Of a stretch of 64,000 nucleotides of DNA, positions 1-64,000 are shown in pieces. Origin of the DNA: Branchiostoma floridae (taxonomy: Eukaryota; Chordata; Leptocardii; Amphioxiformes; Branchiostomatidae); NCBI RefSeq assembly GCF_000003815.2, contig NC_049995.1, positions 19,057,252-19,121,251 of the forward strand. The letters run 5' to 3'. Position 1 is the stretch's first letter. Every line of letters begins with the position of its first letter. The position numbers were made by a program, and so were the translations under genes. A model generated the notes under the pieces. That model made no database searches and had not been told where the DNA came from. It worked only from the letters and a program-made list of their open reading frames with translations.

Positions 1-564
1 TGGGTGGGTTGACTGTGTGGGTCGATATGACAATATAAGGATGGGTCGGTTAGCCTGTGTGGGTCGGTAGGAATAGATGGGTTTGCACCTGGGTAGGTAT
101 GCTGGGTAATGATGATGAGGTGGCACACGACCGGGGTGTTGGTACATTGGCCAGTACATGGGTCATGTGGGCCAGCAGTGGATCGGTTTGAGCCTGTGCA
201 GTATCAGTGAGTAACCAACAGGGTTATGTGGGTCGGTTGAACTTCATGGGTGGGTAAGATCCCATGAGTACATGAGACGTTAAGACTGCGCGGCTCGGCA
301 GGACTTTTGATGGTGGGGGAAACCTGGGTGTGTAAGAATGATTTCCGCCAGTTTGGCCCATCTTGGCTGATTGTGTGAATGAATAACGGGCAGTGTTAAT
401 GATTAAGCAGTCATGTGCCCTTCCGCACCACCTTATTTAAAATCGCAGGGCAATAATTCAAATTTGTTGTGGGGGTCAGAGCGGGGGCAGGCTGGCAGGC
501 GGGCCTGCGAAACCTCAGCAATTACGGCCCGGCTCGCCCCCAGCAAGGCACCGCCTCTAGATTA
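1..564. other. Upstream non-coding DNA with degenerate GGGTSGGT-type repeats
   Basis: The first 250 bases contain many loose variants of a short motif (TGTGGGTCGGT and similar), which looks like a decayed minisatellite. The rest is unremarkable. I see no coding exon on either strand. Confidence 0.5.
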
Positions 565-791
565 CACAGGTCAGTGGGAGAGCCCGGCTCCAGCCGTGAG
601 ACATGGGCCCCCGCCGGGCCGCGATCAGCAACATGGGGCTGAGGAACAAGAACTAGTTACAGTTACACAGACCTACAGGTGCACAGGTCAATGGGAGAGC
701 CCTACTCCAGCCGTGAGACATGGGCCCCCGCCGGGCCGCGATCAAACCAACATGGGGCTGAGGAACAAGAACTAGCTACAGTTACACAAAC
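565..791. repeat. Two-copy tandem duplication of about 118 bp
   Basis: Two adjacent copies, roughly 565-674 and 681-791, share GGGAGAGCCC, a long identical core around GGGCCCCCGCCGGGCCGCGA, and AACATGGGGCTGAGGAACAA. They differ at a handful of positions. No family-like protein is encoded. Confidence 0.8.
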
Positions 792-3100
792 TTTAGGGGA
801 GGAAGTCGGGTTAGTGTTGGGCCGCCGGCAAGTTTCCTCCCGCAGAACCCACTCACACGGTCTCCTGAACTCTCGCCGCGCCGGGTAAAACTTCGGGACA
901 CCATCATCATAAAACACACAGAGACTTGGGTTGCAGTACATGATCATGTCGTGTTTCTATCGGCCCCAGGTCGTGGTTCTGTCAACCCGGTGTCGTGGTC
1001 CTGTCGGCCCTTTATCGTGGTCCTCTTGCCCCTTTATCGTGTTTTTGTCGGCCCGGTGTGCTGTAGCAAGGTCCGTGTCGCGCTGTTTGTGTTAAATCGC
1101 CCCACATTTGCTTACACGGTCCTTCCCAACAATAGCCAAACACATCTCCGCGCTGAGCAAATCTAACGCCAACAAAACAAACCCGGCCCATCCGCGGCCT
1201 ACTTAGAAACTTGTCTGTGATAAACATGCGTTCTGCTCAGAAAAACGGGAACCTGACATATTCCTACTCTCCAAGCAATGGTTGGGCTCCGGCTGTTTTT
1301 TTTTAAACGTTTTTTTTAGTCGTTTGTGTCGGGCTTTCTATTTTGTATCGTATCTTGTATTATCAAAACCTGTTGGCTGGCGGACTTCAAGAAACGATAC
1401 AAAACAGAAAGCCCCATAAAAACGACTTAAAAACGTTTAAAAAACAGCCGAAGCCTAGCTTCTGCTTGGAGAGTAACACGTTCCCACCCTAAGCAGCGCT
1501 GGAGCGACTCTCGCTCAGCAGCTAATTTGGCTCGAAGTTAACTTTAATGAGATCTACCTGCTGAAGCATGGAGCTCTATCCGCGCCGCCTCACGGCTAGG
1601 GTATCGCAATGCCGAAAAGCAGATCCTCATTAAAATAGCTCGCAGCGAGGCCTGAGAGCGGAAGTTGGGAATACTGGACAGACGTGTCGCTAAGACGGTT
1701 TAGCGCGAGAACTAGTTTGTTCCAACGTCATGAGCCTCTGTGGGAACTTCGCGCGGTTATCTTCGCTCTTGTTTTGCTCCCTTTTAGATCACAAGTGGTT
1801 CCACGAGAACCAGAGATACGCCGATGGGCTTGGTGGGAAAGGTCGCCCTGAAAGTTCGCGATAAGAATAATCGGTGCGATAGTTTCTGTAATGTAGGAAA
1901 ATTGATGCGATAGTTCCTGTAATCAGTATGACGAATTGATGCCACAGTTTCTGTGTGGCTTCTATTGGCCCACCAAACTAACGACCTCCTCAAGAAGTGA
2001 TGTGACAGTTTCTGTATGATCTGAAGATCTATTGAGATGTAATATTTCCTGTATTGCCTTTGCTGTCAGTGCCGATAGTTTCTGTATTGCCGCGGCTGTC
2101 ATCAGTGACAGTTCCCGTATGGCCCTGCCGTCTGTAATGAGTTCCCGTACGCTGCACTAGTGAGTAAGTGACGGTCCTGTCGTCTATGGTGAGTTCCCGT
2201 ACGGTGACAGTCCTTATCCTGCCGTCTGTAGTTCCTGTGCGGTCTTTGCCGTCTGAGGAGTGATTGATGAAGATGCCTCTCCGTGAGTTTCGCGCGCTAA
2301 AGACAACTCACCTGTACATCTCACCTGCCGTACCTGCGCGCCTCACCTGCCGTACCTGGCAGCCCTACCTGTGCTTACCTGTACCTGAGTGGTGCCACAC
2401 CGCCCGCGGCAGGGGGGCTTTGTTCGCCTGTTGGTCTGGGCGGGTTCCTTCTGACCCGTTTTTCCATCCGAAGAGCCGAAAACAAAAGCGCGAAACGAGG
2501 CTCCTGTCCGTGTATAATAACGTCGCCAATTACCCAAATTACCGCTGATTAAAGCGTTGTCACTCCCGGCCCCGGCCCGGCCGCCCTTTGTGGTCTGGAG
2601 CCGGCATGTCTGGACACCCAAAACAGTTTTGCATGGATTAAATCAGCCCAAACTTTACTTCAGAAACATCAGCTCAACTCGTCCTCAAACACGCAGAAAA
2701 ACTTCGCAAAAACTCCAAATCGGGGAAATTCAGCGACTCTGTTTAAATAGTTGATCCCGAGTCTATAAATCTGTTTGGCACCAGCTCGCTAATCCGGCTG
2801 AAGGGGATTATCCCGCATTATCAACACCAACAAAACTTTACAACCGCACAACTTATAAACGTCTCCTCAGAACTTCTAAACGTCTTCTTCAAATCCTCCC
2901 CATTTGATACTGAGAAAACCCGCTCAGGTGAGCTGGTACTCAGGTGAGCTGGAGATGTCTGACCAAAGGTATGCAGGAACTGTTGAATCCTGGCAGGAAA
3001 AAGACAGGTCTTATTGCGGATGAAATTTCGCATGAAAGAAACCATCCTTTGGGATTTTACAGATGTGGTAATGTTGTGTTTGTGAGAGGGGGGGGGGGGG
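792..3100. other. Non-coding stretch upstream of the GATA gene
   Basis: Short diverged repeats occur near 960-1055 (variants of TCGTGGTCCTGTCGGCCC) and at 1860-2240 (many variants of GATAGTTTCTGTA). An inverted-repeat element is listed separately. I recognise no exon here. Confidence 0.5.
1267..1473. mobile_element. MITE with long terminal inverted repeats (CTCTCCAAGC ends, TA target site)
   Basis: A 207-bp palindromic element starts CTCTCCAAGC and ends GCTTGGAGAG, flanked on both sides by TA. The arms run about 90 bp: the left arm has GGCTGTTTTTTTTTAAACG and GGGCTTTCT, and the right arm has their complements AAACGTTTAAAAAACAGCC and AGAAAGCCC. It has no coding capacity. A TA target duplication suggests mobilisation by a Tc1/mariner-type transposase (inference). 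A second element with the same ends lies at 17813-17915. Confidence 0.8.
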
Positions 3101-3119
3101 GCGGCCCAGACGGGTGAGT

Positions 3120-3500
3120 GACAGGAGGCACGGGCTGCTCGCCAGCCGACCAATCACAGCGCGCATTAGCTCCGTACTGGCGCCACGCTTACGGCCTGCA
3201 CAATGCCCCCCGGTCACGTGACGCGGCCGCTCGACAAATATGTCGATGGATATTAATAAATTACGTGGCGCCTGAGCCCCGCGTAATAAGTCGCTGGTTG
3301 GGGTAGTCCGGGTCGCTGTGCTGCCGAGAGGAGGCCACAAGGAACGCGTACCAGACAACTTTGTTCACGGAGTTTTACCGGAGTTTGCCCAGTTTTCCGG
3401 CGGAGACGAGCGACGATCGGCCCGCCTGTCGGACCTGTGTCGGCCCGGAGCGAGGCGGAAGCAGCAGGAGGAACGCGTGTCTCTATCTACAGGCATGTTG
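3120..3500 (+). promoter_or_regulatory. Candidate GC-rich promoter upstream of the GATA4/5/6 gene
   Basis: This CpG-rich block contains a CCAAT box (CCAATCACA from 3150), a palindromic E-box GTCACGTGAC (3213-3222), a TATA-like ATTAATAAATTA near 3252, and further CpG-dense sequence to about 3480. It lies 2.7-3.1 kb upstream of the first recognised coding exon, whose own 5' edge is a splice acceptor. A non-coding first exon starting here would fit. The assignment is inference from base composition and motifs. Confidence 0.4.
3213..3222. promoter_or_regulatory. Palindromic E-box GTCACGTGAC
   Basis: A perfect 10-bp palindrome matching the USF/MiT-family (CLEAR-type) E-box consensus. It sits inside the GC-rich block 60 bp downstream of a CCAAT box. 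Confidence 0.55.
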
Positions 3501-5855
3501 TTATTATTGAACCGTACACTTTGCCGACACAACTTTCTTATCTCGTATCCACACTATTATCAAAACTAGTGTTTTGGTCGAACCACGCGGACAGCCGAGC
3601 GGGAAGCGCACTTTTCAAACCTGCGAGTCGTCACCGAAATTCCTGCCGACTCCTGAAGCCCTACCTTTATGAGTTACGTTTAACTGGAGAAAGACAAACA
3701 ATATGTAACTGTGAGCACATGCCTTTACTCGGGCACCCAGGCTCTCAGGGTGCTATTGTCTCACGCTGAGATCCCGCCGACTTGTTTATAGACTTCTTAT
3801 TCCTGCCGTTTTCTGTAACATGTCTTAATGTTCTCCAGAATTACGTGGTTTTCTTGGGAAGGTTTCTTGAAGAAAAGTTGTAGCGCCCCCCTGCCCTCCG
3901 CGCGCACGAGTCGGGTGTACTCTGGTAATCAGTATTGTTATATTGTAGGAACATGTTCTGCCCATTGTTGCCATTGTTAGCCGCGCAGCGCGGGTGATTT
4001 ACACACGAGGGCAGGATAAGGTGGACAAATATGTTTTCAGGTAACATCATGTCAGGCCTACGCGGCGGTAGCCCCGCTGCCGTGCCGGCCCGCAGGTTTC
4101 CTCAGGCGGACACGCGCCTTCCCCCGACCCCGTCTGGGGCACCTCCCGGTAAACTCCCGGCTGTCCGCCTCCCGATAACATCAGTCCGACTGGCGACAGG
4201 CGTGGTCAGTAAGGCTGACGTCTCCTCGCGGGAAGACGCCTTCTCGGGTTATAACAACGGGCACAGCGTCTTCAGACTGACTTAGGTTCGCCATGTCTTC
4301 ACCAGAAGGTCCCAATCTCCCATGTAGAGCACTTGTAATGGTGATACATTAGACTCAGGGCCGTGTCAGAAGTAAGATTTTGGGTGCAGCAAGATATAAG
4401 GCCATAAGGATGATGCGTTTGACGCTGTGAGAAGTAAAGTTTTAGGCACAGTATATTGAAGGGCGATGTGTTTGATGGCGTAAGAACTAAAGTCTTAACG
4501 TTTTTCTGTAACCCACGAAACCATCCACTTAACTTGCTTGTCCTCTGCGTTAAGAAATGTGCCAAGTGCTGATAACCCAAAAGTTTAATGTTTTGGGTAC
4601 TATATTGTTGATTAGATCTTATATTTGGCGTGCCACAATCACCCCTGTAAGCTATTAGATGTTGCCCTTTGTGCAAGAATTTTTTCTAGGACGTAGTTCA
4701 TGCGAACTATAATAAGTACAAACTTCTGAACAACATGACGACTACATGTAAAACGCGTGCTTTCTTTATACCCTTATTACACTTGACTCTACACTGATGT
4801 GTTTAGAACGTCCCCGGTGTCCTAATATGTGTCGTATACATGTCTGAAATCTTGATACTTGCTGTACAAGTGTGTTGTATTTCATGTATAAGTGTGGTAT
4901 GTGTATTACATGTTTGTGGAAGCCTGAATGCGTGTTGTTTAAATGTGTTATAGAATAACTTATACATGTAACACACTTACACATGTAGCATACTTATACA
5001 TTGTGGCACAATGTATAAGAATGCAACATAAATGTATAACTATTCTGCTACACTTGTTTGTATAAGCCTTAAGCGTTTTGCATTCTGTCTGTAGGTCACA
5101 GTTTCGTTATCTGCACCATGATGAGAGTTTTATACACGTGTTGTCCACCTCTGTTCCCTTATCGTGTCCAGTCTTAGACAAGAAGCCATACAAGCAGATA
5201 CAAGAGTTAGAATTTACCCTTATGTCTGCTGTTTCTTATGATAGTTTTGCTACAAACAAATGACGTCTTGTCTGAATGTCTATTGTCGTATCGCGAGGGG
5301 TGCTTTATTCTCGTATGAGCTATATCATCTCCCCAACAGCTCCTTACTCTCCAGCCATGCTAGCCTGTCCTGTCTATATCATATGTTGCTAGTGAGTTGC
5401 ACAAAGTGCAGTAAACCTAATGTTCAGTACCCTTCAACAGGTACAGGTCTAACAGCAAATCAGGGCCCCAAATGTGCTGTGAGTTTTTGTTGTAGGTACA
5501 GTGTTATAACGTGTGTTATAAGTCTGTACATACTAAGTGCTACAATGTTGTTACAATGCGCGTCTTGTGCCCAGCTAATGTTACCTGACGTGTGCCCTGT
5601 TCCCCTAACCTGTGTGTTGCATTATTGCGTGGAACAGAAACTGCCTGTTGATTCAAATTATACGTTTTGTTCCCCCTCATCCTTAGGTATTGAGTAGTAA
5701 CCCCTACCATGTTCTATATATCCCCCTAGCTAGAGGTTCTGGAGACCTGGCACCCCCGCCCACTGCCCCAGTCTTGAAACTTTGTAGACTGCTGTGCGTG
5801 TGTTGGAACCTTGGTTGGTACGTTACCGTGCATCAACATGTTCTGTCGTCCGCAG
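3501..5855. other. Non-coding stretch before the GATA first coding exon
   Basis: The sequence is mostly AT-rich with many TACATGT/ACACATGTA variants at 4700-5050, resembling an old decayed repeat. ORFs of up to 145 codons occur, but their translations resemble no family I know. If the promoter is near 3.2 kb, this is 5' intron sequence. Confidence 0.4.
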
Positions 5856-6250
5856 GTTCCCGACCCTTAGCAGCCCCTCCCCCCTCCCATCGGGGCTGTC
5901 CCGTCCCCCGGGGGTGCCTTCTTGCTGTGTGTTATGAGTTATTGATGTAAACTGTGAAAAAGTTTGTGTTGCACTCTTGTATATAACGTCCTTGCTGTGC
6001 CCTTACGCGTGTTCTCTGTCGTTCTCAGGTTCCCGACCCTTAGCAGCCCCTCCCCCCCTCCCCTCGGGGCTGTCCCGTCCCCCGGGTGCCTCCTTCCTGT
6101 GTGTTATGAGTTATTGTTGTAAACTGTGTGAGTTGTACTCTTGTGTATAACGTCCTTGCTGTGCCCTTACGCGTGTTCTCTGTCGTTCTCAGGTTCCCGA
6201 GCCTTCACACCCCCTCCGCCTCCCCCCGGGGCAGCGGCGTGGATGGCCCA
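5856..6250 (+). repeat. Three tandem copies of the GATA exon 1 acceptor edge
   Basis: The sequence CAG|GTTCCCGA followed by a C-rich tract occurs with exon-side starts at 5856, 6029 and 6193 (spacings 173 and 164 bp). The second and third copies are preceded by the same intron-like block (CCTTGCTGTGCCCTTACGCG, then TTCTCTGTCGTTCTCAG). Only the third copy leads into the coding exon. The array therefore duplicates a splice acceptor together with untranslated exon sequence. Confidence 0.75.
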
Positions 6251-7122
6251 GTGAATGGAACGGCGCGATCCCCTCTGGACCTCAGCGTACCGGGGAGCTC
6301 ACAGCTCGGTCTGCGGCCCGACCCCGCCCGTCCAGCCGCCCAGCGACATTAAGCCGCCGCGTGGCATGCCCAACGGCGGGCCCGCCTCTCTGCGCACCGC
6401 CGACCCAAACCAGCTCCTGCCCACGGAGGACGTCGAGAAGTTCTTCCGGCACTTGGACCGGCCCGTCGCGCCGAGCTCGCACGGCATCAGCGTGACGATC
6501 CACACCAGCCAGCGGGCGCAGGACACCACGGAGCCGCCCAGCCGCCAAGCGGCAGACGCGCACAGCTACGGCACGGACAGCCCGTACAGTAGCCCCGCGC
6601 TACAGAACTATAGCCTGGCCGAGACGAACTCAGCAGACATGTACCAGAATCACTCCGTCGCGGCCATGCACCATCCCGCCGGGTCCCCGCCCACCTACCA
6701 CGAGTCCCCGGGCGGGTTCCCTCTGCACGCCGAGGGCCGCAGCCCGGTGTACGTGCCCACCACGCGGGTCCACTCCATGCTGTCCATGCCGTACATCCAG
6801 CAGGGCAGCGCCGCCTCGCAGCAGGTCAACCCGCAGCAGACCAACGGCCACGCCGTCTGGTGTCAGCCCGACTCCACCGCCTTCCCCCAGCCTACCTCCT
6901 CGGCGCACCCCTCGGTGTCGCCCCGCTTCTCCTTCCCGCCGTCCCCGCCGCTGAACGCCGCGGCCAGCCGGGACTCCTACACGCCGCTGGCGCGCACCAA
7001 CGGGCTCAGCCCGTACACGGCCTACGTCAGCCCCGACATGGCCAGCTGGAGCACCTTCGACAACGTCGGCTTCCACCCGCGCGCCATCGGCGGGCCCACG
7101 CTGGCAAGGAGATCAAGCTCAG
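6193..7122 (+). CDS. GATA4/5/6: GATA4/5/6 exon 1: 5' leader and N-terminal activation region (coding from 6255)
   Basis: The exon follows TTCTCAG and ends CTCAG|GTAGGA in phase 1. It encodes residues 1-289 plus the first base of Glu290. Residues 54-68 read [15 protein letters not shown], which resembles the N-terminal box of vertebrate GATA1/2/3 proteins. Residues 129-172 contain MYQNHS and [10 protein letters not shown], typical of GATA4/5/6. The remainder is Pro/Ser/Ala-rich and low in complexity, as in the family's transactivation domains. GC content is much higher than in the flanking introns. Confidence 0.92.
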
Positions 7123-10100
7123 GTAGGAACTCTTCTCAAATCTTCTGTTTGATGTAGGAGAGATAGTGTAGGAGAACATAGGCTTCCTGGGCTGTCGTAA
7201 GAACTGGGAGGGAAAATCCGTACATAAACTGTTTAAAACAAAACAAAAAAGAAGTTTTTAGGAGGTTTAGTACTGCAGAATCCACGAAAGAAAAATCTTA
7301 ACTAAAAACAAAAGTTGTCTAACTTTTCCGAGGTTTGTTACGTTGCCTAATACTGGAGAAATGTAAAGCAAAATCTCTCTATAAACTGTACAGGGACCAC
7401 GTTCTTCTACAGACTTGATATTGTAGAAACGCAGAGTTTTCCTGACATACGGCTTTATTACGACTATCCATGAGCTGTATAGACTACAGAGCCTGCTACC
7501 TGCGAGCCGCCACAGATGGGCCGGACACATTACCTGATCCGCGCGTTAGAGCAGCTTGTTTATTTGTTTTTGTTACACGCATTAAACGTCCCCTTCATTT
7601 CAACTGTCTGGGCCGGTCGGGGGTAAGGGTGGTGAGAAGCCGTATGGAGATGGGACCCATCAGTACTAGTGTCCCCAGCTTGTGGCGTTCTGTGGACTAC
7701 CCTCCAATATGACTAGTTGTGTGTTCTTGTAGAAACTGGACTCAGGCAATACAGACGTTTATAGCCTGCTAACAGTGACTGTCGGCACGCGAGCGTGTTG
7801 TCCACGGGGCGGGTCCAGATAAACTCTCTATTCAGCCCGCAAACGAGCGCATTTTCCCGGCTAATGATTCCTGAGTGTTCCCGGGGTGAGGCCAGCGGGG
7901 GGTGGCGGTTAGCCCGGCGGGGGGCGAGGTGACACCTCCCGCCGCCGTGTTGACTTTACCCCCGCTGGCTAATCGGTCCCCCCGCTGGGTCCGTATTGTC
8001 TGCCGTGCAGGGCGGGCGGAGGGCTGGTGCCGCCAGACATGATAGCGGAGATAAACTCTAATCTGGCACAGGCGATTCCTGCAGAATGCAAACCGTATTC
8101 AGAAACTAAGGACAAGCGACCATGTAAAAAACACTTAAACTATGGGATACCAACAAGTACTTGCATTGCTTCCGTTTCAATGTCTCTCAGACACCTTCGT
8201 CAGAGCTTATAACTATGCTGAATCCGCGTTTATAATATAAGTTTGAAACGGACACGATATTAGATAACGTAGCTGTGAATAGATAAACTGTAGTCTGTCA
8301 AAGATGCTTGTTGCAGAACGCAAACCCTATTCTGAAGCTTAAGACACGGGGTCATGACAAAAGTGGCATGCACAATTGTACAGATTTTCCAGAACAATTA
8401 AACAATGCTAAACCCAAGTTTATAAGTTTGAAACTGGTAGGATATAAATAATTTATTACAGATATCTTAGATGACGGAGCTGTGAATAGATAAACTATAA
8501 TCTGTCACAGACGATTGTTGCAAAATGCAAACAACATTCAGAAGCTAAAGCCATCCGATCATGTAAAAAGTGTTACAGTAACGTGTAATAGTGTAGATTT
8601 ACCACAACACTTCAACAATGCTTAACCAAAGTTTATAAGTTTGAAACGCACGTGATCAGATAACGGATTTGCGAATAGATAAACTGTACACAGCCGAATG
8701 TTGAAAAATGCAAACGGCATTCAAAAAGACACAAAAATCTGGCATAAAGATATATGAACCAATACAGCAATGAAAGAAAGTTAAATGTACCAAACATAAC
8801 TGCATATGCACGAACAGATAAACAACTGAACCCTTTATCCATTCCGAGCGACCGGCACAGAGTGTAGAGGGATTTCATTTTTAAATCAAAACAACGGCAG
8901 TGTATGAACTAAGTAAAAAGTAACAGAGTAAAAACTAGTCATGTCAAGTTAATGAGTTTAAAACAGATATGATCGCACAACTGCCGCTAACAGATATGTA
9001 CATATAGCCATCTTGGTCGGCAGAATGCAAATGGCATCATGAAAGATATGAATTATAGAAAACCTGGCATACAGGACTTGCCAAAACGGCACCATAGTTA
9101 ACAAGTTTAAAACAGACGTAATATGGCGGAAATCTTCTACTGCTTGATCCACTTTTTACATGTGGCGAACAAGACAACAGCATAAAACTTGTCTTATCCA
9201 AAGGGACTCTTGCACAGTTGATAACTTCAAACTAGACCCGATAACGGAGCCCCGGACAGAAAATCTGACCCAAACCATTATTTGACCCAACCGATTGCTA
9301 CATTGAGGTTAAAACTTAAGTCGTGAAAACTTTGTTTCTTTGTTACTCTTTCGCACCTAACGATTAGGGCTTTTTTTTATTGATTACGAAACATTTAAAA
9401 TCCAAACAAGCGAATCTATAATCATGTACCTATCAACATATATTATATATGTACACTTCAACATAGCACATGTATCTACCCACCCGTATGGCGGACAGAT
9501 AACGCTAGAGCAGGGCGCAACCCGGGAAGATAAAGGGAAATCTCAAGCTTCCACAGCTGATCATCTCAAAATCGAAATACCTTAAGTTTGACTATAAAAC
9601 TGACCACATTTAAGTTACTTAAAAACTGTCTACCCCAACTTTACACATTCGTTACGTTATAACAGATGGTAGACTAGTCAGCAAACTTTTGGACAGGCGC
9701 AAACTGTACGTTAACTTATCCAGCCGATAGCTAGATCATTTGACGGAAAAAAAAAAGTTACTAACTTTAAAACTGACCAAATAGAGTTATCTACATGTGA
9801 CATCACATGGCTGGTTTTGGTGAAGGTTCCGTCGTTAAAACTAAGACTAGTTGTGGCTGGGCGGCCGTTCATGTGAAAAGGACTGGCCTTGTGCAAACTT
9901 CAGAACTGATCGCGTGGAGTAGTTTTAACTTTGATAAACCACCAAATTTGGCTCAAATGCAAGTATTTTCTGTGAAAAATAGAGCGAAAAGCTAACGGCG
10001 AAGAGAGATGATGCCAAATAACCGACTGTTATCAAACAGCCGCCTGTTTCACGGGGATTTGTAGCGACCGCTCACCGGGAAGCTTTGTAGGCGAAACAGC

Positions 10101-10314
10101 GGACCACATCGCGGGTAAAAACGTACCGCTCGTAGGTACTCGTGCTCAATAGTGTCTAACGTTGGAACAGGCTAGGGGAACTCTGGCGTTAACGTCTAAT
10201 CGATTATATCATCGGTTTAATAAATGTTTTTTTGTCTGTATCATTCAGTTCAGTTCAGTTCATCCTCATGTGAGGTGCCATTAACCATGCGTTTCTATCT
10301 AGCATGGCGGCTGT

Positions 10315-10378
<64 letters not shown>

Positions 10379-13300
10379 AGGCAAAGCTAGGCACAACTTT
10401 TCAGGCGCAGTTCCTACAGATTCTAAAACATATAAAAACCGCACTCCCGATAACAACCGGAGTCCGATAACTAAATACTATCCTGCTGACCACATAGAGA
10501 AGCTATAATGTTAAAATACTATCCTGCTGACCACATAGAGAAGCTATAATGTTAAAATACTATCCTGCTGACCACATAGAGAAGCTATAATGTTAAACTA
10601 CTATCCCGCTGACCACATAGAGAAGCTATAATGTTAAAAGCGCTCCTGACACATAGAGAAGCTATAATGTTAAAAGCGCTCCTGACAAATCCAGTAATCA
10701 ATAAGTTTGTCTCATTACCGACAGAATCGCCACGACCATCAGATAAGGCCCAACATTAACATGCCGACACAGACTGGGCCGTTCTGGGGACTTTTATCAA
10801 CTTTTAGTCACGTTCTGCGAGTTTTAGCCGCGAGGAGCGACAGTTTCTTCCTTATTCCGTACCCTGGGGTACACCAGGTTTCCGTTCCCAGCTCACCAGA
10901 GCTGATATTTCCTGGGTGATGCGGAAATGTCGGCGGGTAAAGTCGTAGGAAACGCGAAAATCCCGGCAAACTTTGTCCACTCGCGGTGAATAATGGAGCA
11001 GGCACGGCGGCTGTACATGTATACACATGGATGCGCGTATAAACACGTATGTGTAGCGATATGTGGGGAGCACACACGGCACCCTGCACGCTTCCGTCGT
11101 ACCAAGGACACGTCGGGAGACGACGGAAAAACGCCGCTGGACATGTTAATCATAGCAGTTGTGCGTGTCAGCACGTATTGCCATGTGTTACATTAGCAAA
11201 AATATGCTTGTGTATTTCTAGCAAACGATTCGATGCGAAGATTCAATTACGTCTTGATATTTAACGATCCTTAATTGTAAACAAAGGAAATATTATTGCT
11301 AGTCGTTTTTAATGGATTGAAGAAAGGTACGTGCTCCTGGCGGGACGGAAGTCTGTACTCCTGCCGTGTCAATACTTGCCTTCGCTGGTGACTCTACAGT
11401 CGTGCGTTCCTACAGATCCATTGTACATTACACAATACACTCCACAGTCGCGCGTTCCTACAGAACTATTGTACATTACACAATACACTCCACAGTCGCG
11501 CGTTCCTACAGAACTATTGTACATTACACAATACACTCTACAGTCGTGCGTTCCTACAGAATATTGTACATTACACAAAGCACACATGAGCACCGACTAT
11601 TATACATTACACAAAACACACATGAGGGCCAACACTTGAAGTTTGGAATGTCCCTTACCAAGGTTTGAAAGCCAAAGATATTGTATCAGGCCGGTTGGTT
11701 TGAGATCAGTGAACTCTGCACAACGTTCATCATATGATTCAACATGAGCCACTTCAACACTGGAGGGTCCAAATTCCGATCACGCTAAGTTCGCGTCTCG
11801 GCCCCTTACTGACTCCGTTTGTCGTTTCATAGATCTCTAAAGTCTTTCATTTAAAGCGCAGTTAAGATGTTTATTCATTACTGTGGTAAAATTCGTTTCT
11901 GTGATAGAATTAACAAAGAAATTAATATTCGACTTTGATAGAAATTCCGCGTGTCATAACGTACAATGTTCAGAAGTTCTGTAGGCTTCCGTTCGGACTT
12001 TCTGTACGATCGACTTGTTTCGTGTTAGTACAGTGTATAGTACAGTAGCCTATAAGCTTATCCATTGCACAATATGGCGACAATAGTGTATACTTTATAA
12101 TCGGACGCAGTGATGTAGGGACATTAGTATTTCCAGGCCTGGCACAGTTTCCGTTATGAGCGCAGAGAAATTAACGCGGTATCTGGGTCAGCAGGAGTAC
12201 TGGGTTCCCCGGGGTAAAATGTTAGATTTGTGGAGAGATCAGCAAATCAATGTATTGTATTCATTTCCAAACGAGTTTTTTCCTGATAGTATAAAACCAA
12301 TAAGAAAGCGGATGCATGCCTATAACTTATGTAAATCGATGTAAGGTTGGATATAAGTTGTCTATATCACATTGCCGCATTATCCTGACTGTAGCGTGAT
12401 AATGGTTTATCTTGAGGCGTGGATTTGATCTCTGTGAGTTGAATTCTGGTAACAAGAAGATAAAGCTTTAGGCGTGCTGAACAGAGTGTTCTAGTGCTCA
12501 GTTCTGCTGTGGAGTTAAATCGACTTTGACGAATTTTGACGGAAAACCCCACCTAGATAGAGGCGATATCGGTTCTGTCAGCTTCTATATTCCGGCCGAA
12601 GGCTCAACATTTGGACTCGTTTCTTATACATGGGGACTGCGTCATAGCTGACGTCATCGCGTTTATGATGAATTGTTTTGTAAACGAGAGATAGCTTTAT
12701 CTGGTTTACTGTTTTGTTTCTTCCCTTGTTTACTATCAACACTATAGTTAATGATATTTTACCTCTAGTCTTTGATGCAATGGTGTAACTACCGCATTAA
12801 GCCCCTATGGACAAGAGCATGCAAATAAAGATCATTCCATTATTATTAAGGTACACAATAATAAAAATCAAATCATAATATACAAGCGGAGTTTTCGGCT
12901 GTTTTTTTATCGGGGCTCCACTCCGCTCTTCCCCGCCCCACGTGTCGGTACCGGTGCCTCCGGGCGCGACTTTGTGTGGCGATGTTGTGACAAGTCAGAC
13001 TCGCTACTTTGTTTGCTACACATCGGCTTCTGTAGCAGTGAAAGGTAGAGACTCTGACTTAGGAGTCAAGTTTGTAAGGGAGGAAAACGATATCAACAAT
13101 GGCTGATCAGAGCCCTTTTGTTTGGGCGTTCAAGTACTAGATTAAGTACAAAACTGCTGAATGAACCAGTCCGATACGTTTGATTTGGCTGGTACATGTA
13201 CTATGAGTTTGTCTCCAGTCTCTTTCTGGTTGAAAGTTTTGGTTAACATAAACAAACAAGCTCTTGTCCGTGCATTGTTCGGGAAACAATTGTAAAACAA

Positions 13301-16300
13301 AAGAAAAGTTTGTGTGCTTAGTTTTAAGTAGTGAAAATTGAGTTGTTCTTAGTTTTCCAAGAGTTGCATTCCTAGTTCGGTCGGATTTCTCTAGTGTTAT
13401 GTGTGCGGAGTTGCTGTGCTCCTACGTTGCCACCATGATTGTGTGGTAAGAACTTGCCTACTAGTAGTAGTTCCCCAGATCGACTGCGTCTGTTGGGCGG
13501 GCTTGTCAGAACACGCTCATGTCTCGGTTCTCTGGATCTCTCCATTTTCAAAGGACAGGCGAAGGCCCATTGCGAGGGTTACAACAGTTGTTTAAAATCT
13601 GTACCGCGGCTATGGCTGGCTACTACGCACTCCATCTTGAGTTGAGATGACTTTTCACAATCGATATTTGTCAGCCTATCGCATTGTCCCTTTATTGGGA
13701 AATGTCTGTAACAAAAGAAGCCAGAGTTGATGCCCTGAATATGTATGTGCTGAAAGGCTACCTGCACTGTTAGCATGGTGCTGACATTTCTGTGTTGTAC
13801 TGTTAAGATTTCTGCGTCAGTAGGATTTTGAGTTGCTAAGATTTTGTGTTGGAGGGATTCTGTACTGTGAGATTCTTACGTCGGTAGGATTTTTGGGTTG
13901 TTAAGATGTCTGTGTTGTTAAGACACAACCCCCCCCCCCCCCTTTCAATGATGTCGTGCGCCTAACAGTTTTGCCCCCCTGACCCCTCACATGTACGGAC
14001 AGCCAACCCAGCCTGGTATGGCATAATTAGAAAGCCGAGCCAGCCGGCGAAAGTTTAGACGATATTGTTTATGTAATACTATAACATTGCGACAAAGTGG
14101 TGTGATTAACTCGAACAGAAGAAGCCCCGATCCTGCCTTGTGTCAGGGTAAGAACAACAGACGCGGGTCTGATGGAGCAGAAGCGTCCCCCCGGTGTAAT
14201 TTGGGCAGAATTTACGGGTCTGCCCGCCCCGATTATTGCGCGGGGAGCGGGACCTCCTCTGCGCCTGTCGCGCCCGCAAGGCTCCGCGGAGGAGCTGAAC
14301 TTGTTACTCTGCTGCTGAGACGTCCCAGCTGTTCCGCCGCGCCGCCAGCACAGATTCCTGCCAAGACGAATGGGCGCTCGGTCCCAGCGGCGCAGCTCCG
14401 TCCTGTTTTGGTAGGGAGGCAGGTATTTACTTGGTCTGTCGGCGGAGCGAGATGAAAACCCGCCCCCACTTCAGCTAAGTCCCGCCAGCTCAGGCCAAAT
14501 CTCCCCTACACCGCTTTGTTTATCATCAGATTAGCCGAATTTATTTTATCAGGTTTAATTATAACAATATTTTAGGTCGCGTGTCAGCTCAAAACAAGCA
14601 GGCGCGGAAAGAGGATCCGCCTTTCCCGCGGCGCGGCCAGCCTTCAGAGGTTTGGTGACGTTTGGGTGACGTTTGCGCCGGAAAAGGAAAATGCTGTACT
14701 GGTACGGCTGGGTTATCAGCGGAGAAGTTTGTAGTTTGTACTGGAGTTGTGGTGAATGGCCTGGATATCAGTACAGCCTGTGGTTTACACTAGATTGTAG
14801 TGGGCACGTTAGTACTGATACTGGTGGTTCTGTAGTAGGCACGTCAGTACTGGAACTGGTGGTTCTGTAGTGGTTACGTCAGTACGTACTGGTGGTTCTG
14901 TAGTGGTTACGTCAGTACGTACTGGTGGTTCTGTCCCGGCTGCGGGTTCGCCTTGGCACCGAGGTGGGGTAGGAGGACCTCAGGAGTGCCAGGAATACCT
15001 GCACACACGGCCCAGCGTCTCCAAGACGCCTGGACGGAAACCCCAGTCTTCAAGACGCCGGTACCCAGCCCCACGGTCTCCAAGACACCCCACACGTATG
15101 CCGAGCCTGAAGACGCTTGTAAGACGCCCTCACACGTAGGTTCCGTCCAGAAGACGCCTCGATTAGCGCGCCGCGTCTGTTGCCTGGGAACGAGTGACCA
15201 CCAGCAGATGTGATCCTGGGTACGAGTGCCCCAGCAGATGTCAGCAGCAGTAAATTGGCGAGGTGGGGACAGTTTTGTGTTGTGTCATCCGATCCGATAA
15301 TGTTGCCCGGCGGCTATGTGCGGATATTAGCCGGTTGTGCCCGGGTATGTGCCGTACCGGCAGGTGTGTGCCAGCCCGCCGGGCCGCCCCCTCGCCCTGA
15401 GCCGCCGGATTTCCCGTCCTTCCCGCAGCCGAGCCCGGGATTATCCCCACTTTCCTTGTTTGCTTGTTCGGCTCAGCTCGTACAGGGCACTTCCGGTCAC
15501 ATGACGGCATAGAAAACGCAAAACTTGCTTACCTGCTCACACCTGGATAGATACCTGCTTAAGACGTGCACACCTGTCGGTACCGGTCCGCATGCGAGAT
15601 GGGAAAGGAGCACTTGGCATCCAAGAAGACAGCTAAAATGGGCACACTGCATATGCTAAGTGTGCTAGCGAGGTTTAGGACACAAGCCGTCTGGACAACA
15701 ACCCTGTACAGAACATGTGTGTCAGCTGGTCATCTTCGAGCATGGAAAAGTACCTTAGATATTCCTGTATACCATCAGAACATATTGTAGGTTCCCGTAT
15801 ACATATAGACCTCCTTGTAGGTTGCTGGCGGGCCAGAATCAGCATCCAAAAGCTCAATCATTGGTTCATGGTCAGGGCGACAAGATAAGGACTGCCTGGT
15901 GGTGGCGATGCTATTTAGGGCAATGATTGGTGTGTGTGTGTGGGGGGGGGGTGTGCTTTAGACCGTGAGTCTTAAGTTGCAACTTTCTCCATGAGATATA
16001 TTTGGTGCATGCCCGTCCTAGAAAGTTCCGCTCAACAGCCGGTCCTCGTCAGGGGCGGGGAACTGCGCTTGTAGTTCACGTCGGTCGGACTTTCGGATTG
16101 ATGCCGTCATCAGAAACATATCTACTTTCCTATAAGCTGAGACATGAAGAGGTCATGAGGCATGAGTAGCTACAGAACGTCGATGAAGATTAGACATCCA
16201 GGTAAAAAGATATGCCCCCAAAAAGCAGTTACTCAAGCAACTGGATATGATTTTGAAAAATGACGTTTCGTCCTGATTTTGGAAAATCATAGCCAGTTTC

Positions 16301-19300
16301 TTGAGCAACTGCTTTTTTTTTAGCAATAGCTACAGTAGATGCAGTGGTGATGCAGGCAACAGTTCCCTCCTATAGCATGCAGGTTGCGGTTGCGCCAGCC
16401 TATACCGTCCTGCAATGATCCCGTCGTTTGTATCTTGCAACCACCATCTCGCCCCTATCTCAGTAACCACCATCTCGCCCCTATCTCAGTAACCACCATC
16501 TCGCCCCTATCTCGTAACCACCATCTCGCCCCTATCTCAGCTAATCCAGTTGTAACTATCTGAGATTTCCTTGCCGTTATTCCGTGGACGCGGGCGGTAG
16601 TTGGGCGAGATAAGTTATCAGCAGAGCGCGAGAATGTTGAATCAATCATCACACATCCCCTGCAGCCCAGCGCCTTGACTCCGGCCATGACTTCTTCGCG
16701 CCAGTCAAAATAGAGGAAGTGGCGGTTCGAGCGCTGAAGGTCTCCGCGTCGCAATCACCACACGCGCAGTCCCGTAACCATGGAGGAGAGAACTCATTGC
16801 CGTAACGAATTGACAATCCATCAAGGGTATAGCTCATTGCCGTAACAAAGGAACAAATTTTCATCCGATTGTCGAAGGAACTATCCAGAGTGCCAGGACC
16901 ATTCCCGCCATGCGTTTCCTCGGAAAGAATTATTCTTGTCCTATGGTTACGACTCCTCACGATAGAAAATGTCAGGTCAAATGTTGCCTTTTCATTTCCA
17001 ATTTATTGACGTTCATCGTCCAAACTTTCATCAGAACTGACAAATTGTCATCTCTGCAGCCGTCAGACTACAGGTGATCGGAACAAGACAGAAACTAGCC
17101 GCCGTTTCGGCTGCAATCCGCCGCCCTGCATGCCGACCCGTCATCATATCGCTAGCGCTATGCAGTTTTTGCGACGCCATCAGACAAAGTGACAGATTCA
17201 CGACGAAATTATAGGTTTAACCTGATCATTCCGCCTGTGTAGGCAGCGGGGGAACTGGGTCGTGCTCACGGCTGACTGCGCCCGGCCTGGAGAGCTTCCT
17301 GTGCAGTCTTGTGGAGAACAGTTGTTAGTTCCAGAGCACCGTGTCTACGGGGTCCTACAGGCATCATTATGGGAAGCAGGGCGTCATTTGCAGGCCGCCA
17401 TGCGTGTCAGTATCAGGGATGTATCAAATATGCCCGGTACTGTTGGTTCCACTTGGGATGATGTTTCGTCCTGATTATTCAATCTTACTACTTATGTTAT
17501 CTTTCCGGTGATAGGGCCAGCACGGGCTAGTCTCTAACAGACTCAGGTGATGGGGCTAGGAAGGGCTAGTCTCTACCAGACTCCCGCCTGGCCGAATAGT
17601 AATAATAGGGGCTAGGAATAAAAGCCTAGTAGAAGTCAATTGGCCTAGGAGTGAACTGACCGGATAGACTGCATAAGAAATTCCTTGGCAACATTTGTCC
17701 TACTTTGCGATTTTTTTTTCTTTTTCATCCAGTTGACACATCTGCTTGGACACTGATTACGACCCACGGAACACTGTAGCGTCATGCGGTCCGCTCTGTC
17801 CTACACCAGCTACTCTCCAAGCAGAGGTTGAGTCGCGTAGATATAGTAGTTGTCGGAAAAATAACACCGACGCTCCTTTCCGACTACTATTATATCTACG
17901 CGACTGCTTGGAGAATATACACCAGGCACGTGGCCGGGGCAGCTGTACGATCGTGCGGTTGCCAGGATAGTCGCAGGCGTGTCGGTGCCGCGGTTTGGGT
18001 TCCCGGTGAGTTCTGAGGCATGACGGCGGCCGGGCGCGTCTCCCGGTTCGGACGGCTGTTTACCGCTCGCCTCCGCGCTTGTGTAAATGTTACAGGCACA
18101 AACTGACACTCGGCTGACCCCGGCGCACGGCAGGTGCTGCGGGGAGATGCCTCACCTGACGGCGTCTCACCTGACGGTGTCTCACCTGACGACGCACGGC
18201 AGGTGCTAAGGGGAGATGTCTCACCTGACGGTGTCTCACCTGACGGCGCACGGCAGGTGCTAAGGGGAGATGTCTCACCTGACGGTGTCTCACCTGACGA
18301 TGTCTCACCTGACGGTGTCTCACCTGACGGCGCACGGCAGGTGCTGCGGGGAGATGTCTCACCTGACGGTGTCTCACCTGACGGCGCACGACAGGTGCTG
18401 CGGGGAGATGTCTTACCTGACGGTGTCTCACCTGACGGTGTCTTATACAATAAAGGTCTTCATTCATATACAAGCCCCACATCAGACTGTTACACCTGAC
18501 GGTGTATCATAAGCATCACATCATGATGTTACACACGCAGTAAAAAATTGTTTCACCTTACACAAAGATGTTGTTACACAGGGACAATGTTTCACCTTAC
18601 ACAAAGATGTTGTTACACAGGGATAATGTTTCACATTACACAAAGATGTTATACAGGGAACAATATCAACACCCACACTGTAACGTTTAACTCCACGTAA
18701 TACGTTTACATCTTACATACTAGTATCATATATCACGATATTTCACAGAGACATTGACACGCATTCTAATGTAACATGGTTATTACATGGTACGTTTTAC
18801 GATGTTACACAGTAGGGTTTCACATGTCACCCATGTACCATTTAACCTTTAAATGTACCCTGAAAGTTGCTGATTGCACCAACCCGCGAGCCCCTGCCCC
18901 AGTTCTAGGACTGCACGGGCAATAAACCCACATGATGAACGGCTAAAGTAAACTGACCCGAAAATGACCCCACAAAAACAACCGTCTCCGCCCGAGCTAA
19001 CCCAACAAATCCGCACACAGCCAACCTGTTAATTAAGAACGTTAATTGCCCAATTTATCTTCAGCATACCGCCACAGAACGGCCATAAAGCACACGGCAA
19101 ACGTTCTGGTGACGCGGGGAGAACGGCAAACTGAAGCGTTCTGTAGCGCCGTGCATTAGTTTCGGATAGTTCAGCATGAATAACTTGTTTCATGTAGTTG
19201 CTCCGAAGTCTTATGATGATTGTTTCCAGTTATCAAAAACAACTCAGGAAAAACATTTGCTGAAGAACAGTGATGATAACGTGAATAACTTTCACACCCA

Positions 19301-22300
19301 CTGATGGACTAGTGTATTGGTGAGTAGATGCATGGTTGTTAGGCGGGGTGATAAGTTACGCGTGTACTTTTGCTCTGTGGATGTCCTTGGGTCGGCCCGT
19401 TAGGAACATAACAACCCAGGAATTACTGTTACTAACAGCACCACAACTGCGGAATTAGCGCAGAGATAAATAACTACGGAGCGATGCCCGGCGAGTGAGT
19501 CCGCCCGTGGGGAACCCCGTCTGTTATCGGGCGGCGGCTGAATCTACCCTCCCGATACTGCAGCCCTTATCTCCCCCAACAACAAGCAATGTAAACTACA
19601 CCCGAGTATCAACTTCCCCTGCACTTCAGCCTGCTTTCGGTTCGGCAAGCCTGACAGGAAACAATCGGAGTTAAGGTCTTTAGTGAGTTTGTTCTTTAGC
19701 CTAGTTAAGACCTTCTCGGTCGATAACATGCCCATGTTACATGGAGATGTGGTTTCCCTTTGGCACTTGCAGGGCAGGCGCACAGTTATAATGTGGCCTC
19801 CGTAGCAGGCTCTAGTCTGGCTTTTCTTCTGATGGGATTCAGTAGCATCGGTTAGTTCTGCTGCACTCGTCTGACACGCGAGTGGGATCCGGGCGACATA
19901 GAATTCCATCAGACAAAAAGGAGGCTAAACTTTGGATGATCAGATCTATTGATATTCGTACTTTTATTTTATTTGTCAGCAACTGATACTATGTACTATA
20001 ATGTACTACTGTATAATGTAGCCTTTCTCTGAAGTTGTCGTTCTCAGGCCCCGGCTTTCCGTTGGAAAGTCAGATCCATTGTAGTTAGCTTTTGGTGATA
20101 TTTCTGCTGTTGTTGAATGTTGAGGCGACAACATGTGGATTGTAGGTACAAGTACCAATTATGATGTGATTATGTAAACAAAAGTCACGCTACTCAAAAC
20201 AACATGTTTTACCGATTAGCGCAGAAATAAACACAAGCGGCCGCAGGCAGCGACAATTGAAAAAAAAATAGTTCGTTGTAACTTCCTGTCCCCAAATGGC
20301 CCTCGTACACATCGTTGTGCCAGAAGAACACTAAAGATTTTCCAATGATTCCCCTACTCCTGTACTAAGTGGTTATATTGACTGGTTAGTGACTGACGTG
20401 TTTAAGGGTGAGTTTTACTCCTGCAAACCTTCCGTTCCCGTAGCGACAGGTTGATGCTGTGTTCCCCATCTCCTATGTTGAACAGTACTACAGAATGGCT
20501 TCAGTTATTCTCTCTCAGACCTGGGAAACTGCAGTTCCCCTAATCGTTGATGCGGTGATGCTGTTGATGCGGTGGTGTTGAGTATCTCCCCATCTCCTAT
20601 GCTGAACAGTAATTACAGAATGGCTTCAGTTTCCCCCCTCAGACCTGGGAAACTGTAGGGAAACTGCAGCGCCCCTAATAAGAAGTTGATGTGGTGGCGT
20701 TGAGTGAGGCCAGGCCCCCTGCCCCAGTTCGCCCTGACAGCCCAGATGTGTCCTGGCGACGGTCTGACCGGCCTATCAGCCTCACACCGACGGCCTGGCG
20801 TCGCTATCAGCCCCGGCCGTGCGCCGGGCCGAACCTGACACCGAAAGTCTGCGGCTGGGGGAAGGGGAGGTTCCGCTCGGCCGCCTTCCCGTCTCCTTGC
20901 TAGGCTGCCGTCTTAAGACGCCCCCCCCCTCCCGTTCCCAGAGTCGTCTAGACCAGAGAAGCCCATCCGTCAATCTGGTGGCGCTCAGCTGGCAGGCAGG
21001 ACCTCCCTGAGGAGGAACACAGGGGGTGGCCGGCGACGATATGGGCACCCGACCGTCAGGTTAGCGTCAAAGGGGCGCCCGCCGTCAGGCTAGCGTCACT
21101 GGAGTGTCCGAGCGTCAGGTTAGCGTCACGGGCGTCCGAACGTCAGGCTAACGTCGCTGGGTCGTCCGAGTTTCAGGTTAACGTCATGGGCGCGTCCCGA
21201 CGTCAGACCAGCGTCACTGGAGCGTCAGGCCGGCGTCACGGGACCCTCGACCGTCAGGCTAGCGTTAAGTTCAAGTTGGTGGAAGTGTCCACTGCTGTGT
21301 TTCAGACATTGATAAAAAAAGCTTTGAGCGCATTAAATGTCTTTCGTCTCTATAAGCCATCACGATGGTCATTCGACGTTGCCGAAGATGACTTTGTGTT
21401 CGAAGGTGGCTGATAAATATTTCCTCAGAGAGATTAAGCTCCTAATCCCTCTTGACCACAGGCCGGTTGTAGGACAGACAGTCATATGGTCGATCCGGGC
21501 AGCGACTACCGCGGTACTCACGGCGCCTTTTCGTGTCCCCCGAAACTGTCTGCACACGGGCCTAAAACTAGCACGTCCGAGTTACGGTATGTCATTAGAA
21601 CAATCTCCTGCATACTTTTCCCCACAGTTACTACTGCTGCCTTCTTGTGCGGCTAAGTGTACGTAATCCTTCACACAATGTTAAAATTGGAGATCCGGGC
21701 TTTTCTTTCTAACAGCCTCCTTACAAAAAGTTACAAGCTCTCATCAAACAAAAAAGGAAGTACATTCCTGAGGTAAAACAGTGCCGCCGCGGGTCCAACA
21801 TGACGGATGTGACAGATCATGTCAGACAGAAGGACAGATGGGTCCGTGTGACATCTCTAATGATGAATAGGTTGGAATAACGTTAGCCGAAACTGTTACA
21901 GGGAAAAGGTAGCGAACCGTAACTGCTACATTATGGATAGGTCTGCATAACGTTAGCCGAAACTGTTACAGGGGAAAGTAGCGAACCGTAACTGCGACAT
22001 TATGGACAGGTCCGCATAACGTTAGCCGAAACTGTTACAGAGGAAAGTTGCGAACCGTAACTGCTACATTATGGACAGGTCCGCATAAGATTAGCCGAAA
22101 CTGTTACAGGGGAAAAGTAGCGAACCGTAACTGCTACATTATGGACAGGTCCGCAAAACGTTAGCCGAAACTGTTACAGAGGAAAGTTGCGGACTGTAAC
22201 TGCTACATGATGAATGGCCCGTATAACGTTAGCCGAAACTGTTACATGAAAGAGTCGCAGTCCATACGTGGGAGCGCTGACCGGCCAATTAGCAGCGTGT

Positions 22301-25300
22301 TGGTTTTACTCTGGTTCCAATTTGCGGTGATCATCATGTCAGCACAGGGTATGAGATGGACGGGCAAGGTATCGGTAAGGTCAGATTAGCCTCGGACCAG
22401 ACACAATTGTAGCCTGGGTATCAGCCACATTAGGCTAGGTACCAGCCTCAGTGGGGCTCTAAATTTAGTAGTCTAAAAGCGAGGGTTATTTTGAGCTCGA
22501 ATAGGCTTCAACAGTATTTCTTGTCAGTCCAACCTGCATCGATAGATCCACCTGCAAAGTATTTGTCCTTTTGGTTTCAATATGTAAAGCTGATGCTACT
22601 AGTGATACAACACAAAGTTGTGTAGGGTTCTATCCTTTGGAGAAAGAGACAATGATCAAAACTGACTTCCCTGTCCGCACATGGGACATTGCGTAATCTA
22701 GTGGACACGCGAAGTTAATGTAGTGTCAACCTCAATATGATGTCTTGCCCATTGTAAATAATGCACTGTCCACTCCAATATGATGTCTTGCCCATTGTAA
22801 ATAATGTACTGTCCTCTCCAATGTAATGCATTGTCCATCTCAGAGCCGTACCGATTACAGAACAATGTCCCAGTGTTGGCCCAATTAGCCCCTGTGCAGT
22901 GGGCACACGCCGGCTTGTCCATCAGCAGGGGAACAATGGGCAACATGCTGGTCAGTGTGATGGATCACTAACCTGCTCCTGGGACAATAAAGGACTAAAC
23001 TTTTGTCCTGCTTCCGGAGCACTATAGGTGATGTGGTTTAAGATCCCGTCACATGTCTTGTAAAGACTAGGGGTCCACCTCAGTGTAAGTGAAGCAAATG
23101 TTAGTCAGCTCTTGTTCGGTTACTGGATAACACCCCTAGTTTGTGTTGGGGCAAACCATCCAGGGCGTTCCTCAGGTGTTGCAACACCTCTTCCTTAAAG
23201 TTAACGGGATTAGCTTGAAGGGTCAGTCTCCAAGTTAACCATAGTTACTGTAACCATAGTAACTGTGGTAACAGTTACCTTCATAGCCATAGTGTAAGCT
23301 GTAGGGCTAGAGTTATATTGGATAACGGAGTCCATATAGAGTTTCCTTCACCATAGTTACTGTTACCATAGTCACCTTACCTTACCAGAGTGGAAGCTGT
23401 AGGGCTAGTGCTATACATGAGTCTATACATGAGTTACCTTCAGTATAGTTACTGTTACCATAGTAACCACTCTGAGAGATGCACAGGTTGGTTGCAGATG
23501 AGAGTGAAGCAGAGGGGGATGTGAAGTCCGGGAAAGTCTGCGGAACGTTTGGGAAGTCTTCGGAATAAAACCGTTTTGTGCCGTGGTTTGTCACTGCCAC
23601 GGCGGGAGTTCAGGTAACGCCACAACTGGCCACATCCCCCTCTGAGCACTGAAACCTGCCTTCTCAAAAAACAAACGTCAAAAGTAAGAACGTATTTGTT
23701 AAAAGCAGTTGTGTTTGGTGTTTCAGAGGGGCGTGAATGTGTCAACTGTGGTGCTACCTCCACCCCCCTGTGGCGGCGAGATGGAACAGGCCACTATCTT
23801 TGCAATGCATGTGGACTCTACCACAAGATGAACGGGGTGAACAGGCCCCTAATCAAGCCTCAGCGGCGACTGGTGAGTAAGACTGTCCTGTTTTGTAGGT
23901 GTTGCTGAAGCTAACTGGCTGAACTACTCAGGCAAGGAGGACTACCTGAGCCTGTACCAGAACTATGGGCTCTATCAGCAGCTCAACGGCGCTCAGAAGC
24001 CCGGTCTTGCCAAGCCCCCCAAGAAACTGGTAAAGAGTCTTATCTTTCACATGTTTCTCAAGAAACTGGTAAAGCGTCTATCTTTCAAGTCTCCCAAGAA
24101 ACTGTTACTGGTGAAGGGTCTTATCTTTCACAAGTCTCCCAAGAAACTGGTAAAGCATCTATCTTTCACGTCTCCCAAGAAACTGGTAAAGGGTCTTATC
24201 TTTCACAAGTCTCCCAACAAACTGGTAAAGGGTCTTATTTTTCACGTCTCAAGAAACTGGTAAAAATTATCTTTCCCAATTCTCCCAAGAAACTTGTACA
24301 ACTTATCTTTCACACGTCTCCCAAGAAACTGGTAAAACTTCTCAAATTTGAGACACCGGTAAAAGTTTTCTTTAAGAAACTGGTGAAATCTATTTCCCCC
24401 AAAGCTGGTAATTTTTTCTTACACTGTACAGAACCCATTGTAAAAGGTCCTATCCCAACATATAATTGCAAATCTGTCTTTCCCTTCTCTGACACAAGAT
24501 TTCCAGTTTTCAGAGGCCAACATCTATAGATGGTGCGTACGGCCTTGTCATATAATGATGAACCCACCTTATGTCTGTGCAGTTGACCAGTTGTATGTAT
24601 TGTTAGAAAAAGACTGTTGTTAAAGTTTTTTTAGTTTTACCCCAATCATGAACTCTGACCTCCCGTTTCCTTAGTCTGCGTCCCGCCGCGTGGGCTTGCA
24701 GTGTGCCAACTGCCGCACGACGCAGACGACGCTGTGGCGGCGGAACAATGAGGGTGAACCCGTGTGCAATGCCTGTGGCCTCTACTTCAAACTACACAAT
24801 GTAAGTACTGCCTGTGGCCTCTACTACAAACTACACAATGTAAGTACAACCCTACTACAAACTACACAATGTAAGTACAACCCTACTACAAACTACACAA
24901 TGTAAGTACAACCCTACTACAAACTACACAATGTAAGTACAACCCTACTACAAACTACACAATGTAAGTACTGCCTGTGGCCTCTACTACAAACTACACA
25001 ATGTAAGTACAACCCTACTACAAACTACACAATGTAAGTACAACCCTACTACAAACTACACAATGTAAGTACAACCCTACTACAAACTACACAATGTAAG
25101 TACAACCCTACTACAAACTACACAGTGTAAGTACAACCCTACTACAAACTACACAATGTAAGTACAACCCTACTAAAAACTACACAATGTAAGTACCACT
25201 AGCAATGATAAAAAGTTATGTGTATGTTACATGCATATACAGCTACAGGAACAACTCTTATGTAAGCATATTATAAACCATAAGCCATTCAGAACCTTGG

Positions 25301-28300
25301 TCTGAGCCAAACTTGACAACAACACAAAATCCAGACATATGAACTTGAAGATATTGCAGAGAACATCATGGCTAAATAGATGCAGCATTGTGCACTCAAT
25401 TATCCCCAAACCCCATTGTCATGTGGCATGTTCTGCCCAATTGGTCCAACACTCAAGCATAGCCGTTACCATGGCAACCAGTTCTGGAATGTTAACGACT
25501 CTGACTCCTGGCCTCTGTCACTGCTGTATCTCAGGTCTCACCTCAGGGCAATACAGGAAAATACAACTTCTACTATCAGTGGATCAATAAGCTATGGGAG
25601 AATGTGCTACACTACAAGTTCTATCAGTGGATCTGGCTATAAGCTATGGGAGAATGTGCTACAGTACAAGTTCTATCAGTGGATCTGGCAATAAGCTATG
25701 GGAGAAAGTGCTACAAGATCTATCATTGGATCTGGCTATAAGCTATGGGAGAATGTGCTACAAGTTCTATCATGATCAGTGGATCTGGCAATAAGCTATG
25801 GGAGAAAGTGCTACACTACAAGTTCTATCAGTGGATCTGGCTATAAGCTATGGGAGAATGTGCTACAGTACAAGTTCTATCAGTGGATCTGGCTATAGGC
25901 TATGGGAGAATGTGCTACAGTACAAGTTCTATCAGTGCATCTGGCTATAAGCTATGGGAGAAAGTGCTACAAGTTCTATCAGTGGATCTGGCTATAAGCT
26001 ATGGGAGAATGTGCTATAGTCCAAGTTCTATCAGTGGATCTGGCAATAAGCTATGGGAGAATGTGCTACAGTACAAGTTCTATCAGATCATCTGGCAATA
26101 AGCTATGGGAGAAAGTGCTACACTATAAGTTCTATCAGTGGATCTGGCAATAAGCTATGGGAGAATGTGCTACAAGTTCTATCATTGGATCTGGCAATAA
26201 GCTATGGGAGAATGTGCTACAAGTTCTATCATTGGATCTGGCAATAAGCTATGGGAGAAAGTGCTACAAGTTCTATCATTGGATCTGGCAATAAGCTATG
26301 GGAGAATGTGCTACAAGTTCTATCATTGGACCTGGCTATAAGCTATGGGAGAATGTGCTACAAGTTCTATCATTGGATCTGGCAATAAGCTATGGGAGAA
26401 AGTGCTACAAGTTCTATCATTGGATCTGGCAATAAGCTATGGGAGAATGTGCTACAAGTTCTATCATTGGATCTGGCAATAAGCTATGGGAGAAAGTGCT
26501 ACAAGTTCTATCATTGGATCTGGCAATAAGCTATGGGAGAATGTGCTACAAGTTCTATCATTGGACCTGGCTATAAGCTATGGGAGAATGTGCTACAAGT
26601 TCTATCATTGGATCTGGCAATAAGCTATGGGAGAAAGTGCTACAAGTTCTATCATTGGATCTGGCAATAAGCTATGGGAGAAAGTGCTACAAGTTCTATC
26701 ATTGGATCTGGCAATAAGCTATGGGAGAATGTGCTACAAGTTCTATCATTGGACCTGGCTATAAGCTATGGGAGAATGTGCTACAAGATCTATCATTGGA
26801 CCTGGCTATAAGCTATGGGAGAATGTGCTATAAGTTCTATCAGTGGATCTGGCTATAAGCTATGGGAGAATGTGCTACAATACAAGTTCTATCAGTGGAT
26901 CTGTTAGATGTTGAAAACAATGCATCAGAGTAAAACGGAGAAACCAACGTTCGGCCAAGTCCCAAGGTCTTGTATGGCGTCATAAATTCATATTTGGTTT
27001 CAGAAGTCCCACTGAATTCTACCCCCTCTAAGGCTCATCCAACTGACAAGGCCAAAGTGTGGCGAGCAAACGTTATCGCTCCTGAGTTGAACTTGATCGT
27101 GACTGCTTGTTTGAAATTCCAGAAATGGCATTTAAATTGCGGAGTAAGAAGCAGAGTGGGCCCACTGATAAAGCGGCACTGCAAACCTGTTATCTAGAGT
27201 TACAGGCAAAACACGGGTGGCTGACTGAGAGAATTACAGATAAGAAACCTTCGGGACGGCTGAAAGTATCAGACATTGACATTGGCAAGGCTTCCCCACA
27301 GCTTTTACATGGGATTTGGGAAAGGTAACACCACAAAACAGGCAGGCTTAACATGTTGGGATCTGGGACAAAACAGGCAGGCTTCACATGTTGGGATCTG
27401 GGACAAAACAGGCAGGCTTAACATGTTGGGATCTGGGACAAAACAGGCAGGCTTCACATGCTGGGATCTGGGACAAAACAGGCAGGCTTAACGTGCTGGG
27501 ATCTGGGACAAAACAGGCAGGCTTCACATGCTGGGATCTGGGAAAGGTGATGCCACAAAACAGGCAGTTTTACAGGCTGGGATCTGGGAAAGGCAGTGTT
27601 AGAGAACAGGCAGTTTGTACAGGCTGGGATTTGGGAAAGGTGATGCCACAAAACAGGCGTTCTTTACAGGCTGGGATCTGGGAAAGGCAATGCTAGAGAA
27701 CAGGCGTTCTTTACAGGCTGGGATCTGGGAAAGGCAATGCTAGAGAACAGGCGTTCTTTACAGGCTGGGATCTGGGAAAGGTAATGCTATACACAGGCAC
27801 TTTTACAGGCTGAGATCTGGGAAAGGCAATGCTAGAGAACAGGCACTTTTACAGGCTGAGATCTGGGAAAGGCAATGCTAGAGAACAGGCACTTTTACAG
27901 GCTGGGATCTGGGAAAGGCAATGCTAGAGAACAGGCGTTCTTTACAGGCTGGGATCTGGGAAAGGTAATGCTATACACAGGCACTTTTACAGGCTGAGAT
28001 CTGGGAAAGGCAATGCTAGAGAACAGGCACTTTTACAGGCTGAGATCTGGGAAAGGCAATGCTAGAGAACAGGCACTTTTACAGGCTGGGATCTGGGAAA
28101 GGCAATGCTAGAGAACAGGCACTTTTACAGGCTGAGATCTGGGAAAGGCAATGCTAGAGAACAGGCACTTTTACAGGCTGGGATCTGGGAAAGGCAATGC
28201 TAGAGAACAGGCAGTTCATACAGGCTGGGATCTGGGAAAGGTTGTTCGTTGTGCCTGTAGTTGTTGCCATACTTGTGTGGCTGTTGTAAGTAGTAATAAA

Positions 28301-31300
28301 AAAAGGCTTTCATAAGAGCCGGAGAAAGTTGTTTGTATGTCTCAGTCTCAGGTTCCATCTTTATCTCAACCTTGTTGGGAATATGATAGGATTGTTTGAT
28401 ATGAGCAAAAGGTCTCCAACATCAGCCTTGTGCTAGTATCTACCCACCAGTGAGCTATCACAAGGATGAGGACACATATCCTTGTGCTGTCAGCACTCCT
28501 GGGTACTGAGGCAGGTTCTGAGGCCGCTGCTTGGGAAGAGCATATGGTGAGGGCTTCAGCACATGATGGTTCTGAGACCATTTGCCTATGATAACTCAAA
28601 GGTTCTGATTCTGCTGCGGGAAGGAGACAAGCAGGGCTTCCGCACATGATGGTTCTGAGACTATGACAACTCCACGGCAGGCCATATGGCAATGCTATTC
28701 ATGATGGTTCTGAGACTATGCTAACTCCACAGCAGCCCATATGGCAATGCTGTATTCCAGGAGGGTCTGCATGGGGAGTTCCGACAACGATTTACGCTGA
28801 ATTTAAAAGAACCCCCTACGTATTACGCTAAATCAAGGAAGGCAATTACGCTAAATTTGGTCGCCTCGCTACGAATTACGTAGATAAGATGGTTTTCCCT
28901 ACGAATTACGGGAAATAAAATTGGCTGCCTACGCCTTACGTAAAAGAGCATGCAGACCCTCTTCCAGGCCCCCGCTCGGCCAGAATCTGCCCCCCCTCCC
29001 CTCCTCTCAGGGCTTCAGCACATGATGTTTCAGAGACTATGCTAACTCCACAGCAGCCCATATGGCAATGCTATTCATGATGGTTCAGAGACTATGCTAA
29101 CTCCACAGCAGCCCAGATGGCAATGATATATTCCTGGGCCCTGCTCGGCCAGAATCTGCCCCCCCTCCCCTCCTCTCAGGGCTTCAGCACATGATGGTTC
29201 AGAGATTATGCTAACTCCACAGCAGCCCATATGGCAATGCTGTATTCCAGGCCCCTGCTCGGCCAGAACCTGCCCCCCTCCCCTCCTCTGCCTCTCCTCC
29301 TCGGATTTCAGCGGACACATTCCAGCCTGGCTGAGCGGATTAGTGGATTAACGAAAGGCCTGCCCAAATCCAGGGACTAGCGAGTTCAGGATGTGGCAAA
29401 TCCTCCCCACGAGTCGGGAACAGCTGCCGCCAGCTGACAACCTGCCGATGGAGAGGTCGTGATGTATCCGTCACTATGGCAACCAGCTGACAACCTGATG
29501 ATGGAGAGGTCGTGATGTACCATTGCCATGGCAACCTGCTGATGGAGGTCGTGATGTACCATTGCCATGGCAACCTGCCCATGGAGAGGTCGTGATGTAC
29601 CATTGCCATGGCAACCTGCCCATGGAGAGGTCGTGATGTACCATTGCCATGGCAACCTGCCCATGGAGAGGTCGTGATGTACCATTGCCATGGCAACCTG
29701 CCCATGGAGAGGTCGTGATGTATCCGTCACTATGGCAACCAGCTGACAACCGGATGATGGAGAGGTCGTGATGTACCATTGCCATGGCAACCTGCCGATG
29801 GAGAGGTCGTGATGTATCCGTCACTATGGCAACCAGCTGACAACCTGCTGATGGAGAGGTCGTGATGTACCATTGCCATGGCAACCTGCCGATGGAGAGG
29901 TCGTGATGTATCCGTCACTATGGCAACCAGCTGACAACCTGCTGATGGAGAGGTCGTGATGTACCATTGCCATGGCAACCTGCTGATGGAGCGGTCATGA
30001 TGTATCCATTGCCATGGCAACCAACTGACAACCTGCCGATGGAGAGGTCATGATATGATTGCCATGGCAACCTGCTCATGATGTGCCAATGGAGATGTCA
30101 TAATGTCTCTCCTGTCAGATAGCTCAGAGTGAGTAACGGCGATGCCCTGCATCAGTAGAGCAATAATCAGCTGCAGGAGCATCAGTAGAGCAATAATCAG
30201 CTGTGGTAAGAATTTCAGATTCTGCTATCAGAAACAATCCACTGCTGATAAGGGAACACAAACCTTGATTAGCAAATCACCTGGTTTTGCTGGACCACCC
30301 ATCAGAGTTTCTATCTTTGGAGACAAGCTTAGGGCTGAATAAAGGATCCGGAGTCATTAACATTTACCCTGCTACAAGAGCAGGTCGTGGTCTGTAGTTA
30401 TCCCCTCCAAACACCGGCTATTTCTGTAGAACTATGCCTTACAGTCATGAGGTAAAACTCTAACCAGGCCGTGTCCGTGCACGGTGAGAAGCTGTTGTTA
30501 GCTGCCCCTTTTCCCCTGCCCTTCCTACCCAGGCCAGACGAGGTTTTCTGCTTGCTGATGTCACAAAGCTTTCATCTCTGCAATGCTCCATTGATTTGTT
30601 GTTGCCAGCAGCTCTTTGATAACGTGGCAGTGATACGAGTCAGAGGGGCAGTTAGATCGGAGTCAGAGGGGCAGTTAAGATAAGGAATACAGGACCCAAG
30701 GCACTGCTGACAATAGGCACCCTTCCCTTATCAGAACTGAAGGCATTGGTGACAATAGGCACTTTCTCCCTTATCAGGGCTCAGGGCATTGCAGGCAAAA
30801 GGCACCCCCTTCCCTAGCACAACCCAAGGCACAGCAGACAATCATATCAGCTTCCATCTCCAGTGCTTTTTCTAATGTCTGTCAGTCCCAGTTAAGTGAC
30901 CCACTTCCCTGAGCTTGTATGGAGACTGTATTGTACCGGGACATTGGGAGGAAGTTTTACAGTTTTTATGGCACCTGGTGGAGCGCAGACCACCTGCTGT
31001 GACATCATCACCTGGGCGTGTCCTGCAACACCTGAGGAGGTCTCACTTACAGACAGGTGTGAAAGTGCTGGACAGGTGTTTAACTTCCCTTTATCTTAAT
31101 TGCTTCACTTTATGAACAGTGTTGGAAGCATTTAAGATAATTAATGGTTCTGCCTTGATAGGTGACAAGACTCTCAGCCTCTGTTTTGTCCTTGTGTCCA
31201 TTTTTTTTTTACTATATTCAAATATTACAGTGGCAAGTGTCTAAATCTTCAAACATTTCTGTCCCATCCCTGAACCCAACAACAGCAGAAGTTTTGTCTG

Positions 31301-33757
31301 AGGAAAGCCCATCGGGTGCCAAACTCCTCCCACCTAGCTATTGTTGCCTGACGAGTTCTGCCTTTATATATCATGTTAGAGGAAGAGTTGAATGGTTTCT
31401 GTCCCCATTAAGCAGATTAAGCTCATTTTGTGATGACAGTTGACTGCTAACTGACAATCAGAAACTATTTCTGCAATCTGCAGGAGTTTTAGATGAGTCA
31501 CAGTGACTTCCAAACTAGTAGAGACTTTGTCACATCCCATCTGTTCCAAACGACGTTTCCTCTGTTTTTCGGGAGTCTGGCCAAAGTCAACTCCGCGCAT
31601 GTTTGTGGGGATCAGCAGGAAGCATTTTAAGTTCCTTATCTCTGAACAACTCCACTGTAGCTTACAGCTATGCTGAGGACCGAACGTGTTCTTCTAATTC
31701 CCATTTAACATTCCTCAATCGGGGAGAACTCTCACCGGCTGGAGTGTTCCACTGCAAACATCAGTGGTGATGACTTAATGATTTATGGACTCTTTCTGAC
31801 AACTAGCATTCATTTACTATGATTATGAAACAGCCAAGTGCCTTTCCTCTCCTATGTGTCTCTTTAGTCATACTGTTTCTGACTTCCCTGAACTTTCACA
31901 ATGAATTGCTGAAAAATACTTTGCAGAGGGGAAACTAGAATTCACCTGGCAAGTTTTTAGTCTAGCAGGCTGTATTTCAGTGCACATAATTGCTATCAAT
32001 CCTCTATTTGTAGTGTTTGTCAACAATTCTTTTCAAATCTCTTATCGGGAGTAAAGACAAAGTGCAGTCTTAGTGAACAAGATAGCTCCAGCAGTATCTG
32101 ATGTTCCTGGGGCGGTTAAAACAGACTGTAGCCAACATGGGTAGGAAGTTGTGAGCATGTTGAACTTGAGGAATGAACTTGAGTGAGTGTAATTGTCTGG
32201 GGTTAGCGGATTGCTCCTGAAGCCTGAACAAATTACAGGAAATGGGTGGAAGCTGCTGCAGCCCCCCATACGGCCTGTTATCCCTGCAGCCCCCCATACG
32301 TCTCCTGTTATCCCGTCCCTGCAAACCTGAAACCAGGCAAGGGTAACCTGGGCACTGGGCAGGTAAGCTGGGAGCTTAGCTGCACATGTGGCAAAAATGG
32401 GACGTACTACATGTCAACCGGAAGTACAGCCCAACATGTGGCTAGGACAGGATCAGTTAGCTGCTGGGATTCCGTACCAGCTTCACCTGTAAACACTGGA
32501 CTTACAGGGTCTTTCAGGGGGAGGCACAACTCTGGACTTACAGGGCTTTTGGGGGGAGGCACAACTCTGGACTTACAGAGGCTTTCAGGGGGAGGCACAA
32601 CTCTGGACTTACAGAGGCTTTCAGGGGGAGGCACAACTCTGGACTTACAGGGGCTTTCAGGGGGAGGCACAACTCTGGACTTACAGAGGCTTTCAGGGGG
32701 AGGCACAACTCTGGACTTATAGGGTCTTTCAGGGGGACGCACAACTCTGGACATTATTATGAGGCTTAGTATCAACTTAGGATCAACTCTGGAAGTTTCT
32801 GCAGAAAAGCACAACCCTGGAATTGGGCTACAGTACAGGGTTTTGCCTGTTGACCTTGCTTGTCCCTTGTAAATGTAGTGTGATAACTTATACCAAGACT
32901 GTAATAGACTTTTCCCCAAAACTGTTTTCTTGACTTTTCCCTTTTCCTTGCAGGTGAACCGGCCGCTGGCCATGAAGAAAGATGGAATCCAGACGAGGAA
33001 GAGAAAACCTAAAACTCTAAACAAGGGGAAGGGAGGCGGAGACAGCAAGCCTCCAACTAGCACCAGTAATAACACAGGTGAGTGTGGTTATGTACAAACT
33101 AGCACCAGGAATAAAGCAGTACAGGTATCTACCTGCACAATTATCCTTAAAGTTTAAATGTGCTGTTGCCTGATGAAAAACTAATGTGGGGGGGATCCTG
33201 GCCCACTCTGAACAATCAGCCACAAGTTTAAACAGCTGTTTCTGCACTTCTCATGCATGTGACTGGCTATTGCAATGTATTGCCTGTCTTATGTGCAAGC
33301 TGCTACAGTTGTGGATCCAGGTTACCAAATGATAATGATTTTAATATTAATATTGGGTGTCTGTTATGATCCAGTACAGAAGTGATTATTGATGGTTGCA
33401 ATGATTTTCCTCACTGTTGTCAGTTGTACAGTATGTTTATTGATAGATTGATTATTGATAGATTGATTATTGCTTATTGCAGGTGACTCCAGTGGTCCAG
33501 CTCACAGCACTGAGGAGACTCGCAGCCCTCACTATGGCAACCACTCGACCAATCAGGCGCCTCTCTCCCAGCCCTCCCACTCGCATCCCTCCATGATGAT
33601 GAACCAGAGCCCCACCCTGGGGACCCTCCCCACCCCCGACCAGAGCCCCGGCCTGCAACCCCCCTACCCCAAGGTCTCCCCCTCACCCCCCGTTACCATG
33701 GCGATGGCTCTGGATGCCACAACCCACAGTCACCAAAACCACCCACATCACAACTGA
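6255..33757 (+). CDS. GATA4/5/6: GATA4/5/6 zinc-finger transcription factor, whole gene (five coding exons plus one alternative exon)
   Basis: Proposed join: 6255-7122, 23727-23872, 24675-24800, 32954-33077, 33483-33757 (1539 nt, 512 aa). Phases are 1, 0, 0, 1 and all junctions are GT-AG. It encodes a nuclear factor binding WGATAR sites in endoderm and mesoderm genes (family knowledge). The N-finger cysteines are at 294/297/315/318 and the C-finger cysteines at 348/351/369/372, both CX2CX17CX2C. The basic tail after the C-finger carries RKRKPK, a GATA4/5/6 rather than GATA1/2/3 signature. The N-terminal [10 protein letters not shown] (residues 163-172) is also GATA4/5/6-specific. An in-frame TGA directly precedes ATG 6255. 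A second conserved start, Met129 (MYQ), aligns with the usual vertebrate GATA4 start. Replacing exon 23727-23872 by 23899-24029 gives an alternative 507-aa form. Confidence 0.94.
8040..8700 (+). repeat. Diverged tandem repeat of about 200 bp carrying AGATAA motifs
   Basis: Several old copies share the order: GAATAGATAAACT, a TCTGTCACAGACGATTG-like block, GCAGAATGCAAAC, then a GTTTATAAGTTTGAAAC-like block. AGATAA occurs at 8049, 8262, 8281, 8488, 8658 and 8677, often as a pair (AGATAACG then AGATAAACT). Weaker remnants continue to about 9.1 kb (AGATAA again at 8816). Confidence 0.65.
10317..10378. repeat. (TA)n microsatellite
   Basis: About 30 TA dinucleotides with a single G interruption. 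Confidence 0.95.
10473..10686. repeat. Minisatellite, about 41-bp unit, five to six copies
   Basis: The unit contains ACTATCCTGCTGACCACATA then GAGAAGCTATAATGTTAAA. The last copies are shortened (GCGCTCCTGACACATAGAGA). Confidence 0.9.
11397..11625. repeat. Minisatellite, about 46-bp unit, four copies plus decayed ends
   Basis: The unit has CAGTCGCGCGTTCCTACAGA followed by TTGTACATTACACAATACAC. The right edge decays into ATTACACAAAACACACATGA copies. Confidence 0.9.
14805..14935. repeat. Short minisatellite around ACGTCAGTACGTACTGGTGG
   Basis: About four copies of a 31-bp unit with GGTTCTGTAGTGGTTACGTC. The two central copies are identical; outer copies are diverged. Confidence 0.8.
16220..16317. 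mobile_element. Hairpin element with 35-bp arms (MITE-like)
   Basis: Left arm 16220-16254 and right arm 16283-16317 are inverted complements with three mismatches (AAAAAGCAGTTACTCAAGCA against TTCTTGAGCAACTGCTTTTT), separated by 28 nt. It has no coding capacity. Target-site duplication is not clear because both ends are homopolymeric. Confidence 0.65.
16441..16545. repeat. Minisatellite ACCACCATCTCGCCCCTATC, four copies
   Basis: A 26-bp unit with TCAGTA spacers; the third spacer is shortened to TCGTA. Confidence 0.9.
17813..17915. mobile_element. Second CTCTCCAAGC-ended MITE, near-perfect hairpin
   Basis: A 103-bp element flanked by TA on both sides. The arms read CTCTCCAAGCAGAGGTTGAG then TCGCGTAGATATAGTAGT, matched by ACTACTATTATATCTACGCGACT and GCTTGGAGAA on the right. 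It shares about 20 bp of terminal sequence with the element at 1267-1473 but has an unrelated interior. Confidence 0.8.
18118..18440. repeat. Minisatellite cluster of CACCTG E-boxes
   Basis: Tandem TCACCTGACGGTGTC units alternate with GCACGGCAGGTGCTGCGGGG units. I count 12 CACCTG and 5 CAGGTG in about 305 bp. Because units keep multiples of three in places, ORFs up to 184 codons cross it on both strands; these are repeat artefacts. Confidence 0.9.
18540..18660. repeat. Minisatellite TTTCACCTTACACAAAGATG, three copies
   Basis: The unit is about 45 bp and includes TTGTTACACAGGGACAATG. It degenerates to the right into ACATGGT/TTACAC-rich sequence. Confidence 0.8.
20461..20690. repeat. Two-copy tandem duplication of about 120 bp
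   Basis: Both copies contain CCCCATCTCCTATGYTGAAC, ACAGAATGGCTTCAGTT, and CAGACCTGGGAAACTG. The copies differ by substitutions and small indels. Confidence 0.75.
21045..21265. repeat. GC-rich minisatellite CGTCAGGTTAGCGTCA, about seven copies
   Basis: The unit is about 33 bp with variable filler (GGGGCGCCCGC, GGAGTGTCCGAG, CGGGCGTCCGAA). Confidence 0.85.
21870..22250. repeat. Minisatellite, about 70-bp unit, six copies
   Basis: The unit has ATAACGTTAGCCGAAACTGT then GCGAACCGTAACTGCTACAT and TATGGACAGGTCCGCATAAC. Copy starts are spaced 67-70 bp. Core blocks are nearly invariant while the GGGGAAAAGTA linker varies. Confidence 0.9.
22728..22835. repeat. Minisatellite CAATATGATGTCTTGCCCAT, two to three copies
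   Basis: The unit is about 42 bp with TGTAAATAATGCACTGTCC; the right copy is diverged. Confidence 0.8.
23225..23470. repeat. Diverged repeats of CCATAGTTACTGTTACCATA
   Basis: At least six scattered copies of a palindrome-like ACCATAGTTACTGTTACCAT block, partly interspersed with GCTGTAGGGCTAG copies. The region lies just upstream of the N-finger exon. Confidence 0.7.
23727..23872 (+). CDS. GATA4/5/6: GATA4/5/6 exon 2a: N-terminal GATA zinc finger
   Basis: The acceptor GTGTTTCAG precedes 23727 and the donor GTGAGT starts at 23873. The exon is 146 nt (in phase 1, out phase 0) and encodes residues 290-338. It has [29 protein letters not shown] and ends KPQRRL, matching the GATA4/5/6 N-finger nearly residue for residue. 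In the family this finger contacts FOG cofactors and stabilises binding to palindromic GATA sites. Confidence 0.96.
23899..24029 (+). CDS. GATA4/5/6: GATA4/5/6 exon 2b: candidate mutually exclusive, cysteine-free N-finger paralogue
   Basis: The exon is bounded by TTTTGTAG and GTAAAG. It is 131 nt and, joined to the phase-1 end of exon 1, stays open for 44 codons and exits in phase 0, exactly like exon 2a. Its C-terminal half aligns with the N-finger: [15 protein letters not shown] against [15 protein letters not shown], then KPPKKL against KPQRRL. It has no cysteine; both positions aligned to the CNAC pair are tyrosines. Only 26 nt separate it from exon 2a, and splicing 2a to 2b would give a stop after seven codons, so the two should be alternatives. 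Its own role is unknown; a GATA form keeping only the C-finger is the direct prediction. Drosophila serpent makes one- and two-finger forms by alternative splicing (from memory). Confidence 0.72.
24018..24390 (+). repeat. Minisatellite of exon 2b end plus donor (AAGAAACTG|GTAAAG)
   Basis: About eight copies of CCCAAGAAACTGGTAAAG with a TCTTATCTTTCACAAGTCTC linker follow the real donor at 24030. Units near 36-39 nt keep the exon 2b frame open until a TAA at 24261-24263, so several decoy donors would still give an in-frame product. Confidence 0.88.
24675..24800 (+). CDS. GATA4/5/6: GATA4/5/6 exon 3: C-terminal GATA zinc finger
   Basis: The exon is bounded by TTTCCTTAG and GTAAGT. It is 126 nt, phase 0 to 0, and encodes residues 339-380: [38 protein letters not shown]. 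This is the main DNA-binding finger. The linker SASRRVGL is the GATA4/5/6 form and follows KPQRRL (2a) or KPPKKL (2b) equally well in frame. Confidence 0.96.
24801..25195 (+). repeat. Minisatellite of C-finger exon end plus GTAAGT donor, 13 donors
   Basis: ACAAACTACACAAT|GTAAGT recurs with donors at 24801 (real), 24840, 24871, 24902, 24933, 24964, 25003, 25034, 25065, 25096, 25127, 25158 and 25189. Most units are 31 bp. Two are 39 bp and retain more exon sequence (CTGTGGCCTCTACTACAAAC, encoding CGLYYK). Confidence 0.95.
25565..26905. repeat. Large minisatellite, about 47-bp unit, about 27 copies
   Basis: The unit contains AAGCTATGGGAGAATGTGCT, ACAAGTTCTATCATTGGATC and TGGCAATA. Variants are GAGAATG or GAGAAAG, and TGGATCTGGCAATA or TGGACCTGGCTATA. 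In the right half the variants follow a partly repeating three-unit order. The left third has longer units with an extra ACAGT. It lies in GATA intron 3. Confidence 0.95.
27330..28245. repeat. Two abutting minisatellites (about 34-bp and about 46-bp units)
   Basis: 27330-27545 has six copies of AAAACAGGCAGGCTTAACAT with GTTGGGATCTGGGAC. 27545-28245 has about 14 copies of CAGGCTGGGATCTGGGAAAG with GCAATGCTAGAGAACAGGCA. Both share GGGATCTGGGA, so one probably arose from the other. Confidence 0.93.
28500..29320. repeat. Diverged tandem repeat interrupted by a MITE
   Basis: Copies share GATGGTTCTGAGACTATG, CTAACTCCACAGCAGCCCAT, ATGGCAATGCTGTATTCCAG, GCTCGGCCAGAATCTGCC and CCCCTCCCCTCCTCTCAGGG. 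Three complete-looking units lie at 28,960-29,320. One copy is split by the element at 28761-28961. Confidence 0.85.
28761..28961. mobile_element. MITE with 13-bp perfect inverted ends and TTCCAG target duplication
   Basis: The element starts GAGGGTCTGCATG and ends CATGCAGACCCTC. TTCCAG lies on both sides (28755-28760 and 28962-28967). Removing it restores the host repeat TATTCCAGGCCCC, so the insertion boundaries are certain. The interior is a chain of TACGNNTTACG motifs (CTACGTATTACG, CTACGAATTACG twice, CTACGCCTTACG). Confidence 0.87.
29440..30060. repeat. Minisatellite with repeated RFX X-box-like palindrome, about 14 copies
   Basis: The 41-bp unit is CATGGAGAGGTCGTGATGTA plus CCATTGCCATGGCAACCTGC. 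Interspersed longer units carry TCCGTCACTATGGCAACCAG and CTGACAACCTG. TTGCCATGGCAAC is one base short of the full RFX palindrome GTTGCCATGGCAAC. Four overlapping ORFs on the minus strand are repeat artefacts. Confidence 0.93.
30061..32504 (+). other. GATA4/5/6 intron 3, right part
   Basis: I see unique non-coding DNA with a few short repeats: AGGCACTGCTGACAATAGGC variants at 30690-30850 and AGTCAGAGGGGCAGTTA twice at 30640-30675. I recognise no exon. Confidence 0.5.
32505..32750. repeat. Minisatellite, 37-bp unit, about seven copies
   Basis: The unit contains GGCTTTCAGGGGGAGGCACA followed by ACTCTGGACTTACAG. It ends about 200 bp before the next GATA exon. Confidence 0.93.
32954..33077 (+). 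CDS. GATA4/5/6: GATA4/5/6 exon 4: basic tail after the C-finger
   Basis: The exon is bounded by TTTTCCTTGCAG and GTGAGT. It is 124 nt, phase 0 to 1, and encodes residues 381-421 plus one base: [20 protein letters not shown] then a Lys/Gly/Ser-rich stretch. The basic segment is the family's nuclear localisation and DNA minor-groove contact region. One partial copy of the exon end (AACTAGCACCAG, AATAAAGCAG) follows the donor at about 33099-33121. Confidence 0.94.
33483..33757 (+). CDS. GATA4/5/6: GATA4/5/6 exon 5: Ser/Pro/His-rich C-terminus and stop
   Basis: The acceptor TTATTGCAG precedes 33483; the exon runs in phase 1 to TGA at 33755-33757 (residues 422-512). It is rich in Ser, Pro and His ([33 protein letters not shown]), as expected of a disordered activation tail. 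The last codons, HQNHPHHN, are reiterated beyond the stop in the following array. Confidence 0.88.
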
Positions 33758-34450
33758 CAAGTCAGAACCTAGCCAAAACCACCCACATCACAACCAGCCA
33801 AAACCACCCACATCACAACCAGCCAAAACCACCCACATCACAACTGACAAGTCAGAACCCAGCCAAAACCACCCACATCACAACTGACAAGTCAGAACCT
33901 AGCCAAAACCACCCACATCACAACCAGCCAAAACCACCCACATCACAACCAGCCAAAACCACCCACATCACAACTGACAAGTCAGAACCTAGCCAAAACC
34001 ACCCACATCACAACCAGCCAAAACCACCCACATCACAACCAGCCAAAACCACCTGCATCATAACTGACAAGTCAGAACCCAGTCAAAACTACCCACATCA
34101 CAACTGACCAGTCAAAACCACTCACACCATAACCAGTCAAAACTACCCATATCACAACTGACCAGTCAAAACCACTCACACCATAACCAGTCAAAACTAC
34201 CCATATCACAACTGACCAGTCAAAACCCTGCCAAAACCACCCACACAACTGACCAGCGAAAAACACCCATATCACAACTGACCAGTCAAAACTAACCACA
34301 TCACAACTGACAAGTCAAAACTACCCACAACTGACCAGTCAAAACCACCCACACCACAACTGACCAGTCAAAACCCAGCCACATCACAACTGACCAGTCA
34401 AAACCACCCACATCACAACTGACCAGTCAGAGCCCAGTCAGAACAACCCA
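33726..34450 (+). repeat. Minisatellite seeded on the GATA C-terminal codons and stop
   Basis: CAAAACCACCCACATCACAA with CTGACAAGTCAGAACC(T/C)AG recurs about 20 times with decay to the right (CAAAACTACCCATATCACAA, CTGACCAGTC). The first unit is the end of the coding sequence, including the TGA, so the 3' UTR is built of copies of the last codons. Confidence 0.92.
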
Positions 34451-35288
34451 CATCATGCCGGACCAATCAAAAACCAACAAAACTATCTCCATGACAAGCT
34501 GCCAGTCAGAACCATTTAAAGCACCAATGTCTGGATCCACTGAGAACCAGCATCAGTGTAGAACCAGCCACAACAGTTCCTGGATGTGCACACAGGATGC
34601 AAAGATGAAGACAAGTTTACTCATCAAAATTTCTGATAGGAGGTTCTGCAAACTCATGACATTTGACAATCCAAGAAACCTGCATTAAGAAGTTTAAGTT
34701 AATGAACACCAGACAATCACATGAAAACATTAATGACTAGAGTTTCTGATGAGAGCAAGAAGGAGAAGAGACTGCCTGATTATGTGCCAAAATGTTGCTT
34801 CTCACGTCGTCATGACAACTGCTGTCTCAAGGAGGGAGGAGTTTGACAATCATTAAGTTCTCACCAGGTGAAGCTGAAGCACAGGTGGACCCAGTGGGAG
34901 GACCAGGAAAATGTGCTTACGATAAAGGTCCTGAGATAAATAAGGGTTGGTGGGGGTTTTCACCCCTTACTTCTCACTGGGGAGTAGAGTAGCGTAGAAA
35001 GTAGGGTAAGAATTGGAGGTCACCTCTGTGTATAGAATTCTGCCATGTCATGGATGCTCAAGGACATGTGATTCTGGTACTGTGTAAGATAGAGGTCACC
35101 TCAAGGTGACCCTGACCTTCAGGAGAGGAGGGTTAGTTTGACATGAGACTGAGTGCAATCTGCCTCCCAGTTCTGGGCCTACAGAAACACTGACTAGTAC
35201 ACGTAGCGGATAATGTTGTCTTCTGGGCCTACACAGAAACTGACTAGTTTATGTAGCAGATAATGTTGTCTTCTGGGCCTACACAAAC

Positions 35289-35294
35289 AATAAA
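35289..35294 (+). terminator. Candidate polyadenylation signal AATAAA for the GATA gene
   Basis: First canonical AATAAA I found downstream of the GATA stop codon, 1.5 kb after it. Which signal is used cannot be told from sequence alone. Confidence 0.35.
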
Positions 35295-35564
35295 TGATTA
35301 GCTGACAATGGTGTCTGCCATACAATAATGCACCTCTCCACCTGAAGTCTGGCACAGAGAATCGGTGAATGCCAGGGTACAAATATCTTACACATCTACA
35401 ATCATGTAATATAACAATCAAACATTAAAAAGGCTGCTGTAAAATGATTTCGTAAAATCATTTTATTGCACACAAGATAGAGATACATGTAATATTCAAT
35501 GAAAAATCACATCGGACATGAGTTAAGGGACAAAACATGGATATCAGTAATCCAAAGCCATTGT

Positions 35565-35815
35565 ACAGAATAGGTAACTATGGATACCAGCAATCTCCTC
35601 AATTATGCAGAATGGGTAACCATGGATACCAGTGATATTGTCATTGTACAGAGTAGGTAACTATGGATACCAGTAATCTTATCAATTGTGCAGAATGAAT
35701 TACCATGGATACTAGTGCTGTTGCTATTATGAAAAATGGGTAACCATGGAAACCTGTGATGTTCTCTTTGTGCAGAATGGGTAACCAAAGATACCAGCGA
35801 AGTCCCCATTATGTA
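35565..35815. repeat. Minisatellite GGGTAACCATGGATACCAGT, about nine diverged copies
   Basis: The unit is about 27-31 bp with AGAATG and GTAACTATGGATACC variants. Confidence 0.8.
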
Positions 35816-36321
35816 GAATGAAAAAGCTGGTAGCTTTGGCTTATAGAACATAAATACGTCTTCCAACACTGCAAAGCTGTTACTATTTCAGAATCACCAA
35901 TTTGTGCCTTAAAGTATAAGTCTCAAAATTGTATTTATACTTTACCCATATCATGAACCTGAAGATGCCTTATGTATGATGCTAAGTTGCCTTAACTAAA
36001 CCATTCCTATCCAAAATGCCTCTGAGGTGCCTAGTGCCTGTCTTAAGAACATGTACTGTGAGGTGCCTAGTGCTTGTCTGAAGAAGCTGTACCGAGAAAT
36101 GTCTTGACTCATGGAAATCAGCAATACAGAAGACTTTCCTTTAAATTTGTTTCTCTGGAGTTTCTTAACCTTTTAACAGCAAAGCCATCCACTCTGCACA
36201 GCAAACAGCACCTGGGAAAGGGGCTTGGGTAGAGAAGGGTTAAGTACTGTACTTAGGATATTTATTGAGAATCTAATGTGTGAAATTGTAGATCAGGGCT
36301 AGAAAACTGTCCTGTGGTTAA

Positions 36322-37384
36322 AGCCCCGGTCACAAAGCGCGTACGATTCCTTGCGATTCCTTCCGATGCGCAGGATAAGTGCAGTGCGTCGTAAGTCGGA
36401 AGAAAATCGGAAGCAATGGTTTAAGTATATAAAGCCGTGGTCACAAAGCGCGTAGTGCATCGTACGATGAGGTCATAAGAGCGTGCCTGCGCCAATCGCA
36501 GTGGATCATAGTAAATCGGGGAGCGTCGTATGGCGAAAAATAGAGCTGAAATGGATTTTGAACATGTTCAAAATTTCGCTATCGTCGTAAGGTTTTATTT
36601 GCCCCCATAGCAGAGTTCATTACGGCAATTTTTGTCTACTGATGAGGTTATAGATTTATGATTTTTTAGTATGTTGTGATGGTTTCAGTTTTACCTGATA
36701 TTGTCGATATTGACGAAAAGGGGAAATATATCAGTCGCAACTGCCACAGTCGCAACCAGAGAACAGCGCGTCACGCACAGGTGATGCAGACAATTGTTTG
36801 ATCGCTTCATGCACGTGAGTTTATAATTAGATCAAATCTTAGCTCTCGTTGGTCTTGGGTCAGTTTACCATAATCGTAATAACCATGGGGACAACTCGAA
36901 CATAAAGGCAGGCTCTATGAGTCGGAAATATATATGATATAATGCTTATCATTTGATTTTTGTATGATGGCATCTTTTTGTTGATAGCATATCATGATAC
37001 GATCTTCGAAAGAGCCTGACACGTAGAGCCGGCAAGCAGGCCGAGATAACCATACCAGTACTCACGCTTGATTTGAACTTTTGCTTGTAATACTCTTGTT
37101 GTCATGGTCTTTTTTAATTTATTTTTACAGTTAAAGATATTATAGGAAGGTATTTAACAGCTACGTCCACATGTTTGTTGGTTAAAGAAGCACAAAAGCT
37201 GTCAGACGGCTATACAGAAGAGACACAAGTGAAAAATCGTGCGACGCTGGAAAAATTTTGAACACCATCCGATGCGTTGCGATGGCTTGCGATGCTTACG
37301 ATTTTCTTGCGATGTACTGCGCTCATCGTACGATATGCGGAATAGTCCATCGCAAGGAATCGTACGCGCTTTGTGACCGGGGCT
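36322..37384. mobile_element. PIF/Harbinger-like non-autonomous DNA transposon
   Basis: A 1063-bp element starts AGCCCCGGTCACAAAGCGCG and ends with the complement CGCGCTTTGTGACCGGGGCT; the identity extends further inward (TACGATTCCTTGCGAT). TAA flanks both ends (36319-36321 and 37385-37387), the 3-bp target type of PIF/Harbinger elements. A second, diverged left end (AAGCCGTGGTCACAAAGCGC at about 36431) lies inside. No transposase is encoded. Confidence 0.78.
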
Positions 37385-37474
37385 TAAGGAAGTAAACGTG
37401 CTGGGATGGAAAAGTCACTGCAATTATTAAAAATAAGCTTCCTTGGCTCTCCTGTGAGAAAATAAGAATGTCGT

Positions 37475-37555
37475 GAAACATGAAACCTTGTCATGAAACA
37501 TGAAACCTTGTCATGAAACATGAAACCTTGTTGTGAAACATGAAACCTTGTTCTG
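37475..37555. repeat. Minisatellite CATGAAACCTTGTCATGAAA, five copies
   Basis: A 21-bp unit (GTCATGAAACATGAAACCTT) with GTCGTG and GTTGTG variants. Confidence 0.88.
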
Positions 37556-37676
37556 TAGTTAGGATGAATGAATGAGCCGACATGACAGCAAGGTAGCCAA
37601 TCCCTGGTGTCACTGGGGTATTGTAATCTATCACAATTGCACAAGTTGTATAAAACTTTATGTTTCCTTGAATAAA

Positions 37677-38110
37677 TTTTGAAAATATGTCACTGACTCC
37701 TGGTTGTATTTTGTCCTAATGCCATTTTGATTTGATTATATGGATGACGTCCACTGGGCCCCCTAAAACTGATGATAAAAAGTTGGGTTGATGAAAAATG
37801 TTTCCTTTATTATCAAGTGATCAAGCAAACAAATGATGAAACACACAGATATACCATGATGTACCAAACAGTAAATCCTTTATTTTTGTCCTCTTATATA
37901 TTCTTCTTAGACTGTGCCCTATTAAATTTCTAGTATTTTTTATGTATTCAAATCATAAGGCATATGTGAGCTTCTTTTTATATCATAATCAACGTTTCGT
38001 TTTTGTTATTTATGTAGTGGGCCCCCTTGGAAATCAACTTCAAACAAGTTGAAGGGGCTACCCACATGTTTTGAGATGAATAAATAAATAAATAAACAGA
38101 ATGGTCACAT
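37677..38110. other. AT-rich DNA, possible retroelement tail
   Basis: The segment ends GGGGCTACCCACATGTTTTG followed by GATGAATAAATAAATAAATA, which resembles a retroelement 3' end with an (AATA)n tail. I cannot name the family. No coding sequence is seen. Confidence 0.25.
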
Positions 38111-38282
38111 TGTCATTTTCTATTTTGGAAACAGACAAAAATGTAATTAATCTGATGAAGTGGGGCAGTGTGGCTGTAAGAGGAGTTACCTAAAATCTGA
38201 ACTCCCCAACTTTACTGTGGAGAGGTAGTTAGCTGGTGTGTAAGGCTGAAACTGAAGACCTAAGGCAGGTTTGTAGTGCTGA

Positions 38283-38820
38283 AACTGAAGCCAGCTGAAC
38301 CAGCACCTTCAGGAAGCTGTGTGGGTGAGGAGGGATGAGGGGCTGCTGACAGATCCCGTACAGATGGGGTACAGGCAGGGGCAGGGACAGGCAGGGGGGT
38401 GGGGGCAGGGGGGGCAGGGACAGGGACAGGCAGGGGGGGGGGGTCCAGGGACAGGGAGACAGCTGAACCAGCACCTTCAGGAAGCTGTGTGGGTGACGAG
38501 GGATGAGGGGCTGCTGACAGATCCCGTACAGATGGGGTACAGGCAGGGGCAGGGACAGGCAGGGGGGTGGGGGCAGGGGGGGCAGGGACAGGGACAGGCA
38601 GGGGGGGGGGGGGTCCAGGGACAGGGAGACAGCTGAACCAGCACCTTCAGGAAGCTGTGTGGGTGACGAGGGATGAGGGGCTGCTGACAGATCCCGTACA
38701 GATGGGGGGACAGGCAGGGGTTGGGGAGGGCCAGGCAGGGGGGTGGGGGCAGGGACAGGCAGGGGGGTGGGGGCAGGGACAGGCAGGGGGGTGGGGGCAG
38801 GGACAGGCAGGGGTTTGGGA
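38283..38820. repeat. G-rich tandem repeat, about 180-bp unit, three copies
   Basis: Each unit has GCTGAACCAGCACCTTCAGG, AAGCTGTGTGGGTGACGAGG, GATGAGGGGCTGCTGACAGA, TCCCGTACAGATGGGGTACA and a sub-array of GGGACAGGCAGGGGGGTGGG. The inner array is expanded in the last copy. Runs of GGG suggest G-quadruplex potential. Confidence 0.9.
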
Positions 38821-39089
38821 GGGGGTGTTTTAGCATCGCAGGGACGGAAAGGGGGGTGGGTTAAGAGACGGGAAGAGATGGGATATTAAGCAACTGTTCA
38901 GTTCTGATCGGTGACACCACACCAGTCTTGCAGCTCCACCATTAGCCATGATATCCCCCCCCCCCCAGCTAAGTGTAAACACCACCTCTAACATCAGTAA
39001 TAAGTTACACTGGCATCGACACATCATATCAGTGATGAAGGGTAGTTTTACTCATAATCAGGAAAGTTCAGTAATAGTGATTAGTTGAA

Positions 39090-39235
39090 CTAATATCAGG
39101 TATAACCGCCCTTCGGCGTAACACACCACCTTTTGTATCTGTATCTATGTAGCCAGTATAACCGCCCTTCCGCGTAACACACCAGCTTCTGTATCTGTAT
39201 CTACATAGCCGGTATAACCGCTGTTTGGCGTAACA
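39090..39235. repeat. Minisatellite GTATAACCGCCCTTCGGCGT, three copies
   Basis: The unit is about 60 bp with AACACACCACCTTTTGTATC and TGTATCTATGTAGCC. Confidence 0.85.
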
Positions 39236-39312
39236 CATTAGCTTGAGAAAGTTGCTCAGTTGTATGAGACCAATGGTCCCACCAAACCGGGGACTTCCCA
39301 TAAATGAATTCT

Positions 39313-40140
39313 GACATGAGGCGGTTAGTACTATAGTAACTCAGTAAGGCTCCCCTAGTTGGACATGAGGCGGTTAGTACTGTAGTAACTCAGTAAGGCT
39401 CTCCTAGTTGGGCATGAGGCGGTTAGTACTGTAGTAACTCAGTAAGGCTCTCCTAGTTGGGCATGAGGCGGTTAGTACTGTAGTAACTCAGTAAGGCTCT
39501 CCTAGTTGGACATGAGGCGGTTAGTACTGTAGTAACTCAGTAAGGCTCTCCTAGTTGGGCATGAGGCGGTTAGTACTGTAGTAACTCAGTAAGGCTCTCC
39601 TAGTTGGACATGAGGCGGTTAGTACTGTAGTAACTCAGTAAGGCTCTCCTAGTTGGGCATGAGGCGGTTAGTACTGTAGTAACTCAGTAAGGCTCTCCTA
39701 GTTGGGCATGAGGCGGTTAGTACTGTAGTAACTCAGTAAGGCTCTCCTAGTTGGACATGAGGCGGTTAGTACTGTAGTAACTCAGTAAGGCTCTCCTAGT
39801 TGGGCATGAGGCGGTTAGTACTGTAGTAACTCAGTAAGGCTCTCCTAGTTGGACATGAGGCGGTTAGTACTGTAGTAACTCAGTAAGGCTCTCCTAGTTG
39901 GGCATGAGGCGGTTAGTACTGTAGTAACTCAGTAAGGCTCTCCTAGTTGGGCATGAGGCGGTTAGTACTGTAGTAACTCAGTAAGGCTCTCCTAGTTGGA
40001 CATGAGGCGGTTAGTACTGTAGTAACTCAGTAAGGCTCTCCTAGTTGGGCATGAGGCGGTTAGTACTGTAGTAACTCAGTAAGGCTCTCCCCTAGTTGGA
40101 CATGAGGCGGTTAGTACTTAAGTAACTTAGTATCAAAGGC
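39313..40140. repeat. Homogeneous 49-bp minisatellite, about 16 copies, with higher-order structure
   Basis: The unit is TTAGTACTGTAGTAACTCAG, TAAGGCTCTCCTAGTTG, G(A/G)CATGAGGCGG. Copies are nearly identical except for one A/G site. From 39410 the site reads GGAGA three times in a row, i.e. a 245-bp higher-order unit. The left edge (CTATAGT, CTCCCC) and right edge are diverged. Confidence 0.95.
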
Positions 40141-42879
40141 TCTGCTAGTTGTAGAAGACTGCCAACATCAGGCGGCAAAGGTTAGGCTCCCCTCACTGTA
40201 ACAACAACAACAACAACAACTGTAACAAACAACAACAACAACAACTGTAACAACGAAACACTGACATCAGGTGCTCAGTACTATAGTAAGGCTCTCCCAC
40301 ATGTAGTTGTTGTACTTCTAGGAGACTACAACATCAGGGGCAATAGTAAGGTTCAGCAGCCGAACGAGCTACCTGCAAACCCTACACTGCGGGTCAGCCC
40401 CGGTGGGAGGGCGGATCTGCACAAAAATGTCTGGCCTCGGATTCCTGGCCCTTCCCTGCCGCTGTCACCGGTCGGGGCTCGCGCTCATATAAGGCAACAA
40501 TCTGGGCCGGCATCTTACCGGGTTTCGGGCCTGGGGACTGCGGGGATTCCTGCCTCCATTCCCGCCGGTCCCTGCAGACCTGCCCGCTGGCCGCATACCG
40601 GCTGCAGGATTCTGGCACAGGCAGGCCGCACTCCGACTGGACAGGCCCGGCTTCGGCTGTCAGGGACGGTTAGGGGTGTCAGACTTACATGGCTCAGCTC
40701 GTACATAGGTTATGCAGAGGTGTCTCAGAGACTATGTATGGTTCAGGGCATAGTCATGATAGTGGCATACAACTTTTTCTGTTGTTACAACTTGATGAAG
40801 TCTGGCGACAAAATAGTTTCCCCGTGTAACGATTATGAAAAACATTTCAGTCAAGAAAATCAGCAAAAATAGATTAGTTGTTCTCTCAAAAGCAAGTGTG
40901 ACAGGAATTCTTTGGCCAAACTTTGGACCAAATTGAACAAGTGAACTCGAAACTCCAACTAGCGCGCCAGAGTCAATGTCTGAGGGAAATTTGCCTTCTA
41001 AAGACCGATGTCTCTACAATTAGCCCCACTGTTAATTAAGATTAAGTCTTATTTATTCCTTTCACAACACTTCTTAGAGAAGTATGGAGGGAGAGAAACA
41101 ATTCGACAAACCTGAAATGTCGTCTGTTTTCTTTCTGAAATGACCGCCATTACAAGTTCGCGCGCAAAGGATCATGGGAGCTTTGGTTCAGGATTTGCCC
41201 GGGAAATTTGAAATCCAACAATGGCTCCAGTCGTGAGAAGAGATCAACTCTTCTTCGCATGAACACCACTTAGAAAGGTTTCGTATAATATATAAGAATA
41301 TATAAATCAAACCATATGATATATTGGAAACCACGTCTTGCCTAACGGCTGAATACTGTATTTCCGTTTTGCCCTGTGACGTAGCCACTGGCATGACGTA
41401 AGCACCCGCTAGGAGGCGCTGCAGGAGAGTCCTCTCAGAAACATTTCTGAAGGTTAAACATCCAGATAAACAATTATTCAAATTCAATTCAATCGCTACA
41501 ACTAGAAAGGGTGAGACTTACTTCCGGACGTTTCGAATGACATCCTCCATCACCCTTCACCATCACGCGCTAATCTGTCTGCGGCTCACAAGCGGCCTCT
41601 AGCATACATTGAACCAACTGCAGCTACTTTCATACTTTCACTGGCATATGAATTAATGAATATGACACATGTAAACCTAGTACATCCATGCCAAAGACAA
41701 ACACATGTATTTTCTATCTACTTATGTCATGTCCAGACAACATATCTACGTACTTGCGCCAATACATATGCAATGCTCTAAAAAAAGAGAATATATTGTA
41801 CAATAGCAGACCTAATCGTTTCACTTGTATATTGCACTATGTCAATTAGCCATATACGTTCACATTCCTCTACTTTATGTAGTTATAGTAATATGTAGTG
41901 CCATTGTATAAACCGATCTATTGCCGTTGCCATACATTGCACCATGTACAAATGCCGTGCAATAAAGTTCCTTACTGAAGGCATTTCTCTGCGTCAGTGC
42001 TATATAGCCGATGCTTTGCGCTGAACATTTATGAAGCTTTGTGCCGTTACTGGTTGATCCTACAATTCGTTTGGCGGGAAACTACCAGCTGTATAATCCT
42101 AGTCGCTAGAGGGCGTTCTTGCGTTGCTCTCTGATCATCATTATCTCTTGGGACCGTCTAAACTACGGCTCATAATGAATGAATAAATGAATGAATGAAT
42201 GAATGAATGAATGAATGAATGAATGAATGAATGAATGAATGAATGAATGAATGAATGAATGAATGAATGAATGAATGGATGAATGAATGACCTTTATAAG
42301 CCCGCTAGGAAACTGCCCCGAAGAAAACAATTCTTCCTTAAAATCAATGAAAGAAAAGAGTCTGTTGTTGACCCGGGTTCCTCCTCGTGAAAAAGGACTT
42401 CACACACCCAAGTTTTGTTGCCATGGCAATTGTTTGAACCTTTTTTAAAATCAATTTAAAGCTCAAATCGGCCCGCAAGCCGCTTTTCATTGATCAGGGA
42501 AGAGGTAAGGGTAAGACAAAAAAAGTCTTATCAGAGATGCAGTTTACATATTTAAAGTCCTGGCCTATTAAACAAGTCTATGACTGTTACACACATTCTT
42601 ATCAATGTGACCATTATCCGACGAACCCAGCGGATCCGGATAGAGAAACAACAACAAGTTCTACAGTCATCATTATACACGATATGGTGCAAATACACAT
42701 ACTGCATGGTTCATGTCCGTTCGTCTTGGTCATTTCATAGAATCTTTCGTTTGCTGTAGTCCCCATGCTCTAGTCCAACATATTAGAATTATTTCAATAA
42801 TTTTATCCGCTTCAAACAGCTTATCACGTGCACTTTCTAGTAGTTTCGCTAGGCGGCACTTGTGTGTGTTCTGTAGCGT
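40141..42879. other. Intergenic DNA between GATA4/5/6 and RNF19
   Basis: Contains (CAA)n at about 40200-40250, a GC-rich block at 40,380-40,680 of unknown meaning, and AT-rich DNA. ORFs at 40,394-40,706 and 41,188-41,487 (minus) resemble no family I know. No exon is recognised. Confidence 0.45.
42175..42290. repeat. (GAAT)n microsatellite
   Basis: About 28 tetranucleotide copies of AATG with one AATA and one GGAT variant. It may be the tail of a LINE insertion, but no LINE body is recognisable beside it. Confidence 0.95.
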
Positions 42880-43062
42880 GATGCATGCTGGGATAGCTCT
42901 GTGACGTCAATGCTGTTTTTTGTTTGCTGGTTAAATCTGCAGTTTTATCGGACCTTCAGCTTTATGGTCTGATTTATCGGGAAAATTCTGGGCCAGGTGA
43001 GCCGATACCCGCCTGCCGAGTCCGTCTGGTGTCCGATTACGGACGGATGGTGCAGAAAACAG
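42880..43062 (+). promoter_or_regulatory. Candidate RNF19 promoter and non-coding first exon
   Basis: GATGCATGCTGGGATAGC is followed by a full cAMP-response palindrome TGACGTCA (42902-42909). About 150 bp further on, GAAAACAG|GTAAGATC looks like a strong splice donor at 43063. A matching acceptor, TTTTTATACCCACAG, ends at 44327, 128 bp before the RNF19 ATG. A non-coding exon from about 42,920 to 43,062 would join these. This is inference. Confidence 0.38.
42902..42909. promoter_or_regulatory. CRE palindrome TGACGTCA
   Basis: Full 8-bp CREB/ATF consensus next to ATGCTGGGATA, about 1.5 kb upstream of the RNF19 start codon. Confidence 0.5.
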
Positions 43063-43696
43063 GTAAGATCGGGTCAGGTTTTGGGTAGGAGGTAGTTTGG
43101 GCAGAAAATGTCTGCCGAGCTGCTGACCAGAAAATCTGTCCATCAAAACTGACACCAGTACAGAAAAAGTCAACATAGAATCCCGACTTTGCCGCCTTGT
43201 TCCTGTTGCCCGGCGTTTGTGCTCGAGCTGAGGGGGTTTATACCGGGTTCACAGCCTGCTGCAGTCGGGATGGTGTCCGGCGCTGCCGCCCCCCTCCCCC
43301 CTAACTTACACTTACAGTAACGCTACAGCAGGGGATATAATTTTCGGCCCGTGTCTGAAGTTGTCAGAACTGTCGGTATTTTTACCGTGGGCGAAACAAG
43401 CCGGCCTGGAGTCTGGTTTATAAAGGTAGGGGCAGACTGGCGGGACTGTTTCAAGCCTTGGATAACCTACTGCATACGGTTACCTGATCTCTATATAACC
43501 CCTTGCCTGATCATACACAGTACCTGGTGATTACCAGGTGTCTCCGATCGTTGTGAAGAGTTCTGGCAACAGAAAGACTCAAAGAGTTGTGCCACAATTT
43601 CCTCAGTTCTACCAAGGCCAGGTGTTCATTAGGTGTACTACAGGAACCAAATACAGCAGTTATGTACAACAATGCTGTCAACACTGGAACCAAATA

Positions 43697-43878
43697 CAGT
43701 AGAAGCCGCTTAATAAGTTAATTGCACGGCCTGTTTGCCAGTGAATTTCGTGCAATTATCCGGCTGGTGCAATAATGCGAAGTTATCTAGCTGGACCGCA
43801 CTGGTTTGGGATTCTGGGTTTCCGGGCAGTTAACAGAAGTGTGCGTTAATCCGATGTGCAATTAACTGGCTTCCGCTG
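43697..43878. mobile_element. pogo/Tigger-like MITE
   Basis: A 182-bp element starts CAGTAGAAGCCGCTTAATAA and ends GGCTTCCGCTG, flanked by TA on both sides. Inner inverted matches include GTTAATTGCAC and GTGCAATTAAC. CAGT-type ends with a TA target fit the pogo group. No coding capacity. Confidence 0.68.
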
Positions 43879-44455
43879 TAGTTAAGTACAACAACGCTGC
43901 CAACACTGGCATTAACATACACGAAGCTTGAACAGAATTAGTCTCGCTGATAAGAACTTTCTAAATATATGAAACTTACAACTCTGGTGCCTTCGTCTAA
44001 CTTTCACAAGTATGTCACTTAAAGTTAAACAAGGTTCTGTTTTATTCTAACCTGACATAGCTTTGCTTGTGAGGTTACTGGCCACAGGATTATTTTGTGG
44101 AGTCGAAACTGTGTCGATACTGTGTCACGTGTGTGAGTATACTAGGAGTGTACAAATCAAAATTTCCTAATGTGCAAATGCTTAATAGTTCAGATAGGTG
44201 GTGTGGTGTTTCTTTAAGGTCATGTGATAGTGGGTCAGTCTTCCCACAGAAGGGTTGGGTTGGACTTTGCAGTCAACTCATGTTGTTAGTAGAGTTATAA
44301 ACAGCCTTCCTGTTTTTATACCCACAGGTTTTCACTGATACTGAGTGAGCTTCCCCAGTGAAAGAGAGTGAGCCTTCTTGGTGATACAGAGCGAGTTTTC
44401 CATCCAAAGCGAGCCTTCCCCGTCACACTGAGCAAGTTTCCCCCGTGCGGCCGTC

Positions 44456-45003
44456 ATGTCGTTCCCAGAGACAGACTCGAACTCCTGCAGTTCGGCGTCG
44501 CTCAGCCTGCCCGGAACCGTCCGCCCGACGCGCAAACAGTCGCGATTCTCCTTCCGACACATCTTCTCCCGAACCCGCGGCTCCAAGTCCCGCCGCCACA
44601 ACAAAGGTCGCGACCTGGAGGGCGTAACCATGGCAATATCCTCGGTGTCGGCACAGACCTCTCTGGGTTCCACCACGGGAATCCAGCTAACGAGTGGGGC
44701 GGGCGGAGACAAGGCGACAGAATGCCCGCTGTGCTGCACGGAGTACCCGCCCGCGAACTTTCCCGACATCGCCACGTGCCCGCACCGCTCCTGCATCGAC
44801 TGTCTGCGGCAGTACCTCCGCATCGAGATCACCGAGAGCCGCGTCAACATCTCCTGTCCGGAGTGCTCCGAGCGCTTCCACCCCACCGACATGCAGAGGA
44901 TTCTGGGAGACCGCGGCCTGATGGATAAATACGAGGAGTTCATGCTGCGCCGGTGCCTGGTGTTGGACCCGGACTCAAGATGGTGCCCTGCACCGGACTG
45001 TGG
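44456..45003 (+). CDS. RNF19: RNF19 exon 1: N-terminus and RING1
   Basis: Encodes residues 1-182 plus two bases of Gly183. The first 90 residues are Ser/Arg-rich. RING1 has [22 protein letters not shown] and CPEC; then [20 protein letters not shown] starts the IBR. The exon ends GACTGTGG|GTAGGT. Antisense ORFs across it are GC-composition shadows. Confidence 0.94.
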
Positions 45004-48000
45004 GTAGGTATAACAGCTTAGTTACAGTTACACATGTCTTACACACAACCGGACTCTCGATGGTGCCCTGCACCCGACTGTGGGTAGGTATAACAGCTTA
45101 CTGATGTCTTACTAACGTCTTACTAATGTCTTACACACAACCCTGATGGGTACCTGAGGAGATCATGCTGCTAACTAGTGTCTTACTAATGTCTTACACA
45201 CAACTGGATTCACGGTGGTGCCCTGCACCCGACTGTGGGTAGGTATAACAGCTTACTGATGTCTTACTAACATTTTACTAACAATATAACATATAACATC
45301 TTACACACAACCGGACTCACGATGGTGCCCTGCACCCGACTGTGGGTAGGTATAACAGCTTACTGATGTCTTACATGGCTAACGAATGTCTTACTGATGC
45401 CTTACATGGCTAATAACGTCTTACTAATGTCTTACACACAACTGGACTCAGGGTGGTGCCCTGCACCCCACTGTGGGTAGGTATAACAGCTTACTGATGT
45501 CTTACTGGGCTAACTAACATCTTACTGATTGTTTTACACACAACCCTGATGGGTACCTGAGGAGTTCATGCTGCGCCGGTGCCTCACAAGCTGCGGGAGG
45601 GCTGTGAGAGTTGCTGTTGTTGTTTATTGTTGTTGTTTATTGTTTACAGCTATGCTGTGATTGCCAGCGGCTGTGCGAGCTGCCCTAAGCTGCAGTGCCT
45701 GCGGGAGGGCTGTGTTGTTTATTGTTGTTGTTTATTGTTGTTGTTTATTGTTTACAGCTATGCTGTGATAGCCAGCGGCTGTGCGAGCTGCCCTAAGTTA
45801 CAGTGCCTGCGTGAGGGCTGTGGCACGTATTTCTGCTACCACTGCAAGGCTGAGTGGCACCCGAACCAGACGTGCGACATGGCGCGGCAGCAGAGAACCA
45901 ACCAGCTGCGCTCGTCCTCCGTCAGCTACTCGCAGGTCTCCGCCGCGGACGACATCAAGCCCTGCCCGCGGTGCGGAGCCTACATCGTCAAGATGGACGA
46001 CGGGTCCTGCAATCACATGACCTGCGCCGTGTGCGGGGCCGAGTTCTGCTGGCTCTGCATGAAGGAGATCTCCGACCTCCACTACCTAAGGTCAGTCACC
46101 TTTCACCTCCGACCTCCACTACCTAAGGTCAGTCACCTTTCACCTCCGACCTCCACTAACTAAGGTCAGTCACCTCTCACCCCTGACCTGCACTACCTAA
46201 GATCAGTCACCTCTCACCTCCGACCTCCACTACCTAAGGTCAGTCACCTCTCACCTCCGACCTCCATTAAGGTCTAGGGGAAGAAGCCCTGGAGTAGGAA
46301 GAAGAAGATCCTGTGTCGTTGTTGTTGTTTATTGTTTGTTTGTTTGTTTACAGCCCGTCAGGCTGCACGTTCTGGGGGAAGAAGCCCTGGAGCAGGAAGA
46401 AGAAGATCCTGTGGCAGCTGGGCACCCTCGTCGGGGCGCCGGTCGGAATCGCTCTGATTGCTTCCATCTCGCTTCCTGCTATGATCATCGGGATTCCGGT
46501 CTACATGGGCAGGAAGGTTAGTAACAAATCCTAACCCCCAATCATAGCCTCAACTCCCAACCCTTATCCTAACCTTAAGGGGGCACACACCAGTTTATTT
46601 GGGGGTTCAAATGGAGGCGGCACACCCTCAAGTCTAGCGACCATCTCTTCCAGGGAATTATCCTGAAGCAAAATAACTGTATATGGGGTGAGAGGATATA
46701 CCTTCAGCTACAAGACCACTGAGTTTCGATCCTTCAACTTCTCTAATTTTGAAAAATTATAGGGAAAAAACATTATTTTCATGTCAAAAATGATGCACAA
46801 AATCGGGCATTTTCGCATTGGATAAAAGAGATGAAGAAGATTTTTCCGGCAAGCACGACTGATACTGCCAGAAAGAGGAAAATCTAAAGACTAATCCAGC
46901 CAATTATAAAGAAAATTCTAGTACTACAGTTTTTTTAATCATCCACGGCGCGCGGCATTGCAACTTCGCTTGACACAGCGCTTCAGAGGTAAATCTAGGT
47001 CACGGGCCTCTTTACATTCAGGCGTAGGGATATCGCGGAAGCAACGCGCGGACCAAAACACAATTTGCACCAAAAACACACCATTTCCTACGCTTTTCAG
47101 CCATGTAACCGTTTAATGTCATTTCGCAGGAAATAATGAGAAATGTCAACTCAAACATGGGCCCTCGGAAGCCTTTCGTCACTTTTTGGTCGCGGACTAC
47201 CACGGACCCCGGTCGCGGAAGAACTGGTGTGTGCACCGTTAATCTATAACATAGCCGCCCCACTACCCAACCACCCGTCATGATCATCTTCATCCCAGTG
47301 TACATGGACAACTTGCTCTTTTGTTTTTCCCTCTGCAGATCCATAACAAGTATGAGAACCTGCCTCCACACCGACGCCACCTGGCTGTCACGGGGGGAGT
47401 TTCATTATCCATCCTGGTGGCACCTGTACTGGCAGCACTCACTGTTGGTAAGTTGGGGGTACAGCAGTGGGATTAAAACAGTAGTGTGCAGAAGTGTTAA
47501 GGTGGGATTAAAACCCTTCTCTGTCAGGAATCATCATGCTAGCGTACGTGTACGGCATGGTCCCGATCTTGCTGTGTTGTCATGGCTACCACGTTGCCAT
47601 AGTTACCATGTTTTCTGCCTGTTCCCCAGGAATCGGGGTTCCCATCATGCTAGCGTACGTGTACGTCATGTTGTCATGGTTACCATGTTGCCATAGTTAC
47701 CATGTTTTCTGCCCGCAGGTATTGGGGTTCCCATTATGCTAGCATACGTTTACGGTGTGTTGTCATGGCTACCACGTTGCCATAGTTACCATGTGTTCTG
47801 CCTGTTCCCCAGGAATCGGGGTCCCCATCATGCTAGCGTACGTGTACGGTGTGTTGTCATGGTTACCATGTTGCCATAGTTACCATGTGTTCTGCTTGTT
47901 CCCCAGGAATCGGGGTCCCCATCATGCTGGCGTACGTGTACGGCGTGTTGTCATGGCTACCACGTTGCCATAGTTACCATGTGTTCTGCTTGTTCCCCAG

Positions 48001-51000
48001 GAATCGGGGTCCCCATCATGCTGGCGTACGTGTACGTCATGTTGTCATGGCTACCACGTTGCCATAGTTACCATGTGTTCTGCCCGCAGGTATTGGAGTC
48101 CCCATCATGTTGGCGTACGTGTACGGTGTGGTCCCGATCTCGCTGTGCCGGAGCGGCGGCTGCGGTGTGAGAACCACACAGAAGGGCGGAGTTCGCTTCG
48201 AGTTCGATGATGACAACGAGGCGACTGTTGGGGCGGCCGGAACGATGGCAGGTGGGTCTCCATAGCAACGGGTTTGCTCATGTGGGGGTAATATTGATCT
48301 TGTGTCAATAACATGATTCCTGCATTAATAACCTGGGTTGTGTGTTTATAACGTGGGTTGTGTGTTTATAACGTGGGTTGTGTGTTTATAATGTGGGTTG
48401 GGTGTTTATAGTGTGGGTTTTTTGTTTATAGTGTGGGTTTTGTGTTTATAACGTGGGTTGTGTGTTTATAGCGTGGGTTGTGTGTTCATGGCGCGGGTTT
48501 TGTGTTTATAACGTGGGTTGTGTGTTTATAACGTGGGTTGTGTGTTTATAACAGGTGAGAACATGAGTATCGGCCCCGGGAAGGAGGGGAACCCGAGTAT
48601 CGGGGAGGGCAGTCTGCTGAGCGCGAGCAGTAGCCAGGTGGAGCGGCTCGGCGTACTGCGGGACTCCGTCAGCGATCGGGACTCCGCAAGTACCATGGCC
48701 ATCGCGGGGAGCCTGGCCGGGAGTACCGGGGCTACCACTGCACACAGGTCAGTACCATAGTCAGTACCGGGGCTACCACTGCACACAGGTCAGTACCATA
48801 GTCAGTACCGGGGCTACCACTGTACACAGGTCAGTACCATAGTCAGTACCGGGGCTACCACTGCACACAGGTCAGTACCATAGTCAGTACCGGGGCTACT
48901 ACTGCACACAGGTCAGTACCATAGTCAGTACCGTGGCTACCACTGCACACAGGTCAGTACCATAGTCAGTACCAGGGCTACCACTGCACACAGGTCAGTA
49001 CAGTAGTCAGTACCGGGGCTACCACTGCACACAGGTCAGTACCATAGTCAGTACCGGGGCTACCACTGCACACAGGTCAGTACCATAGTCAGTACTGTGG
49101 CTACCACTGCACACAGGTCAGTACCATAGTCAGTACCGGGGCTACCACTGCACACAGGTCAGTACCATAGTCAGTACCGGGGCTACCACTGCACACAGGT
49201 CAGTACCATAGTCAGTACCGTGGCTACCACTGTACACAGGTCAGTACCATAGTCAGTACCGGGGCTACCACTGCACACAGGTCAGTACCATAGTCAGTAC
49301 CGGGGCTACCACTGCACACAGGTCAGTACCATAGTCAGTACCGGGGCTACCACTGCACACAGGTCAGTACCATAGTCAGTACCGGGGCTACCTCTGCACA
49401 CAGGTCAGTACCATAGTCAGTACCGGGGCTACCTCTGCACACAGGTCAGTACCATAGTCAGTACCGGGGCTACCACTGCACACAGGTCAGTACCATAGTC
49501 AGTACCGGGGTTACCACAGCACACAGGTCAGTACCGGGGCTACCACTGCACACAGGTCAGTACCGGGGCTACCACTGCACACAGGTCAGTACCATAGTCA
49601 GTACCGTGGCTACCACTGCACACAGGTCAGTACCGGGGCTACCACTGCACGCAGGTCAGTACCATAGTCAGTACCGGGGCTACCACTGCACACAGGTCAG
49701 TACCATAGTCAGTACTGTGGCTACCACTGCACACAGGTCAGTACCATAGTCAGTACCGGGGCTACCACTGCACACAGGTCAGTACCATAGTCAGTACCGG
49801 GGCTACCACTGCACACAGGTCAGTACCGTAGTCAGTACCGGGGCTACCACTGCACACAGGTCAGTACCATAGTCAGTACTGGGGCTACCACTGCACACAG
49901 GTCAGTACCATAGATAGTACCGGGGTTACTATTCACATAGGTCAATACCGTAGTCAGTACCAGGGTTTGTTCTGTAACCCAACCACAGCCAAGTCGTAGA
50001 CTGTTTTACTGCAAAACAATCTCATCAGAATTTCAGCTCCCCACGCATCCGCTGTCTGTCCAAACTATTTTACTTGGACTGAGTTTCAGCAAAGAGGAAG
50101 CCCACATATACATTGTTTTTGGTGACAGTTGCACCTAAATCAAATGTAAATTTTGAAGAAGAGATCTGCTACATTTTGGACAGGTATGTGCAGTCAGGTA
50201 CTGAATTCATACAGCAGTGTTGCCATGGTTACCAAGTTGCCATAGTAACTGTTAATTGTTTATTGCAGGCTGGAGGTCCAAGCAGATGTGCAGAGGAAGC
50301 GGTGCAGTGTGAGCAGCGAGTCGCCCTCGGCCAGTCTGGGAGACAACGCCAGCACCGTGGCCATGGCAGGCTCGCTGCTGAACGGGATCGGAGCATCCTC
50401 CTACACACTGGGCGGGGCTGTTGCCGGGGCAACCATCCTGCCGCTGGAGGGTACCCCTGACCTGGGCGGGGCTGTTACCGGGGTAACAGTGGACCTGGCT
50501 GAGAAACAGAAGTCGCGGCACAGCAGCGGCGGCAGCAGCCTGGACAACCTGCAGCCTGCCGGGCAGGACAACCTCGCAGCCTCGTGCCGCGCAACCAAGG
50601 GCAGCAAGCGGGGCTCCCACAGGCGCAGCAAGGTCAGAGTTCACGAGGACAAGGGCAGAGGTCAGGAGGACAAGGGCAGAGGTCAGGACGACAAGGTTAG
50701 GATTCAGGAGGTCAAAATTCAGGAGGACAAGGATGGAGAGAGAAGAGTCTGGAGCAGGGAGGAGTCGGACCGGAGAGTTTGGACCCGTGACAGCAGCGAT
50801 CCCAGCGCCCGGGCCTGGGGCCGTGATAGCAGTGACACTGGGGGTAGAGCCTGGGGCCGGGACAGCTGTGGCAGCTCCTGCCCCTCCCCCTCTATCAGCC
50901 TCTGCAGCACCACAGACTCCCACTGCAGCAGGACAGACTCACACTACTCCGAGGGCAGTCTGGCCATGTCTGCTCACACAGACACCTCCAGCAGAGGGTC

Positions 51001-51700
51001 TGCTGCTGCCATGTCTGCTCACACGGACACATCCAGCAGAGGGTCCGCTGCTCACACGGACACCTCCAGCAGAGGGTCTGCTGCTGCCATGTCTGCTCAC
51101 ACGGACACCTCCAGCAGAGGGTCTGCTGCTGCCATGTCTGCTCATATGGACACCAAAGGGTCTGCTGCACACACAGACACCTCCAGCAGAGGGTCTGCTG
51201 CGGCCATGTCTGCTCACACAGATACCAGAGGGTCTGCTGCTCATACCAGAGCGTCTGCAAAACTTGACTCATCAAGCCACAGCATTAGTTCTGCAACATC
51301 AGCCAAGACAGACACTTCTAGCTGTACTACTGCTGCAGGAATGTCAGACAAAATGGACGCCTCTAGCCAGTCTTCAGATGCTGACACCATGTCAGCAAAG
51401 ACTTCTGGGTCCGGGGTGCCCTCTCATGGCGACCAGTCGACTCGAGGCTCGGGAGTTGCGTGCAGTCGAAGCATTTCCCCGCTAACAGAAGTGGAAAACG
51501 ACCGCCCGGATGTCCTAAGTCCTGCGCCCGCCCGCATCGTGTCTTTTCCCTCGGAGACGCAGTCGCTAGGTCACATTGTGGAGGAGAGGGAAGTTGGCGG
51601 TGGGGAGGGGGGCTGTGGGGAGGGGGGCAGCAGGAGATGCCACAGCATGGAGGAGCCAAGCCCTGTCCACATGGCCAGACATCAGCACAGCTCTCTATAG
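44456..51700 (+). CDS. RNF19: RNF19-type RBR E3 ubiquitin ligase, whole gene (seven coding exons)
   Basis: Proposed join: 44456-45003, 45758-46090, 46354-46516, 47339-47447, 48090-48251, 48555-48747, 50269-51700 (2940 nt, 979 aa; phases 2, 2, 0, 1, 1, 2). The order is RING1 (Cys90-Cys137), in-between-RING domain (about 155-240), RING2 (Cys252-Cys283), two membrane segments (about 316-343 and 365-400) and a long Ser-rich tail. Cys267 in [10 protein letters not shown] aligns with the catalytic cysteine of RBR ligases, which pass ubiquitin through a thioester. RNF19A/B (dorfin, NKLAM) act at ER and vesicle membranes (family knowledge). An in-frame TGA nine codons upstream fixes the start. The length exceeds human RNF19A because the tail holds a coding minisatellite. 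Confidence 0.95.
45004..45570 (+). repeat. Minisatellite of RNF19 exon 1 end plus donor, four extra copies
   Basis: GGTGCCCTGCACCCGACTGT then GG|GTAGGTATAACAGCTTA recurs four times after the real donor at 45004 (next copy donor near 45084). TACTAATGTCTTACACACAA spacers lie between. A more distant exon piece (GAGTTCATGCTGCGCCGGTG) is also copied at about 45561. Confidence 0.88.
45580..45757 (+). repeat. Partial upstream copies of RNF19 exon 2 with acceptor
   Basis: TTTACAG|CTATGCTGTGAT and the next about 50 bp of exon 2 occur at 45650-45713, before the real exon at 45758. A shorter piece (GCTGCGGGAGGGCTGTG) lies at 45587. Both are joined by TTGTTGTTGTTTATTG-type linkers. Confidence 0.85.
45758..46090 (+). 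CDS. RNF19: RNF19 exon 2: IBR and RING2
   Basis: Encodes the rest of Gly183 to Leu293 plus two bases of Ser294. It contains [36 protein letters not shown] and the RING2 [20 protein letters not shown] with catalytic Cys267. The exon starts after TTTACAG and ends CTACCTAAG|GTCAGT. Confidence 0.95.
46091..46270 (+). repeat. Minisatellite of RNF19 exon 2 end plus donor, four to five copies
   Basis: 37-bp units of CACCTCCGACCTCCACTACC then TAAG|GTCAGTCACC. One copy has ATCAGT in place of the donor. Confidence 0.92.
46275..46313 (+). repeat. Partial upstream copy of RNF19 exon 3
   Basis: GGGGAAGAAGCCCTGGAGTA and GGAAGAAGAAGATCCTGTG match bases 22 onward of exon 3 with one C-to-T change, 80 bp upstream of the true exon. 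Confidence 0.85.
46354..46516 (+). CDS. RNF19: RNF19 exon 3: first membrane segment
   Basis: Encodes Ser294-Lys348. [20 protein letters not shown] precedes a hydrophobic run ([28 protein letters not shown]). It is bounded by TTTACAG and AAG|GTTAGT. Confidence 0.95.
46579..47238. mobile_element. piggyBac-like MITE in RNF19 intron 3
   Basis: A 660-bp segment is flanked by TTAA on both sides (46575-46578 and 47239-47242). Ends are GGGGGCACACACCAGTT and AACTGGTGTGTGCACCG, inverted complements with two mismatches at the outermost bases. TTAA targets are diagnostic for piggyBac-type elements. No transposase is encoded. Confidence 0.75.
47339..47447 (+). CDS. RNF19: RNF19 exon 4: inter-membrane loop and start of second membrane segment
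   Basis: Encodes residues 349-384 plus one base: [20 protein letters not shown] then [16 protein letters not shown]. It is bounded by CCCTCTGCAG and GTTG|GTAAGT. Confidence 0.95.
47528..48089 (+). repeat. Minisatellite of RNF19 exon 5 acceptor edge, six extra copies
   Basis: CAG|GAATCGGGGTCCCCATCATG then CTAGCGTACGTGTACG occurs near 47529, 47632, 47719, 47813, 47907 and 48001, before the real exon at 48090. Each copy has an acceptor. Linkers carry CACGTTGCCATAGTTACCAT. The first copy extends further into the exon (GGTCCCGATCTTGCTGTG). Confidence 0.93.
48090..48251 (+). CDS. RNF19: RNF19 exon 5: end of second membrane segment and acidic stretch
   Basis: Encodes residues 385-438 plus one base: [55 protein letters not shown] chose this copy because only it continues into [11 protein letters not shown] and a good donor (GGCAG|GTGGGT). 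Confidence 0.92.
48325..48554 (+). repeat. Minisatellite TTTATAACGTGGGTTGTGTG ending at the RNF19 exon 6 acceptor
   Basis: About twelve 20-bp copies run straight into TTTATAACAG|GTGAG. The acceptor looks like the last unit, differing by the inserted AG. Confidence 0.9.
48555..48747 (+). CDS. RNF19: RNF19 exon 6: start of cytosolic tail
   Basis: Encodes residues 439-502 plus two bases. [20 protein letters not shown] then [20 protein letters not shown] is conserved with RNF19A/B ([15 protein letters not shown]-like). It ends GCACACAG|GTCAGT. Confidence 0.92.
48748..49960 (+). repeat. 1.2-kb minisatellite of RNF19 exon 6 end plus donor, about 28 copies
   Basis: 41-bp units: GTCAGTACCATAGTCAGTAC, CGGGGCTACCACTGCACACA, G. 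Every unit repeats the last about 20 bp of exon 6 (GGGGCTACCACTGCACACAG) plus GTCAGT. Some units near 49,520-49,640 are shortened by deletion of CATAGTCAGTAC. Confidence 0.96.
50269..51700 (+). CDS. RNF19: RNF19 exon 7: Ser-rich cytosolic tail and stop
   Basis: Encodes residues 503-979, ending with TAG at 51698. [11 protein letters not shown] and [15 protein letters not shown] are conserved with RNF19A ([19 protein letters not shown]). Residues 629-665 are rich in EDK/GQ repeats. Residues about 734-829 are a coding minisatellite ([15 protein letters not shown]). The end has EVENDRPD and [11 protein letters not shown], again RNF19-like. The tail is probably disordered. Confidence 0.94.
50961..51246 (+). 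repeat. Coding minisatellite in the RNF19 tail
   Basis: About seven in-frame units around CACACGGACACCTCCAGCAG then AGGGTCTGCTGCTGCCATGT. Unit length varies (mostly 60 or 45 nt) but always by multiples of three. Confidence 0.92.
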
Positions 51701-51719
51701 GACTGTTTACATAGAACAG

Positions 51720-51850
51720 ACTGAACTATAGAGCAACAGATTGAACTATAGAACAGATTGAACTATAGAACAACAGATTGAACTATAGAACAACAGATTG
51801 AACTATAGAACAACAGATTGAACTATAGAACAACAGATTAAACTATATGA
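51720..51850. repeat. Minisatellite TTGAACTATAGAACAACAGA, seven copies
   Basis: 20-bp units just after the RNF19 stop, in the 3' UTR. Confidence 0.92.
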
Positions 51851-52099
51851 TAACACATTTAACTATAAACCAATGGAGTTTCCTATAGAACTAGAGTTTA
51901 CAGGAAGACCACTAAGAATGACAGTTGTGTATGAAAGGAGAGTCTAGAGTTATCTGTAGAACAGCAAAGTTGCAGAATGACATAATTTACTTTCAATGGT
52001 CAGTGTAAAACAATTCACATTGTTTGATTCACGTGGCATATGTTGCGGCGAATGGAAGATTTTATAAAGCTGCATTGTAAAACAGTATACTTAACTGTA

Positions 52100-52205
52100 G
52101 AGCAGTGGGGTTCACTGTAAACTGTAGAGCAGTGGGGTTCACTGTAAACTGTAGAGCAGTGGGGTTCACTGTAAACTGTAGAACAGTGGGGTTCACTGTA
52201 AACTG
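52100..52205. repeat. Minisatellite GTAGAGCAGTGGGGTTCACT, about four copies
   Basis: 27-bp units with GTAAACT spacers, in the RNF19 3' UTR. Confidence 0.9.
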
Positions 52206-52664
52206 TGCAAATCTCAAAGTGAAGATGTTCTGTGAAGTTTTGTGAACCAGCAGTGCATTGTGGGAACTGGTGACATTGTTGCATTGACCTGGCTGCCATC
52301 ACCAGTGGCAGCCACTTGCCGGAACGTTGCCATAGCAACAGTTTCTATGTAGAACAGCTGTTGCCTTCTAGGTCTCACTCTGTTGCCAAGGACATGCACC
52401 AGTATATAGAACAGCTGTTGTCAAGGACACTATGAAGTATATTTGTTCAATGTTCTTGTTTTTGCCCAGTGGCTGGTTGTGCCAGACTTGCCCAGTGGGT
52501 GGATGTAATTTGTGTAAGTTGTAGTTTTGAGTATGGACTGAGGAAGACCACACGGCAGCTGCCAGTAGCAGATAGTCTTGCTCAAACTGTCTGTGCTCTG
52601 CCCAACAGCAGAGTTAGAGAGGTGATGCGTAGGGGCTAAGTCGGTGAGCTAATTTACAAATGTA

Positions 52665-53097
52665 GGTGACCACGGAACCAGCAGAGGTGACCACGGAACC
52701 AGCCAGCAGAGGTGACCACGGAACCAGCAGAGGTGACCACTGAACCAGCATAGGTGACCACGGAACCAGCAGAGGTGACCACTGAACCAGCAGAGGTGAC
52801 CACTGAACCAGCAGAGGTGACCACTGAACCAGCAGAGGTGACCACTGAACCAGCAGAGGTGACCACTGAACCAGCCAGCAGAGGTGACCACTGAACCAGC
52901 AGAGGTGACCTCTGAACCAGCAGAGGTGACCTCTGAACCAGCAGAGGTGACCACGGAACCAGCAGAGGTGACCTCTGAACCAGCAGAGGTGACCACTGAA
53001 CCAGCAGAGGTGACCACGGAACCAGCAGAGGTGACCACGGAACCAGCAGAGGTGACCACGGAACCAGCAGAGGTGACCACGGAACCAGCAGAGGTGT
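52665..53097. repeat. 21-bp minisatellite AGGTGACCACGGAACCAGC, about 20 copies
   Basis: Units are GTGACCACGGAACCAGCAGA with CTG/CTC variants at the CGG site. Because 21 is a multiple of three, long ORFs exist on both strands (up to 229 codons). They lack any family likeness and are not genes. Confidence 0.95.
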
Positions 53098-53386
53098 AAC
53101 CTCTGAAGCAGTGCAAGTGACCTGTTTTGAAGGTCAATCCATGCTGTGATGAAATGTGATCCAACAGAGGCAGTTTTAAATTTCTCCTGTTGGCCAGAGG
53201 AAGAAAACTGCAGGATGAGACCATGTGTTGTGTAACGGCTCACTTTAGATGTAGAGATTACTATTTTGTGTTCTGGCCTTCCCAAATGCTGCAACATGAA
53301 CATTTTGGTCTCAGACCAAATTCATTTTGGTCCAGTATGAATCCATATTTTACCAAATAGTACCACGATGTAAGGAAATTAAAGTA

Positions 53387-53392
53387 AATAAA
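53387..53392 (+). terminator. Candidate RNF19 polyadenylation signal AATAAA
   Basis: AAGTAAATAAAGTTATG lies 1.69 kb after the RNF19 stop, followed by a T-rich tract (GTTTTTTCAG). First strong signal downstream of the gene. Confidence 0.45.
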
Positions 53393-53574
53393 GTTATGTT
53401 TTTTCAGTTCTTGTTTTCACAAGTCAGTTCTTGGGAGCATGTTGTATGAATGAATGAATTTTAATCTTGTATCTTGCATGATGACCATCCCATAATAGAA
53501 CCCAAGACCATCAAAATTAAACATTACAATAAATAAGGTTAGAACAAATGTAGCCTTTACAGAAACAGAATTCC

Positions 53575-53660
53575 AGTGCTACATGTGTGATGACCAGTGC
53601 TACATGTGTGATGACCAGTGCTACATGTGTGATGACCAGTGCTACATGTGTGATGACCAG
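53575..53660. repeat. Minisatellite GTGCTACATGTGTGATGACC, four copies
   Basis: A perfect 21-bp repeat in the gap between the convergent genes. Confidence 0.95.
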
Positions 53661-53730
53661 TTGCACTAAACAGGAGTAAAAGTGGAATCATTGACAAAGA
53701 TAAGATTAGAGTACAATGGAGTAATGTAAC

Positions 53731-53736
53731 TTTATT
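53731..53736 (-). terminator. Candidate RRAGC polyadenylation signal AATAAA (minus strand)
   Basis: TTTATT on the plus strand reads AATAAA on the minus strand, about 0.8 kb after the RRAGC stop. It lies about 340 bp beyond the RNF19 signal, so the two convergent transcripts need not overlap. Confidence 0.4.
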
Positions 53737-54159
53737 AACAGAAGTACAAACTGTACAGCAATACACATAACCATACTGTTGATTATAATTTGGCAAAAGC
53801 ACAAATTTGTACACTTCCTACAGCATTACTGTACTGCTGCCCATTTTCTGTCCAACTGTACAATATTCACCACGCTTCATATCTATTAGTCCACAAAGTC
53901 CCGTAAGTATCTGATTTATCCCCCCTATAACAACATCAAATCTCAGCTGAAAACAAAATAGATCCAACAATTTGCCAACCATGATATTCATTTTGCCATG
54001 CATTTCTTACATACAGCTTTTCTTTGTTTTACCATAGGTGAAACGAATGTATTATCATATATATTCATAAACATAATTTATATAGTACTAGCTTTAATAT
54101 TATTACAAATGTTATTGGGTCCAGTGATGCAACTAAATTCTGAAATCCAGTAAACTACA

Positions 54160-54550
54160 GATCTGGATCCAGCTGCTTTGATTAACTACAGATCTGGATC
54201 CAGTTGCTGGGATTCACAACATGTCAGGATCCCGTCAGCTGCAGGGATTAACTACACATCAGGATCCCACCAGCTGCAGGGATTAACTACAGATCTGGAT
54301 CCAGCTGCAGGGATTACAGATCTGGATCCAGTTGCTGGGATTCACAACATGTCAGGATCCCGTCAGCTGCAGGGATTAACTACACATCTGGATCCCACCA
54401 GTTACTGTGGGAGTAACTACAGATCCAGGATCCCTTCAGCTGCTAAGATCAGATCAGCTTGGGTCCAGCTATTCCCCCAGTTTCTATCAGCTCGGATCCA
54501 ACGATGCTGCCAGATTAGATCGGCTTGGATCCGACTTTGGCGCGGGTTTA
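54160..54550 (-). repeat. Repeats of GGATCCAG/GGATCCAAGCCGATCTAA after the RRAGC stop
   Basis: At the right end, on the minus strand, the stop region GGATCCAAGCCGATCTAA is duplicated once, 36 bp downstream, and more loosely once more. Further left, ACAGATCTGGATCCAGTTGC and CAGCTGCAGGGATTAACTAC recur about six times. Confidence 0.82.
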
Positions 54551-54705
54551 GATCGGCTTGGATCCGACGATGCCGTTGGCGGCCGGCGCCTCCAGAGACC
54601 CGGATGAAGACTGCAGGTTAGAGGTCAAGTTCTGAGCCTTGCACCTGACCTCGAACACCTCCTGGATGGCCTGCCGAAAGCAGTGGAAGTTGTAGTCGAT
54701 GATGC
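54548..54705 (-). CDS. RRAGC: RRAGC exon 10: C-terminus and stop
   Basis: [20 protein letters not shown] is family-conserved; the last about 30 residues ([20 protein letters not shown]) are not. It starts after GTTGCGCAG; the stop is TAA at 54550-54548. Confidence 0.94.
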
Positions 54706-57700
54706 CTGCGCAACAAACAAACAAACATGTAAATCTGCACAACAAACAAACAAACATGTAAACCTGCGCAAGAAACAACAACAAACATTCAGACCTGCAA
54801 AACAAACACTTTTATCTGCAACAAACAAGTCTAAAAAGCAAAAACAAGGCAAGTTGAGGAAGCCTGCAGTCTGTAATGCCTGTACAACAAAAAACAAACA
54901 AGGAACATGTAAGGGTGTGTGAGTGTGTGTGCGCATATATGTGTGTGTGCATGCATGTATGTGTGTGTGTGCGTGCATGTGTGTGTGTGAGGATGTGTGT
55001 GTGTGTGCGTGTATGTATGTGCATGTGTGAGGATGTGTATGTGCGTGTGTGTGTGTGAGGATGTGTGTGTGCATGTGTGAGATGTGTGTGTACGTGCGTG
55101 TGTGTGTCCTCACCTTGTCTGTCAAAGTTGTCCTCCCTGAGGATGCACACCAGCACCGAACCTGTGTCAGGATGCGTGTGTGTGTGTGTGTGGATGTGTG
55201 TGTGTGTGTGTTACCTTGTCTATCAAAGTTGTCCTCCCTGAGGATGCACACCAGCGCCAGGAACCTGTTGACCTCCCGCAGATACAGGATTGTCGCGTTG
55301 TTCAGCTTGATGATGGACGACGACTCTTTGTCATAGCAGCTCCCCTCCCCGTCCTTCAGCCTGTAAACAAACAAACAAACAAACAAACATGGGTACAACA
55401 TATAGCACACGCACACACACATAGCAGCTCCCCTCCCCATCCTTCAGTCATACATGGGCACAACATATAACATAGATACAGGAGACTCACCCATAGATAC
55501 AGGACACTCATCCATAGATACAGGAGACTCACCCATAGATACAGGAGACCCACCCATAGATACAGGAGACTCACCCATAGATACAGGAGACTTACCCATA
55601 GATACAGCAGACTCACCCATAGATACAGGAGACTCACCCATAGATACAGGAGACTCACCCATAGATACAGGAGACCCACCCATAGATACAGCAGACTCAC
55701 CCATAGATACAGGAGACTCACCCATAGATACAGGAGACCCACCCATAGACTCACCCATAGCTACAGGAGACTCACCCATAGATACAGGAGACTCACCCAT
55801 AGATACAGGAGACCCACCCATAGACTCACCCATAGCTACAGGAGACTCACCCATAGATACAGGAGACTCACCCATAGATACAGGAGACTCACCCATAGAT
55901 ACAGGAGACTCACCCATAGATACAGGACACTCACCCATAGATACAGGAGACTCACCCATAGATACAGGAGACGTCGATGACCACATCGATCATGTCGCAG
56001 CAGAGCTCGTAGGACTGCATGTCGACCGGCGAGCTGTCGGTGGCGATGTAGATTTTACTCACAACATCGAACAGGAATGCCTTCTCGATACCGGAGTTCT
56101 GCAGACAACAGCAAGTTCATAAATGGTCGGCAGTTCAGTTGTTGAGGCAACAATGTAAGAAATGGCAACATTAATGGATATTTGTGTGTGTGAGAGTGTG
56201 TGTGTGAGAGTGTGTATGTGCATGTTTGTGAGTGTGCACCCACCGAGATGAGAATGTTGAGAAAATTCTCCATGGTTGGCAGTGTGTGTGTATGTGTGTT
56301 TATGTGAGAGTGTGTGTATATGTGTGTGTGTGTGTTTGTATGAGTGTACATGTGTGTGTGTATGTACATGTTTGTAGGTGTATGTGCGTGTATGTGAGTG
56401 TGTGTGAGTGTCTGTGTGTGTGTATGTGTGAGTATGTGCACGTGTGTGTATGTGAGTGTGCACATGTTTGTGAGTATGTACGTGTAATTGTACCCACCGA
56501 GATGAGAATGTTGAGAAGATTCTCCAAGGTCGGCAGCTGGGGGATGAGTTTCTGGACGACCTTGCTGAATGCCTCGAAGATGGAGTGGTCGTAAATACTG
56601 GTCAGGTAGAAACTGTAAACAAACAAACAAACAAATAACGGTAAACATTGGTCAGAACTGTAAATATCTGGTCAGGAAGTTCAGAGTGCCCAAAAAGTGC
56701 TTACATCACCACATGGGTGTGTACATCACCACATGGGTGTTTCTATACCCCAGATGTGCTTACATCACCCCACATAGTGTTCTGTACATCAGTCTTCAAA
56801 AGAGCTGACATCAAAACAAAACCACTGTTTTTGTCAATCAAACAGCAGTGTTAAACATAGGGTAGGATATAAGTCTGAGTTTAGCATTGGGCTTACTGGT
56901 TCCCACCTGAGGTGACTCAGACTACCCCTGGGGATACTCGCTATGGGTGAGAGTGAGAGTGTCAGAGTAACAGTGAGAGTGAGAGTTTTGTAAAGCCCAC
57001 CTGAGGTGGATGGCCTCCGACCCTGCATCAGGTTGAGAGTGTGAATGAGAGTGAGCGAAAGAGAGAGTGAGCGAGAGTGAGAGAAAAGCCCACCTGAGGT
57101 GAATGGCCTCCAGCCCTGCACCTGGACAGACTGCCGCTACAACTACTCACTATGGGTGAGAGTGAAAGTGAGTGAGGGTGAAAGTGAGTGAGAGTGAAAG
57201 TGAAAGTGAGTGAGAGTGAAAGTAAAGCCCACCTGAGGTGAATGGCCTCCAGCCCTGCGTCTGCCAGGTCATCGTTGGCTCTCTGGTGGATGTCTCGCTG
57301 CGTCTCGATCTTATGGTCGTCTGACAAACCATCAACGTCTCGATCTTATGGTCGTCTGACAAACCATCAACCTGGGGATGTACATGGGTCAAGGTCATTG
57401 TCAGACAACCTGGGGACGTACAGGAGTCAAGGTCATTGTAACACAACCTGGGGACATACCGGGGTCAAGGTCATTGTCACACAACCTGGGGACATACCGG
57501 GGTCAAGGTCATTATCACACAACCTGGGGACATACAGGGGTCAAGGTCATCATAACACAAGTCAGGAAGGACAAAATGAGAAGAAGGCAGAACTTTTTGA
57601 ATGCTGCACCAGATAACAACAATTGGAACTCACCACATCAATTTACAGATGGACTTACCAACCTTACCCAAACTGACCTTGAAGCCTGAACAAAACTGAC

Positions 57701-59765
57701 CTTGTGGATGAAAACTTCAAACTTGATGTTAGGGTTGACCTTGTACGCCCTTGACACGGTCATGTGCAGCTTGGCAAGGGCCTCCATGTAGTCATCCTGG
57801 GTAGGAGAAAACATGGTGAGGGCAGGGTTAGGGGTAACAGAAATAAACATGTAGTCATCCTGGGTACAATAAGACATGGTGAGGGCAGGGTTAGGGGTAA
57901 CACACATACACACCTGTAACTATATAGTCATGGTGAGGGCAGGGTTAGGAACAACACAAATAAACATGTAGTCATCCTGGGTACAATAAGGCATGTGGTC
58001 AGGGCCAGGAACGAAGGGGTCACATTTAACATGGCATTAATGACTTGTGCTGACAACTTGTCTTTGTACAGTAGAACTACTCTGTTGTGCAATTAGCTGC
58101 TGGGTCATTTTGTATAGGAGCTGAAACAGGAACATGTAAGTCTCACCTGGGCAGGTAATATAAACCTCACCTGGGTAAGTAAATCTCACCTGGGCATCGA
58201 TGACGAAGATGAGAGCTCCGCAGCCCCCAAAGATCATCTCGGAGTCAAAGGTCGGGTCGAAGAAGTCGATCTGGCCGGGAAAGTCCCAGATTTGGAACTG
58301 CACAAACGAGCTGTTGGAGATGTCTGCAGGGAGATACACACAAATAAACAAACAAACAAACAAACAAGCATTACGTCACAGTGTCTGCAGGGGAAATACA
58401 ACAAATGAAGAAACAAGCACTACATCACAGTGTTTGCAGGGGAGATACACACATCACATCATTATTAGTAACACTGCTTTTACGTACTATCCTTTTTTTT
58501 AGTTATCTTGTTGGTACATTGTTACATAACGTCTAACTCTTGTTGGTTCACCAAGTGCTTTTACGTACCGTCCTTCACAATCTTGTTGGTGCTCTCCAGA
58601 AACAGGGTTTCGTTCGGCGACATCTTATGGAACACGACCTTCTGGATAGAGGACTTCCCGCTTCTGTGGGGTCAGATCAGGTCAGGTCACATTAGTTCAC
58701 AGTTCAAAGATCATCTTCAAAGAGCTCTTCTGTTACAAACAAACAAACACAAACCTTTTCACACCATGATTCGCGGCTTGTTCTCTGCAGAAGGGGACTG
58801 ATCCCCCTATCCTGGTAACAAACAAACGAACAAACAAACAAACAAACACAAACCTTCTCAGCCCCATCAGAAGGATTCGAGGCTTGTTCTCTGCAGAAGG
58901 TGACCGGTCCTCTGTATCCTGCTCGTCTGGTCCGTACCCAAAATCCTTTGGAAACGAGCCGACGACTCCGTAACTCCCAAAGTTCTCGTCATCATCGTAG
59001 GACTGAAAGGGCAGAAAACAACTTCTGGTTACAGTAGAGCAGAAAACATGTCAACTTCTGGTTACACTTGACCTTACATTACAGTAGAAAAGGTACAGAG
59101 TATTTCCAACACCCCCCTCCCCAACCTGCGATCTATTTCGGCGATGACTCAAGTTACGCAGAAAGGCAGAGTAGTGCTCGGACCTAACGGCACACCAACA
59201 GCTAAGTAACAGCGTATTTCAGCTGTTTCAGCTAACTTGGTACTAAGGAGTAAGGTGCAGTATGACTATGAGTAAGTATATCCGCCCCCCTCCCCACCCT
59301 AAGTTACGACAGAAAGGCACAGCAGAGCAGACTAGCCCTTGACTCAGTCACACCAGCACAGCTAACCAAGCCCGGTACCGCCATGGCTGTCCGTCTGTGG
59401 GAACTTGTTCTAGTATATCCGCCCCCCTCCCCACCATAAGTTACGACAGAAAGAGAGCACTAGTACTGAGTATCTCCGGACTCAGTCACACCAGTAAAGC
59501 TAACCAAGCCCCGTACCGCCATGGCTGTCCGTCTGTGGGAACTTGTTCTAGTATATCCGCCCCACTAGTACTGAGTATCTCCGGACTCAGTCACACCAGC
59601 AAAGCTAACCAAGCCCCGTACCGCCATGGCTGTCCGTCTGTGGGAACTTGTACTAGTATATCCGCCCCCCTCCCCACCCTAAGTTACGACAGAAAGAGAG
59701 CACTAGTACTGAGTATCTCCGGACTCAGTCACACCAGTAAAGCTAACCAAGCCCCGTACCGCCAT
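54548..59765 (-). CDS. RRAGC: Rag GTPase C/D, whole gene (ten coding exons, minus strand)
   Basis: Proposed exons on the complement, from 5': 59765-59760, 59002-58854, 58663-58569, 58323-58190, 57796-57701, 57371-57233, 56612-56498, 56098-55956, 55360-55215, 54705-54548. Without a 35-bp duplication in exon 6 this is 1146 nt, 381 aa (human RRAGC about 400). Rag C/D pairs with Rag A/B on the lysosome to recruit mTORC1 in response to amino acids (family knowledge). Visible motifs: P-loop GLRRSGKSS (49-57), WDFPGQ (96-101), HKVD in the G4 position (159-162), then the C-terminal roadblock domain. RagC and RagD are single ancestral genes outside vertebrates, so C versus D cannot be assigned. As assembled, exon 6 is frameshifted. 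Confidence 0.93.
54903..55120. repeat. GT-rich microsatellite tract in RRAGC intron 9
   Basis: Long GTGTGTGC/GTATGT stretch. ORFs here (CVCV and HTHT) are artefacts. Confidence 0.9.
55108..55165 (-). repeat. Partial copy of RRAGC exon 9 end with donor
   Basis: On the minus strand, GGTGTGCATCCTCAGGGAGG and ACAACTTTGACAGACAAG|GTGAGG repeat the last about 45 bp of exon 9 about 100 bp further downstream, with one T-to-C change and a different GT donor. Confidence 0.88.
55215..55360 (-). CDS. RRAGC: RRAGC exon 9: roadblock domain
   Basis: Encodes [48 protein letters not shown] (residues 282-329). It is bounded by TTTACAG and ACAAG|GTAACA. Confidence 0.95.
55420..55450 (-). repeat. Partial copy of RRAGC exon 9 start
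   Basis: Minus-strand CTGAAGGATGGGGAGGGGAG then CTGCTATG repeats the first about 28 bp of exon 9 upstream of the true exon, with one change (C to T). Confidence 0.85.
55480..55955 (-). repeat. 21-bp minisatellite of RRAGC exon 8 end plus donor, about 22 copies
   Basis: On the minus strand each unit is CTCCTGTATCTATGG|GTGAGT, the last 15 bp of exon 8 plus its donor. Some units read GTGGGT, GTGTCC or GTAAGT. ORFs of 132-222 codons here are artefacts of the 21-bp period. Confidence 0.95.
55956..56098 (-). CDS. RRAGC: RRAGC exon 8: roadblock domain
   Basis: Encodes [47 protein letters not shown] (residues 234-280), near-identical to vertebrate RagC. It is bounded by GTTGTCTGCAG and CTATGG|GTGAGT. 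Confidence 0.96.
56165..56480 (-). repeat. GT-rich microsatellite enclosing a partial copy of RRAGC exon 7 end
   Basis: Within GT-repeats, minus-strand CCAACCATGGAGAATTTTCT, CAACATTCTCATCTCG|GTGGGT (plus coordinates about 56239-56280) copies the last about 38 bp of exon 7 with several changes. It lies about 260 bp downstream of the real donor. Confidence 0.88.
56498..56612 (-). CDS. RRAGC: RRAGC exon 7
   Basis: Encodes the end of Ser195 and [38 protein letters not shown] (196-233). It is bounded by TTTACAG and ATCTCG|GTGGGT. Confidence 0.96.
56905..57226 (-). repeat. Repeats of RRAGC exon 6 end plus donor
   Basis: Minus-strand GGCTGGAGGCCATTCACCTC then AG|GTGGGC recurs at about 57119-57088 and, diverged, at 57026-56996, with (GAGAGT)n-like linkers. 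A weaker fragment lies at about 56905. Confidence 0.87.
57233..57371 (-). CDS. RRAGC: RRAGC exon 6, frame-broken by a 35-bp tandem duplication
   Basis: After ACATCCCCAG the exon reads [12 protein letters not shown], then the same 35 bp again (GTTGATGGTTTGTCAGACGA, CCATAAGATCGAGAC), then [22 protein letters not shown]. With one copy the exon is 104 nt and fits the phases on both sides. With two it is 139 nt and runs into a stop. No alternative acceptor rescues it. Confidence 0.88.
57395..57555 (-). repeat. Repeats of the RRAGC exon 6 acceptor edge, about five copies
   Basis: Minus-strand units of about 38 bp: GACCTTGACCCCGGTATGTC, CCCAG|GTTGTGTG. The CCCCAG|GTTG core equals the true acceptor and first exon bases. 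Confidence 0.88.
57701..57796 (-). CDS. RRAGC: RRAGC exon 5
   Basis: Encodes [32 protein letters not shown] (129-160), phase 0 to 0. It is bounded by CTCCTACCCAG and CACAAG|GTCAGT. Confidence 0.96.
57797..57990 (-). repeat. Repeats of the RRAGC exon 5 acceptor edge, two to three copies
   Basis: Plus-strand GTAGTCATCCTGGGTACAAT (minus: TACCCAG|GATGACTAC) recurs near 57850 and 57968, linked by ATGGTGAGGGCAGGGTTAGG. Confidence 0.88.
58130..58189 (-). repeat. Repeats of the RRAGC exon 4 donor edge
   Basis: Minus-strand CCCAG|GTGAG occurs at the real donor and twice more within about 45 bp (TTACCCAGGTGAGG and CTGCCCAGGTGAGA). Confidence 0.8.
58190..58323 (-). CDS. RRAGC: RRAGC exon 4: switch region
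   Basis: Encodes the end of Asp84 and [44 protein letters not shown] (85-128), containing the G3 motif WDFPGQ. It is bounded by CCCTGCAG and GCCCAG|GTGAG. Confidence 0.96.
58324..58460 (-). repeat. Repeats of the RRAGC exon 4 acceptor edge
   Basis: Minus-strand GTATCTCCCTGCAG|ACA has two diverged copies upstream (GTATTTCCCCTGCAGACACT and GTATCTCCCCTGCAAACACT). In the second the acceptor AG is lost (CAA). Confidence 0.8.
58569..58663 (-). CDS. RRAGC: RRAGC exon 3: P-loop
   Basis: Encodes the end of Arg52 and [31 protein letters not shown] (53-83). It is bounded by CCCCACAG and GGACG|GTACGT. The P-loop GLRRSGKSS spans the exon 2/3 junction. Confidence 0.96.
58750..58800 (-). repeat. Partial copy of RRAGC exon 2 end with donor
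   Basis: Minus-strand TCTGCAGAGAACAAGCCGCG then AATCATGGTGTGAAAAG|GTTTGTG copies the last about 45 bp of exon 2 with several changes, after a (CAAA)n linker. Confidence 0.86.
58854..59002 (-). CDS. RRAGC: RRAGC exon 2: N-terminal tail and start of GTPase domain
   Basis: Encodes [49 protein letters not shown] (3-51). [13 protein letters not shown] matches vertebrate RagC. It is bounded by GCCCTTTCAG and GAGAAG|GTTTGT. No in-frame Met precedes it in this exon, so a separate start exon is needed. Confidence 0.94.
59240..59758 (-). repeat. Minisatellite of the RRAGC start codon and first donor, three extra copies
   Basis: The minus-strand block ACGGACAGCCATGGCG|GTACGG, GGCTTGGTTAGC and GGTGTGACTGAGTCCGGAGA is repeated, with ATG copies near 59624, 59520 and 59388 besides the candidate start at 59765. 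Copies carry CATAAGTTACGAC-type linkers and decay toward 59,240. Confidence 0.85.
59760..59765 (-). CDS. RRAGC: RRAGC exon 1: two-codon coding part (Met-Ala)
   Basis: ATGGCG|GTACGG in a good initiation context (GACAGCCATGG), phase 0, splices in frame to exon 2. I chose this copy because it is the first of four in transcript order and has unique sequence upstream. Reading through the donor gives a stop after 18 more codons. Inference, without transcript support. Confidence 0.55.
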
Positions 59766-60110
59766 GGCTGTCCGTCTGTGTGAGCTCCTGGGTTCAGCTC
59801 AGCTCACAGGGCGGAAAACTTCATCAGACTCCACAAGAAATTTTCTCAGTTCCGCAGAGAAAGTCGCCGTCATGTGATGAACCTGCGGAGGTCACCGGAA
59901 CTGCAGCCTGACCCGGAAATACTAACCGCTTCCGTAAGTATTGTGGGATAGCATCAGGTCCGTCACACAAAGATTTGCAGGTGCGACATTTTTTGTTGAT
60001 AAAAACTGATTTTTGCCTCACATTTGTCGTACCGAACAGAAGGGAGGTTCTGTAGTGAGCCTTTCTGTACTTCGCACGAGTTAGGCCGGCTTCTGGTGGC
60101 GGGAAGTTGT
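59766..60110 (-). promoter_or_regulatory. Candidate RRAGC 5' leader and promoter
   Basis: Unique sequence upstream of the candidate start. It contains GTCATGTGA (59869-59877), a near match to MiT/TFEB (CLEAR-type) sites, and GGAA-type motifs (CCCGGAAATAC). Transcription of Rag C/D genes by TFEB-family factors is known in mammals; function here is inference. Confidence 0.35.
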
Positions 60111-61358
60111 GTATGAGCGAGGGTGCTTGGGAGCGAGGGTTGGGGAGGGGGGCAAATTATTTTGTATGGAAAACGTGTGATCATTACTTTCTTTTTAGTA
60201 ATTCTACACTAGTTCTTATGTTTGGACCTGTAGGAGTAACAGCAGTTTCCCTAAAAGATAACCGAAAGAGCAAAAACCTGGAAGCTATATGAAACTAGGG
60301 TAGATCTAAACACAGGCGCTTTTATCAAGAGGGGAGGGGGGTAACATATGGTGCAGATAGAAGCCAGAAACCACACAAAGCATGTGTTATGTTTGATAGC
60401 TTATGGGGCCACGTCCGTTTCTTCTTTACTATTACTTTAAACTAAACCCGAGGCTGAGGCCTCCAACCACTGTTTATTTATTTATATCCAACACCGTATT
60501 TAAGATACATACAAGTAACATAAAGTCTAAGTGTATAAAGGTAAGTAAACCTGGAGGCAACTCTTCATGGCTACCTTGTCCACCCAACGACCTGGAGGTC
60601 AAGGGACTAGGTAGGTAGGTAAGTAAGTACAAGTAACATGAAGAAGCATTGCGTTTGTGTAGATGTTGTCAGCTTGCTCAGGAGGTTTTGTGCAGACAGA
60701 CTGCAGCCTTGTAGACTAGCCTGGGGAAGGCAGTGTGTGGAGTACCGGAGCAGGAAAGAGTAGTGATGACACGAAGGTACATCGGAGGAGGAAGGGAACA
60801 TGAAGAAACGGCTGCTAAAAGAGCCGTACAAAAGTTTATTCCAGGGGGATTCATGGTTAACAGACTGCTGACTAGTGCTGCACTGGACTCCACTCAGACG
60901 TTATTATTGATACAGTGGATTCCAATTATTCGTATTACGCCTTTTTGGATAATTCGGGTAATCGGATAGAATTACGAAATCCCAAAACATTTGCCATTCA
61001 TTCTATTGTTTAGAACATCGCAGAATTGGATAACCCACGGTCTCAAACTTCGGGTTTTTGGATAGAATTACGTCAGGTCACACAAATTAAAAATTGGAAA
61101 ATATGCCCTAAAACTTACAGAATGAGTCCAAAGGTAACTAGTAAATGTATGTATAAAGGTGTAAAGCCATGTAAAGGACCGTAAGAAAGTTACATTCCAC
61201 AGAAAATCTAGCCGATAGCGCTGTGCTAGCGTGCGAACAGTGCGTCTTCCACCGCGAAAGACGTAAATTTCAGAGTAATTTGTGGACACAAGTTGTAGAC
61301 AAGAAGGTGAAGAGTTTATCACTCTCCAATACCGTTGTTTTAACTTAAAATTATGAAA
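60111..61358. other. Non-coding DNA upstream of RRAGC
   Basis: No exon is recognised. TACAGTGGATTCCAATTATT at 60911 resembles a pogo/Tigger left end, and related TTGGATAGAATTACG blocks follow at about 60,950-61,070, but I see no matching right end. Confidence 0.35.
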
Positions 61359-61458
61359 NNNNNNNNNNNNNNNNNNNNNNNNNNNNNNNNNNNNNNNNNN
61401 NNNNNNNNNNNNNNNNNNNNNNNNNNNNNNNNNNNNNNNNNNNNNNNNNNNNNNNNNN
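61359..61458. other. Assembly gap of 100 N
   Basis: A run of exactly 100 N, a conventional placeholder of unknown length. Adjacency of the sequences on either side is not proven. Confidence 0.99.
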
Positions 61459-61564
61459 TTGGCTGTGACCCTGGCTGAGTCTTGCCAATCATCAGGCATA
61501 GAGCCAGGAATATGCAAGTATAATGTAGTTCCATGTTCTAATCCCAGCACATGCGTTTCTACTA

Positions 61565-61880
61565 CAAACACAGGTTCCCGCCACACAGGCGACCTTACTA
61601 CACAGGTTCCCGCCACCCAGGCGACCTTACCACACAGGTTCCCTCCACACAGGCGACCTTACCACACAGGTTCCCGCCACACAGGCGACCTTACCACACA
61701 GGCTCCCGCCACACAGGCTACGTTACCACACAGGTTCCCGCCACACAGGGTACGTTACCACACAGGTTCCCGCCACACAGGCGACCTTACCACACAGGTT
61801 CCCACCACACAGGCGACCTTACCACACAGGTTCCCGCCACACAGGCGACCTTACCACACAGGTACCCGCCACACAGACAA
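61565..61880. repeat. 32-bp minisatellite GGTTCCCGCCACACAGGCGA, ten copies
   Basis: Units are GGTTCCCGCCACACAGGCGA then CCTTACCACACA, with variants (CTACG, GTACG, CCCACC). Two overlapping ORFs on the plus strand are artefacts. Confidence 0.94.
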
Positions 61881-62029
61881 GTAGAGACCCTACACGTGCT
61901 TCAATCAATGGTGCAACGTGCAGTCAACGTGCTTCCGTTATACACAAATAGAACTGTAGGACGTCATAGATATTGTTGCAAGCAATTAATACACAAAGTT
62001 GACCGACGATTCGACACAAGATACGTAAA

Positions 62030-62470
62030 TCAAATCGTGATTTCAGATCAAAAACAGCTTGCGTGCCCTCACACCCTGTACGTAATTTACATGTAAATCA
62101 GGTTGGACGCGATGTAACTCTCACAAATTTCACAAGAGTTAACAAATTACAATGTGAGGCAGATATATCAGTACAAAATTTGTAAGTGGTTAACCAGATA
62201 TATGTAATTCAAACCTCAAAATGAGCTATCAAAGTGAGTTCAAGTAACAAACGGTTTGCGCGCCCTCCCACTCTGTCCGTAATTCACATGCAAATCAGGC
62301 GGTAAACGATGTTCAGATTCTTGCAAATTCCACAAGATTTAGCCGTTACAAGGCGAAAGAAATATATCAGTACAAAAAGTATAAGTGGTCCGAGTTACTA
62401 AGTAAACTGTGCAATCATAAGCAGTCCCAGATATCAACGAAATCAGTATATAAACGGGTTCCCCTTCCCT
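62030..62470. repeat. Diverged tandem repeat of about 200 bp, two to three copies
   Basis: Copies share GCGYGCCCTC(A/C)CAC, CTGTACGTAATTTACATG, CAAATCAGG and ATATATCAGTACAAAA, with TAAGTGGT after it. A third fragment starts at about 62490. Function unknown. Confidence 0.65.
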
Positions 62471-63137
62471 CAGTGTACTTACCGCGGCATGCAGCCCTCC
62501 CACTCTATAAGCTATTGTTTCAAACCTGTCCGGAATTTGATCAAAACTGACCCCAGCATTTTTTTAAACAAACTTTTGCGACCCACACCTAAAATACTTA
62601 CTGTACGATCATGAAATTTTTAGAGAATGATGTACATGTAAGCCAAAATTATTGTAACAACTTTGGTGCCATTATCATGTCATATGACGACATTATGACG
62701 TCAGCTAGGTAATATCGGCCGCCATCTTGAATTTTGACTGATAACGTCATCAAATTATCATAAATTACGAATATTGAGTCCTGACATTTATGTTGAATTT
62801 ATAATATGTGATAAACAATTGTATTTGCCAAGAAAACTTTAAAACTTAAATGTTTAGTACAAAATTACAAAAGTTCGTAATAAATATGTCTGTCAGAATT
62901 CCGTTGCCATGGCAACATAAAAAACGATGAACATACTTTGTTCACTGAAAATGTTTGCTATTAACATTTTCTAAAAAAATACCAAGTTTGGTGGCCCTAG
63001 CATAAGCCATTCAGGCGCCATATGGCATTGAACCTGGTACAGGCATCAAAAACCTCCTTCCGGTCTGAATAGCGTTGGTGCAAAATGTGGTCCTCATGAT
63101 CTTTTGCATAAATTATGATAATGAGTTAGAAGTATTC
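62471..63137. other. AT-rich non-coding DNA
   Basis: Contains a perfect RFX X-box palindrome GTTGCCATGGCAAC at about 62903. No coding sequence is seen. Confidence 0.4.
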
Positions 63138-63800
63138 TCACCTAATCATGTCAGACTGTCCCACATAGATTAATGAAACTATACATATATACCAATCACA
63201 AAAAGATTCACACAAAAAACTGTATTTGTAATACTCTTCCTCTTTAAGAATTTCAGTGTTAAGTTTCCAATAGTTGGGGTCTCTATCTTTTTCTGTGTTA
63301 TATAGTTTAATAAAAATTGCATTATGGTCTGTTTTTACACTAGGTCTAATATCACACTTTCTGGCTGAACTGATTATGGATTTTGAAATGAACCAATAAT
63401 CTAATCTACATGAAACTTTATGGAAGTTATCCCTATAGGTATACTGTCTAAGCTCTTTATTCTTTTCCCGCCAAATATCACAAAGGTCTAGGGATGAACA
63501 GAACTTTATTAGAGCTACTGAGGACTGTTCTACATTAGCCATGGTCCCTCCCTTTTTATCTTTATCACTATGGTACACTGCATTATAATCACCCCCTGCA
63601 ATTATATCTCTAGTAGTGTCATTACTGAGCTGTCTATTATCATCTATCCATCTAATAAGGTTAGTTAAGAAGGAATTTCTCTCAGTTGCCTTATTTGGGG
63701 CAGAAATATTAACTAATGTTAAGTCAAGGTTTCCTATATGGCAATTAATTAGGATCTTTCTCCCTTCCCCATTATCATCAAAAACATCTATTTTTACCTG
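63138..63800 (-). mobile_element. Fragment of a non-LTR retrotransposon (LINE) endonuclease domain
   Basis: On the minus strand, NISAPNKATERN, IIAGGDYNAV, SCRLDYWFIS and TDHNAIFI match the AP-like endonuclease of L1/Tx1-type LINEs (GGDxN, RLDY and SDH motifs, here TDH). The first catalytic motifs are missing and the sequence upstream (63,800-63,986) looks unrelated. No reverse transcriptase follows, so the copy is truncated on both sides. The ORF to 63986 is probably a chance fusion. Confidence 0.75.
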
Positions 63801-64000
63801 CATGTATGCAGGTATGGTTTTGATGCTGGTGGGAACTTTTCGGTAGCCGGGGATGTAGGGCGCTGTATCTCGTGAACGGATGGTGCGAGCACAACGATTT
63901 TTGGTACGTGGGTTGGGGGTGGTAGCTTGACACTCAGGTGTGATTTTGGGCCTCCTGGCGCTTGACCTTGACATTGAAGGTGGCATTTTTTGTGTTTTTG

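Follow-up and report, generated by a model that had tools for sequence, protein, structure and literature searches.

A lancelet GATA4/5/6 gene with two second exons

The window analysed here, a stretch of 64,000 nt from Branchiostoma floridae (NC_049995.1, positions 19,057,252 to 19,121,251 of the forward strand), contains a lancelet GATA4/5/6 gene with two alternative second exons, only one of which encodes the first zinc finger. Its features are as follows, in window coordinates:

6639..7122, + strand: GATA456 exon 1, coding part; starts at the MYQ methionine of Gillis et al.; donor CAG/GTAGGA; leaves phase 1
23727..23872, + strand: exon 2a, N-terminal GATA zinc finger; 146 nt, 49 aa, EGRECVNC...KPQRRL; donor CTG/GTGAGTAA
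23812..23872, + strand: 3' part of 2a that recurs in 2b, at an offset of 154 nt
23873..23898, + strand: spacer between 2a and 2b; 26 nt, contains the 2a donor and the 2b acceptor
23899..24029, + strand: exon 2b, cysteine-free alternative to 2a; 131 nt, 44 aa; weaker donor CTG/GTAAAG
23966..24029, + strand: 3' half of 2b, resembling 23812-23872 in protein and DNA alignment
24018..24336, + strand: minisatellite of the 'mirage' type at the end of 2b; units of 36-39 nt copying the 2b exon end and donor
24675..24800, + strand: exon 3, C-terminal GATA zinc finger; accepts phase 0; Pfam GATA match
32954..33077, + strand: exon 4, lysine-rich tail of the DNA-binding domain; contains the reverse primer site

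The order of N-finger exon, C-finger exon and short lysine-rich exon is that of a GATA4/5/6 gene, the assignment to the 456 class being based on the published gene and primer matches and not on a tree. Exon 2a gave a Pfam GATA match, and 47 of its 49 residues were identical to GATA-4 chain 8vg0_T (PDB) in the alignment. Exon 2b alone gave no Pfam match, and Pfam analysis of the spliced products led to two GATA fingers with 2a and one with 2b. As the original prediction had claimed, the 2b peptide contains no cysteine. A fingerless alternative exon thus lies directly before the C-finger exon, the arrangement expected for an N-finger swap of the serpent type. In the whole genome, eight GATA-finger matches were above the Pfam cut-off, four of them in two two-finger genes (the GATA4/5/6 gene described here and GATA123 on C5); the other four, at C15:15903521-15903607, C16:7632308-7632391, C2:23474549-23474659 and C1:12819709-12819804, lie outside both.

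The isoform pair itself is already known from cDNA. Gillis et al. (2009; PMC2857956) describe, in their passages on this gene, two B. floridae GATA456 clones of 874 and 859 nt that were aligned to one locus and are identical except for alternative second exons, the shorter clone being without the first finger. The published primers for this gene were found in the window with zero mismatches at 6639-6662 (+) and 33045-33070 (-). Clone lengths predicted from the window exons were 873 and 858 nt, each 1 nt below the printed value, and the difference of 15 nt was reproduced exactly (146 minus 131); this is a comparison of lengths and description, not of clone sequences, and with two clones only, joint or skipped products are possible. 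From the length and the description we infer that the exon of published isoform b is 2b. The description of the clones also supports the claim, made in the original prediction from the sequence, that alternative second exons yield one- and two-finger forms. Isoform b shares with the gene in the window an exact primer match, a finger-removing alternative second exon and the 15-nt difference; in contrast to the present account, these passages of the 2009 paper do not deal with the distance of 26 nt between the exons, the logic of the reading frames or any homology of the alternative exon to the N-finger exon.

Reading frames and splice sites of the second exons

Direct reading and in silico splicing confirmed the proposal that 2a and 2b are interchangeable by phase: both have phase 1 at the upstream junction and phase 0 at the downstream one, and exon 1 could be joined to exon 3 in an open frame through either of them. 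Splicing of 2a to 2b led to a stop after 7 codons, as had been foreseen, skipping of both second exons led to a frame shift and a stop after 25 codons, and retention of the spacer between them to a stop after 11 codons. Either exon alone is in frame and both or neither break the frame, which is the behaviour of a mutually exclusive pair. The spacer of 26 nt, recognised with its splice ends in the original prediction, is indeed below ordinary intron size, a spacing in accordance with mutually exclusive exons. As the 2a donor and the 2b acceptor are only 26 nt apart, splicing of 2a to 2b is not expected, as reasoned from this distance.

Introns 1 and 2 contain 70 AG...GT stretches of 131 nt (those overlapping 2a left out), eight of which are open in the right phases. 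Among these eight, 2b is the sole candidate with similarity to the N-finger, with a score of 52 as compared with 16-21 for the other seven. The GC content at the third codon position is 0.73 in 2b versus 0.38-0.46 in the flanking introns, and its codon usage is mildly coding-like (147 of 1,698 background pseudo-exons were at least as good). Due to the weakness of this last signal, codon bias was dropped as a proof that 2b codes. The reading of 2b as a chance open reading frame was rejected on the basis of the published cDNA lengths and the primer matches.

The calculated pairing with U1 was -10.8 kcal/mol for the 2a donor CTG/GTGAGTAA versus -5.3 kcal/mol for the 2b donor CTG/GTAAAG; for scale, the donors of exons 1, 3 and 4 gave -10.7, -6.8 and -14.1 kcal/mol, respectively. 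As the exon 3 donor also reaches only -6.8 kcal/mol, the weak 2b donor is no proof of minor use. A possible RNA hairpin between the end of 2a and the start of 2b did not stand out from shuffled sequences (z -0.44; 63 of 200 as good), and RNA structure was therefore rejected as the device behind the exclusivity. On reading the spacer sequence, its A residues, apart from that of the acceptor itself, lie in or adjoin the 2a donor. Factors bound at the 2a donor and at the 2b acceptor, 26 nt apart, would hinder each other, and the two sites probably compete for the splicing machinery. The loss of frame in products with both second exons or with neither would add a second layer of exclusivity. In this scheme 2a is likely to be the default exon, and 2b would be used when 2a is repressed.

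Similarity between 2a and 2b and the origin of exon 2b

Local alignment of the 2a and 2b peptides led to a score of 52, compared to a shuffle mean of 19, and one of 40,000 shuffles was as good (0/20,000 and 1/20,000). Of 1,730 pseudo-exons taken from the two strands of the window, some of them nested or overlapping, none matched this score; the best reached 38. The similarity is confined to the last 21 residues of 2b, which align with the end of the N-finger exon, so that the predicted alignment of the C-terminal half of 2b with the N-finger was borne out. When the last six residues of 2b were removed, the score was 41, reached by 7 of 20,000 shuffles; residues 1-31 alone scored 32 (120 of 20,000), and the last 13 residues alone scored 22 (964 of 20,000); reversed 2b gave a score of 22 against 2a. 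Homology of 2b to the C-finger was rejected, with 4,334 of 20,000 shuffles as good. Against the open reading frame that holds the N-finger exon of the paralogous gene GATA123, 2b scored 51; a search for a 2b-like exon at that locus gave, besides this N-finger exon, no gene-strand open reading frame of at least 15 aa above 32, the score of the next-best one. Among the best-scoring candidates of the whole genome, only the window's own copy of a 2b-like exon was found at E <= 0.001. The top-scoring background pseudo-exon in the protein test between 2a and 2b was a cysteine-rich reading frame at 45772-45935 (+).

At the DNA level, the whole exons scored 13 versus 8.2 for plain shuffles, with 38 of 5,000 as good. 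The 3' halves alone, split at a point that was chosen after the alignment had been seen, were matched by 11 of 2,000 dinucleotide shuffles, and together with 30 nt past the donors they scored 36 versus 18, a value that 0 of 2,000 dinucleotide shuffles reached. The 5' halves showed no similarity (1,922 of 2,000 shuffles as good; 630 of 2,000 with the upstream flanks). The codon of the fourth cysteine, inspected by eye, is TGT in 2a and TAT in 2b. As the DNA similarity starts in the middle of the exon, passes the donor and is absent from the 5' halves, a partial copy is suggested; judged from the sequence, the copied stretch apparently starts close to the fourth cysteine and extends across the donor, at an offset of 154 nt. 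Taken together, we consider it highly probable that 2a and 2b are mutually exclusive exons, that the 2b product has the C-finger only and that the second half of 2b was copied from the 3' end of 2a.

The original prediction had explained 2b by tandem duplication of the exon followed by loss of zinc binding. The homology of the C-terminal half stood, while the first half of 2b turned out to be unlike 2a in both protein and DNA, and this claim could be upheld in part only. A duplication of the whole of exon 2 in tandem and subsequent loss of all four cysteines, also the origin proposed in the literature for serpent (in the parts of PMC8844375 considered here), would agree with the end-anchored position of the last 21 residues and with a global alignment of 2a and 2b that scored 28 (shuffles averaged -28, and none of 20,000 was as good), pairs an upstream YL and places S and Y opposite the last two cysteines. 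However, the first 23 residues of 2b alone scored 13 against 2a, less than the average shuffle, and 18,137 of 20,000 shuffles did at least as well; the 5' halves lack the DNA similarity that such a duplication would leave. As the first half of 2b is unlike 2a, a duplicate of the 3' boundary in which most of the cysteines were missing from the outset is a somewhat better fit. Whole-exon duplication was therefore downgraded, not rejected; it is possible, and we lean against it.

Tandem duplications of exon-intron boundaries have been described in amphioxus as 'mirages'; in two globin genes the repeat units measure 150-160 bp and 157 bp, and a model has been put forward in which such a repeat becomes an exon (as given in the parts of PMC3087553 considered here). 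At the present locus, about 60 nt of the 2a end, the donor and about 90 nt of intron would have been duplicated in tandem with a period of 154 nt; the copied intron would have supplied an acceptor that turned the duplicated piece into an alternative exon. Exon 2b, at least its second half, would then go back to a duplicate of the 2a 3' end and donor, and the first half would be of another or an unrecognisable origin. The DNA similarity from mid-exon through the donor, the closeness of the period to the published units, the published model and the presence, at other places in the same gene, of two repeats of donor boundaries and one with an acceptor-like site all speak for this origin, as does the similarity between the stretches that follow the two donors (84 of 2,000 shuffles as good). 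This intron-to-intron signal is marginal, however, falls in the 36-nt minisatellite and disappears when the spacer is taken by itself (1,213 of 2,000 shuffles as good). The exon split point was also picked post hoc from the alignment, and no origin of the 2b first half within an intron could be traced, either in intron 1 (22000-23700; 388 of 500 shuffles as good) or in the rest of intron 2 (24340-24674; 198 of 1,000). On balance, we give a boundary duplication of this kind an even chance.

Further repeats of this type were observed in and around the gene. In the minisatellite at 24018-24336, one search pattern detected eight downstream donor-like copies, four of them in frame with 2b (ending at 24068, 24149, 24185 and 24224); as the 2b frame is open to 24260, longer in-frame versions of 2b are conceivable. 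A 31-nt minisatellite at 24782-25196 copies the end of the C-finger exon and its donor; counting the genuine boundary, the motif occurs 13 times. Upstream of the coding part of exon 1, at 5842-6232, a 164-nt repeat is present in 2.3 copies and carries the acceptor-like motif CAGGTTCCCGA.

Predicted function and comparison with known systems

The protein made with 2a is expected to contain both GATA fingers, and the one made with 2b would keep the C-finger and the basic stretch before it and lose the N-finger. It would bind plain GATA sites through the C-finger and might thus act on different target genes. As 2b lacks the N-finger, including the FOG-binding valine, which we take to be the valine of CVNC, loss of the contact to FOG is expected, and the 2b protein should not recruit N-finger partners of this kind. 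A valine of the N-finger is required for FOG binding, and in Drosophila the serpent isoforms SrpC and SrpNC differ in function: the fat body and viability require the one-finger form, and the identified SrpNC-specific functions depend on the FOG protein Ush (in the parts of PMC8844375 considered here). By analogy, a similar division of labour between one- and two-finger forms is a reasonable expectation for the lancelet.

Strong divergence from 2a, a weak donor and a modest codon signal would also be expected if 2b were a splicing by-product without function, which would be compatible with the exon structure and not with the role proposed above. On the other hand, one of the two published cDNA clones had an alternative second exon of the length of 2b, the 2b frame is unbroken and its phases fit on either side, and the basic tail before the C-finger is retained. 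We consider a by-product unlikely.

That serpent of Drosophila has one- and two-finger splice forms, as stated in the original prediction, is confirmed in print: in this gene, also of the GATA456 class, either exon 4A with the N-finger or exon 4B precedes the C-finger exon 5, and 4B has no known motif (as described in the isoform passages of PMC8844375). If 2b were orthologous to hexapod serpent exon 4B, the finger swap would be older than the split of protostomes and deuterostomes. Gene class, position before the C-finger exon and consequence for the protein are the same in both. However, the serpent authors did not find the alternative exon in non-hexapod arthropods, and exon 4B is little conserved even among insects (both from the parts of PMC8844375 considered here). 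We regard orthology as very improbable; solely on the distribution as published, convergence of the lancelet and serpent exons would be favoured. It is conceivable, although we hesitate to expect it, that a captured mirage repeat became a working alternative exon of a master regulator of development and independently recreated the serpent-type one-/two-finger GATA switch, a case of parallel evolution in two distant phyla.

In the 2022 serpent paper, the finger-swapping exon is assigned a hexapod origin and set against the situation in vertebrates (in the parts of PMC8844375 considered here); the paper nowhere uses the words amphioxus, Branchiostoma, cephalochordate or lancelet, and the word serpent is absent from the text of Gillis et al. 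(2009; PMC2857956). Among the open-access matches listed, no title or abstract links the lancelet exon to serpent. The present analysis adds the partial homology of 2a and 2b, their reading as a boundary duplication, and the link between the 2009 and 2022 papers. With a serpent-like switch in an invertebrate chordate, it becomes possible to compare GATA4/5/6 function in the presence and absence of the N-finger close to the chordate base and outside the vertebrate duplications. Should 2b have started out as a boundary repeat, it would provide an actual case of the route of exon birth that was modelled on amphioxus globin genes (PMC3087553, in the parts considered here).

Of the known systems, the duplicated HLH exon of COE/EBF in vertebrates offers a parallel as a tandem exon duplication inside a transcription factor, but the duplicate became mandatory there and not alternative (according to the parts of PMC2394523 considered). 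Amphioxus mirages would share with the present case the copying of an exon end together with its donor and a similar unit (154 nt here, 150-160 and 157 bp there), whereas they were suggested to leave regular splicing undisturbed and the copy described here would have become a used exon (PMC3087553, in the same parts). The closest system by architecture is serpent exon 4A/4B, to which the lancelet pair is likened by this architecture and not by sequence, the serpent exchange being described as probably of hexapod origin (PMC8844375, in the isoform passages).
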